Shown here: positions 1-46,681 of the stretch, piece after piece
Layout: every line of letters begins with the position of its first letter
Numbering within the stretch: the first letter of the stretch is position 1
NCBI GenBank assembly: GCA_027493375.1
Contig: JAPVWO010000284.1
Span: forward strand, 1 to 46,681
DNA: 46,681 bases
Source of the DNA: Candidatus Multivorans thiocomprendens
GTDB lineage: Bacteria > Acidobacteriota > Thermoanaerobaculia > Multivoradales > Multivoraceae
Reading direction: 5' to 3'
Notes under the pieces: model-generated
Told to the model about the DNA's origin: nothing
Database searches by the model: none
Seen by the model: only the letters and a program-made list of their open reading frames with translations
Translations under genes and position numbers: made by a program

Positions 1-1
1 C

Positions 2-3000
2 TCCCGCCCTTCCCGGCGCACCCGCAGGAGCCGAAGCCGGCGCCGGAGGCGAACACCGACAACGACGAGCTGGAGGTCGGTCGTCGACGCCGTTCGCGAG
101 GACATCGAGCAGCAGGGCCTTCCCGAGAAGACCTCTTCCTCAAGGCACGGAGAGCCCGAGATCCGGTTCCTGATCAACGCCGCGACAAGCCGCAACGCCG
201 GCGGCCTGATGATCGACATCTTCGGCCGCAAGCGGAATCCGCAGGGCGAGTTCGGCAAGCTCAAGCGGCTCAACCTCGACCACGCCAAGGTCGAAGAACT
301 GCTCCGCCTGAGCTCGCTCGACGCCAACGCCTCCTCCACGAACGGCGGGTCCCCGACCGCGGAGCCGGCGATGGTCACGGCGCTGCCGCCCGAGTCGCCG
401 CAGCGCCAGGGGCGCAAGCGCAAGGCCGGGCGCGGCCGAGCCTCGGGTCGGCCTCAGATCCAGCGCGTCTTGGTGCCCCTGAACTGGGTCGATCACCTGC
501 TGCCGCGCCTCAGCGAAGACGGCCAGCTCTTCTGGTGGGACGGTCGGTCCCTCGCCAACCTGCACCCGGTGAGCTTCGACGACGGCGAACCCTGGCGCCT
601 CACGCTGCAACTCGAGATCGCCGCCGCCAGCCGGATCCGGCTCCGCGGACTGCTCAAGCGCGGCGACGAGACGACACCTCTCAGCCGCGCGGCCCTTGTG
701 CTGCCGTTCCCAAACGGCAACGGCGCCACGTCCGGCGCCGACGCTGCGGAAGCCGGCAACACGCTGCTGCTGCTCGACAACTCGGTCGGCCGCCTGCACC
801 TCGAGCCGCAGCGCGACCAGCCGTGGCACTCGCTGCTCGGTGCGAGCGGCGATCTGGTCATCCCGGACGAGGACCTGGAAGCGGCCGTGACCAGCCTTCT
901 GGAGCTGCCCGCCCTGCCTCCCCTGGAGCTTCCGGAAGAGGTCTACCTCTCCGAAGAGTCCCCGGTCCCCCAGCCGCGGCTGGCGCTCGAGCCGGAGGAC
1001 GCGCCGGAGTGGATGAACCCCCAGCTCGAGGCCCGCCTCTCCTTCGGCTACGGCAGCCTGAACGTCGACGCCGGCGATCCGAGGTCGGCGGTGGTCGACT
1101 GGGAGGAACATCGCTTCGTCCGGCGCGACCAGAAAGTCGAACAGGACGCGCTTGTCCGTCTCCTCGAGCTCGGCCTGAAGCCGGTCGCATCCAAGGCCGG
1201 CCACAGCCTGGAGCTCGAGCCGCGCGACCTGCCCGCGGTCGCCGAGCCGCTGCTCGCGGAGGGATGGGAGGTCGAAGCCCACGGCGCTTCGATCCGGCCG
1301 CCAAGTCCGCCGGCGTTACGCATCGAGAGCGGCGTCGACTGGTTCGAGCTCAGCGGCCAGATCGACTTCGGAGAAGACCAGATCGAGTTCTCGGAGATCC
1401 TGTCGGCGATTTCGGAAGGCCGGCGATCGGTCGAGCTGGACGACGGATCGAAGGGACTCCTGCCGGCGGCCTGGGTCGAGAACTACGGCTCGCTAAGCCA
1501 GCTTGCCCAGGCCTCGAGCGAAGAGGGACTGCGCTTCCTGCCCTCGCAGGCCTTGCTGGTCGACGCCCTGCTCGCGGTGACGCCGCCGGTGAACGTCAGC
1601 AAGACCTTCGCCGAGCTGCGCGAGAAACTGAGCACCTTCTCGTCGATCAAGCCGAAGAAGGAGCCGCGCAGCTTCGTCGGCGCCCTCCGCAACTACCAGC
1701 GCCTCGGACTGGGCTGGCTGTGCTTCCTCCGCGAGTTCGGCCTCGGCGGCGTGCTCGCGGACGACATGGGGCTGGGCAAGACGATCCAGGCGTTGGCTCT
1801 GCTCCGCATGTACCGCACCGCCTCGCGGACCACGAAGCTGCCCTACCTCGTCGTCGCCCCGCGCAGCCTCGTGTACAACTGGATTGACGAGGCCGCCCGT
1901 TTCACACCGGACCTCAAGGTGCTGGAGTACGCGGGTCGCGACCGCGAGGAGCTGCGGGATCAAGTCGCCTCGGCCGACCTGGTCGTCACGACCTACGGCA
2001 CGGTCCGCCGCGACATCGGCTATCTGGCGACCGTCGACTTCGACACCGTGATCCTCGACGAGGCCCAGGCGATCAAGAACGCGACCTCGCAGACCGCCAA
2101 GGCCTGCCGCCTGCTGACCGGCAAGCACCGTCTGGCGCTCACGGGCACCCCGATCGAGAATCACCTGGGCGAACTCGGCTCGATCTTCGAGTTCCTCAAT
2201 CCGGGTCTGCTCGGCCGGCTGCCAGCCCTCGACGTGCTGGCCGGTGGCAGGGCGCCGAGCCAGAAGGAGCTGGCCCTCGTGGCCAAGGGTCTGCGGCCCT
2301 TCATTCTCCGCCGCAGCAAGCGAGAGGTGCTCCCGGACCTGCCGGAGAAGACCGAGCAGATCCTGCAGTGCACCCTGAACCCGAAGCAGCAGGAAATCTA
2401 CGATCAGCTCCGCGCCGGCTACCGCGACAGCCTGCTGAAGCAGGTCGAGGACAAGGGTGTCGGCGGATCGGCGATGCAGGTCCTCGAGGCGCTGCTCCGC
2501 CTGCGCCAGGTCGCCTGCCACCCGGGGCTCATCGACGAGTCCTGGAACGACGCCGGCAGCGCCAAGCTCGAGTCGCTGTTCGAGCAGGTGTCCGAGGTGC
2601 TCGCCGAGGGGCACAAGTGCCTGGTGTTCTCCCAGTTCACGTCGCTGCTGGCCTACGTACGGACCCACCTCGAGGACCAGGGCGTCCCGTACGCCTACCT
2701 CGACGGCCAGACCCGGAACCGGGGCGAGGTGGTAGAGCACTTCCAGAACGACCAGGACACGAACATCTTCCTGATCAGCCTGAAGGCGGGCGGCGTCGGC
2801 CTGAACCTGACCGCCGCCGGCTACGTTTTCCTGCTCGACCCCTGGTGGAACCCGGCGGTCGAAGCGCAGGCCATCGACCGCACCCACCGCATCGGCCAGA
2901 CCCAGCCCGTCTTCGCCTATCGCCTGATCGCCCGCGACACCGTGGAGGAGAAGATGCTGGAACTCCAGCGCTCGAAGCGGCAGATCGCCGACGCGATCCT

Positions 3001-3064
3001 CGAAGGCGGCGGATCGTCCCTGCGGGATCTCACCGCCGACGATCTCCGGCTCCTGCTGAGCTAG
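2..3064 (+). CDS. SNF2-family DEAD/DEAH-box helicase, 5' partial
   Basis: ATP-dependent SNF2/Rad54-type DNA translocase. The first ATG in frame is at 209 (951 residues from there), but the frame stays open to the window edge and residues just before the ATG look coding, so the true start is probably outside the window. Counting from 209: a poorly conserved N-terminal half of about 480 residues, then Walker A DDMGLGKT near 519-526, the DEAQ box (LDEAQAIKN) near 616, LTGTPIENHLGEL near 645, and the C-terminal helicase lobe with LVFSQF, GGVGLNLTAAG near 862 and DRTHRIGQ near 890. The catalytic motifs are complete. Near position 80 the acidic/proline-rich reading switches from frame 1 to frame 2, which suggests a frameshift or sequencing error. 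The gene ends before a strong terminator and stands alone. Family assignment is certain; the cellular role (repair, transcription or chromatin-like remodelling) is not. Confidence 0.93.
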   Translation, partial: SRPSRRTRRSRSRRRRRTPTTTSWRSVVDAVREDIEQQGLPEKTSSSRHGEPEIRFLINAATSRNAGGLMIDIFGRKRNPQGEFGKLKRLNLDHAKVEELLRLSSLDANASSTNGGSPTAEPAMVTALPPESPQRQGRKRKAGRGRASGRPQIQRVLVPLNWVDHLLPRLSEDGQLFWWDGRSLANLHPVSFDDGEPWRLTLQLEIAAASRIRLRGLLKRGDETTPLSRAALVLPFPNGNGATSGADAAEAGNTLLLLDNSVGRLHLEPQRDQPWHSLLGASGDLVIPDEDLEAAVTSLLELPALPPLELPEEVYLSEESPVPQPRLALEPEDAPEWMNPQLEARLSFGYGSLNVDAGDPRSAVVDWEEHRFVRRDQKVEQDALVRLLELGLKPVASKAGHSLELEPRDLPAVAEPLLAEGWEVEAHGASIRPPSPPALRIESGVDWFELSGQIDFGEDQIEFSEILSAISEGRRSVELDDGSKGLLPAAWVENYGSLSQLAQASSEEGLRFLPSQALLVDALLAVTPPVNVSKTFAELREKLSTFSSIKPKKEPRSFVGALRNYQRLGLGWLCFLREFGLGGVLADDMGLGKTIQALALLRMYRTASRTTKLPYLVVAPRSLVYNWIDEAARFTPDLKVLEYAGRDREELRDQVASADLVVTTYGTVRRDIGYLATVDFDTVILDEAQAIKNATSQTAKACRLLTGKHRLALTGTPIENHLGELGSIFEFLNPGLLGRLPALDVLAGGRAPSQKELALVAKGLRPFILRRSKREVLPDLPEKTEQILQCTLNPKQQEIYDQLRAGYRDSLLKQVEDKGVGGSAMQVLEALLRLRQVACHPGLIDESWNDAGSAKLESLFEQVSEVLAEGHKCLVFSQFTSLLAYVRTHLEDQGVPYAYLDGQTRNRGEVVEHFQNDQDTNIFLISLKAGGVGLNLTAAGYVFLLDPWWNPAVEAQAIDRTHRIGQTQPVFAYRLIARDTVEEKMLELQRSKRQIADAILEGGGSSLRDLTADDLRLLLS

Positions 3065-3157
3065 AGCCGGGCGCCGGGCGGGCGTCCGCACCGCCGCCGC
3101 CACGTTAGCCGGCGCGGCGGCTGCGACCACATTCAGCCGGTTCTTCCGGCTGCTTCC

Positions 3158-3198
3158 AAGGGCCTTCGGAACCGTCAATCGGTTCCGAAGGCCCTTTT
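3158..3198 (+). terminator. Rho-independent terminator of the SNF2 gene
   Basis: A perfect stem of about 16 bp (3158-3173 with 3181-3196) encloses a 7-base loop (GTCAATC) and runs into TTTT at 3195-3198. It lies 94 bases after the helicase stop and separates that gene from the peptide operon. Confidence 0.9.
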
Positions 3199-3292
3199 GC
3201 GTCTTAGTCGATACACGCGGCCGCTGAACCCACGGCCACCGACAACAGCCCGGCCGTCCGGCCGTCACGAACGCAACCAATGGAGCTGGACG

Positions 3293-3514
3293 ATGACGTC
3301 CCCGAACCTCCCACCGAATCTCCGCACACCGCGAACCAGACCGCACGCCGGTCATCGGCTGCGCGGATGGAACCCCCGACTCTCCCAGCCTCCGGCCAGC
3401 GCCCTTGAAGCACGCCTGACCCGCGCGTTCCACATGCTCGGCGCTCCGTCCGCGCCACTCGTCTCGATGCTGCACAGCCGGTCCACCGGCCTGGCGGGAA
3501 GGCGGCGGCGATGA
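3293..3514 (+). CDS. Small ORF leading the peptide operon, unknown function
   Basis: A 73-residue arginine- and proline-rich reading frame. It starts with ATG at 3293 behind a GGAGCTGG purine stretch, and its stop overlaps the ATG of the thioredoxin-like gene (ATGA at 3511-3514). That overlap and the GC-rich third positions in its second half (around ALEARLTRAFHML) favour translation. The first third is low-complexity and could be non-coding. I recognise no domain. A competing 42-residue ORF begins at 3280 (MELDDDVPEPPTE) in another frame. If real, it may be a coupling peptide or a regulator of the operon. Confidence 0.35.
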   Translation: MTSPNLPPNLRTPRTRPHAGHRLRGWNPRLSQPPASALEARLTRAFHMLGAPSAPLVSMLHSRSTGLAGRRRR

Positions 3515-4017
3515 ACCGGCGCCGTCTGGCCACCGCTGCCATCGTCGTGGCCGTTCTCGCCCCCCTCGGGGGTCTGCTCTGGTTCGAATCCGGGATCCGC
3601 GCCCGGCAGGCCCAGCGCCCGGAAGTCGGCGCGATGTTCCCCGCGCTGCCGGGCTTCGCGGACGGCGAGACCCTGCCGGCCGCTCCCGGCCGGCTCCGGG
3701 TCGTGACCTTCGCCAGGGCCGGCTGCGGGAACTGTGACCGCACCATCACCGCCCTGCAGCGCATGGCCCGGACCGAGGGTCCGACCTTCGACCTGATCGC
3801 GGTCGTCGCCGGCTCGGGTTCGCCCGAACCCGGCGGCGACGGCGTCCACGCGGCCATCGCCGATCCGGACGCCTCCGTCTCGAGGCGCTTCGGCGTGGTC
3901 CACGTGCCGCTCGTGTTCCTGGTCGACGGACAGTCCCGGATCCTCGCGGTCGCCACCGGCGAACGTCCGGAGACCGCCTGGCGCACCTTTCTGGAGGCCG
4001 GAACCGATGCGCTCTGA
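3511..4017 (+). CDS. Thioredoxin-like (TlpA/ResA-type) membrane-anchored protein
   Basis: 168 residues. An N-terminal hydrophobic segment (about 6-24) should anchor the protein facing the periplasm. The thioredoxin fold follows, with the redox motif CGNC at residues 72-75 (context RAGCGNCDRT) and the usual later segment VVHVPLVFLVDG carrying the cis-proline. Such proteins reduce, oxidise or isomerise disulfides of exported substrates. The gene overlaps the C39 peptidase gene by 11 bases and lies just upstream of four small exported proteins that each carry exactly two cysteines, so I infer that those peptides are its substrates. Alternatives are cytochrome c maturation or a general reductase, but no maturation genes are nearby. 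Confidence 0.85.
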   Translation: MNRRRLATAAIVVAVLAPLGGLLWFESGIRARQAQRPEVGAMFPALPGFADGETLPAAPGRLRVVTFARAGCGNCDRTITALQRMARTEGPTFDLIAVVAGSGSPEPGGDGVHAAIADPDASVSRRFGVVHVPLVFLVDGQSRILAVATGERPETAWRTFLEAGTDAL

Positions 4018-4609
4018 CCGGTTCCGGATCCGCCCCCCGCACGCGGCCGCCGCCGGCCTGCTAGTTGCGGCCGGCCTCGTGACGGTCGCGGCCCGGGCAC
4101 TGGGGCCCACCATGGACCGGCTGGCCTGGGCCGCCACCCTCGACCCGTCGGCGCCGGCCCCGGGCGAGATCGTTCGCCAGCAAAGGCGCTCCGACTGCGG
4201 TCCGGCGGCCCTGAAGATGGTCCTCGACCATTGGGGCATCGAGGACGCCACGCTCGCCGAACTCGAGATCGCGACCGGAACCGGCCCGGACGGCACCAGC
4301 CTCCTGGCCCTCAAGAAAGCCGCCGAGGAACGGGGCGTGACGAGCCAGGGTCTCCGGCTTCCGGTCCACCGGCTCCGCGAGATCCCGCTCCCCGCGATCG
4401 CCCACGTTCACGGCGACCACTTCGTCGTCATTCGCAGCGCCGGCGACGCACTCGTCATCGACGACCCTTCCCTCGGCCGGTTGCGCATGAGTTCCAGGAC
4501 CTTTGAACGGTCCTGGGACGGCGTCGTTCTGGCCTTCACCGGCGGCCCGCCACCGATTTCCCGGACGGCCACGATGCCGTCCGTTTCACCCGCAACCCAC
4601 AACCCTTGA
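4007..4609 (+). CDS. Free-standing C39-family cysteine peptidase, membrane anchored
   Basis: 200 residues. After an N-terminal hydrophobic anchor (about 14-32) comes a C39 peptidase domain. The catalytic Cys64 lies in SDCGPAALKMVLDHWG with glutamines at 58-59 for the oxyanion hole, His138 lies in HVHGDHFVVI, and the Asp lies in IDDPSLG (152/153). C39 domains remove double-glycine leaders from bacteriocins and related peptides. They are normally fused to an ABC exporter and act in the cytosol. Here the domain is alone and its anchor implies a periplasmic position. It overlaps the thioredoxin-like gene and is followed after 15 bases by the first of four small secreted-protein genes, two or three of which carry GG/GA motifs. 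Its last codons lie inside the duplicated leader region. Assignment is strong; the substrate is inferred from position. Confidence 0.88.
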   Translation: MRSDRFRIRPPHAAAAGLLVAAGLVTVAARALGPTMDRLAWAATLDPSAPAPGEIVRQQRRSDCGPAALKMVLDHWGIEDATLAELEIATGTGPDGTSLLALKKAAEERGVTSQGLRLPVHRLREIPLPAIAHVHGDHFVVIRSAGDALVIDDPSLGRLRMSSRTFERSWDGVVLAFTGGPPPISRTATMPSVSPATHNP

Positions 4610-4760
4610 AGGAGATATCCCTCGATGAAACTCCGCATTTCTTTCCTTTCCCTCTTCTTCCTGTTTCTCACCGGCGCCGTGATGGCGACGCCGACCACCG
4701 GCGAGGCGCCGGACTCGGGCGACGTCACACTGGTGGCCGCCTGGGACGTCGGGCCGGTCG
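4575..4760 (+). repeat. Tandem duplication, copy 1: 5' UTR plus leader of a peptide gene
   Basis: The 50 bases before the gene at 4625 and its first 45 or so codons closely match 5163-5349. Shared blocks include CACCC-CAACCCACAACC, AAGGAGA-ATCCCT and the coding block for MATPT-GE-PD-GD-TLV-AW. The copy starts inside the end of the C39 gene. Similarity stops where the two mature regions begin. Confidence 0.8.
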
Positions 4761-4936
4761 CCGCCCATGACGGCTACGCCCTCCGGCCGGAGGCGCCGAT
4801 ACGGACGGCTGTGTACCTCCCCTGGCCCTGCGACGGCTTTCCCTTTCCTCCCTCGCCCCGCCCCTTCCCGGTTCCCTGGCCGTTCCCGAGCCCGTGGCCC
4901 GGTCCCGACAAGTGCCTTCCCCCCATTCTCTTCTAG
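4625..4936 (+). CDS. Small secreted proline-rich two-cysteine protein (precursor-like)
   Basis: 103 residues with AAGGAGA before the ATG. Residues 1-21 form a clear Sec-type signal peptide ending in VMA. Residues 22-46 (TPTTGEAPDSGDVTLVAAW) are shared with the paralogue at 5214. The rest is unrelated to it: a Pro/Phe/Trp-rich stretch between Cys69 and Cys97 (FPFPPSPRPFPVPWPF), ending in KCLPPILF. The pattern of conserved leader and divergent tail resembles ribosomal peptide precursors. Unlike its neighbours it has no obvious GG or GA motif before the tail, so its processing would differ. Function is unknown. Confidence 0.75.
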   Translation: MKLRISFLSLFFLFLTGAVMATPTTGEAPDSGDVTLVAAWDVGPVAAHDGYALRPEAPIRTAVYLPWPCDGFPFPPSPRPFPVPWPFPSPWPGPDKCLPPILF

Positions 4937-4976
4937 CCCCGCGTTCTGACATCCAAGAGCCTCAAGGAGAAGCGAA

Positions 4977-5150
4977 ATGAAGGCCACATCAACTCTGATC
5001 GCGAACCTGCCCGAGGGAGGCCTAGCGACCGTCACCGGCGGTACCGACCTTGTCGTCTCCTGGCCTTGCATGGTGCTAGCGGCACTGGTCGACACCATCG
5101 CTCCCGGCCTGGGCGCCCTGATCGCCCTTAGCTGCTACTTCCCAGTCTGA
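4977..5150 (+). CDS. Double-glycine-leader peptide, bacteriocin-like precursor
   Basis: 57 residues, ATG 4977 behind CAAGGAGAAGCGA. It begins MKATSTLIANLPEGGLATV, followed by TGG. Measured from the cleavage point after GG, hydrophobic residues fall at -12 (Leu), -7 (Leu) and -4 (Val). This is the arrangement C39 peptidases recognise in class II bacteriocin leaders. The predicted mature peptide is 35 residues, hydrophobic and glycine/alanine-rich, with two cysteines (mature positions 9 and 31) and ending SCYFPV. There is no Sec signal peptide, unlike the three neighbours, so it would need an ABC-type exporter. It sits 367 bases after a C39 gene. The leader is seen directly; antimicrobial activity is inference. 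A signalling peptide is an alternative. Confidence 0.78.
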   Translation: MKATSTLIANLPEGGLATVTGGTDLVVSWPCMVLAALVDTIAPGLGALIALSCYFPV

Positions 5151-5162
5151 GCCAAAGCGAAC

Positions 5163-5349
5163 CACCCGTCCGTCTCACCCACAACCCACAACCTTCAAAG
5201 GAGAAATCCCTAGATGAGATATCGCATCGCCCTCCTTTCCGTCCTCTCTCTGTTCTTCGCCGGAGCCGCTATGGCGACACCAACCGCAGGCGAGGTGCCC
5301 GACCCAGGCGACACCACGCTGGTCACTGCCTGGGGTCTCGGACGGGTCG
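5163..5349 (+). repeat. Tandem duplication, copy 2: 5' UTR plus leader of a peptide gene
   Basis: Second copy of the 4575-4760 unit. It covers the 50 bases before the gene at 5214 and its first 45 or so codons, with the same ribosome-binding region (AAAGGAGAAATCCCT) and the same leader coding blocks. The unit spacing of about 588 bases includes the GG-leader gene at 4977, so the duplication may have carried or been split by that gene. Confidence 0.8.
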
Positions 5350-5573
5350 CAACATCGGCCCCAGCCGTGTCCGCCCTCCAGCCTGCCCCGAGCCTCGGCC
5401 CGCAGTCGCTGTCTGACCGGGTTCTGGCTCGAACAGCAGGGGCAGGCCCCACTTCCGACTTCCTGTGCGGCGCGGCCACTGGCGCCGGCTTCGCTCTCGC
5501 CTTGACCGGCGTCGGTGCGGGCCCTGGTCTGGCGCTGGCAGGCGCTGGCATGGTCTGCGCCATGTTCTTCTGA
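5214..5573 (+). CDS. Secreted two-cysteine precursor with Sec signal and GA leader motif
   Basis: 119 residues. Signal peptide about 1-21 (ends AMA), then the block TPTAGEVPDPGDTTLVTAW shared with the protein at 4625. After a linker comes DRVLARTAGA, which lines up with ELLATATGG-type motifs of the neighbours (acidic at -10, Leu at -7, Gly-Ala at -2/-1), GA being an accepted variant of GG. The tail is about 42 residues, very Gly/Ala-rich and hydrophobic, with Cys85 and Cys115 near its two ends, ending MVCAMFF. I infer export by Sec, then cleavage by the C39 enzyme. The GA reading is less certain than the GG in the neighbours. Confidence 0.75.
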   Translation: MRYRIALLSVLSLFFAGAAMATPTAGEVPDPGDTTLVTAWGLGRVATSAPAVSALQPAPSLGPQSLSDRVLARTAGAGPTSDFLCGAATGAGFALALTGVGAGPGLALAGAGMVCAMFF

Positions 5574-5640
5574 ACTGGCCCTGCCAGAAGCCAATCAGGC
5601 CCTTCACACAAGACACTCTGAATCACTGAAAGGAAAAGAC

Positions 5641-5928
5641 ATGTCCAAGAAAGCAGTAGCTGCAACCGTCCTTCTCACGTTCGTGTTCGCCCTGGCCCCG
5701 GCCGCGGGCGCCAGTGGACCCACCGTCCCGACGGGCAGCATCCCGGTCGAGGCCGAGCAGACCGGGGAAGCGTTGCTCGCCACGGCAACCGGCGGAACGA
5801 ACTGGAGCTGCATCGGCGCGGTGCTCGCCTTCAGCTTCGTTGCCATGGGAGCCGGCGCCGCCACCGGCGGTGTCGGGGCCGCAATTGTCGGAGCCTACGC
5901 GCCTGTTGCGCTGGTCTTCTGCAAGTAG
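5641..5928 (+). CDS. Secreted two-cysteine precursor with Sec signal and GG leader motif
   Basis: 95 residues, ATG 5641 after GAAAGGAAAAGAC. Residues 1-24 are a Sec signal peptide (ending AAGA). The segment EALLATATGG at 43-52 closely matches EGGLATVTGG of the 57-residue peptide at 4977. Both are followed by Thr. The predicted mature part (53-95, 43 residues) is Gly/Ala-rich and hydrophobic with Cys57 and Cys94 at its ends, finishing VFCK. Two processing signals in one precursor is unusual: Sec export first, then a double-glycine cut by a periplasmic C39 enzyme. A longer in-frame start upstream exists, but only this ATG gives a signal peptide at the N-terminus. Confidence 0.78.
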   Translation: MSKKAVAATVLLTFVFALAPAAGASGPTVPTGSIPVEAEQTGEALLATATGGTNWSCIGAVLAFSFVAMGAGAATGGVGAAIVGAYAPVALVFCK

Positions 5929-5968
5929 GACCCGCCCTTACTCACAGAAGATCGGCATAGAGAGAGTT

Positions 5969-6039
5969 CGATGGCAACGAAGACAACCCCGGAGCGGCCC
6001 CGGTCAGCTCGACTGTCCGCTTCCTCTTCGTTGCCATCG
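5969..6039. repeat. Inverted repeat with 15-bp perfect arms between precursor and transporter genes
   Basis: Arms 5969-5983 (CGATGGCAACGAAGA) and 6025-6039 are perfect reverse complements around a 41-base spacer, which itself has a small GGAGCGG/CCGCTTCC pairing. It lies 41 bases after the last precursor stop. There is no T-run, so it is not a classical terminator. It could attenuate read-through, stabilise the precursor mRNA or bind a regulator. The rest of the 5929-6303 gap holds the family 1 repeat and no convincing gene. Confidence 0.65.
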
Positions 6040-6059
6040 GCTCTCCACCCCGCAGAGAT

Positions 6060-6215
6060 GTTTGACGGACGCTATACCGGCGCGCTAGCGTCCGTCTGTT
6101 GGTCGTCAGACGCGCAGTGGGCCTGCGAGCCGGACCCCCTGCCAGACCTAGCCGTCGCCCCTGGGCCCAGGGTCGCTCCCTGCGTCGGGCAAGTCGGCGG
6201 GGGGTCTCGTTTCTC
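6060..6215 (+). repeat. Interspersed structured repeat family 1, copy 1
   Basis: It shares ordered blocks with 11965-12115 in the same orientation: GTTTGACGGAC at the left end, GTTGGT-GTC, GTGGGCCTGCGAGCCGG (6117-6133), CCTGCC and GGGTCGCTCCC (6170-6180). Between blocks the copies differ. A small hairpin has stem CAGGG/CCCTG (6168-6182) around loop TCGCT, and the other copy has the same loop on a different, longer stem. At the left end, GACGGACGCTA and TAGCGTCCGTC form an 11-bp inverted repeat. It lies immediately before the ABC module. Confidence 0.6.
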
Positions 6216-6303
6216 CTGCGCAGAGCGGCCGATTCGGCCCGCCACCAGTCCAGGTGCCGGCCCACCCTTCCTCAGAGCCGGCTAGAGCGACACCCAGGAC
6301 TCG

Positions 6304-7962
6304 ATGGCGACGTTCACGCACCCGGGTAGCCGGGCCGATCTGCTGCTGACGCTCGCGCGGCTGGCACTCCCGGATGCCGTGCGACGAGCCAAGCAGCCGC
6401 TGGCGGTGGCGATCCCGGTTGCCGTCCTGTTCCTCGTGTTCGCGACGGTCGCGACCCTGGGGCTGCTTCCGGCAATCTTCGCCATCGAGAGCGACGCCCT
6501 GAGGAGGAATCTCCTCAGCCTGATCGCCTGCTCCGTCACGGCGATCGCGTTGCTCGCCCGGGTGCTGCTTCGAGCCCCGGTCACCTGGCTGCTCGACCTG
6601 GAGGACCTGCTGCGGCTGCCCGTGGGCTTCCGGGACCTTTACGGCCTCCGTTTCGCCCTGAGCACGATCGGGTACTGGCTCCCCGTCCTCGGTCCCGCCG
6701 GCGTCTACCTCGCCGTCATGAGATCCGGAGGCGTCAGCGGAGCGCCGATCACACTGCTCGCCATTCTGAGCCTGGTCTGGATCTTCGGCCGCACGGCGGC
6801 GATCCTGTCGCTTCTCGTCAGCCGCTCAGTCGAAGGCGGACTCGGCACACTGGCCATGGTGGTGATCATGGCTGCCTGCCAAGGCGCGATTCTCTTCGGC
6901 TCGCTGGCGCTCGGCGGCGAGCTCGATTCCGAAGGGATCACTCGGGCAATCGAGGAATCCGCTGTTCTCGACGGCCTCGGCTACACGCCGCCCGGCCTTG
7001 TCGCCGGCATCGTCCACGAACCGGGGCCTTCGCTGCCGAATCTGGCGAGACTCGGCGGCCTGATGGCCGTTCTCGGCGCCCTGGCCGTGGTGGAGTACCG
7101 GCTCCTTCTTCGTAGCTACCTGGAGCGCCCCGGCAGTGACCGGCGAGTCGCTTCCGGGGTGCTTCCGCTGACCCGAGTACTCCGAAACTCGCGCCGTCTC
7201 ACTCCCATTGGGACTCTCTCGGCGCTCGAAATGGAATGCCTGTTGCGCCTCAAACCGGCAAGGCTGCTTCTGGCAATCGCGGCCGCCTTCGCCATGGTGT
7301 GGATACCGGCCCAAGCCGGTCTCACGGTCGGTCTCGCTGGGATCATCGGTCTTGCCCTTCACGGTTTCCGAGTCGAGAAGCAGCCGCCGACCTGCTACGT
7401 ATGGAGGGAATCGCTCGGCCTGCCCCTCACAGTCCCCCAGATCTTCCGCGCAACCGGCCGCGCGCCCGGCGTGATGAGCGTCTTCGTTCTTGCGTTCATC
7501 CTGGGTCTGACGCCGCTCGACTGGTTCGGCTGGGGCTTCTTCGTGGTTGCGTCCTGACTGATGCTCGCCGGCCTCCTCCTGGCAGACGCCGCACACGGCC
7601 TGATTCAGGTCTACTGGCCCCAACGCAGTACCGGCCCGAGCCACGAGACGAATGCCACCAAGTTCGCGGCGTCTCTCCTTGTACCGCAGGTCGCCTTTGC
7701 TCCAGCACTCCTCTCCTTCGCCCTGTACATTCTCTACGCTCGGGAGCGTCTCAGCGCTCTCGCCGCCGGGTTCATCGCAACGACAGTCCTCCTCCTCGCC
7801 GCCGCGGCCGCATACGCCTCTCGGAGACGGCAGGTTCGGGTGCTCAACGCGCGCGGGACTGAACTCCTGCTGGCGGATCCGCCAGAAACCGCACCGGCAA
7901 CGTCCGACCAGGCGCCCGACAGAGCGACTGACGGCACGGTGCGGAGGCCAGGCACGACCTGA
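6304..7962 (+). pseudogene. ABC-2-type permease copy 1, split by an in-frame TGA
   Basis: A 552-codon reading frame interrupted only by TGA at 7555-7557 (codon 418). Downstream the same frame continues without loss (LMLAGLLLADAAHGL to the stop at 7962) and matches the paralogue at 7970 to the C-terminus. The protein is a polytopic membrane protein with repeated hydrophobic segments, resembling permease halves of ABC-2 transporters, and pairs with the ATPase at 9608. The N-terminal half is almost identical to copy 2 (GSRADLLLTLARL, ESDALRRNLLSLIACSVTAI), while the C-terminal half has diverged. Copy 2 reads FVAVFLMLAG where this copy reads FVVAS-stop-LMLAG, so the stop replaces a Phe codon. Options: recent nonsense mutation, a 417-residue truncated product, UGA read-through, or a sequence error. 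Confidence 0.75.
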
Positions 7963-7969
7963 GGTCTCC

Positions 7970-9556
7970 ATGGCACCGATTGGCAAACCCGGTAGCCGGG
8001 CCGATCTGCTGCTGACCCTCGCGCGGCTGGTCCTGCCGGACGCCGTCCGTCGGAGCAAGCAGCCGCTGGCGGTGGCGATCTTCGTTGCCATCCTGTTCCT
8101 CGTGTTCGCGACTGTCGCGACCCTGGGGCTGCTTCCGGCGATCTTCGCCATCGAGAGCGACGCCCTGCGGAGGAATCTCCTCAGCCTGATCGCCTGCTCC
8201 GTGACGGCGATCGCGTTGCTCTCCCAGGTGCTGCTTCGTGCGCCCGTGACCTGGCTGCTCGACCTGGAGGACTTGCTGCGGCTGCCAGTCGGCTTCCGGG
8301 ACCTGTACGGACTCCGTTTCGCTCTCAGCACGATCGGCTACTGGCTCCCCGTTCTCGGTCCAGCCGGCGTCTACCTCACCGTCGCGAGATCGGGAGGCGT
8401 CAGCGGAGCGCCGATCACCCTGCTCGCCATCGTGAGCCTGGTCTGGGTCTTCGGTCGCACCGCGGCGATCCTGTCGCTTCTCGTCAACCGGCCGGTCGAA
8501 GGCAAGCTCGGCGCCCTGGCCATCGTGGCGATCGTTGCCGCGTGCCAGGGCGCGATCATGCTCGGGGTGCTGGCCTTCGGCGGAGAGATCGCTTCCGAAG
8601 GGCTCACCCAGGCGATCGAGGAGTCGGCCGTTCTCGGCGGGCTCGGCTACGCGCCGCCCGGACTCGTCGCCGCCATCGTCCACCAACCGGGGCCTTCGGC
8701 GTCGAATCTGGCGAGACTCGGCGGCCTGATGGCCGTTCTCGGCGTGTTGGCCGTACTCGAGAATCGGCTCCTGCTTCGCGGCTACCTGGAACGTCCCGGT
8801 GGCGACCGGCGCACGGCTTCCGGAAGCCTGCCGCTTGCCAGGCTGCTCCGCAAGGCGAAGCGTCTCACTCCAACGGGCGTCCTCACGCTGGTCGAGATCG
8901 AGTGCCTCCTACGTCTGAAGCCGGCACGTCTGGTTCTCGCGTTGGTCCTGGGTACCTCCCTCGTCGTCGTGCCTACCGCAGGGGGCTTCGCGGTGGGGCC
9001 GGCGGCGCTCTTCGCCATCTTTCTGAACGACTTTCGCATCGGAAAGCAGCCCCCGACCTGCCATGTATGGCGGGAGTCGCTCGCGCTGCCGTTCCCGGTC
9101 CGGAGGATCTTCAACGCGCCCGGCCGTGCGATGAACGTGGTCATCGTCTTCGCCATCGCGTTCATTCTGGGTCTGACGCCGCTTGAGTGGTTCGGGTGGC
9201 AGTTCTTCTTCGTCGCCGTCTTTCTGATGCTCGCGGGCTTCCTCATGGCCGCCGCAACGTACGGCCTGGTTCAGCTTCGCTGGCCCCAACGCAACGAAGG
9301 GTTCCTGCACGACCCCGACGGCCCCAGGCTCGGCGCCGCCGTGGTGGCCGCACACCTCGTCGGCCTGCCAGGCGCCCTCTCCTTTCTGCTCTGGGTGCTT
9401 CTGGAACGCCAGCGCGTGACGCCGCTGACCGCCGGAATCATCGCGGTCGCAGTCCTCCTCCTCGCCGTCGCGGCCGCCTACGCCTCACGACGAAGGCAGA
9501 GACGGCTGCTGGCAACCCGCGGCCGCGAACTCCTGCTCAAGGACCCGTCCCACTAG
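7970..9556 (+). CDS. ABC-2-type transporter permease, copy 2 (intact)
   Basis: 528 residues, ATG 7970, seven bases after the stop of copy 1. About ten or more hydrophobic segments occur (for example near 37-60, 75-100 and 130-160, and several in the last 150 residues), with a short basic C-terminal tail (YASRRRQRRLL). There is no ATP-binding motif. It is the membrane partner of the ATPase that starts 51 bases downstream. Together they would form an ABC-2-type system, moving the operon's peptides out or protecting the producer from them. The direction of transport is inferred. The earlier in-frame start at 7652 is out of the question because it would overlap the C-terminal coding of copy 1. 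Confidence 0.82.
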   Translation: MAPIGKPGSRADLLLTLARLVLPDAVRRSKQPLAVAIFVAILFLVFATVATLGLLPAIFAIESDALRRNLLSLIACSVTAIALLSQVLLRAPVTWLLDLEDLLRLPVGFRDLYGLRFALSTIGYWLPVLGPAGVYLTVARSGGVSGAPITLLAIVSLVWVFGRTAAILSLLVNRPVEGKLGALAIVAIVAACQGAIMLGVLAFGGEIASEGLTQAIEESAVLGGLGYAPPGLVAAIVHQPGPSASNLARLGGLMAVLGVLAVLENRLLLRGYLERPGGDRRTASGSLPLARLLRKAKRLTPTGVLTLVEIECLLRLKPARLVLALVLGTSLVVVPTAGGFAVGPAALFAIFLNDFRIGKQPPTCHVWRESLALPFPVRRIFNAPGRAMNVVIVFAIAFILGLTPLEWFGWQFFFVAVFLMLAGFLMAAATYGLVQLRWPQRNEGFLHDPDGPRLGAAVVAAHLVGLPGALSFLLWVLLERQRVTPLTAGIIAVAVLLLAVAAAYASRRRQRRLLATRGRELLLKDPSH

Positions 9557-9607
9557 ACCCCTGCCCCTACCTCTACCGCCCCTGCAACCACAAGGAAGAA
9601 CACACGG

Positions 9608-10393
9608 ATGGAAGTAATCAAGGCAGAGAACCTGACCCGGTCGTACGGAGGCAACGTCGTCGTCGACGGCGTCGATCTCGACGTCCGGGAGGGACAGATC
9701 CTGGGCTTCGTCGGTCCCAACGGGGCCGGGAAGACAACGACCTGGTCGATGCTGACCGGGGTGCTCAATCCCACGAGCGGCACGGTCCACCTGCTCGGCA
9801 GGCCGATCGACATCAACGACACCAAGCTCAAGCAACAACTCGGCATCGTCCCCGACCACAGCGTGATGTTCGAGAGCCTGACCGGCGAGGAGCTGCTCCT
9901 GTCGTATGCCCGCATCTATGGCCTGAGCCGCGAGGACGCCGGGCAGCGGACCGACGAGGCGCTCTCGGTCTTCGACCTCGAAGACGCCGCCAGGCGACCG
10001 ATCACGACGTACTCGCACGGCATGAGGAAGAAGATCCGCCTAGCGGCAGCAACGCTTCACGCGCCGCGGGTCCTGTTCCTCGACGAGCCGTTCGAGGGGA
10101 TGGACGCCTTGAGCGCCCGCACCGTCATGTCGATCCTGCAGCAGATGGCCGAGCAGGGAGCAGCCATCTTCCTCACTTCCCACATGCTCGACTATGTCGA
10201 GCGGGTGTCCACCCACATCGCCGTCATCAGGGACGGCAAGGTCCTCCTGTCGTGTTCCCGGGAGGAGTTCCGCGAACTGCCCGCCGCCGAGGGAGAAGAC
10301 GGCGCCGGGCGGCTCGAAAACCTCATTCTCAGTATCTCCAGGCGCGAACGGTTCTCCCGCCTCTCCTGGATCGGCAGCAGGAGCGCGACATGA
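9608..10393 (+). CDS. ABC transporter ATP-binding protein
   Basis: 261 residues, ATG 9608 behind AAGGAAG. Complete ABC ATPase: Walker A GPNGAGKTT near residues 36-44, signature-like YSHGMRKKIRLAAA near 136, Walker B VLFLDEPFEGMD near 155, and H-loop TSHMLDYVE near 190. The signature is SHGMR rather than LSGGQ, as is common in ABC-2-type (drug or peptide export and self-resistance) ATPases. It is followed by a C-terminal extension of about 50 residues. It should energise the permease(s) at 6304/7970. Its stop overlaps the ATG of the next gene (ATGA at 10390), so the YIP1-like protein is translationally coupled to it. Confidence 0.93.
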   Translation: MEVIKAENLTRSYGGNVVVDGVDLDVREGQILGFVGPNGAGKTTTWSMLTGVLNPTSGTVHLLGRPIDINDTKLKQQLGIVPDHSVMFESLTGEELLLSYARIYGLSREDAGQRTDEALSVFDLEDAARRPITTYSHGMRKKIRLAAATLHAPRVLFLDEPFEGMDALSARTVMSILQQMAEQGAAIFLTSHMLDYVERVSTHIAVIRDGKVLLSCSREEFRELPAAEGEDGAGRLENLILSISRRERFSRLSWIGSRSAT

Positions 10394-11169
10394 CCGGACA
10401 TCCAGGCAGCACTCACGACGAACGCAGCGCCGAGACCGGCGGCGACCACTCACAGGGCCCGAACGCCTGGTTCAAGGCGCTGTTCTGCATCTTCGCGTCG
10501 CCGCGCCGGAGCTTCGAGATCATCCGGCACCGCAACCCGTGGCTCGCAACGCTGCTCCTGGTCCTGGCCGGAAACGCCGCCTTGGCCCTGGCCTCGGCGC
10601 CGCTGGGCCTCCAGGCCATGCGGGCCCAGCTGACGGAGCGGATGCCGGGCAGCCCGGACCAGGTCGACGCCATGATGGCGCAGTTCGAACAGGCAGCCGC
10701 GGCAGGGCGCTGGCTGGCGATGGCCACCGGTCCCCTCTCCGTGGCCCTCGGACTCGCGATTCAGACCGTCCTCGTGTGGCTCCTGGCGATCGCCCTCCAG
10801 GGACGGCTCCGATTCGTCCAGTCCCTCGCCTTGATGATCCACCTGGCCGTGATCACTCATCTCCAGAGCTGGGCCAACTTCCTTCTCCTCCACGTCCGTG
10901 GCACCGACGCGATCCGATCGCAACTGGACCTCCGGGCGCCGATGGGACTCGACCTGCTGCTGGCCGGCGACAACGCGACGCTCAACGTCGTTTACGCGAG
11001 CATCAATCCGTTCACGGTCTGGTTTCTCGCGTTGCTCGGCCTGGGCGCCGCCGCGGTGTTCGGGGTCCCGGAGCGCAAGGCCTGGCTGCTGGCCGCCATC
11101 TACTGGGCAACGACGACGGCCTTCACAGCCGCGGCGACCGGTCTGGCGGCCCGGCTCACGCCGACCTGA
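10390..11169 (+). CDS. YIP1-family integral membrane protein, copy 1
   Basis: 259 residues starting at the ATG that overlaps the ATPase stop. A short hydrophilic N-terminus leads into the motif WFKALFCIFASPRRSFEII, typical of the start of YIP1-domain proteins, followed by five or so membrane segments. Function in bacteria is poorly known. YIP1 proteins often accompany ABC-2 transporters. Position and coupling suggest an accessory membrane subunit or an immunity-type protein for the peptide system, which is inference. The related frame at 11215 follows after 45 bases. Confidence 0.75.
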   Translation: MTGHPGSTHDERSAETGGDHSQGPNAWFKALFCIFASPRRSFEIIRHRNPWLATLLLVLAGNAALALASAPLGLQAMRAQLTERMPGSPDQVDAMMAQFEQAAAAGRWLAMATGPLSVALGLAIQTVLVWLLAIALQGRLRFVQSLALMIHLAVITHLQSWANFLLLHVRGTDAIRSQLDLRAPMGLDLLLAGDNATLNVVYASINPFTVWFLALLGLGAAAVFGVPERKAWLLAAIYWATTTAFTAAATGLAARLTPT

Positions 11170-11214
11170 CCCGGCCGACGACGTGGTTCCATCCCGAGTC
11201 GATACAGTCCCCTC

Positions 11215-11914
11215 ATGGGCGATGAACCCGAGGCGAGCGGCTCCCTCCGGTTCAAAGCGCTGATCTGGATCTTCACCGCCCCGCGGAAGAGCTTCGCCGT
11301 CATCCGCGAGCACCACCCGTGGGTCGCCGGCCCGGCCGTGGGCAGCTCCCTGATCGTCCTGGCTGTTCTGCTGACGACATCGTGGTTCGCCGATGCGATG
11401 GACAGCATCGGTGATCCCCTCGAGATTCCCTACGGGATGGTTTCGTTCGCCTTCGCGGGCCATCCCGCTCCTGCTCCTGGTCGAGGCCGTCGTGCTCCGG
11501 CTCCTGGCGGCGGCCATGAAAGGTCGGGCGCGGTTCGAGCAGTGTCTGTCGCTGGCGCTGCATGTCAGCCTCATCGGCGCCACGGGGCTGGTCGTCCGCT
11601 CGCTGCTGAGAACCACCCAGGTCGACGGCATCCTCGATCTACAGCGGAACATCTTCGACCGGGGACGGGACTCCGGATGGGACGCGATGGGGCTTGTAGC
11701 CGACATGGCGCCGGGCGCGATTCTCGACCTGATGATCCACTCCTTCGCGTTCGTCTGGTCCTTTCTCCTGCTGGGGCTGGGCGCCGCCGCGGTGTTCCGC
11801 CTTTCCAGGCCAGCGGGCTTCGCCATCGCCGCGATCAACTGGGCGGCCGGCAAGGTGCTGGAGATGGGTCTGGCGGGCCTGGCGGTCGCGGCGATGACGG
11901 CGTCCCTACGCTGA
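11215..11914 (+). pseudogene. YIP1-family membrane protein, copy 2, with a +1 frameshift
   Basis: It begins at ATG 11215 (FKALIWIFTAPRKSFAVI, the same motif as copy 1) and reads in frame 1 to about residue 82 (GMVSFAFA). The homologous sequence then continues in frame 2 (AIPLLLLVEAVVLRLLAAAMKG) to the stop at 11914. One extra G in the GGG at 11457-11459 explains the shift. With it removed the protein would be about 232 residues with the family's usual membrane segments, including LLGLGAAAVFRL, which matches LLGLGAAAVFGV of copy 1. It could be a sequencing error, a recent mutation or, less likely, programmed frameshifting. Confidence 0.75.
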
Positions 11915-11964
11915 CCGGAACGATCGGCGTCCGGTCCGGCCCCACCCCGACAGGCGGCCGGGTC

Positions 11965-12115
11965 GTTTGACGGACCATCGACCGCGCGGTAGCTTCTCGC
12001 CGTTGGTTGTCGTCGCGCCGTGGGCCTGCGAGCCGGGTCTCCTGCCGAATACAACAGTCGACACCAGGCGCCGGGTCGCTCCCGGCGCTCGGCGAATAGG
12101 CAGGGCGTTTCGTGC
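11965..12115 (+). repeat. Interspersed structured repeat family 1, copy 2
   Basis: It shares with 6060-6215, in the same order, GTTTGACGGAC (11965), GTTGGT-GTC, GTGGGCCTGCGAGCCGG (12020-12036), CCTGCC and GGGTCGCTCCC. Here the TCGCT loop is closed by an 8-bp stem GCGCCGGG/CCCGGCGC (12068-12088), a different sequence from copy 1 but again fully paired. It fills most of the 11915-12226 gap, in which I see no gene. It lies immediately after the ABC/YIP1 module. Confidence 0.6.
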
Positions 12116-12226
12116 CCACTGTGCATGGCGACCAACAAGGCCCGGCGCCAACCCTCTCTGCCTGCCTGGGCCGCGGCATGCTGGTATAACGGTGGCAACA
12201 ACGGGCTATCGATGAGGAGAGCCACC

Positions 12227-13327
12227 ATGCAGAGCAGAGTCTCCCTCGCTGCCGTCACGGCCGCCGCCATCGCCTTGCTCGCGGCGCCCGCCGCGCCTGC
12301 CGACGACGACGACGCGCTCCCCCGCACGGCCTCCGGCCGTCCCGACTTGACCGGCGACTACGACATCTCCACGCTGACTCCGTTGCAGCGACCTCAAGAG
12401 TTCGGCGACAACCTCTACCTGACGCGCGAGCAGGCGGAAGAGATCGTCGAACGGGAGCGCCAGCGCGTAGCGGCCCGGGCCGCCGTCCGCACGATCGACG
12501 AACCGCCCCCGCCCGGCGGCGCGCCGCCCATCGGTCTGGGCGACGAGTTCCGGGAGACGAGCGGCGCCGGCAACGTCGGCGGCTACAACAACTTCTGGAC
12601 CGACCGCGGCAGCGACGTGTTCTCGATCGACGGCAGGTTCCGGACCTCGATCATCATCGACCCGCCGAACGGCCGGATGCCGCAACTGACCGCCGAGACG
12701 CTGCAGAGGATGTCCGAGCGGCGCGGTCGCCGCCGCGGCAACGACGGCACGGCCTGGTGGCTCGAGGTCGAGGGCCCCGGGCCGTACGACGGCCCGGAGA
12801 ACCTGGGCGTGCCTGAACGTTGCCTGATCGGCTTCGGCGCCACCAGCGGACCGCCGATGCTGCCCGTGCTCTACAACAACGCCAAGCGGATCGTGCAGAC
12901 CGAAGACCACCTGATGATCCTGGTCGAGATGGTGCACGACGCGCGGATCGTCCGCATCGGCGGCGAGCACGCCCCGGAAGACGAGCGCCGCTGGCTCGGC
13001 GACTCGGTCGGCTGGTGGGAGGGCGACACGCTCGTGGTCGAGACGACGAACTTCATCGACCGGCCGGCGCTCTTCCTCGCCTCACGGAACCTCAAGGTGA
13101 CCGAACGCTTCACACGGGTCAACGCGGACGACCTGCTCTACGCGTTCACGGTAGAGGACCCGACCGTGTGGAGCGCGCCCTGGAGCGGCGAGTACCCGTG
13201 GCCCGGCACACCGGCCAAGGTCTACGAGTACGCCTGCCACGAGGGGAACTACGCGATGGGGAACATCCTCAGGGGCGCGCGGCTGCTCGAGGACGAGACG
13301 CGCAGCGCGGCCGGCGGCGGCCAGTAG
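12227..13327 (+). CDS. Secreted protein of unknown function, related to the gene at 13808
   Basis: 366 residues from ATG 12227, chosen because GAGGAG lies about eight bases before it and it gives a clean signal peptide (1-25, ending APA). An ATG at 12212 is possible. After the signal comes RTASGRPDLTGDYD, a long charged helix-like segment, and a conserved C-terminal half with GWWEGDTLVVETTNF. The same pattern (RPDLNGIW, GRWEGETLVVDVTSQ) occurs in the protein at 13808-14629, so the two are distant paralogues. Genes of this type often sit beside DUF6152 genes, as here. No enzymatic motif is recognised. It is transcribed towards 13353 with only 25 bases between the ends. Confidence 0.8.
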   Translation: MQSRVSLAAVTAAAIALLAAPAAPADDDDALPRTASGRPDLTGDYDISTLTPLQRPQEFGDNLYLTREQAEEIVERERQRVAARAAVRTIDEPPPPGGAPPIGLGDEFRETSGAGNVGGYNNFWTDRGSDVFSIDGRFRTSIIIDPPNGRMPQLTAETLQRMSERRGRRRGNDGTAWWLEVEGPGPYDGPENLGVPERCLIGFGATSGPPMLPVLYNNAKRIVQTEDHLMILVEMVHDARIVRIGGEHAPEDERRWLGDSVGWWEGDTLVVETTNFIDRPALFLASRNLKVTERFTRVNADDLLYAFTVEDPTVWSAPWSGEYPWPGTPAKVYEYACHEGNYAMGNILRGARLLEDETRSAAGGGQ

Positions 13328-13352
13328 CTCCAGCGGGAGAACTGTGCTGCCG

Positions 13353-13778
13353 CTACTGCTCGGTCGGATCCCGGCCGTCGCGCGGCGCGCCCGTGCCGGA
13401 GGAACCCATGAACAGCTTGCGGCCGTCCGGGAAGGTCAGGTCGCGGCCGTTCGCCTTGTTCGAGCCGTCCTTGGCCTGGTAGCCGTCGACGACGATCTCG
13501 GTCCCGGGCAGCAGCGACCTCTTCGTGAAGCCGCGCCGGGCGAGCGTGTTCGGCGTGCCGCCTTCGACCATCCAGACGGTCGACGTGCCATCGTCGCTCA
13601 TCACCTCCAGGTGAATCCAGGCGTGGGGGTTGATCCACTCCATCTTCGTCACCTTGCCGCGAAGCTGGAGCGGCCGGTCGGCGTCGAACTCGGCCGAGAA
13701 GGCATGATGAGCGGCGAGCGGTATGGCGAGCACCAGGGCGAGGCCCGCTGCCAGTAGGACGATTCGCTGGAACTTCAT
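13353..13778 (-). CDS. DUF6152-family secreted protein
   Basis: 141 residues, ATG at 13778 with GGAGAGGAGAA upstream. Signal peptide 1-22 ending LAA, then the hallmark AHHAFSAEFD and KVTKMEWINPHAWIHLEV. This is a small, probably periplasmic beta-barrel-like domain of unknown function. It lies 29 bases downstream of the secreted protein at 13808 on the same strand, so the two form a pair. Very long antisense frames cover this locus but are only shadows of high GC. Confidence 0.88.
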   Translation of the reverse strand: MKFQRIVLLAAGLALVLAIPLAAHHAFSAEFDADRPLQLRGKVTKMEWINPHAWIHLEVMSDDGTSTVWMVEGGTPNTLARRGFTKRSLLPGTEIVVDGYQAKDGSNKANGRDLTFPDGRKLFMGSSGTGAPRDGRDPTEQ

Positions 13779-13807
13779 CGCTGTTCTCCTCTCCTTGTCG
13801 GCGCCAG

Positions 13808-14629
13808 TCAGGGACCCGAGTCGGCGCCCTTGCGCAGGTGGCCGTACATCAGCTCCTCGGCGAACTCGACGCACTTGAACTCGAGCAACTGCATGTTCGG
13901 GTCGACCCGGCGGTAGAGCGGCAGGCTGATCTTCCAGGGCTGGCTGTAGACGTTCCCGTCGGTGATCGTCGCCTCGTACTGGAGGTGATACGGGCTCATG
14001 GCGGTCCAGCGCTCCTCGACGTGGATCGCGTCCGTGTGGTGGTTGCCGCTCGAGTCGAGCCAGGTGTCCGGCACCTGGCTCGTCACGTCGACGACCAGCG
14101 TCTCCCCTTCCCAGCGCCCGATCGAGTGTCCCATCCAGGTGTCGAACGGAGCCTCGAAGCCCTCCCGGTTCATGTAGATCACGCGGCTGGCGCTGGCGAA
14201 CTCGTAGGCGATCAGCACGTGATCGGGCGTCTGGACGATCTGGAACGGGAACGGCATGTAGTTGGCGCGCGGGATGCCCGGCATGTAGCACTTCACCGCC
14301 GGATCGAGCGCCAGCCAGTTCTCGCGGTTCTGGTCGCGCTTCTCCAGGGCCTCCGGCAGGTACGGGATCCTGCCGCCCTCGACGATGCCGAGACCGCCCG
14401 GTATCGCGCCCAGCGCGGCCATCTCGACCACCGGGCCGTGGCGTGCGGCGTGGGGTTCGATGTCCCAATGCGCGGCGCCCAGCGCCTGCCAGATCCCGTT
14501 GAGATCCGGCCTGTCGTCGTGTGTGCGCGGCGCCCTGTAATCGGTGTCCTGCCCTGCAGCGGGCGCCGCCGCGAGCAGCAATGCCGCAAGCAGCGTCAAC
14601 ACCGTCCGTTCCGTGAGACTCCGCTTCAT
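13808..14629 (-). CDS. Secreted protein of unknown function paired with DUF6152 gene
   Basis: 273 residues from ATG 14629 (AGGAGG lies about six bases upstream; a GTG one codon earlier is possible). Signal peptide about 1-26 (ending AAG-QD). Conserved elements: RPDLNGIWQALG, CYMPGIPRANYMPFPFQIV, WMGHSIGRWEGETLVVDV, HHTDAIHVEERW. It shares the WEGDTLVV block with the plus-strand protein at 12227. A lone cysteine lies in the CYMPGIPR motif. The reaction, if any, is unknown. Its upstream region (14630-14768) is the divergent control region shared with the VWFA-related gene. Confidence 0.82.
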   Translation of the reverse strand: MKRSLTERTVLTLLAALLLAAAPAAGQDTDYRAPRTHDDRPDLNGIWQALGAAHWDIEPHAARHGPVVEMAALGAIPGGLGIVEGGRIPYLPEALEKRDQNRENWLALDPAVKCYMPGIPRANYMPFPFQIVQTPDHVLIAYEFASASRVIYMNREGFEAPFDTWMGHSIGRWEGETLVVDVTSQVPDTWLDSSGNHHTDAIHVEERWTAMSPYHLQYEATITDGNVYSQPWKISLPLYRRVDPNMQLLEFKCVEFAEELMYGHLRKGADSGP

Positions 14630-14768
14630 CACAATCTGCCTCCTCCGATGAGGGCCTGCTCTGGTCGCGAACGGTGAGAATAGCAGCCCGCTCGCCCGGT
14701 TCCGCCGCGACGCGAAAACACGATTCTCTCGGGAAACCGGAAGGGGCTGGCGCTAACATGGTCGTCCG

Positions 14769-16661
14769 TTGACAGGTTCCGCACGCCACCGCCCGCCGCC
14801 GAGGCTGCTGGTCGCTACCGCCGCCATGGCGCTCGCGGCCGCGTCCCACTTCGCGGGCCTGACAGGGGCCAACGCGCAGGACCGTCGGCCACGGCTGGAT
14901 CGGATCCGAGAGGACATCGTGCTCCGCGAGTCGATCGACGTCCGGCTGATCAGCCTCGACGCCGTCGTCACCGACTCCTCCGAGCGGCCGGTGACCGGCC
15001 TCACCAAGGACGACTTCGAGCTCAAGGTTCAGGACGAACCCGTCGAGATACTGAGCGTGGCGGCGGGAGAAGACCTCCGCACCACCGTCACCGGGCGTCT
15101 GACGATTCTCCTGTTCATCGACGAGCGCCACCTGCAGCGGAAGCACCGCGACGCGGCCCTGGCCGAGATCGCGGAAGCCCTCGACGAGGAGATCGCAGCC
15201 AACCCGACCTGGGTCGCGGCCGCGGCCTTCGGTGAGCGTCTCGAACCGCTGCTGTCGCCCACCCGCGACCGCGCGGCGGTGCGGGCGACGATCGAGGCCG
15301 CGATGAACCGGGACATCCCGCCGACGACCCTTCGCACCCACCAGCGCTCCGCTTCCCTGGCCATGAGGGAGACGCTGCGTCTGATGGCGGCGAAGGGCAG
15401 CCGCTACCGTCTCGGCGAGGCCTCCCTCGCCAGTGTGGAGGCGAACCTCCGGAGCTTCGGCCAGGCCCTGCGCGAGGACACCCTGCTGACCGTCAGCGCG
15501 GTGCACTCGCTGGTCGAGGCGCTCGCCTTCGTTCCCGGCCGCAAGGCGATCCTGTTCGTGAGCGACGGCCTGCCCCGCCACCCCCTCGACAGCGCGGCCA
15601 AGACGATGTACGACCGCCTCGCGGGCGCCTCCCGGCAGATCGAGGGCGACGAGATGATCAGCGCCCGCGGCTCGCTCGACCTGAACGACCGCAATCACCG
15701 GCCCTTCGGCGTCGACCGGGCCGACCGCATGGGCCTGGCGACGAACATCGTCCAGGTCGACGACGGCGGCGCGTTCGCCTTCCAGACGATGGCCGCCGAG
15801 CTTAGCTGCGCGGACGCCTTCGATCGACTGGCGGCACTCGCGAACACGCACCGGGTGACCTTCTATCCACTCAAGCCGCCGGTCATCGACCCGGCGATCA
15901 GCGAACTCGGCGAGAGTTCCAAGGACCGGGGCTCGATCGTCGAGCTGTCGAACGTGCGGACAGGCCTGAACAGCCTGGCCGGCCTGACCGGGGGCCTCTC
16001 CTTCGTCTCCGATACCGGCGTCGCCGAGTTCCTGCAGTCGACCCGCACCGACATCTCGACCTACTACTCGCTCTCCTTCACGCCGCCCGACTCGATGGGC
16101 GACACCGGCATTCGCGAGATCACGCTCCGGCTGCGGCAGCGGCCCCTCGCCCGACGCGGCTCCCTCCGCTACCGGGCGAGCTACGCGCCGGTGACGATCC
16201 AGCAGAACCTGGCCAGCCGGGCCTGGGGAACGCTGCTGTTCGGCTGGGAGGAAAACAACCACGGCATGGAGGTCCAGGTCAGGAGATCCGCGTCGCGCGA
16301 GCGGCCGGACCAGCCCGGGCACACGCCGCTGGAAGTCAGAGCCAGTCTGCCGATCGCCGACCTCGAACTCGCACCTGCCCGGGCCAGCCGCAACCCGGTC
16401 GCCAGCGGCTTCTTCCGCGTGGTGGTCCAGGTCCAGCGCGACGACGGCAGCCGGATGCCTCCGCAGCACTTCGACTTCGAGCTGAACGTGCCGGTCGCCG
16501 AACTCGAGCGGGCGGCAGGCCAGTACATCGCCGTCCGCAGCGGAGTCGTCCTGCCGCCGGGCTCCTACCGGCTGGCGGTCGGCATCTGGGAGGAGAACAG
16601 CGGACGCTCGTCCTTCGTGGTCCGCGAGCTGGCGGTCCAGGCCGACCCGAGCGTCGCCTGA
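14769..16661 (+). CDS. VWFA-related secreted protein (acidobacterial type)
   Basis: 630 residues if the TTG at 14769 is the start, which gives a basic n-region and a hydrophobic signal core ending ANA-Q. An internal ATG at 14826 would truncate the n-region. The mature protein begins IDVRLISLDAVVTDSSERPVTGL with DDFELKVQDEPVEI, the typical opening of VWFA-related acidobacterial proteins. A von Willebrand A-like domain follows (LTILLFIDERHL near 118, KAILFVSDGLPRHP near 260). The metal-site DxSxS motif is degenerate (DERHL). The last 200 residues are beta-rich. It is probably extracellular or periplasmic and of unknown function. It converges with the DUF5916 gene. Confidence 0.85.
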   Translation: MTGSARHRPPPRLLVATAAMALAAASHFAGLTGANAQDRRPRLDRIREDIVLRESIDVRLISLDAVVTDSSERPVTGLTKDDFELKVQDEPVEILSVAAGEDLRTTVTGRLTILLFIDERHLQRKHRDAALAEIAEALDEEIAANPTWVAAAAFGERLEPLLSPTRDRAAVRATIEAAMNRDIPPTTLRTHQRSASLAMRETLRLMAAKGSRYRLGEASLASVEANLRSFGQALREDTLLTVSAVHSLVEALAFVPGRKAILFVSDGLPRHPLDSAAKTMYDRLAGASRQIEGDEMISARGSLDLNDRNHRPFGVDRADRMGLATNIVQVDDGGAFAFQTMAAELSCADAFDRLAALANTHRVTFYPLKPPVIDPAISELGESSKDRGSIVELSNVRTGLNSLAGLTGGLSFVSDTGVAEFLQSTRTDISTYYSLSFTPPDSMGDTGIREITLRLRQRPLARRGSLRYRASYAPVTIQQNLASRAWGTLLFGWEENNHGMEVQVRRSASRERPDQPGHTPLEVRASLPIADLELAPARASRNPVASGFFRVVVQVQRDDGSRMPPQHFDFELNVPVAELERAAGQYIAVRSGVVLPPGSYRLAVGIWEENSGRSSFVVRELAVQADPSVA

Positions 16662-16676
16662 CGCGGCTGGACCTCG

Positions 16677-18908
16677 TCAGCGCTGCATTCGGTAGTTCAG
16701 CTTGACGATCACCTGCCGGCCGAGGGGCACTCGGCGGTGGATCGCCTCTGCCATCCAGTTCTCGTTGTAGACGACGTACAGGTCCGCTCCGGGGCGATAG
16801 ATCCAGTGAAAGCGCGCGTTGACGCCGAGCAGTTCGTCCGCCGTGTTGTACTGCGCGAGCAGGTTCAGACGAATGTTGGGGGTCCACGAGAGGTCCAACC
16901 GCTGCTGAAACTGATCGAAGCTGAAACTGCCGGCGGCAAGCGACACGTCAGTGTACGACCAGGAAGTCGAGGTGCGCAGCCGCCTCGACAGCCGCAGAGT
17001 CACGGTCGACGATGTCGACAACCAGTCGCCGTCGAAGAAGCCGCCCCGGAATGTCAGGTTGTCGTACCAGACCGCCCGCTTGCCGCTGGTGGAAAAGCCC
17101 CCCGCGAAGCCTTCGTTGTCATACAGGCCGGTGGGAACGACGATGCCCGGGGAGATCTCGAACGGCTCGAACAACTGCTCCTTGGACCAGCGCCGGCCGA
17201 ACCACAGGAACTCACCGCTCTCGGTGGCGAAGCCGAAAGGCGAGAGGGCGATTCTCTCGCTTTCCAACCGGCCGTCGCTGCTCCGTTCGAAGCGCTCGAC
17301 ACCCAGGTCGGACCACCAGTTGAGCAGGCCCCACTTCTCGATCCTGGGGCGCCACTCCAGGCGCGGATAGAACATCCTGAAATCGCGCCGGAGGAGGAAA
17401 CCGGCCGTCGGCTCGAAGTCCGGCTGCACCTCCACGTAGTCGGCGCTGGCGGTCAGCTCCGGCCCCTGGTAGGCAAGACCCGCGCCTCGGGTCTGGTTGT
17501 CCTCCTCTTCGGCGGCGCCCAGCCCCAGGTCGCTTTCCGCCCAGAACCCGGAGACCTCCGTCCGCTGGGTCGGCTTCAGGTCGAAGTCGAGTCCGATCAG
17601 CCGTTCGCCGCCGTGTCCTTCCCGCCCGCGCTGGGTGAAGATGCCTCCGACCGTCGATCGCTCGCCGATGTTCCTGGTGAAGCGCGCCACGCCGTACGTC
17701 GCCACGGGCACCGCGCTCTCTCCGTTCTCCCCCGCGGGGAGGCCGGCAGTGCCGATCCCCAGAACGCCGACGTTCCAGCCCCCGGCGCGCCCCGTGAGCC
17801 GCGCACCGACGTCGATCGGCACGGTGCGACCGCCTTCGAGCCCAATCTGTCGAGAGAAGAACGGCCTCATCAGCGGCTGGCCCCACGGCACTCGAGGCCG
17901 CGGCCCGAAGTCGAAGACGCCCGCGTTCTCCAGGAAGAAGTCCCGCTTCTCCGGGAAGAAGAGCGAGAACCGGGTCAGGTTGACCTGCTGGTCGTCGACC
18001 TCGACCTCGGCGAAGTCCGTGTTGTAAGTCAGGTCGAGCACCAGGGAGCGGGTGAGCCCCCATTTGAGGTCCAGTCCGCCGTCGAAGTCGTCGCTACTGC
18101 CCCCGAGGACCCGGTCGGCGCTCCGGCCGGCAACCGCGTAGGGGATGACGTCAAGCTGGCGTGACGGCCGAAGACCTCGCAATCCGCTCATATCCCCGGC
18201 CAGCGAGACACGGTAAACGGCAACCTGACCGAACTGCGTCAGGTCGCTGTTTCGGCTGGCCTCGAGCGGCATCGGCGCCCAGTGGGTCTCTTCGTTCCGG
18301 CGACGGATCAGCCGCTGCACGTTCAGGCCCCAGACCTCGCTCTGGGGATCGAAGCGCAAGGTCGAGACCGGTATCGCGATCTCCGCCACCCAGCCCTGGC
18401 CGGTCCTGCGCGCGGCCACGGCCCACACGCCGTCCCAGGCCCAGTTCACGTCCCTGCCCTCGTCGGTGAGCAGGGCGTCGGTGCGGGCCCCGTTCGGATT
18501 CGTCAGGAACAGGTAGGCGTTCCGCCCGTCGTGGAACGTGTCGAACAGGAGCAGAATCGAGTCGTCCTGAAACAGGTCGCTGTCCCGTTCCATCTCCTTG
18601 GCCACAATCCTCGCCGGCTCGCGGTCGTTCGCCCGCACCGCGACGTAAAGCGTGTCCGGCGTGTACGCGACCGCGAACTCGGTCGACTCGCTCGCCGGCT
18701 CGCCGGTGCGCGGCTGCCGCTGGACGAAGCCACCCGCCCACTCCGCGGTCGACCAGGCGGAGTCCGTCAGCTCACCGTCCACGCGAACCGGCCGCTCGAT
18801 CTGGAGCGCAGCGACACTGGGCCGGTCCTGGGCGTCGACGAGGGAAGAAGTCAGCAGCGCGACAACGGCGCCGCACAAGACTGTCCGGCGCTCGCTGAGC
18901 CTGCCCAT
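16677..18908 (-). CDS. DUF5916 protein with N-terminal CBM9-like domain, outer-membrane barrel
   Basis: 743 residues, ATG 18908. Signal peptide about 1-26 (ending VDA-Q). Residues about 35-230 form a carbohydrate-binding family 9-like domain (VDGELTDSAWSTAEW, TPDTLYVAVRANDREP, WVAEIAIPVSTLRFDP). The remainder carries the DUF5916 hallmarks (FAEVEVDDQQVNLTRFSLFFPEKRDFFLENAGVF) and many amphipathic strands ending in VIVKLNYRMQR, whose C-terminal aromatic/basic end suits an outer-membrane beta-barrel. It may bind or sense glycans or act with a peptidase, but this is not established. It is divergent from the DUF3500 gene and convergent with the VWFA-related gene. Confidence 0.88.
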   Translation of the reverse strand: MGRLSERRTVLCGAVVALLTSSLVDAQDRPSVAALQIERPVRVDGELTDSAWSTAEWAGGFVQRQPRTGEPASESTEFAVAYTPDTLYVAVRANDREPARIVAKEMERDSDLFQDDSILLLFDTFHDGRNAYLFLTNPNGARTDALLTDEGRDVNWAWDGVWAVAARRTGQGWVAEIAIPVSTLRFDPQSEVWGLNVQRLIRRRNEETHWAPMPLEASRNSDLTQFGQVAVYRVSLAGDMSGLRGLRPSRQLDVIPYAVAGRSADRVLGGSSDDFDGGLDLKWGLTRSLVLDLTYNTDFAEVEVDDQQVNLTRFSLFFPEKRDFFLENAGVFDFGPRPRVPWGQPLMRPFFSRQIGLEGGRTVPIDVGARLTGRAGGWNVGVLGIGTAGLPAGENGESAVPVATYGVARFTRNIGERSTVGGIFTQRGREGHGGERLIGLDFDLKPTQRTEVSGFWAESDLGLGAAEEEDNQTRGAGLAYQGPELTASADYVEVQPDFEPTAGFLLRRDFRMFYPRLEWRPRIEKWGLLNWWSDLGVERFERSSDGRLESERIALSPFGFATESGEFLWFGRRWSKEQLFEPFEISPGIVVPTGLYDNEGFAGGFSTSGKRAVWYDNLTFRGGFFDGDWLSTSSTVTLRLSRRLRTSTSWSYTDVSLAAGSFSFDQFQQRLDLSWTPNIRLNLLAQYNTADELLGVNARFHWIYRPGADLYVVYNENWMAEAIHRRVPLGRQVIVKLNYRMQR

Positions 18909-19063
18909 CGCGCGAATCTTAGGGGCCTGCGCCGTAGAGCGCTACGCGTGAGCTTGCGGCGCGGGCGCGCCCGCGCCGATGCGCGATACGCTGGAGCGTC
19001 CGAACCGGCAACGAGCCGGCCCGGCAATCGAAGCCGGAGCCGACGGACCGCGGGAGACATACG

Positions 19064-20101
19064 ATGTCCGCACGCATGCTGTTGATCGCCCTGGGCTGCG
19101 CCGGCGCGGCTGGGTTCCTCGGCGCCGCCGGCAACGGCAAGACCTCCGACACGATGGCCTCGGCGGCGAACAACCTGCTCGCCGCCTTGAGCGACGAACA
19201 GCGGGCGACCGTCATGCTCGACTTCGACGCCGCCGAGCGCGTCGACTGGCACTTCATCCCCAAGGAGCGCAAGGGGCTTTCGATGCTGGACATGGACCCA
19301 GCGCAGCACCACCTGCTCCACGTCCTGCTCAGTGCCTCGCTCAGCCGCACGGGCTACGGCAAGGCGGCCACCGTGATGAGCCTGGAGTCCGTGCTGCGCA
19401 AGCTCGAGGAAGCGGCCGGCGCCAACCGCTTCACCTCGATGCGCGACCCGCTCCGCTACCACGTGACGTTCTTCGGAGAGCCGAGCGAAGACGGCGACTG
19501 GGGCTGGAGTTTCGAGGGACACCACGTGTCGCTCAACTTCACCGTCGTCGGCGGCGAGGCGACCGCCTCCACCCCCCTCTTCCTGGGCGCCAACCCGCAC
19601 CGCGTTCCCAGCGGTCCGCGCGAAGGTCTGCGCGCCTTGGGCAACGAAGAGGACCTCGCCCGGACGCTGCTCGATTCCCTCGACGACGACCAGCGAAAGC
19701 AGGCCGTGATCGGCGACGAGGCGCCCCGCGACATCTTCACGTCGAACAAGCCGCGAGTGGAACCGGAGGAACCCGAGGGCCTGCCCGCAAGCGCGCTCCG
19801 GCCCGACCAGCGGAAACTCCTGAACGCCCTGATCGAGGAGTACGCCGGCAACGTGCCGCCGGACCTGGCCGAGAAGCGTCACGCCCAGGTCGAAGCGGCC
19901 GGCGACGCGATCCACTTCGCCTGGATCGGTCCGGGGGAGTACGGCGCGCCCCACTACTACCGGGTGCAGGCGCCCGACTTCGTCATCGAGTACGACAACG
20001 TCCAGAACCGCGCGAACCACAGCCACACCGTCTGGCGCGACTTCGACGGCGATTTCGGCCGCGATCTGCTGGCGCAGCACCACCGCGACTACAAGCACTG
20101 A
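19064..20101 (+). CDS. DUF3500-family secreted protein
   Basis: 345 residues, ATG 19064, short N-terminal signal sequence (ALGCAGAAGFLGAAG). Family hallmarks: FFGEPSEDGDWGWSFEGHHVSLNFTVVGG, here seen as FFGEPSEDG, WGWSFEGHH and LNFTVVGGE, then IHFAWIGPGEYGAPHYYRV and IEYDNVQNRANHSHTVWRD near the C-terminus. The many conserved His, Asp and Glu residues suggest a metal-dependent activity, but the function is not known. It is a single-gene unit, followed by the AT-rich repeat patch at 20189-20314. Confidence 0.9.
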   Translation: MSARMLLIALGCAGAAGFLGAAGNGKTSDTMASAANNLLAALSDEQRATVMLDFDAAERVDWHFIPKERKGLSMLDMDPAQHHLLHVLLSASLSRTGYGKAATVMSLESVLRKLEEAAGANRFTSMRDPLRYHVTFFGEPSEDGDWGWSFEGHHVSLNFTVVGGEATASTPLFLGANPHRVPSGPREGLRALGNEEDLARTLLDSLDDDQRKQAVIGDEAPRDIFTSNKPRVEPEEPEGLPASALRPDQRKLLNALIEEYAGNVPPDLAEKRHAQVEAAGDAIHFAWIGPGEYGAPHYYRVQAPDFVIEYDNVQNRANHSHTVWRDFDGDFGRDLLAQHHRDYKH

Positions 20102-20188
20102 GGGCGCAAAGACGGCTCCACGCGAGCGACGCCGCTTGTGCCCAGCCCAACTTAGGCGGCTCTTTCTTCGGAGGAGAACTTATGGGGG

Positions 20189-20314
20189 AACAAGATCCTC
20201 ATAACTTCGACCATAAGACGTACCAACTATGCGAATCTTGTTTTGCAGGACTTGCAGAGCAACAAGATCTCCATAACTTCCCCATACTGATGCGCGAGTT
20301 ATGGAGATCTTGTT
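20189..20314. repeat. AT-rich patch with four related 17-20 bp sites in alternating orientation
   Basis: Site 1, 20189-20208 (AACAAGATCCTCATAACTTC), and site 3, 20261-20280 (AACAAGATCTCCATAACTTC), run in one direction. Site 4, 20297-20314, is the perfect reverse complement of the first 18 bases of site 3. An imperfect inverted partner of site 1 ends at about 20241 (CTATGCGAATCTTGTT). The result is two successive inverted-repeat units in DNA much more AT-rich than the surroundings, between the DUF3500 stop and the end of the AlbA_2 gene. They could be paired operators, two hairpins ending converging transcripts, or recombination sites. Confidence 0.75.
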
Positions 20315-20339
20315 ACTCGCAGTTCCTCAGCAAGCCGGC

Positions 20340-22025
20340 TTACTGGGTGCCCGCCCGAACGTACCGCGTACCGCGCCGCTCGCCACGGCGCTCAAGGCGG
20401 CCGCTCGCAACGAGCCGCGCAAGCACGGCCAGCGCTTGCGGACGGCTGAGTCCCGTGCGCTCACGCAGGAGCGCGTTGGTGACCGGCGTCTCATCCGCCA
20501 TCGCCAACACCAAGTCGTCGATCTCCTCAACGCTGAGATGCCCGTGGTGCCGGTCGAGGTCACCGCTGATCCGGTAGGCCGCGCCGCCGCGCACACCCTC
20601 CTGCACCAGAAGCCCCGCGTCCCGGAGCCGCTGCAGCACGGCCCGGGCGCCAGACGAATCGACGCCCAGTAGCTCCCTCGCCTTGGCATTCGTCAGTCGC
20701 TCTCCACGCTTCGCGACAACCAGCAGCAGACGGTCCTTCGGCTTCAAGTCGCCCTGTTGCTCGAGTTCGTGGACCCAAGCCCTCTCTTCCCGCGTCACTG
20801 TCGCTTCTAGCCAGAGCGAAACGGCAACCGACCGGCCGCCGCTCGGTTCGGAGAACTCCGGCTGCCGAAGCAGGTTCGCCGCCATCTCGTCCTCCATGAC
20901 GTCAACGCCGCGACCTGCGTCCTCGGCCAGATCGAAGCGCCGCAGGGCCGCGATCACGGCCCGGTTACGCGCCGCGTTCTGCTCACGGATGTTCTCGATC
21001 GTCACGGGTTCAGGCAACCCGCCGGGAGAGGTAACGACAACCCGGCTCGGCCGAATCTCGACCCTCGTCGAGACTCCGTTCGCCTGGTAGGAGCGGTGCG
21101 CGACCGCATTTGCGATCGCCTCTCGCACAACCTTCTTAGGCAGGCGCGGAAGCTCGTGCCGATGGAGGCCGGGCACGACCAGATCGAAGCCAATCTCCCG
21201 CATCACGATCTCCGTGGTCCTCTCAACCTGGACTGGCAGCGGGCCGGCAACCTCCTCCCTGCGGTCGTAGGTGTCGCCCTCGTCCCGATATCGGAAGATC
21301 TCGACAAAAGCCTTGCCGAGAAACTGCTTCGGCTCCGTGGTCAGGAAGAGCACACCGGCGACGGTCAATTGACCGTCTCCGGCCACAAAGCCATGCTCCC
21401 GGAGACGATCCTCCAGACCCTCGCGGCTCCACCCCCAGGCGCGGGCCAGTTCGTTCAACCGCCCTGCGTCGGCCTCGGCGAGCCGGGCCTCCGTGCCGGT
21501 ACGCTCGAAGCTGCGCAAGGAGCGCGCGGCGACAAGCTCGGACATGGCACGTCCAACCAGCGGCCTGTTCGACGCTCCCCGCCGCACCAGCACCCGACCG
21601 TCGGAAGTCTGGGCAACGCCCTCCTCCCGTCGATGCACTGAGAGGACGGCGACCGTCCTTTCGGCTACGCAGAGTTCTCGAATCTCGTAGCGGCCCGGGT
21701 CGTGGACATTCGCCACGACCTGGTGCAGCCGTGCATCGCGCTCCCCGTTGGAACGAACGCCTTTGACGCTGCCGTCGTTGCGCACGCCGATCAGCACCAC
21801 GCCACCGTCTGCGTTCGAGAAGGCGACCACAGCCTGACCGATCCTGTCCGCCGACAGCCCCTCCTTGAACTCGACGTAGTCGGTCTCGCCTCCAGCATCC
21901 ACTCCGAACTCGCGCTTGAACTCCTTGGCCGTCAACGATGACGGTCGAGGTCGCGCACAACGGGGGTGGAACAGAGGATATGCCAATCTTCTCTCCGTAG
22001 AGAACGTCAGATTCAAGTCTGACAT
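20340..22025 (-). CDS. AlbA_2 (Schlafen-type) DNA-binding plus ATPase-fold regulator
   Basis: 561 residues from ATG 22025. An AlbA_2 domain occupies about 40-170 (TDYVEFKEGLSADRIGQAVVAFSNADGG, seen as EFKEGLSADRI and AFSNADGGVVLIGV). A GHKL-like ATPase C-terminal module follows (PKKVVREAIANAVAHRSYQ, FDLAEDAGRGVDVMEDEM), then two winged-helix-like segments near 430-480 and 500-555 (LTNAKARELLGVDSSGARAVL; TNALLRERTGLSRPQALAVL). The first 30 residues are unlike the family and an in-frame TTG gives MTAKEFKREFG, so the true start may be there. Such proteins are putative transcription regulators, some linked to mobile or defence loci. A palindrome overlaps its start and the repeated sites at 20189-20314 follow its end, so it may bind either. 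Confidence 0.85.
   Translation of the reverse strand: MSDLNLTFSTERRLAYPLFHPRCARPRPSSLTAKEFKREFGVDAGGETDYVEFKEGLSADRIGQAVVAFSNADGGVVLIGVRNDGSVKGVRSNGERDARLHQVVANVHDPGRYEIRELCVAERTVAVLSVHRREEGVAQTSDGRVLVRRGASNRPLVGRAMSELVAARSLRSFERTGTEARLAEADAGRLNELARAWGWSREGLEDRLREHGFVAGDGQLTVAGVLFLTTEPKQFLGKAFVEIFRYRDEGDTYDRREEVAGPLPVQVERTTEIVMREIGFDLVVPGLHRHELPRLPKKVVREAIANAVAHRSYQANGVSTRVEIRPSRVVVTSPGGLPEPVTIENIREQNAARNRAVIAALRRFDLAEDAGRGVDVMEDEMAANLLRQPEFSEPSGGRSVAVSLWLEATVTREERAWVHELEQQGDLKPKDRLLLVVAKRGERLTNAKARELLGVDSSGARAVLQRLRDAGLLVQEGVRGGAAYRISGDLDRHHGHLSVEEIDDLVLAMADETPVTNALLRERTGLSRPQALAVLARLVASGRLERRGERRGTRYVRAGTQ
22007..22024. promoter_or_regulatory. Palindrome overlapping the start of the AlbA_2 gene
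   Basis: GTCAGATTCAAGTCTGAC: two perfect 6-base arms around TTCAAG, ending one base inside the ATG at 22025. Position and symmetry would suit an autoregulatory operator, but if translation really starts at the downstream TTG it lies in the leader. Weak on its own. Confidence 0.35.
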
Positions 22026-22199
22026 AACTACCCGGCTGCCCGTTCCGAACTCGGGCTGCCAGACAGAGACTCGGCGCGCACCGAGGCGGAAACTCGTGAG
22101 TACGGGGCTCTGCTCCCGCGACGGTCAACCGACCGTCACCGGCGAGCGAGTTGCTCCAGGGCGTTGCTAGGGTACGCCCCTCATCAAAGAGGAGGCGCA

Positions 22200-23222
22200 A
22201 TGTCAGCACCCAAGCCCGGCACGCCCGAGTGGCTCGCCCAGGTCCAGGAAGAGGCGGTCGACCCGGCCCGCCGGATCGTCGATCCGCACCACCACCTCTG
22301 GCGGCGGCCAACCGGCGACTACCTGCTGGAGAACCTGTGGGACGACACGGAGGCAGTCGGTTCCGACGGCCAGAGCCACAACGTCGACAAGACCGTGTTC
22401 GTCGAGTGCCGGGCCTGCTACCGCGAAGACGGGCCGGAGCACCTGCGCTGCGTCGGCGAGACGGAGTTCGTGGCGGAAGCTGCCGCCGCCTCCGCCGCGG
22501 GTGACGGTGCCACCATCGCCGGCATCGTCAGTCACGCGAATCTGACCCTGGGCGAAGGCGTCGCGGAAGTCCTCGACGCCCACGAAGAGGCGGGAAACGG
22601 CCTGTTCCGCGGCATCCGCCACTCAGGGGCCCGAGACCCGCATCCCGAGCACCTGCGAATCGCCGGAAGGGCGCCCGAAGGCCTGTACGCCCGGGACGAC
22701 TTCCGGCGCGGCATGAAGGTGCTGGGAGATCGAGGCCTGACCTTCGATACCTGGCACTACCACCACCAGAACGGCGACTTCGCCGCCCTGGCGCGCGCCG
22801 TGCCCGAAACAACGATGGTCCTCGACCACTTCGGCACGCCGCTTGGGGTCGGTCCCTACGCGGACAGGCGCGAGGAGATCTTCGAGGCCTGGAAGGACGA
22901 CATCGCCGAGATCGCGGGCTGCCCCAACGTCGTCGCCAAGATCGGCGGCCTCGCGATGCCCGACAACGGCTTCGGCTGGAGCGAGCGCGCCACCCCCGCG
23001 ACCTCCGAGGAACTCGTAGCCGCCCAACGCCGCTACTACCTGCACACCATCGAGTGCTTCGGCCCGGAGCGCTGCATGTTCGAGAGCAACTTCCCGGTCG
23101 ACAAGCTCTCGATCTCCTACCACGTGCTCTACAACGCACTGAAGAAGATCGCGGCAGGGTTCCCGGACGACGAGCAGGACGCGATGTTCTACCGGACCGC
23201 GGCCAGGGTCTACTCCCTGTGA
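22200..23222 (+). CDS. Amidohydrolase-2 family metal-dependent hydrolase (COG3618 type)
   Basis: 340 residues, ATG 22200 with GAGGAGG six bases before it. TIM-barrel amidohydrolase with the N-terminal metal motif VDPHHHLW (DxHHH), later TFDTWHYHHQ, the strand-end Asp-His in MVLDHFGTP, and the C-terminal MFESNFPVDK that is typical of COG3618 (lactonase or dicarboxylate-lactone hydrolase-like). No signal peptide, so cytoplasmic. The substrate cannot be read from the sequence. Its stop overlaps the GTG start of the next gene (GTGA at 23219), so the two hydrolases form an operon. Confidence 0.9.
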   Translation: MSAPKPGTPEWLAQVQEEAVDPARRIVDPHHHLWRRPTGDYLLENLWDDTEAVGSDGQSHNVDKTVFVECRACYREDGPEHLRCVGETEFVAEAAAASAAGDGATIAGIVSHANLTLGEGVAEVLDAHEEAGNGLFRGIRHSGARDPHPEHLRIAGRAPEGLYARDDFRRGMKVLGDRGLTFDTWHYHHQNGDFAALARAVPETTMVLDHFGTPLGVGPYADRREEIFEAWKDDIAEIAGCPNVVAKIGGLAMPDNGFGWSERATPATSEELVAAQRRYYLHTIECFGPERCMFESNFPVDKLSISYHVLYNALKKIAAGFPDDEQDAMFYRTAARVYSL

Positions 23223-24649
23223 GGCGGCGGCTCCAGGTTGGCGTCTGCGGCCTGCTGGCCGCGGCGTCGGCCTGGAGTCAGCAGGCCGAACCATCGCCCG
23301 GCGACCCAACGGCCCGACGCTGGACGACGCTCGAGCGCCTGTCCCCCGATCGCCTCGCGGCGGCGCACGCCGACGTCGAACGGCTACGTGCGGAGGTTCA
23401 ACCGCCGCCGCCTCTGCCCGGCCTCAACGACTACCGCGGCGTGTTCCACGCCCACGCCGGCGACTCTGATCACACCGGCGGTACGCCCGAGGAGTTGCTA
23501 GCGGATGCAAGGCGGATCGGCGTCGACGTCGTCTTCCTGTCCGACCACTACCGGCCGCCGCGCGACTTCATGGACGGTTGGCGCGGACTCCGTGACGGCG
23601 TCCTGTTCGTCCCCGGCTCGGAGGCGCACGGCTTCCTGATCCACCCCGAGGAGTCCGTCGTCGAGCACATGCGCGTCGACGCCCCCACCTTGCTCCGCCA
23701 GGTGAACCGCGGCGCCGGCATGGCCTTCCTCTCCCACGTCGAAGAGCGGGTCGACCATCCGATGAACGGCCTGACCGGCATGGAGATCTACAACCGACAC
23801 GCCGACGCCCTCGACGACGGCGATTCAATGCGCGCCCTGGTCGCCTGGATCGTCGATCCGGACGAGTCGAAGGCCCTGGCGCGAGCCGTCGAGCTGTACC
23901 CCGAGGAGGTCTTCGGCGCCCAGTTCGACTACCCCACGGTCTACCTCGACAAGTGGGACCGGGAAACCATGCAGCGCCGGATCGTCGGCGTCAACGCGAA
24001 CGACTGCCACCACAACCAGGTCTTCGTCGTGATCAAGGTCGATGACGAATCCGTCCGCGTAGGCACGATAGTCGACGACCCGGACGAGATGAGGGTCCTG
24101 ACCGCAACGGACGCACCAGGAATCCCCGAACTCGTCCGCGGCCACGAACCCGGCACCGTCATCGGCCGCTACGACCTCGACCCCTACTGGGTGTCGATGC
24201 GGAACTCGACCACCCACATCCTGGCACCGGCACTCGACGAAGCATCGATCCGCAGCGCCGTCGCCGCCGGCCACGTCTACGTCGCCCACGACTGGCTGGC
24301 CGATCCGACCGGCTTCCAGTTCTTCGTCGGCAAACCTGGAGCGCCGACCGCCATCATGGGCGACGAGTGGACCCTGGAAGCCGGCGCAGCAGCCGAGCTC
24401 ACGGCCCTCTTCCCCCTGCCCGCAACCATCCGCCTCATCCGTAGCGGCGAAGAGATCGCCGTCACCAAGGCCCGATCCCTCACCCACCGCCTCGACCGTC
24501 CCGGCGTCTACCGGGTCGAAGGCTGGCTAGAAGTCGACGGCGAGTGGCGGACGTGGATCTACTCGAATCCGGTGTACGTGAAGCAAGCCGGTAACCGCCT
24601 CGCGCGGATCCCACCGGCGACCAGCCAGAACGCCGCCAGCAACCTTTGA
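23219..24649 (+). CDS. Secreted CehA/McbA-like PHP-type metallohydrolase
   Basis: 476 residues from GTG 23219, which overlaps the previous stop by four bases and gives a signal peptide (MRRRLQVGVCGLLAAASAW, cut before QQAEP). The metal-binding set of PHP-domain hydrolases is present: FHAHAGDSDHTGG near 76, FLSDHYRPP near 105, GSEAHG near 133, SHVEERVDHP near 168, and NANDCHHNQ near 258. The C-terminal 120 residues form a beta-rich domain (TIRLIRSGEEIAV, GVYRVEGWLEVDG). Probably a periplasmic phosphoesterase or amidase-like enzyme of unknown substrate, co-expressed with the amidohydrolase. Confidence 0.83.
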   Translation: MRRRLQVGVCGLLAAASAWSQQAEPSPGDPTARRWTTLERLSPDRLAAAHADVERLRAEVQPPPPLPGLNDYRGVFHAHAGDSDHTGGTPEELLADARRIGVDVVFLSDHYRPPRDFMDGWRGLRDGVLFVPGSEAHGFLIHPEESVVEHMRVDAPTLLRQVNRGAGMAFLSHVEERVDHPMNGLTGMEIYNRHADALDDGDSMRALVAWIVDPDESKALARAVELYPEEVFGAQFDYPTVYLDKWDRETMQRRIVGVNANDCHHNQVFVVIKVDDESVRVGTIVDDPDEMRVLTATDAPGIPELVRGHEPGTVIGRYDLDPYWVSMRNSTTHILAPALDEASIRSAVAAGHVYVAHDWLADPTGFQFFVGKPGAPTAIMGDEWTLEAGAAAELTALFPLPATIRLIRSGEEIAVTKARSLTHRLDRPGVYRVEGWLEVDGEWRTWIYSNPVYVKQAGNRLARIPPATSQNAASNL

Positions 24650-24761
24650 CTCAGTTCTCGGACTTGCCGCGTTCCCGCGATTCCTGGATCACTGCCAGGT
24701 GCTCCTCCCAATCCGGTTCAACGCCGGGAGCCTGACCCGTATCGCACTGCGACGACCGCCA

Positions 24762-24936
24762 GCCTTCTCCGGGCCGGAGGGGAGGGTCCCCGGGGGCTGT
24801 CGGCAAGCGACGGCCGACACCCTCTCATGAACCGACGCCCTACCGGAGCGCAGCCGACCGAAGCGAGCGCCCACCTACCCCTCACCAAGAAAGCGCGAGC
24901 GTCCCCGGGGACCCTCCCCTCCGGCCCGGAGAAGGC
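24762..24936. repeat. Large palindromic element, family 2 copy A
   Basis: Arms 24762-24795 and 24903-24936 are perfect 34-base reverse complements (left arm begins GCCTTCTCCGGGCCGGAGG) around a 107-base loop. The loop shares with copy B (32811-32982) the start GGCTG-x-GGCAAGCGAC-x-GCC, the core CCGGAGCGCAGCCGACCGAA followed by GCGAGCGC, and the end TCACC-AGA-AGCG-GAGCG. Apart from GGCCGGAGG, the arms differ from those of copy B, yet each pairs perfectly. It fills the 24650-24983 gap between two converging genes. No gene is seen in it. Confidence 0.88.
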
Positions 24937-24983
24937 GGGTGCCACCGACGCCGCCGTGCCACCGCGTCGCTGCGCCGACGCCG

Positions 24984-26258
<1,275 letters not shown>

Positions 26259-26426
26259 GGCTCTCTTGCTCCTTCTCCCAGAAAGACAGGGCTCTGTGAT
26301 TTGAGGCCGCGAAGCTATCGCAGCCGGCCGGCGGACGCCACAGTCCGGGCCTCCCGGTCGCCGTTTCGGGCGGCCGCCCGATTCAAGAACCGGAATCCGG
26401 GATCCGAGTTCTCGAGTACCGCGAGC

Positions 26427-27200
26427 ATGATCTCGGCCGATCTCGAGCCGACCTACGCCGACCAGTGGAGCGTCGGCGTCGAACGCGAACTGACCCGACG
26501 CACATCGATCGGCCTGACCTACATCACCAAGGAGACCCTGGACATCTTCGAAGACACCTGCAATGGCAACCTGCCGGCGCCGGCCGCCGGGGCGGACTGC
26601 GATTTCTACGTCATGGCGAACCTGCCGGGACTGGTGCGCGACTACAGCGGCTTCGTCCTCGACTTCGAGTCCCGCTTCACGGACTGGTTCCACGTTCTCG
26701 CTTCGTACACGAACTCCGAGTCCGAGGGAAACGTCGGCTACACGCAGAACGCCGGGGTCGATTTCGACATCTATCCGGACCACTTCGAGAACACGTACGG
26801 GTATCTCTCGGACCACCGCAGGCACCGGGTCAAGGTGAACGGCTTCGTCGATCTGCCGCTCGACTTCGGGCTGGCGGTCGAGGGTTTCTGGTCGTCCGCG
26901 GGCGTCTACGCGCCGACGGTAGCATCCGAGACCTACGGCCGTATCTTCACGGAGCGGCGCGGCAGCCGGGAAGCGAACGACCGCTACGGCATGGACGTCC
27001 AGGTATCGAAGGGCTTCATCTTCGGACGCGACCTGCGCTTCGAGCTGATCGGCGCAGTGTTCAACGTCTTCAACGACGAGCAGGTGACCACCGTGTGCAC
27101 GCGAGTCGAGGGTTGCGCGGGCGGCCTGGATCTGGATGCAGCCACGGCGTACGTGCAGCCGCGGCGCTTCGAAGCGGGAATCCGTTTCGAGTTCCAGTAG
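26427..27200 (+). pseudogene. Truncated TonB-dependent receptor, C-terminal barrel fragment
   Basis: About 257 codons from the first plausible ATG. The sequence opens in the middle of a barrel (ISADLEPTYADQWSVGVERELT) and runs through typical receptor strands to a C-terminal aromatic end (FEAGIRFEFQ). The signal peptide, plug and most of the barrel of this 800-1100-residue family are missing. Upstream of about 26390 is the divergent acyl-CoA dehydrogenase start, so the 5' part has been lost by deletion or rearrangement. The remaining reading frame is clean, which suggests a recent loss. A short functional porin is possible but unlikely without a signal peptide. Confidence 0.72.
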
Positions 27201-27204
27201 CGTC

Positions 27205-27222
27205 CGCAGCCCTCAGGCTGCG
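27205..27222. terminator. Short GC hairpin between converging genes
   Basis: CGCAGCC and GGCTGCG pair perfectly around CTCA, five bases after the receptor-fragment stop. There is no T-run. It may weakly end transcription from the plus strand. The remaining bases up to 27334 show nothing recognisable. Confidence 0.35.
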
Positions 27223-27334
27223 CTGGCGCGCGGGGAACTGTGGTTCCATGCAAGCCATGTAGCCGTTCGCTGGCCCGTCAGTGGGCAGCGGACGGCCAGG
27301 GTCCAGCGTCTCAAAAGGGGCGAGGCGCCGGGCC

Positions 27335-27871
27335 CTATCCCACCTCCACGGCGGAAGCACGACTCAGGTCGCGCAGCGGGCCGGCCTGCTCTTCGCTCAG
27401 GCCGTGGACCCGCAACAACAACCGACCGTTCGCGACGTGGTGGTCCAGATCCGAAGCCCGGCCACGGCCACTCCGGGTCGCCCGGCCCGGGAGCAGGCCA
27501 CCCTCCCAGAGCACGCGCAGGACGGTCATGATGATCAGCCCGAGCGCCGTGCCCTCGTACGTCACCACGCCTATTGGCGGCCCGGCGACGATCGACATGC
27601 CGCCGGTGGGCAGCGGATAGGCCAGCGCCGTGCCGGCCGCCAGGCCGAAGGCGGTGAGGCCGCCGAGGACCGCGCCGGACAGGGCGAACAGCAACACGCG
27701 GGACTTCAGCTTCGGCAGCGGCAGTTCGTCTTCTTCCAGCGGCGCCGGACTCCGCACTTCGACCTGCGAGGCCGCGACGCCCGACTCGAGCGCGGCTTCG
27801 ACGACCGCCCGCACGTCCTCGACGCGCTCGTAGGCGGCTTCGACCAGATGCCGCTCCGCGGCCGCCGTCAT
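27335..27871 (-). CDS. DUF3341-family membrane protein (ActD-like)
   Basis: 178 residues, ATG 27871 overlapping the NrfD stop (27868). The soluble N-terminus (about 1-55) begins HLVEAAYERVEDVRAVVEAAL. Two membrane segments follow (about 58-80 and 92-118, VLLFALSGAVLGGLTAFGLA and GLIIMTVLRVL), then a soluble C-terminal stretch with LLLRVHGL. This architecture is that of DUF3341, the ActD subunit of alternative complex III. It is the last gene of the five-gene respiratory operon and probably a small structural membrane subunit beside the NrfD protein. Similarity is by layout and context more than by strict motif. Confidence 0.75.
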   Translation of the reverse strand: MTAAAERHLVEAAYERVEDVRAVVEAALESGVAASQVEVRSPAPLEEDELPLPKLKSRVLLFALSGAVLGGLTAFGLAAGTALAYPLPTGGMSIVAGPPIGVVTYEGTALGLIIMTVLRVLWEGGLLPGRATRSGRGRASDLDHHVANGRLLLRVHGLSEEQAGPLRDLSRASAVEVG

Positions 27872-29264
27872 GCCCCACCTCCGCCAGGTACCGGCGCCGC
27901 CGCCGTCCCCGAGGTCGCCGCGGCGTCCGAAGTCGCACCACCCGCTTCGCCACTTCCCCCGTGCCGCCAGCCCTCCCGCATCTCCCAGACGGAAACGATC
28001 GGCAGCAACTGAGTGAACGTGAAGTAGAGGCAGGCGAAGACACCGACCGCTCCGATCATGATCCCGAGTTCCACCCAGCTCGGCATGTAGTCGCCGATGC
28101 TGTAGGCCAGCCGCGGCGTCGACAGGGCCGGCACGACGATCAGGAACCGTTCGAGCCACATGCCGACGAGCACGCCGCAGCCGACCAGGGCGGTCGGCAG
28201 CGGGCGCCGGCCCCGCGGGAAGGAGAGCACCGCGACCGGAATCACCAGGTTGACCACGACCATCGTCCAGAACGGGACCGCGAAGTCGCCGTGCAGCAGG
28301 ACGTGGTGCACGTTCTTCTCGAACAGGTCGCCGCTGTACCAGACGGTCAGGTGCTCGGCGAACGTGAAGTAGCCCCAGACCAGGGACATGGTCACGAACA
28401 GGAGCCCGAGGTTGTTGAACACCCGGTCGGTCAGGAAGCGATCGAGCGCGAGGCCGCGGCGTAGCAACGCCATCGCGATCATCAGCACGGCGATCCCCGA
28501 GAAGATCGCGCCGACGACGAAGTAGGGCCCGAAGATCGTGCTCTTCCAGCCCGGCGTCTGGGTCATCGCGAAGTCCCAGGACACGATCGTGTGAACCGAG
28601 ACCGCGACCGGGATGATCGCCACCGCCAGGATGCGGATCCCCCACTCCAGGCTGTGCCACTGCTGCGCCGTGCCGCGCCAGCCGAGCGCCAGGACCGCGT
28701 AGAAGCGCTTCCTGAGTCCCGCCGCCGCCCGGTCCCGCATGACCGCCGCGTCCGGGATCAACGGCAGGAACAGGTAGAGGGCACTGCCGATGATGTAGGT
28801 CGTGATCGCGGCGATGTCCCACACCAGCGGCGACCGGAAGTTGGGCCACAGCATCCGGCTGTTCGGGTACGGAACCATGTAGTAGAAGATCGCCACCCGT
28901 CCGAGGTGAATCAGCGGAAACAGGCCGCCGATCGCGAGCGCGAACAGGGTGATCGCCTCGGCCGAACGGGTCACCGGCCGCCGCCACTCCGCCTTGGTTA
29001 CTCGCAGGATCGCCGAGATCAGCGTGCCGGCATGGCTGATGCCGATCCAGAAGACGAAGTTGATGATGTAGAAGCCCCAGAACACGGGCCGGTTGATGCC
29101 GGTGACGCCGATGCCGTTCGCGATCTGGTAGCCCCAGCAGTAGATGAAGACCAGAGCCAGCGCGCCGCTGGCGAGGGAACCGACGAGCAGACCCGGACGC
29201 CGGCGGTCGAGACGGCCGAGCAGTTGACCGTCGAGGACGGCGGCCGAGGGCTGGGACGCCGCCG

Positions 29265-29268
<4 letters not shown>
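27868..29268 (-). CDS. NrfD/PsrC-family quinol-interacting membrane subunit (ActC-like)
   Basis: 466 residues from GTG 29268, which overlaps the FeS gene stop (GTGA). About ten membrane helices. Family features: NRPVFWGFYIINFVFWIGISHAG near 62, FPLIHLGR near 125, SWDFAMTQTPGWKSTIFGPYFV near 245, and PSWVELGIMIGAVGVFACLYF. It holds the quinone site and conducts electrons or protons between the membrane pool and the FeS subunit. The C-terminal 40 residues are Gly/Ala-rich and poorly ordered. Context (pentaheme cytochrome, molybdopterin-type protein, FeS, NrfD, DUF3341) marks it as ActC of an alternative complex III-like enzyme; only one NrfD gene is in the window. Confidence 0.9.
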
Positions 29269-29962
<694 letters not shown>

Positions 29963-29966
<4 letters not shown>

Positions 29967-32263
29967 GCCTTTCCTCCATCGTGCGGCGCCCAGCCGACGG
30001 GAATCTCCTCGGCCTGGCGCAGGCCTCGACCGTAGATCACCGGACGTTCGCTGCGGCGCGGCCGGCGCAACCGTTCGACCCGCACTCGAAGATCGCCGCG
30101 GGCGAACGCGCCGGCGCCCGCTACCTGGCGGTCCGTTGACAGCAGGGCGTTCACATTGATGCCGCGGCCGCGCGCGTAGCGGCCGTAGTCCGCATGGCCG
30201 CCACCGACCGGCACGCCGACGCAGCCGGGCCGCACGGTGGGCAGCACAATCGCCGGCAATTCGATTTCGGCCACGGTTCCGGTCAGCCGCACGATGTCGC
30301 CCGTGTGGATTCCGAGACGGTCCGCGTCCTCTGTAGCGACTTCGGCCCACGTTCCCCACATGACGGTCGACAGCGGGTCCGGCAGCTCCTGCAGCCATGG
30401 GCGGTTGGCGCCACGCCCGTCGCCCAGCTTCAGCGACTCGAAGGGAATCAGCGTGAAGGATTCAACGCCCGCCGGACCAACCGGTGCCGCCCGGGCGGCC
30501 GGGTCGGGAAGCGCCGAAGGCATGTCGTTTCCACCGTCCCGAGGAAGCCGCGTCGGCGCGCGGCGCAGCTCTTCGGTTCCCAGCAGCCCACCGGCATCCG
30601 TCGTCCGGCGCACGAACTGCCGGGCGTTGAGCGCGCCGGCGATCAGAGACGGCGGCAAGGCCGCCGGGTCGCTTGCGTCGTCGCCAGCCGCCCTCGTCGC
30701 CGTGAAGGCGTCGCTCAGCGCCGACTCGACGGCCTCCTGGAATCCGGGCCAGGGCAGAGCGCGACCGGCGGCCGCGGCCAGCGCCAGCGCCACATCGCCC
30801 GGATGGCGCGCCTCGCCGCGCGGCGCCACCGTCGGCGACGCGATGAGCAGGGCCGGAACGCCACGCACCGGGTCCGGCTCCACCGCCTGGAAGCGCTCAA
30901 GGTCCGTCTGGACCGGCAGCACGACATCGGCCCGCAACGTGGTGTCGTCGAAGAAGGCGGAGAGAGCGATGACCGTGCCGGCGCCTCCGAAGGCGGCATC
31001 GAGCCCCGGCATTCCGTACAGCGGATCGGCCTCCGACACGACGAGAACGCCCGATTCGCCGTCTCCGGCCAGCCGATCGGCCAGCGCCGCCGGCGGCAGC
31101 GCCGCGGCAGCATCGCCGGCCAGCCGGTCTTCGAAACCGAAGTCGACGCCGGCGAAGACACCGCCCTCGCGACCCACCGAACCCAGCAGCAGGTTGAGCG
31201 CCAGCGCGGCGGCACCCGCGGCGACGCCGTCCTCGCCTTCGAGCGCCGATCCGCCGGCCATCACCAGCGGCCGGCGGGCGCGTGAAAGCTCTGTCGCAAG
31301 CCGCTCGATCCGGCCGGCATCGATACCGCAGCGCTCGGCAGTCGCCGCGACGTCGGGCGGCGCTCCGGGATAGAGCGCCTCGTAGGCCGTCCGCCCCTCC
31401 TCGCCGACCGTTCCCGATCCGAGCAGGAGTCCGGCGAGCCCGCGCGCGAGGAACCCCTCGCTGCCCGGCCGCACCGGCAGCCAGTCGTCGGCATTGGCGG
31501 CGGTCAGGGAGTGCCGCGCTTCGACCTGCACTAGCTTGCCGCGCCGGTCGGCCGTGAGTTCGGCCCAGGCGGCGCCCAAGTGGACGGGACTCCGCCACCG
31601 GTCGAGGCAGGGAGCGCCGACAGAGACGACATAGTCGGACCGCGCCAGGTCATAGGCCGGCCGAGTCGATTCGCCGCACGCCAGCCGCGCAGCCTCCCGC
31701 TCGACGACCGCATCGGCCGGCTGCCAGTGAACCGGCGGCGACGTACCGACCGTCGCCGCGAACCGCCGCCACAAACCGAGGAGCGGTCCCGACGGCGCGC
31801 CCGCGACAATCGTTGTCGCATCAGGCGCGGCCGCGATCGCCGTCGCCGCGGTTTCGAGCGCCTCCTCCCACGAGACAGGCTCCAACTCGCCCGAGGACCC
31901 CCGTCGCATCGGCTCCGTCACCCGGTCCGGGTGATACAGCTCCTGCAGGGCCGAGTGCCCCAGCGCGCAGACGCCGCCCGCGTTGACGAAGCCCTCCGGC
32001 AACCCCTCGATCTTCTTCGCCAACCGATCGACTGTCCGCACCTCGATCTCGCAACCGGCGCCGCACTGCCCGCAGATCGACCGCCGCCACACGGACGCTC
32101 CCGGCAGAGCCGCGCTCCGCCGCACCGGCGACTCGATCCACTCCTCGTCCCGGCGGCGGCAGCCCTGCAGCACCGCGACGCCGGCCGCCGCGTAGACCTT
32201 GAAGAAGTCCCGCCGGCCGATCGTGACCCGCGGCTCGCCGCGCTTACGGTCGTTGCCGCTCAT
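29963..32263 (-). CDS. Molybdopterin-oxidoreductase-like subunit (ActB1-like), Tat-exported
   Basis: 766 residues, ATG 32263, eight bases after the cytochrome stop. A Tat signal RRDFFKVYAAAGVAVLQGC near 22 shows export in folded form, and the cysteine may serve as a lipid anchor. The 4Fe-4S motif ICGQCGAGCEIEV with VCALGHSALQ near 100 is intact. Regions for the molybdopterin fold follow (YDLARSDYVVSVGAP, LVMAGGSALEG, DTTLRADVVLPVQTDLE). The C-terminal beta-barrel has GTWAEVATEDADRLGI and GDIVRLTG. ActB proteins keep this fold but usually lack the Mo cofactor. I see no clear Cys/Sec metal ligand, so this one is probably structural/FeS too. Long for a gene with no frame break and well conserved. 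Confidence 0.88.
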
Positions 32264-32270
32264 CCAGTCC

Positions 32271-32783
32271 TCACCGATGGCACGCCAGACAGTCGTCGCT
32301 GGCCTCATTCTCGCGGTGGCACTCGACGCACCAGCCCATGTCGGCGACGTTGCGCACCGGCGCGGCCACCGTCATCGAAGCCACGTCCCCGTGGCAGGTC
32401 AAACACTCGACACCCGCCCGCGCATGAGCCCGATGGTTGAAGTGCACCATCGCCGAGTCCGGGATCACGTTCACCTTCGCCCAGAGGATCGGCTCCCGGT
32501 TCTCGTTGGCGAGCATCACCTTCTGGACTTCGGGATGGTCCGGGATCTCCCGCCGATGGCAGCCCGCACAGGCCTGCACCGACGGCATACCGGCATGCAC
32601 CCCCTCCTCCGCGCCCCGATGGCAACGAACGCACTCCAACCCTGCCTCGATGTGGACCTGATGGTCGTACGCGATCGGCTGCTCGGGGGTCGGCAGGTTC
32701 TGCCTGGGCCCACAGCCCACCAAGGAGACGGTCACCCCGAGCAAGAGGAACCCCAGCCAAGACGAATCCGATCTCGAACTCAG
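32271..32783 (-). CDS. Pentaheme c-type cytochrome lipoprotein (ActA-like), start unclear
   Basis: About 170 residues. Five CxxCH heme motifs: CVRCH, CAGCH, CLTCH, CVECH and CLACH, the last almost at the C-terminus, matching the pentaheme ActA. The N-terminus has a lipoprotein signal (WLGFLLLGVTVSLVGC), so it is tethered at the membrane. The start is a problem: no ATG, GTG or TTG occurs in frame shortly before the signal peptide. The interval is given from a CTG at 32783. The next usual in-frame starts (TTG about 32994, GTG 33014) lie beyond the family 2 palindrome, which would then be translated. It leads the respiratory operon. Confidence 0.85.
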   Translation of the reverse strand: MSSRSDSSWLGFLLLGVTVSLVGCGPRQNLPTPEQPIAYDHQVHIEAGLECVRCHRGAEEGVHAGMPSVQACAGCHRREIPDHPEVQKVMLANENREPILWAKVNVIPDSAMVHFNHRAHARAGVECLTCHGDVASMTVAAPVRNVADMGWCVECHRENEASDDCLACHR

Positions 32784-32810
32784 GCGCTGCCGAAGCCCCG
32801 ACGCCGTCCA

Positions 32811-32982
32811 GCCCGGTGCGTGGCCGGAGGGCCTTCCCAGCGGGCTGGAGGCAAGCGACTGCCCATCCGTTCCCGTTGCCGGCTCCGAACCGGAGCGCAG
32901 CCGACCGAAGCGAGCGCGGCCTTCCCCGTCACCCAGAGAGCGTGAGCGGCCGCTGGGAAGGCCCTCCGGCCACGCACCGGGC
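32811..32982. repeat. Large palindromic element, family 2 copy B
   Basis: Arms 32811-32843 and 32950-32982 are perfect 33-base reverse complements (left arm begins GCCCGGTGCGTGGCCGGAGG) around a 106-base loop sharing three conserved blocks with copy A at 24762-24936. The arms differ in sequence from those of copy A but remain fully paired. It lies between the glutathione-transferase stop and the cytochrome gene, in the same strand direction as both, and blurs the 5' end of the latter. Confidence 0.88.
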
Positions 32983-33026
32983 GGGTACAACCGACGACGC
33001 CGCGCCACAGCCACCGCGGCCGAGCC

Positions 33027-33638
33027 TCAGACCTCGCGGATCCGCTGGTACGAGGGGACTTCCCGCAGGCCCGTCCAGTAGCGGCGCACGTTGTCGCCGA
33101 AGTCGTCGATGCCGAGCGAGGCCGCGAGCTTCAGGCCGTAGCCGACGCAGATGTCGGCGATCGTGAGGCGGCCGCAGCACAGAAAGTCGCGGCCGTCCGA
33201 GGTGGCCGACTCGACCAGTCGCAACCGGCCCAGGAACCACTTGCGGTAGTCCTCCGCGACCTGCGGCACGCGGCGCTCCTCGGGCTCCAGCCGCGTGTAG
33301 CGCAGGAACAGCGTCTGCGGGAAGGTCAGCGTCGCGTCGCTGTAGAACAGCCAGTTCAGGTAGGCGCCGTACTCCGGGTCGTCCACGTCGACGGCCAGCG
33401 GCGTCGGACCGTAGCGGTCGACCAGGTACTTCGCGATACCCGAAGACTCGGTCATGTGCACGTCGCCGTCGATCATGTAGGGAACCGTGCCCAGAAGGTT
33501 GGTGCCCAGGTAGTCCTTCTTGAACACCCGCGGCGGGAAGGGCAGGACGTGCAGGTCATAGTCGATGCCCATCTCTTCCAGCGTCCAGACGGCACGCAGC
33601 GACCGGGCGCCCTGGCAGTGGTAGAGCTGAATCGTCAC
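33027..33638 (-). CDS. Glutathione S-transferase family protein
   Basis: 203 residues from GTG 33638, overlapping the enoyl-CoA hydratase stop by four bases. N-terminal thioredoxin-like domain (IQLYHCQGARSLRAVWTLEEMG, VPYMIDGDVHMTESSGIAKYL; cis-Pro in TVPYMI) and C-terminal all-helical domain (LTIADICVGYGLKLA). The SRS/catalytic position reads GARSLRAVW, as in many bacterial beta-like GSTs. Translational coupling to the hydratase suggests a role in the same pathway, for example conjugating or isomerising a reactive acyl intermediate, but this is inferred. Confidence 0.9.
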   Translation of the reverse strand: MTIQLYHCQGARSLRAVWTLEEMGIDYDLHVLPFPPRVFKKDYLGTNLLGTVPYMIDGDVHMTESSGIAKYLVDRYGPTPLAVDVDDPEYGAYLNWLFYSDATLTFPQTLFLRYTRLEPEERRVPQVAEDYRKWFLGRLRLVESATSDGRDFLCCGRLTIADICVGYGLKLAASLGIDDFGDNVRRYWTGLREVPSYQRIREV

Positions 33639-34438
33639 GACGAACTACCCGACGGATCGACGGCCACTGCCCAACTCGGCTTGCGCTTCTCGCGGAAAGC
33701 GGCCATGCCCTCCGCCGCTTCCTCGCCCTGGAACATGCGACGGCTCCAGCCCTGGGTCAGCTCGAACCCCTCGGCCAGCGAGATGTCCGGCACCGCCCGC
33801 ACCAGCTTCTTGCACTCGACGACCGCGTTCGGGCCGCCCAGGTTGATCGCGTCGATCTCCTCCTGGACCACCGGCCACAGGTCGTCGCGCGGCACCGCCT
33901 TGTGGGCCAGGCCGTACTCGACCGCCTGCCGGCCGTCGAAGCGGTCGCCGGTCAGGAACAGCCTCATGCCGTGGTGCGGTCCCAGCTTGCGCAGGCAGAC
34001 GACGGCGATGATCGCCGGGATGACGCCGATCCGCACTTCGCTGAAGCTGAACATCGCTTCCTCGGCGGTGATGACCAGATCGGAAGCCGCGACCAGGCCC
34101 AGGCCACCGGCGAAGGCGTGGCCGTTCACCGCGGCGATCACGGGCTTCTCACCCTCCCAGATCGCCGTGAGCAGGTCAGGATAGGGAACGACCCGGTCCG
34201 ACTCGCCCTCGCCCGGCTGCCGCTTGAGATCCGCGCCCGAGCAGAAGCCCTTGCCGGCGCCGGTGATCACGATCGAACGGACGGCGTCGTCGGCCTGGGC
34301 CGCCGCCAGGTGGTCGTAGACCTCCGTGATCAAGCCCGGCGACAGTGCGTTGCGCCGTTCCGGTCGGTTGAGCGTGATGAAGGCCGCGCCATCGCGGACC
34401 TCGTAGAGCGTGAATTCGGTCCCCGGCTGGTTCGACAT
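33635..34438 (-). CDS. Enoyl-CoA hydratase/isomerase (crotonase) family
   Basis: 267 residues from ATG 34438. An ATG two codons earlier touches the GGAGGAGG, while this one lies six bases after it, so it is preferred. Crotonase fold: FITLNRPERRNALSPG near 21, the oxyanion-hole segments GAGKGFCSGADLK near 62 and NGHAFAGGLGLVAASDLVI near 108, and ADDAVRSIVITG. The acid/base glutamate position is occupied in SEVRIGVIPA. It hydrates an enoyl-CoA; next to a biotin-dependent acyl-CoA carboxylase a methylglutaconyl-type step in leucine or isoprenoid breakdown is possible. It lies 30 bases downstream of the carboxylase alpha gene. Confidence 0.92.
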   Translation of the reverse strand: MSNQPGTEFTLYEVRDGAAFITLNRPERRNALSPGLITEVYDHLAAAQADDAVRSIVITGAGKGFCSGADLKRQPGEGESDRVVPYPDLLTAIWEGEKPVIAAVNGHAFAGGLGLVAASDLVITAEEAMFSFSEVRIGVIPAIIAVVCLRKLGPHHGMRLFLTGDRFDGRQAVEYGLAHKAVPRDDLWPVVQEEIDAINLGGPNAVVECKKLVRAVPDISLAEGFELTQGWSRRMFQGEEAAEGMAAFREKRKPSWAVAVDPSGSSS

Positions 34439-34468
34439 TCCCATCCTCCTCCGGCAACCCTCGGCCTG

Positions 34469-36472
34469 CTACGCCGCGTCCTCGTCGATCACCACGAGCA
34501 GCTCGCCGTTCCCAACCTGTTCGCCCTCGCCGACGCGGAACTCGGAGACCGTGCCCGGCTCCGGCGCGGTCACGCGATGCTCCATCTTCATCGCTTCCAG
34601 AACCAGGAGGAGTTGACCCGACTCGACCCGATCCCCGACCGCGACGTGGGTCGAGATCACCTTGCCCGGCATCGGCGCGGTCAGGCCGCCGGCGACGGCT
34701 TCCAGACCGGCGACCGGGAAGCGCGGCAGTTCCCGCAGTTCGACGTCGCCCTGCGGACCGTGCACGAGCCAGCGGTCGCCACGGGAAGTCACGGTCGATC
34801 GGGCCCTGCGGCCGTCGATCACGAGTTCGACGCCGTCCCCGGTACGCCGCCGGAACTCGACTGTGTGCCCGCTCGGCTCGCCGTCACCCGCCACGGCGCG
34901 CGTATCGAACCGGCCGTCGCGCTGGATCCGGTACTCGATCCGCAGCGCGTCGCCGGCGCCGGTCTCGAACTCGGCCCGCTCGTAGGGCATGACCGTGTTG
35001 CGCCAGCCGGTGACGATCGTCGGATGGATGCGGGCGGCCTGCCTGCGGTCGTGCTGGGCGGCCATCGCCGCGCAGATCCCCGCGGCGACCAACTCGTCCG
35101 CCGACGGCCGGCGCACGGGCTCGGGCGCCACCCGTTCGATGAAGTCGGTCGTCGTGTCGCCGGCCAGATACTCGGGCGACCGCAGCGTCGCCACCAGGAA
35201 GTCCCGGTTCGTCCGAATGCCCTGAACCCGCGTCGTCTCCAGCACGCGGGCAAGCCGCAGCGCCGCCTCGCGGCGGGTGGCCGCGCCGACGATCACCTTG
35301 GCCAGCATCGGATCGAACTCGATGCCCACGTCGCTGCCGCTCTCGATCCCGGAGTCGAACCGGGCGTTCGTTCCGGACGGCGGCTGCCAGCGCTCGACCC
35401 GCCCGGTCTGGGGCAGGAAGTCGTTCGCCGGGTCTTCCGCGTAGAGCCGCGCCTCGATCGCGTGGCCTTCGATCGCGAGATCCTCCTGGCCGAAACCGAG
35501 ACGTTCCCCCTGAGCGATCCGCAACTGCTCGCGGACGAGGTCGAGTCCCGTGATCTCCTCGGTCACCGGATGCTCGACCTGCAGGCGGGTGTTCACCTCC
35601 AGGAACCAGAAGTCTGTCGGAGCGGAGCCGTCGGCCGGCTGCTCGACCAGGAACTCCACCGTCCCCGCCGAGGCGTAGCCGATCGCCTGTCCGGCGGCCA
35701 CCGCCGCGGCCCCCATGCGCGCCCGCAGGTCCTCGCTCACGACGGGAGACGGCGCCTCCTCGATGATCTTCTGGTGGCGGCGCTGGATCGAGCACTCCCG
35801 CTCGAAGCAGTGGACGAGGTTGCCGTGCAGGTCGCCCAGGATCTGGATCTCGACGTGCCGCGACGAGGCCAGCCAGCGCTCCAGGAACACGGTGCCGTCG
35901 CCGAACGCGGCCGCCGCCTCGCGGCGCGCGCCCTCGACCGCGTCGGCCAGTTCGCTCTCCGACTCGACCACTCGCATGCCGCGGCCGCCGCCGCCGGCCG
36001 CGGCCTTGACCAGGGCCGGGAAGCCGACTTCCGCCGCGGCCGCGGCCAGGTCGGCGCCTTCGTCGAGTTCGACCGCCTGAAGCGTCGGCACCTTCGCCTT
36101 GCCCATCAGCTCCTTGGCCGAGAGCTTGTCGCCCATCGCGGCGATCGCCTCGGGCGACGGGCCGACCCAGATCAGCCCGGCCTCGGTCACGGCTCGGGCG
36201 AAGTCCGCGTTCTCGGACAGGAAGCCGTAGCCGGGATGCACCGCGTCGGCGCCGGTGCGCGCCGCCGCGGCCAGCACCTTCTCGACGTCCAGGTAGGTCT
36301 CGGCCGACGAGCGGCCGTCAAGCGCCACGCCCACGTCGGCCTCGGCCACGAAGGGCGCATCGGCGTCGCCGTCGGCGTACACGGCGACCGTCGCGATCCC
36401 CATCTCGCGCGCCGAACGGAAGATCCGTCGCGCGATCTCACCGCGATTGGCGACCAGGAGCCGCGTGATCAT
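34469..36472 (-). CDS. Acyl-CoA carboxylase alpha subunit (biotin carboxylase plus BCCP)
   Basis: 667 residues, ATG 36472. Biotin carboxylase domain about 1-450 (LLVANRGEIARRIFRSA, HPGYGFLSEN, KAAAGGGGRGMR for ATP, FLEVNTRLQVEHPVTE), a BT/linker domain, and a C-terminal biotinyl domain with the lysine in LEAMKMEH about 35 residues from the end. It charges biotin with CO2 for the beta subunit encoded 21 bases upstream. The fused layout is that of methylcrotonyl-, propionyl- or geranyl-CoA carboxylases rather than acetyl-CoA carboxylase. With the neighbouring ligase and hydratase, branched acyl-CoA catabolism is the best reading. Confidence 0.95.
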   Translation of the reverse strand: MITRLLVANRGEIARRIFRSAREMGIATVAVYADGDADAPFVAEADVGVALDGRSSAETYLDVEKVLAAAARTGADAVHPGYGFLSENADFARAVTEAGLIWVGPSPEAIAAMGDKLSAKELMGKAKVPTLQAVELDEGADLAAAAAEVGFPALVKAAAGGGGRGMRVVESESELADAVEGARREAAAAFGDGTVFLERWLASSRHVEIQILGDLHGNLVHCFERECSIQRRHQKIIEEAPSPVVSEDLRARMGAAAVAAGQAIGYASAGTVEFLVEQPADGSAPTDFWFLEVNTRLQVEHPVTEEITGLDLVREQLRIAQGERLGFGQEDLAIEGHAIEARLYAEDPANDFLPQTGRVERWQPPSGTNARFDSGIESGSDVGIEFDPMLAKVIVGAATRREAALRLARVLETTRVQGIRTNRDFLVATLRSPEYLAGDTTTDFIERVAPEPVRRPSADELVAAGICAAMAAQHDRRQAARIHPTIVTGWRNTVMPYERAEFETGAGDALRIEYRIQRDGRFDTRAVAGDGEPSGHTVEFRRRTGDGVELVIDGRRARSTVTSRGDRWLVHGPQGDVELRELPRFPVAGLEAVAGGLTAPMPGKVISTHVAVGDRVESGQLLLVLEAMKMEHRVTAPEPGTVSEFRVGEGEQVGNGELLVVIDEDAA

Positions 36473-36493
36473 GCCGACCTCACCGCGCCGCCC

Positions 36494-38125
36494 TCACATC
36501 CTGAAGACGGCATAGCCCTTGGCTCCCTCGACCGCCCGGCTGTGGCAGGCGGACAGCGACAGGCCAAGCACGGTACGAGTGTCGCGCGGGTCGATCATCC
36601 CGTCGTCGGAAACCCTGGAGGTCGCGTAGAGGCCCAGCGAGCGCTTCTCGGCCCAGTGGATGACGCCGGCGGCCCGTTTCCGGTCCGCCTCCTCGTCGAA
36701 GGGGATGCCGCGCCGCTTCGCGGCCGCCCGGGTGACGATCGTCATCACGCCGGCCATCTGCTCCGGGCCCATCACCGCGATCTTCGCGGTCGGCCAGATG
36801 TAGGTGAAGCGGGTGCCGTAGGCGCGGCCGCTCATGCCGTAGTTGCCTGCCCCGTAAGACGCGCCGACGATCACGGAGAGGTGCGGGACGGTCGAGTTCG
36901 CGACCGCGTTGATCATCTTCGAGCCGTTCTTCGTGATCCCGCCCTGCTCGTAGTCCGTGCCGACGATGTAGCCCGTGATGTTGTGCAGGAACAGCAGCGG
37001 CACGTCGATCTGGTTGCAGAGCTGGATGAACTGGGTCGCCTTCTCCGCCGATTCGGAGAACAGCGCGCCGTTGTTGCCCAGGATGCCGACCGGATAGCCG
37101 TGAATCGAGGACCAGCCGCAGACGATCGTCGGTCCGTAGAGCGGCTTGAACTCCTCGAAGCGGGAACCGTCGACGACCCGCCCGATCACCTCGCGGATGT
37201 CGAGCGGAGAGCGCAGGTCGCGGGAGACGAGTCCGAGCAGCTCCTCCGGGTCGAGCACCGGGTCGTCGGGCGGCAGGCTCGGGCCGGGGCCTTCCTTGCG
37301 CCAGTTCAGGTGGTGGACCACGTCGCGCAGCAGGCGGATGCCGTCCATCTCGTCCTGCGCCAGGTAGTCGCCAAGACCCGAAACGCGGCAGTGCATGTCG
37401 GCGCCGCCGATGCTCTCCGGCTCCGCGTCCTCGCCGGTCGCCATCTTGACCAGAGGCGGACCGCCGAGCGAGACCATCGCCTGGTTTCTGACGAAGATGT
37501 TGTAATCGCTCATCCCCGGCTGGTAGGCGCCGCCCGCGGTCGAGGCGCCGAAGACGATCGACACCGTCGGGATTCGCATCTTGGAGAGCTCGGAGATCTC
37601 GTAGAACAGGCGGCCCGACTCCGCGAAGTGGCCGACGGTCCGCTTCGTCTGCGCGTCCGGATCGTCGCCCGTGTTGCCGCGCAGGTCGGCGCCCGCGGAC
37701 TCCACGAACTGGACGTAGGGCAGCCGGTTGATCCGCGCGATCTCCAGGCCGCGCATCAACTTCTTCGAGTTGAACTCGTTGAAGGCGCCGGCCCGAACCG
37801 ACGGGTCGTGGCCGAGGATCACGCACTCCGTGCCCGAGATCACGCCGACGCCGAGCACGAACCCGGAACCGACCGTGTAGTACGAGTTCCAGGCCGCGAG
37901 CGGCGAGATCTCGAGGAACGGGCTGTCCCGATCGAGGGCGTTCGCCACGCGCTCGCGCACCGGCAGCCTGCCGCGGCTCCGCAGGCGGTTCATCGCCTCC
38001 GGCCCGCCCCCGCCGGCCACCTGCTCGAGCAGGTCGTTGACCTGATCTATCTGTTCCAGGACGTCGGCGCGGTTCTTCCTGAACTGCTCCGACCGGACGT
38101 CGACGTTGGATCTGAGAGCCTGCAT
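36494..38125 (-). CDS. Acyl-CoA carboxylase beta subunit (carboxyltransferase), MCC-like
   Basis: 543 residues, ATG 38125. Two crotonase-like carboxyltransferase halves: N-terminal with GASTAGGAYQPGMSDYNIFV near 190, C-terminal with FLHNITGYIVGTDYEQGGI near 375, GASYGAGNYGMSGRAYG near 420 and MGPEQMAGVMTIV. The last 50 residues (SRVSDDGMIDPRDTRTVLG) follow the methylcrotonyl/geranyl-CoA carboxylase pattern rather than propionyl. It transfers carboxyl from biotin to the acyl-CoA. First gene of the carboxylase pair, 116 bases downstream of the ligase stop, so it may have its own promoter in 38126-38241, where I see no clear motif. Confidence 0.93.
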   Translation of the reverse strand: MQALRSNVDVRSEQFRKNRADVLEQIDQVNDLLEQVAGGGGPEAMNRLRSRGRLPVRERVANALDRDSPFLEISPLAAWNSYYTVGSGFVLGVGVISGTECVILGHDPSVRAGAFNEFNSKKLMRGLEIARINRLPYVQFVESAGADLRGNTGDDPDAQTKRTVGHFAESGRLFYEISELSKMRIPTVSIVFGASTAGGAYQPGMSDYNIFVRNQAMVSLGGPPLVKMATGEDAEPESIGGADMHCRVSGLGDYLAQDEMDGIRLLRDVVHHLNWRKEGPGPSLPPDDPVLDPEELLGLVSRDLRSPLDIREVIGRVVDGSRFEEFKPLYGPTIVCGWSSIHGYPVGILGNNGALFSESAEKATQFIQLCNQIDVPLLFLHNITGYIVGTDYEQGGITKNGSKMINAVANSTVPHLSVIVGASYGAGNYGMSGRAYGTRFTYIWPTAKIAVMGPEQMAGVMTIVTRAAAKRRGIPFDEEADRKRAAGVIHWAEKRSLGLYATSRVSDDGMIDPRDTRTVLGLSLSACHSRAVEGAKGYAVFRM

Positions 38126-38241
38126 GCGGAAACCGCCGCTAGCGGCTAAGCGGCGACGGGAAGTCTGCGTGAAGAGCGGCGATCATGTCAGATCGGATCC
38201 GCTTCGTGTAGCCAACCGGTGAGACCGCACTGAACGCCCGC

Positions 38242-39843
<1,602 letters not shown>

Positions 39844-39912
39844 CGCTTGTCTCCTCTCGAGTGCTGAACGCCGAATCGTAGCCGGTCGCGGGCGTATCGA
39901 CGGGCCGCTGGA

Positions 39913-39934
39913 CTGACCTGGTCTGACCAGTCAG
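39913..39934. promoter_or_regulatory. Palindromic operator-like site before the toxin-antitoxin operon
   Basis: Core CTGGTCTGACCAG (39918-39930) is a perfect 6-1-6 palindrome, flanked by CTGA and TCAG arms. It ends 14 bases before the antitoxin ATG, where an autoregulated Phd-type antitoxin would be expected to bind. It also lies between the divergent ligase gene and this operon, so it might affect both. Confidence 0.6.
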
Positions 39935-39947
39935 ATAGAGTCGGACC

Positions 39948-40223
39948 ATGACGATCACCTACTCGACCTACGAGGCGAAAGCCCGCTTCTCGGAGGTGCT
40001 CCGGCACGTCCGCTCCGGCAAGACCGTGACGATCTCGTACCGGGGAGAGCCGACCGCCGAAATCCGGCCGATCGAGCGCCGAAAGCAGTCGATTGAAGAG
40101 TGCCTGGAGCAGATGAAGCGCGAAGGGACGCTGACCCGAGCGAGGAACCCCAAGCAGCCCATCCGGATGGTCGCACGGGTACCCGGAGCTCTCGAACGCT
40201 TTCTGGCGGACCGCAACCGGTGA
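39948..40223 (+). CDS. Phd/YefM-family antitoxin
   Basis: 91 residues, ATG 39948. N-terminal Phd/YefM fold: YSTYEAKARFSEVLRHVRSGKTVTIS is the DNA-binding and dimerisation part (seen as TYEAKARFSEVLRHV), followed by YRGEPTAEIRPIERR, and a basic flexible C-terminus expected to wrap the toxin. The stop overlaps the GTG of the PIN toxin (40220-40223). The protein would neutralise the toxin and repress the operon through the palindrome at 39913-39934. Confidence 0.9.
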   Translation: MTITYSTYEAKARFSEVLRHVRSGKTVTISYRGEPTAEIRPIERRKQSIEECLEQMKREGTLTRARNPKQPIRMVARVPGALERFLADRNR

Positions 40224-40600
40224 CCCTCGCCTACGTCGATTCGTCGGCGATCATCCGCGCGGCCTTCGGGGAAGACGGCGCACCCGAAACGGAACGTCGC
40301 CTGTCCGGTTTCGAGAACATGGTCTCGGCGAATCTCCTGGAGGCGGAGGTACGGAGCGCCTTCGCCCGGGAGCGGATTCCCTTTCCTCGGGACACGCTGA
40401 ATCAACTGGAGTGGATCCACCCTCACCGTCCGCTGACGCGAGAAATCGAGACGGTTCTCGATGCCGGGTACGTGCGAGGCGCGGATCTCTGGCACCTGGC
40501 AACGGCTCTCTTCATCCCCCGAGAGCCCGAAGACGTCACGTTCCTCACGTTGGACAGCCAACAGCGGAACGTCGCCGAGGCGCTCGGCTTTCGCGTCTGA
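40220..40600 (+). CDS. PIN-domain (VapC-like) ribonuclease toxin
   Basis: 126 residues from GTG 40220, overlapping the antitoxin stop by four bases. PIN-fold metal residues: the first Asp in LAYVDSSAIIRAAF, Glu in SANLLEAEVRSAF, Asp in RGADLWHLATAL and the final Asp in FLTLDSQQRNVAEALG. Complete and of usual length (about 130). PIN toxins cut RNA, often tRNA or rRNA, when the antitoxin is degraded. A longer in-frame reading from 40100 lies within the antitoxin gene and is rejected. Confidence 0.9.
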   Translation: MTLAYVDSSAIIRAAFGEDGAPETERRLSGFENMVSANLLEAEVRSAFARERIPFPRDTLNQLEWIHPHRPLTREIETVLDAGYVRGADLWHLATALFIPREPEDVTFLTLDSQQRNVAEALGFRV

Positions 40601-40634
40601 GGGAATCTCGAAGGGCTTGCTACCCTCCGCGCCC

Positions 40635-41624
40635 ATGACCGAACCGAACGCCGAGAAGATCCTCGACTCGCTCTACCGGGTCGTCGTGCCGCTGCCGCGG
40701 AACCCGCTCAAGGAAGTGAACTGCTACGTCCTCGTCGAGGACGACCGCTTCCTCGTCATCGACACGGGGATGAACCGTCCCGAGTGCCGCGAGGTTCTGA
40801 CCGCGGGGCTCGACGAGATCGGCGTGGACCTCGAGAAGACCGATTTCCTGGCGACCCACCTCCACGCCGACCATCACGGCCTGATCCCGGAACTTCTGCG
40901 GCCTGGGCGCACCGCTTCGATGGGCGCCATCGACGCCGCGGCGATGGGCCGGGCTCACGGCGGCTGGTCCGAGAACAGCCCGATGGGCGTCTACCTCAGG
41001 CGCAGCGGTTTCCCGCCCGAGGAGCTGGCCGAGTCCTTCCGGCGCCACCCGGGCGCCCGCTTCAGCGGCCGGATGATCCAGTACGCGCCGCTGGTCGAGG
41101 GCGACGTGATCGAGATCGCCGGCTACCGGCTCGAGGTCATCGACACGCCGGGCCACACGTTCGGCCACATCTCGCTCTACGACCGCGCAAAGCGCCTCTT
41201 CATCGTCGGCGACCACATCCTGGGCGACATCACGCCGAACATCCAGGCCTGGGCGGACGACCACGATCCTCTGGGGCTCTACCTGGAAAGCGTCGCCAAG
41301 GTCGAGGCTCTCGACGTCGACCTCTGCCTGCCCGGCCACCGCAGTCTCATCCACGATTTCCAGGGCCGCTGCGCGGAACTACGCCGTCACCACGAGGTCC
41401 GCGGACAGGAGGTGGTCGACATCCTGCGCGCGAACGGCAGCCGCAACGCCTACCAGACCGCCAGCGAAATGACCTGGGACATCCGCGCCAAGTCCTGGGA
41501 CGACTTCCCGATCATGCAGCGCTGGTTCGCGACCGGCGAGGCGATCGCCCACCTGCGCTGGCTCGAGGACCTGGGAGAGCTGCGGCGGGAAGACGCGGGC
41601 GAGCGGATTCGTTACCGAGCGTAG
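40635..41624 (+). CDS. MBL-fold metallo-hydrolase
   Basis: 329 residues from ATG 40635, 35 bases after the toxin. Metallo-beta-lactamase fold with the full metal set: THLHADHHG near 78, DTPGHTFGHISLY near 175, FIVGDHILGDITP near 195 and CLPGHRSLIHD near 237. The C-terminal helical segment (SEMTWDIRAKSWDDFPIMQRWFATGEAIAHL, core TWDIRAKSWDDFP) is of the LACTB2/glyoxalase-II-like type. Probably a cytoplasmic thioester or phosphodiester hydrolase. The earlier in-frame start at 40461 would overlap the toxin. Followed by hairpins. Confidence 0.9.
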   Translation: MTEPNAEKILDSLYRVVVPLPRNPLKEVNCYVLVEDDRFLVIDTGMNRPECREVLTAGLDEIGVDLEKTDFLATHLHADHHGLIPELLRPGRTASMGAIDAAAMGRAHGGWSENSPMGVYLRRSGFPPEELAESFRRHPGARFSGRMIQYAPLVEGDVIEIAGYRLEVIDTPGHTFGHISLYDRAKRLFIVGDHILGDITPNIQAWADDHDPLGLYLESVAKVEALDVDLCLPGHRSLIHDFQGRCAELRRHHEVRGQEVVDILRANGSRNAYQTASEMTWDIRAKSWDDFPIMQRWFATGEAIAHLRWLEDLGELRREDAGERIRYRA

Positions 41625-41674
41625 CGCCGCTCAAGGCGGCGCGATCTCTCGAAGGACCCCGTATGCCCGGGGTC
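41624..41674 (+). terminator. Two consecutive GC hairpins after the MBL gene
   Basis: GCGCCGC-TCAAG-GCGGCGC (41624-41642) begins on the last base of the stop codon, and GACCCC/GGGGTC (41655-41674) follows with an 8-base loop. There is no T-run, so termination would be weak or factor-assisted. The second hairpin lies about 40 bases before the protease ATG. Confidence 0.45.
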
Positions 41675-41712
41675 GCTCCAGTACGAACGAACGAACAGGG
41701 AAGCTGCGCTCC

Positions 41713-42429
41713 ATGAACCAGTGTCCGATCTGGCTGGCGACCGTCATGCTCCTGCCGGCAGCGCTGTCGGGAAACACGGCGAACCTGGAGGAGATCCCGG
41801 TCATCGACGTCATGGTCGTCGCTCCCGAAGGCTTCGAGTCGGACGTTTCCGCCGCTCGATTGATCAGCGACGCATCGAAGATCTACGAATCCAACGGGTT
41901 GCTGTCGTTGCGATTCGCCGGGCTGGTCCGGGTTCATCCAATCCCGGAGCTGTTGAGCGGCGACCTGCGCGCGATCCTGTCCGGCCGCACGCCCGCCACG
42001 AAAGAGCTTCGCCGCGACGTCGAGCGCGAACGTCTTTGCCGGCGCGCCGATCTGGTCGTCATCTGGGTGTCGACGTCGGATAGCCCGCACGTTGCGGGCA
42101 GGGGCTTCCTCTTCCACGGACGAGACTACGGTTACTCGATCGTCGCCACTTCCAGCGGCAGGCGTCGCGTGAACCTTCCGAAGACCGTCGCGCACGAAAT
42201 TGGCCACAACCTCGGGCTGCGCCACGAAATGGGCCAGGAAGGAACGGTGATGTCCTACGCTGGCCACGGCGGGGGCGTGAGCGTCAGGCGGCGTGGCCGA
42301 TGGGAGCATGGCGTACAGGCGTTCTCGAACGAGTCGCTCAGGCACACGCGCATGACCGCCTGGGCGGTCGCCTCCTACGACGGACCCGGCGGCGTGTTTC
42401 GCACTCGGCCCGGGAACTGCTCGGATTGA
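41713..42429 (+). CDS. Secreted reprolysin-like zinc metalloprotease
   Basis: 238 residues, ATG 41713. A short signal peptide (about 1-20, LATVMLLPAALSG) is followed by a metzincin-type domain: VIDVMVVAPEGFE at the first strand, the zinc site AHEIGHNLGLRHE near 155, and the Met-turn TVMSYAGHG near 178. The third ligand is the His of LRHE. There is no clear propeptide or cysteine switch, and the protein is short. It should cleave proteins outside the cytoplasm. It could mature or degrade exported peptides, but it is 30 kb from the peptide operon. It converges with the restriction gene remnant. Confidence 0.88.
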   Translation: MNQCPIWLATVMLLPAALSGNTANLEEIPVIDVMVVAPEGFESDVSAARLISDASKIYESNGLLSLRFAGLVRVHPIPELLSGDLRAILSGRTPATKELRRDVERERLCRRADLVVIWVSTSDSPHVAGRGFLFHGRDYGYSIVATSSGRRRVNLPKTVAHEIGHNLGLRHEMGQEGTVMSYAGHGGGVSVRRRGRWEHGVQAFSNESLRHTRMTAWAVASYDGPGGVFRTRPGNCSD

Positions 42430-42469
42430 GCGCAAGGCAAGGGGGCGGCGAACCGTGCCCGCGAAGCCC

Positions 42470-43133
42470 TCAGTCGCCGAGTCGAGGCTTGAACTCCCGC
42501 GCCACGGCCTCCTCGAGCGCCGGAGAATCGGCCCGCCACGTAAGCCGGGCCGTCCGCTTCGCCAGCTTGGGAGCGGCGTACACGTAGCGCTGGTCATACG
42601 CGCGGTAGATCGCGTCCATGAACCGCTCGATGCGAAGCGGGCTGCCTCGGCCGCCAAGGGGCCTTCACGGTTGGCGCGAACGACGTGCAGAAACCCGTAG
42701 ACGAGGTTCGGGTAGGAGACATGCAGGTTGGTGCAGTCGCCGACCGCCTCCTCCATGCGGTTCGTCAGGTTCCGGAGAGCGTTGAGCGTGCCCTTTATCG
42801 ACACGGCAACACACGGGCCGATACCTGGCTTGCTGACGACGACATCCACGTCCTTCGTCTTCAAGCCTCCCAGCACCGTCAACTCCCCTCCCGCCGCGCT
42901 TTCCGGGTCGTGAACCAGAACATGACCGCCACGCGAGCGGCGCACAGAGAAGGGCGGTCGCGGAACGATGTCGTCCGGGTGAAAGCCGCCTTCGACTACG
43001 AGCCGGCAAGCGGTGTACCAGTGCAGGGGCCGGATGTGGGCCTGGCTTTGGGGGACTTCCCAGGCACGGAGACAAACGCGTCGAGAGCCTCGGGGAGGCC
43101 GATCCAGCGGCAACGGTTCGCCTGTCTAGCCAC
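42470..43133 (-). pseudogene. Restriction endonuclease-like gene broken by two frameshifts
   Basis: The reading starts at GTG 43133, overlapping the methylase stop: RQANRCRWIGLPEALDAFVS up to about 43045. It then moves to a second frame (HIRPLHWYTACRLVVEGGF, RPPFSVRRSRGGHVLVHDPE, TKDVDVVVSKPGIGPCVAVSIKGT and NLVYGFLHVVRANREG) to about 42640. The third frame (LRIERFMDAIYRAYDQRY, YAAPKLAKRTARLTWR, EEAVAREFKPRLGD) runs to the stop at 42470. Both shifts go the same way. About 220 residues in total. DVVVSKP with VAVSIKG has the spacing of a PD-(D/E)XK-like nuclease core. Adjacent to an Eco57I-like methylase, so I infer the restriction partner. No single frame gives a full product. Confidence 0.65.
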
Positions 43134-44486
43134 GGTGCCGCCAGCGACGCAGGATCTCGACTCCCTCCTGTAGGTTCCGTTCGTCGTCGGCACCGAGGTC
43201 GCCGTTCAGGCTGACCAGCACGTTCAGCGCCTCGCGCGGCTCCAGCTTCAGCACGCCGCCGCCCAACGGATGGCCCTCCAGCTCGCAACTGAGACGGGTC
43301 AGAGCCCCTCGCCGCTCATGTACGAGAGAAACAGGTCGGGCACGGACACGTGGGGCACCGCGTACCAGGGAGTCCGGACGCGGCACTTGTAGCGTTGCCG
43401 GACTTCGACTCCGCGAGGTGAGTCCAGGTACCGAATGACCGGATCGGGCAGCGGCGTCTCGGCGCCGAGGGCGAGCAGGAAGTTCGGCCGGTCGTCCGCT
43501 CGCCAACCTGCGACCGTCTCATCGGTGATCGCTCCGGCCTGGAGTTCCCGGCCGCTTCGGACCGTTGGGCGGAGCAGCTCCCTGGGGATTCCCCGTTCGT
43601 CCGCTTCCGATGGGCGAAGGTGGAAGAAGTCGTTGGCGCCGGAGACGTAGCCGATCCCCACGCCGGCCACCCGGCCGAGCGGGGTGGTCCGGTCCGAGTC
43701 TCTGAACTTCTCGTAGACGTCGCGGATGCGGCTCGGCAGGAGAATTGGCCGGAGCCGAGAGCCCCAGCGACGCCACTCCCGGACCGGCACGCGAGTGTCG
43801 GCTATCGGCGGTTCGGACCGGAACACGAAGCGCTCGTGGAGCGACAGGCCAAAGTGGTCCGTGCTGCCGCCAAAGCCGTCCGCGTAGAGCAGCCAGACGT
43901 CTTCCGACAGGTCCGCGAAGAGCTTCCGGCGGACCGCAACCACCTGCACGTCGGCGAAGCTCCTGGCGAACCAGTCGAGAACCGGGGCCGCGTAAGGAGC
44001 ATGCCCGATCTCCGCGGGTACGACGAACGCCATCCGGCCGCCGGGCCGAAGCAGGGAGGCGGTCACGACCAGGTACGGCGCCCAGGACGACGAGAGACCG
44101 GACAGCTTGGCGCCCTGGGTGGCGCAGAGCTTCAGCGCCTGTCGTCGCGTCTCGCCGGTGAACCGCTGGTAGCGGATGAACGGCGGGTTGCCGGCCGCGC
44201 AGTCGAAGCGTTGCGTCGTGGACCCGGCCCAGTCGAAGAAGTCGGCGCACTCCACGGTTCCGCGAGGCGCCGCCTCCGTCGCACTGGAGACTGCCGTTGC
44301 GTCGCAGTCGACTCCGGTGCTGCGGGGATGCAACGCGAGAAACCGGCCGTCGCCGCAGGACGGGTCGAGCATGTGCTCGTCCGGGTCACGAACAGCCCAG
44401 CGAACAAGAGCCGCCGCCGCCTCGGGCGGCGTGTAGTAGGCCCCTCGGGCCTTCTGGTCGGTTACGTGATGCTCGACCGCCACCAT
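43126..44486 (-). pseudogene. Eco57I-like N6-adenine DNA methyltransferase, frame broken near its C-terminus
   Basis: Starts at ATG 44486. SAM-binding motif I LDPSCGDGRFL near 37, catalytic motif IV NPPFIRYQRF near 96 (NPPF type, N6-adenine), then a target-recognition half with PWYAVPHVSVPDLFLSYMSG. That frame ends at 43299 just after SGEGL. The family's C-terminal block (LTRLSCELEGHPLGGGVL, KLEPREALNVL) continues in another frame to the stop at 43126. From memory of the family, 30-40 residues normally lie between these two blocks, so an internal deletion with frame change is likely. The first 395 residues are intact and could retain catalytic activity, but target recognition would be doubtful. 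Confidence 0.75.
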
Positions 44487-44585
44487 CGCGGAGACACGCG
44501 GGCGACGGCCCCACGCGCGAGCCGAGGATACAGGGTCTCGCGCTGCTCCGGGACGCCGAACCGCCGCCCGGTTCACCGATGCCCG

Positions 44586-45527
44586 CTACTCCGCTCTACG
44601 GAGTTCTCCTTCGACCTTCGACTGAATCGAAACGGAGATCGTGGGGACCTCGATCGACTGGTCCTCAACCTGCGGCATGACCATGGAGACTTCCATGCTC
44701 ATGCTCGTTTCGAGGTTGTAGGCACGCGCCAAACCCGTCGCTTCGTCCAGTTCATAGGCGCCCGTGTAATCGCCCGAGAGGCTCTCGTAACGCATCTCCA
44801 CGCCCGGGATCTCCGGCATGCCCGGTAGCCCGAACGGCTCCTCGTTGTCTCCCCCCATTTCGCCGCTCACCTCGATCAACGCGGTGCCGTCGTTCCGCTC
44901 TCCAAGCGTGTACGTCGTGTCAATCGTCATCCCGGCAACGGTCACCGAGTCGTTCCATGAGTCTCCGGTGTGGAGCGGCTTCCGGGGCACGTAGGGCACG
45001 CCCTGCTGCACCATGTCCTTGATCTGCACTCCGCCGAGCATCGACTCCATGCCCTGACTGAACGCCGCCTTCATCTCGTCCGGCAAGTCGACCTGGTCCA
45101 TCATCGCGCCCATCGCCTCAACCAGGCCGGCGAACTCGATGACCTCGCCGCTCCGCGACATCACGACGGTCAACGTCTGCCCGACGATGCCCCGGTAAAG
45201 GTCGTTGAAGTCGAACGGCAGTTGGTCCAGCCCCGGCATCCCACCCAACTCGGCGGACATCGACGAGAACGTGTACTTCCCGACCACCGTGTCGCCTTCG
45301 CTCCCCGGCTCGAAGACCACGTCCTGTTCCATGCGGATCGTCATCGTCACATCGAGATCCATGCCCTGGAACCGGGTCCGGGTCCGGGTTTCGTTCGTCA
45401 TGGACGTTCTGTAGGGAACGCCGAGTTCCGGATCGAAGCGATAAACGAGTTCCTGGCCGTAGGAGGCCGTCGACAGGCTGAGGACAGCGCCAGCGGCCAG
45501 CACGACCGTCACGACGGAACGAAACAT
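44586..45527 (-). CDS. Secreted protein of unknown function (DUF6263-like layout)
   Basis: 313 residues, ATG 45527, signal peptide about 1-24 (ending YG-QE). The mature part is beta-rich: opening LVYRFDPELGVPYRTSMTNE, a charged central helix (VEAMGAMMDQVDLPDEMKAAF), GVPYVPRKPLHTGDSWNDS, and TTYTLGERNDGTALIEVSGE. The layout (periplasmic, about 300 residues, repeated strands around PxKPVxxGDxW) resembles DUF6263-type proteins. There is no enzymatic motif. It is transcribed in the same direction as the heme proteins at 45.6-46.7 kb, 81 bases from the nearest. The region 44487-44585 before the methylase holds nothing clear. Confidence 0.75.
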   Translation of the reverse strand: MFRSVVTVVLAAGAVLSLSTASYGQELVYRFDPELGVPYRTSMTNETRTRTRFQGMDLDVTMTIRMEQDVVFEPGSEGDTVVGKYTFSSMSAELGGMPGLDQLPFDFNDLYRGIVGQTLTVVMSRSGEVIEFAGLVEAMGAMMDQVDLPDEMKAAFSQGMESMLGGVQIKDMVQQGVPYVPRKPLHTGDSWNDSVTVAGMTIDTTYTLGERNDGTALIEVSGEMGGDNEEPFGLPGMPEIPGVEMRYESLSGDYTGAYELDEATGLARAYNLETSMSMEVSMVMPQVEDQSIEVPTISVSIQSKVEGELRRAE

Positions 45528-45608
45528 CAGAAGAGCCTCCCTTGTCTGTTGGCGTCGGGGCCCGCCACGTCGCCTCGCCGCGTCGGCGGCCGCGTCGCGC
45601 GAGGTCGC

Positions 45609-46199
45609 CTACCTTAGTGGGATGCGGATGACCACGCCACCCATCGTGTCCCCTGGCTCGAAGTCGTCCCTGGGGCTGTCCTTGTGGGCGTTGTGGCAGG
45701 CGATGCAGGCGGGCGACACGGCGATGTCGGGGTAGACGGCGGTGAAGTAATCGACGCCGCCCAGGGTCTCCGTGCCGTAGAACGGCCGCGACGGGTCCTC
45801 GGCGACCTGGTCGAGACCGGCGAGTTCCATCTCGGTCTTCGGAGCGTTCGTCTTCTGGATCGGCCACTTCGAGAGCAGGGCGTAGCTGAACCGGTCCGTC
45901 TTCCCGGCCGTCAGTTCGGCGCCCATGCGGAACATCTGGGCCGGCAGGGGCAGGGCCTTCTCGTCCCGCCAGTGCTCGCTGGCCGCAATGACCGCCTCTT
46001 CGTCCTGCAGACGGTGAACGACCTGGTTCGCGTAGACCGTCCGGTCGGACTCGATCACGGCGTACAGGGCGTCCGCCATGTCCCGGGGCGAGATGGGCCC
46101 GGCCGCGGTTTCCGCGGGCGACGAATCACCGCCGCAACCCGGCACGGCAATCGCCAATGCCAGAACCGCGGCCGAAAACACGTCACGGTTCCTGTTCAT
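45609..46199 (-). CDS. Tll0287-like (DUF3365) heme lipoprotein
   Basis: 196 residues, ATG 46199, lipoprotein signal with AVPGCGGD at about 20. The DUF3365 domain carries a single heme-binding CIACH near 168 in AVYPDIAVSPACIACHNAH, then the family's end GDTMGGVVIRIPLR. The N-terminal helical region ends in SKWPIQKTNAPKTEME, typical of the domain. It is probably a periplasmic heme sensor or electron carrier. It overlaps the multiheme cytochrome gene by 17 bases, so the two are co-expressed. Confidence 0.85.
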   Translation of the reverse strand: MNRNRDVFSAAVLALAIAVPGCGGDSSPAETAAGPISPRDMADALYAVIESDRTVYANQVVHRLQDEEAVIAASEHWRDEKALPLPAQMFRMGAELTAGKTDRFSYALLSKWPIQKTNAPKTEMELAGLDQVAEDPSRPFYGTETLGGVDYFTAVYPDIAVSPACIACHNAHKDSPRDDFEPGDTMGGVVIRIPLR

Positions 46200-46681
46200 C
46201 CGACTCCAGTCTAGCCAACGCCATGTCGATGCTGTCCACATGCCGAGCCGGCCGGCCGTCGAAGTTCCGCCGGATCAGATCCCGGTCCGCCAGCGCGTCG
46301 ACGGAAAGCGCCAGCGAGTGGCAGGTCATGCAGACGCCACGGATCATCTTCTCGTTCGGGCGCAGGTTGGCGTTCTGATTGTGCTCGACGACGATCCGGT
46401 CCTCGCCGGCGATCCGGCGCCGCTCGCGCGGCAGGTGGCAGGTGGCGCAACTGACGCCGCTCCCCGGCTCGCCCGCGCCCGCGGCCTCCCGCCGCCAGAG
46501 CCGATGGTGGGGCGAATCGACGTAGGCCAGAGAGTGTTCGTCCGCGTGGCAGGCGAGACATCCCTCGACCGCGGCGGCGCGGACATCGACGCCGTGAACG
46601 TCGTGGCAGGCGCCGCAGTCGATCGTCCGCGCCAGGGCCTCCTGTTTCATCGGCAGGCGCGCCTCGGCCGGCGACATGGAG
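46183..46681 (-). CDS. Multiheme c-type cytochrome, 5' partial
   Basis: At least 165 residues, open through the right edge, so the N-terminus and possibly further hemes are outside. Four CxxCH motifs are seen: CGACH (followed by DVHGVD), CLACH, CATCH and CMTCH. Pairs such as ACHADEHSLAYVDSPHHRLW supply extra histidines for axial ligands. This resembles the C-terminal part of cytochrome c554/NrfA-type or decaheme proteins. It overlaps the DUF3365 gene and, together with it, suggests a periplasmic electron-transfer pair. Confidence 0.85.
   Translation of the reverse strand, partial: SMSPAEARLPMKQEALARTIDCGACHDVHGVDVRAAAVEGCLACHADEHSLAYVDSPHHRLWRREAAGAGEPGSGVSCATCHLPRERRRIAGEDRIVVEHNQNANLRPNEKMIRGVCMTCHSLALSVDALADRDLIRRNFDGRPARHVDSIDMALARLESDEQEP

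Follow-up and report, generated by a model that had tools for sequence, protein, structure and literature searches.

The window, by which we mean the whole stretch of 46,681 nucleotides analysed here, belongs to a genome of 4.84 Mb in 339 contigs and carries on its + strand a thioredoxin-like gene, a peptidase gene and four small genes, followed by genes for membrane proteins and an ATPase. The first (3511-4017) encodes a TlpA/DsbE-like thioredoxin-fold protein with an N-terminal membrane anchor and a CGNC motif (Pfam TraF, 6.3e-5; weak matches to Thioredoxin_2 and DsbE), homologues of which sit 5' of C39 genes in loci of other families. It overlaps by 11 bases a gene for a standalone C39 peptidase (4007-4609), and the small genes, which we assigned to peptide families A (4625-4936), B (4977-5150), C (5214-5573) and D (5641-5928), lie 3' of the latter. 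Farther downstream are two copies of an ABC-2-like permease gene. The first (6304-7962) is broken by an in-frame TGA at 7555-7557, intact homologues being present in congeners, and the second (7970-9556) is intact, encodes 528 aa and has homologues in the main and most of the paralogous loci of the genus. These are followed by a DrrA-like ABC ATPase (9608-10393; TIGR01188, 2.5e-64, under the family cut-off), a gene kept alongside C39 in other families, and by a Yip1-domain membrane protein (10390-11169; Pfam Yip1, 2.2e-9) whose start overlaps the ATPase stop in an ATGA and which also adjoins C39 in loci L023/L075 and L118. Because of the overlaps between the thioredoxin and C39 genes and between the ATPase and Yip1 genes, the set probably forms one operon or two. 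A second Yip1-type gene, seemingly frameshifted and with its halves in different frames, was seen at 11215-11970 and 11393-11914; one frame gave a weak Yip1 match to residues 19-69 and the other matched a later part of the profile. The named near relatives of the window C39 gene were metagenome-assembled Acidobacteriota (Thermoanaerobaculia or "Holophagales bacterium" bins), several of them presumably from marine sponges, judging by the bin names.

The 200-aa product of gene 4007 is a C39 family peptidase, its domain scoring well above the Pfam cut-off (Peptidase_C39, 3.6e-31; 108 bits against 22) and its catalytic set being intact, with Q58, C64, H138 and D153 invariant in an alignment of 13 relatives. 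The protein stops after this domain, without the fused transmembrane and ATPase domains that define a PCAT. An AlphaFold model placed an N-terminal helix at residues 13-31, followed by a confident C39 domain (pLDDT 85-95 in 10-residue blocks), and its best match in the PDB was the leader-bound double-glycine protease 6mpz (E 3.5e-13; TM-score 0.85 by target length), which is the LahT protease. The fold also matched PCAT1, and the sequence profiles agreed with the 6mpz match. The nearest NCBIfam model was an NHLM-type exporter peptidase (81 bits). As the basic N-terminus is followed by a hydrophobic helix, the positive-inside rule suggests that the catalytic domain lies on the periplasmic side. 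It was the sole C39 found in this genome at E <= 1e-3. A search for ABC-fused C39 proteins in 20 congeners yielded none, every match being a short open frame, and the same search found them readily in other genera; the contig search for C39 relatives had the single window protein as query and returned matches from the genus only.

A periplasmic C39 with Sec-exported substrates is also what a Fap-like functional amyloid system would present, and Fap-like loci of the same phylum (L126-L133) encode substrates that combine a Sec signal with a leader-like motif (QAISNEELDSQRGG in L133). Nevertheless, the window C39 scored best to NHLM/LahT-type peptidases and failed the FapD equivalog test with 46.8 bits against a cut-off of 330, a value that the Fap-like comparison set did not reach either (90-141 bits). 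A tree built from 54 C39 domains put the Fap-like proteins on a separate supported branch (99/93) and the window protein, with low support (80/63), among other standalone C39s from the phylum. Moreover, the peptide cores described below are Gly/Ala-rich rather than Asn/Gln-rich, and no FapF-like gene was found among the annotated neighbours (thioredoxin, permease, ATPase and Yip1). We therefore regard a Fap-like system as a highly improbable reading of the locus.

The genes at 5214 and 5641, whose open reading frames are where the earlier note had placed them, are each preceded by a Shine-Dalgarno-like site, and the latter starts with ATG. The family C precursor (119 aa) consists of a putative Sec signal (about residues 1-21), a spacer, the leader QSLSDRVLARTAGA and a hydrophobic two-Cys core of 42 aa, and the family D precursor (95 aa) of a putative Sec signal (about residues 1-24), a spacer, the leader EQTGEALLATATGG and a two-Cys core of 43 aa. 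The leaders end in DRVLARTAGA/G and EALLATATGG/T, respectively (the slash marks the putative cut), with GA at residues 76-77 of the former protein (5439-5444) and GG at residues 51-52 of the latter (5791-5796). The combination of a Sec-type signal and a double-glycine-type leader proposed in that note was thus seen in both proteins. The Sec part of this statement is based on a simple home-made rule (K/R, an uncharged hydrophobic stretch and an AxA site) rather than on SignalP or another trained predictor, and by this rule most homologues also carry such an N-terminus. The distance of 40-55 residues previously given for the motif was only roughly right: counted from the likely signal-peptidase site it suits the 5214 protein (about 55 residues) but not the 5641 protein (about 28). 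As had been noticed, all three window peptides with a leader have an acidic residue, Leu and Ala at positions -10, -7 and -6, respectively.

With signal prediction this crude, the hydrophobic segment might instead be an uncleaved membrane anchor, in which case a single C39 cut would free the peptide from the membrane; C39 is itself membrane-anchored, and the spacer could span the distance to its active site. However, most members have an AxA-type site (AMA/T, AGA/S) after their hydrophobic segment, and we consider this explanation unlikely.

When each was scored by itself against shuffles, by means of a leader profile built from other loci only, the window motifs were weak (p = 0.12 for C and 0.10 for D), and E, B2 and several relatives gave p <= 0.005 with the same profile. 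The alignment of homologues, by which the earlier note had proposed to check the motif, supported conservation far beyond chance for the set as a whole. Sites were counted relative to the first core Cys, since a rule taking the best G[GATS] anywhere was misled by the Gly-rich cores. A G[GATS] within 16 residues before that Cys was present in 27 of 29 non-redundant Sec precursors (2000 shuffles: mean 16.9, maximum 24), and in 19 of the 29 position -7 was hydrophobic as well (shuffle mean 5.5, maximum 12). Among the 27 aligned leaders, position -10 was acidic in 59%, and hydrophobic residues occupied -12 in 78%, -7 in 70% and -4 in 63%, Ala at -6 being found in a third. The resulting consensus (L-12, S/T-11, D/E-10, E-8, L/M-7, V/L-4, G-2, G/A-1), which can be written L[ST][DE]xELxxVxG[GA], matches the published leader grammar LSX2ELX2IXGG (PMC3897388). 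As a set, these proteins qualify as double-glycine precursors (LSxxELxxIxG[GAS] before a short core), an assignment that is weaker for the two window peptides taken alone. All 13 D homologues aligned keep G51 and G52, and all 14 C homologues keep G76; position -1 was T or S in some members and once R (LARTVGR in L050), which is unusual for C39. The neighbourhoods of PCAT genes, used as a control, contained only three clear leaders (L138, L142 and L145), all lacking a Sec signal and too few for a statistic.

We surveyed the small genes 3' of C39 in 20 readable congener loci. Family A, a Sec-type Pro-rich peptide with two Cys and lacking a G[GA] leader, was present in all 20 and is thus an exception within the operon. 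Its Pro-rich peptide is PFPVPWPFPSPWPGPDKC, and the alleles of L050 and L052 lack the spacer; since the spacer is missing in some alleles, family A may be a Sec-only product. Family B (55-61 aa, with a GG leader and devoid of a Sec signal) was found in 12 of the 20 loci. Its window member is a 57-aa peptide with a canonical leader (GG at 5037-5042), and an upstream extension that would provide this gene with a Sec signal is ruled out by an in-frame stop at 4947. The third and fourth slots were occupied by a C+D pair in 13 loci and by an E+F pair in five, never by both together among the 20, and in this they resemble the exchangeable cassettes of two-peptide bacteriocins. L053 has another pair instead, and L062 contains a C-type gene together with a fusion (6378-6842) in which a family C-type leader (ALELKAVSGT) is joined to a Pro-rich core of the family A type, likely another product of module exchange. 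The paralogous C39 loci of the genus (L066-L071) have Sec peptides of their own, and the leaders of these are close to perfect (ELLSDEELAAVSGG, ELMSDDQLDAVVGA, AELSTAAMEEVVGG, ERLTEAEMVDIVGA and TILTDAELVSVEGT). In other families, the order thioredoxin, C39, Sec plus G[GA] peptide was repeated in L022, L023 and L113-L115, L116 being a partial case, and a search for precursors near the related standalone C39 genes of L117-L119 found no convincing ones. The cores are 35-52 residues long, contain two Cys, and are Gly/Ala-rich and hydrophobic (GRAVY 1.2-1.7) with a net charge near zero. GxxxG, a hallmark of two-peptide bacteriocins, was not more frequent in them than in shuffles. None of the precursors could be assigned to a meaningful family in Pfam or NCBIfam, and these searches found no antibacterial homology for the cores; a match of the 5641 protein to TMEM100 (E 0.0016; 18.5 bits, cut-off 34) was taken as low-complexity noise.

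Comparison at the nucleotide level pointed to separable modules. Gene 5214 was 93-100% identical per 10-codon block to the family E gene of congener locus L047 through codon 49 (5214-5360, the Sec signal and spacer), and identity then fell to 40-60%; the family C gene of L046 depicted the reverse pattern, with about 40-50% at the start and 86-96% over the leader and core. The joint lies between the spacer and the leader, and gene 5214 is by this comparison a natural chimera, with 49 codons of Sec signal and spacer from one family and the leader and core from another. In family E, one leader-core was found with two unrelated Sec modules. Taken together, these two cases indicate that the two parts, Sec and leader-core, move independently of each other, which would be expected if the former serves export and the latter a later step.

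These data also bear on the idea that maturation needs nothing but Sec and signal peptidase I, in which case the G[GA] leader would be a relic of ancestors exported by ABC-fused C39 transporters and the present C39 would serve only family B or something else. The Sec-only family A in the same operon and the low individual scores of the window motifs agree with it, as does the observation that FapB and FapC seemed unprocessed past their signal peptides (PMC5557850). A relic should decay, yet G-2 is invariant in C and D and the glycine motif is retained in nearly the whole set, and leader and core have been joined, as one unit, to different Sec modules. We thus consider the relic explanation quite improbable.

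We believe that a bacteriocin-like peptide operon with two-step maturation, i.e. Sec export and then a periplasmic C39 cut at the leader, is the probable explanation for these results. The products of families C and D (and of E, F and others in relatives) would be exported by Sec and released by signal peptidase I, leaving a propeptide in which a short spacer precedes a helical leader of the double-glycine type. The TlpA-like protein would handle the disulfide, and the membrane-anchored C39, putatively facing the periplasm, would recognise the leader by its hydrophobic positions (-12, -7 and -4) and cut after G[G/A/T/S], releasing the hydrophobic Gly/Ala-rich two-Cys core of some 35-50 residues. 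The order of the two steps, which the earlier note had put forward, is well supported comparatively by the conservation of the motif, the sole, membrane-anchored and active-site-complete C39, the module swaps and the occurrence of the same architecture in several families. What counts against it includes the low individual scores of the two window motifs, the T, S or R at -1 in some members, the absence of antibacterial homology and of GxxxG enrichment in the near-neutral cores, the lack of convincing precursors near L117-L119, and two families of the same operon, A having a Sec signal and lacking the G[GA] leader and B having the leader and lacking a Sec signal. Since the latter lacks a Sec signal and C39 is apparently periplasmic, family B would need another route to the protease or be handled differently.

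The most likely role of the ABC-2 transporter and Yip1 proteins would be protection of the producer, with help in export as a possibility, and it is this context that hints at a bacteriocin function. The permease and ATPase are retained whichever cassette is present, so that protection by them would be general and not cargo-specific. With the same two-step maturation, the peptides could target the producer itself or its kin instead of competitors, in signalling or in programmed lysis as proposed for the Neisseria Naps. The cores are indeed hydrophobic and near-neutral, and Naps gave no killing of competitors (PMC11798529); however, the ABC-2 and Yip1 neighbours and the exchangeable cassettes suggest self-protection and a setting of competition, and we see an action on producer or kin as possible but on the whole doubtful. 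Going beyond two-step maturation, it is quite possible, if short of probable, that the locus represents a distinct class of Gram-negative two-peptide bacteriocins whose maturation takes place entirely outside the cytoplasm, in which, independently of FapD, a LahT-type C39 would have been relocated to the periplasm, Sec-spacer modules would have recombined with whole leader-core modules, cargo would be freely swapped and a Sec-less sibling would reach the same protease by another route across the membrane. The lineage offers dozens of natural candidate substrates with a readable shared leader, with which one could test directly in E. coli how periplasmic C39 proteases recognise their targets, and a natural example of export signals being exchanged with the maturation site untouched. 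It also illustrates that double-glycine searches limited to the first 30 residues or to ABC-fused C39 miss bacteriocin-like peptides in diderm bacteria.

Among described systems, several share parts of this arrangement. In class II bacteriocins and microcins with PCAT or LahT-type proteases, the protease fold, the LSxxELxxIxGG grammar and the small two-Cys cores are the same, but there an ABC-fused (or cytosolic) protease does the cutting on the cytosolic side, and export relies on the leader alone. Sec-dependent bacteriocins share the Sec signal as export route and mature at the signal-peptidase site, without a second leader. A search of the literature for bacteriocin systems known to pair Sec with C39 yielded Fap and nap only, and the claim of the earlier note that no standard system has this order was wrong as stated, these two being precedents. 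Pseudomonas FapD is a C39 experimentally shown to be periplasmic, and FapE, its likely substrate, is Sec-exported, loses about 70 N-terminal residues and carries GG/GA motifs (PMC5557850); on these grounds the Sec-then-C39 order has a precedent, amyloid fibres being the main setting in which such two-step maturation has been known. The target of FapD was called unclear (PMC5557850). The likeness to the window, where the location is read from the N-terminal helix and the Sec-type precursors, would be that of a periplasmic C39 with a Sec-exported GG/GA-motif substrate. In contrast, Fap has another C39 lineage, an Asn/Gln-rich amyloid cargo and the FapF pore, whereas the window locus has two-Cys bacteriocin-like peptides, canonical leaders, a thioredoxin, ABC-2 and Yip1. 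In the phylum itself, L126-L132 (genomes G193, G342, G475, G323, G412, G266 and G288) have a FilB/FapD-type C39 beside a Sec protein with an LDRVTAAG-like motif and an Asn-rich tail (NLSSLININAVNS...NLNVNINSTVGT), and in L133 two Sec proteins (676-1044 and 1772-2257) with canonical leader motifs (SVSAEQLEDQAGG and QAISNEELDSQRGG) flank a FapD-like C39 and are candidate natural substrates for the FapD question. Since these Fap-like loci also combine Sec signals with leader-like motifs, the theme is broader than the present finding. In the Neisseria nap island (NapP C39, NapF pore and NapABC peptides), NapP was modelled to cut GG peptides in the periplasm (PMC11798529), and the window shares with it GG bacteriocin-like peptides and a separate, putatively periplasmic C39. 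The Nap peptides differ in having no described Sec signal (the NapH holin was suggested for crossing) and in the company of a FapF-like pore, with no thioredoxin mentioned; family B, likewise lacking a Sec signal, resembles them, and Naps pose the same crossing puzzle (PMC11798529). By the literature searched, what seems new is the Sec-then-C39 order for bacteriocin-like peptides with canonical leaders, together with a TlpA-like partner and exchangeable modules.
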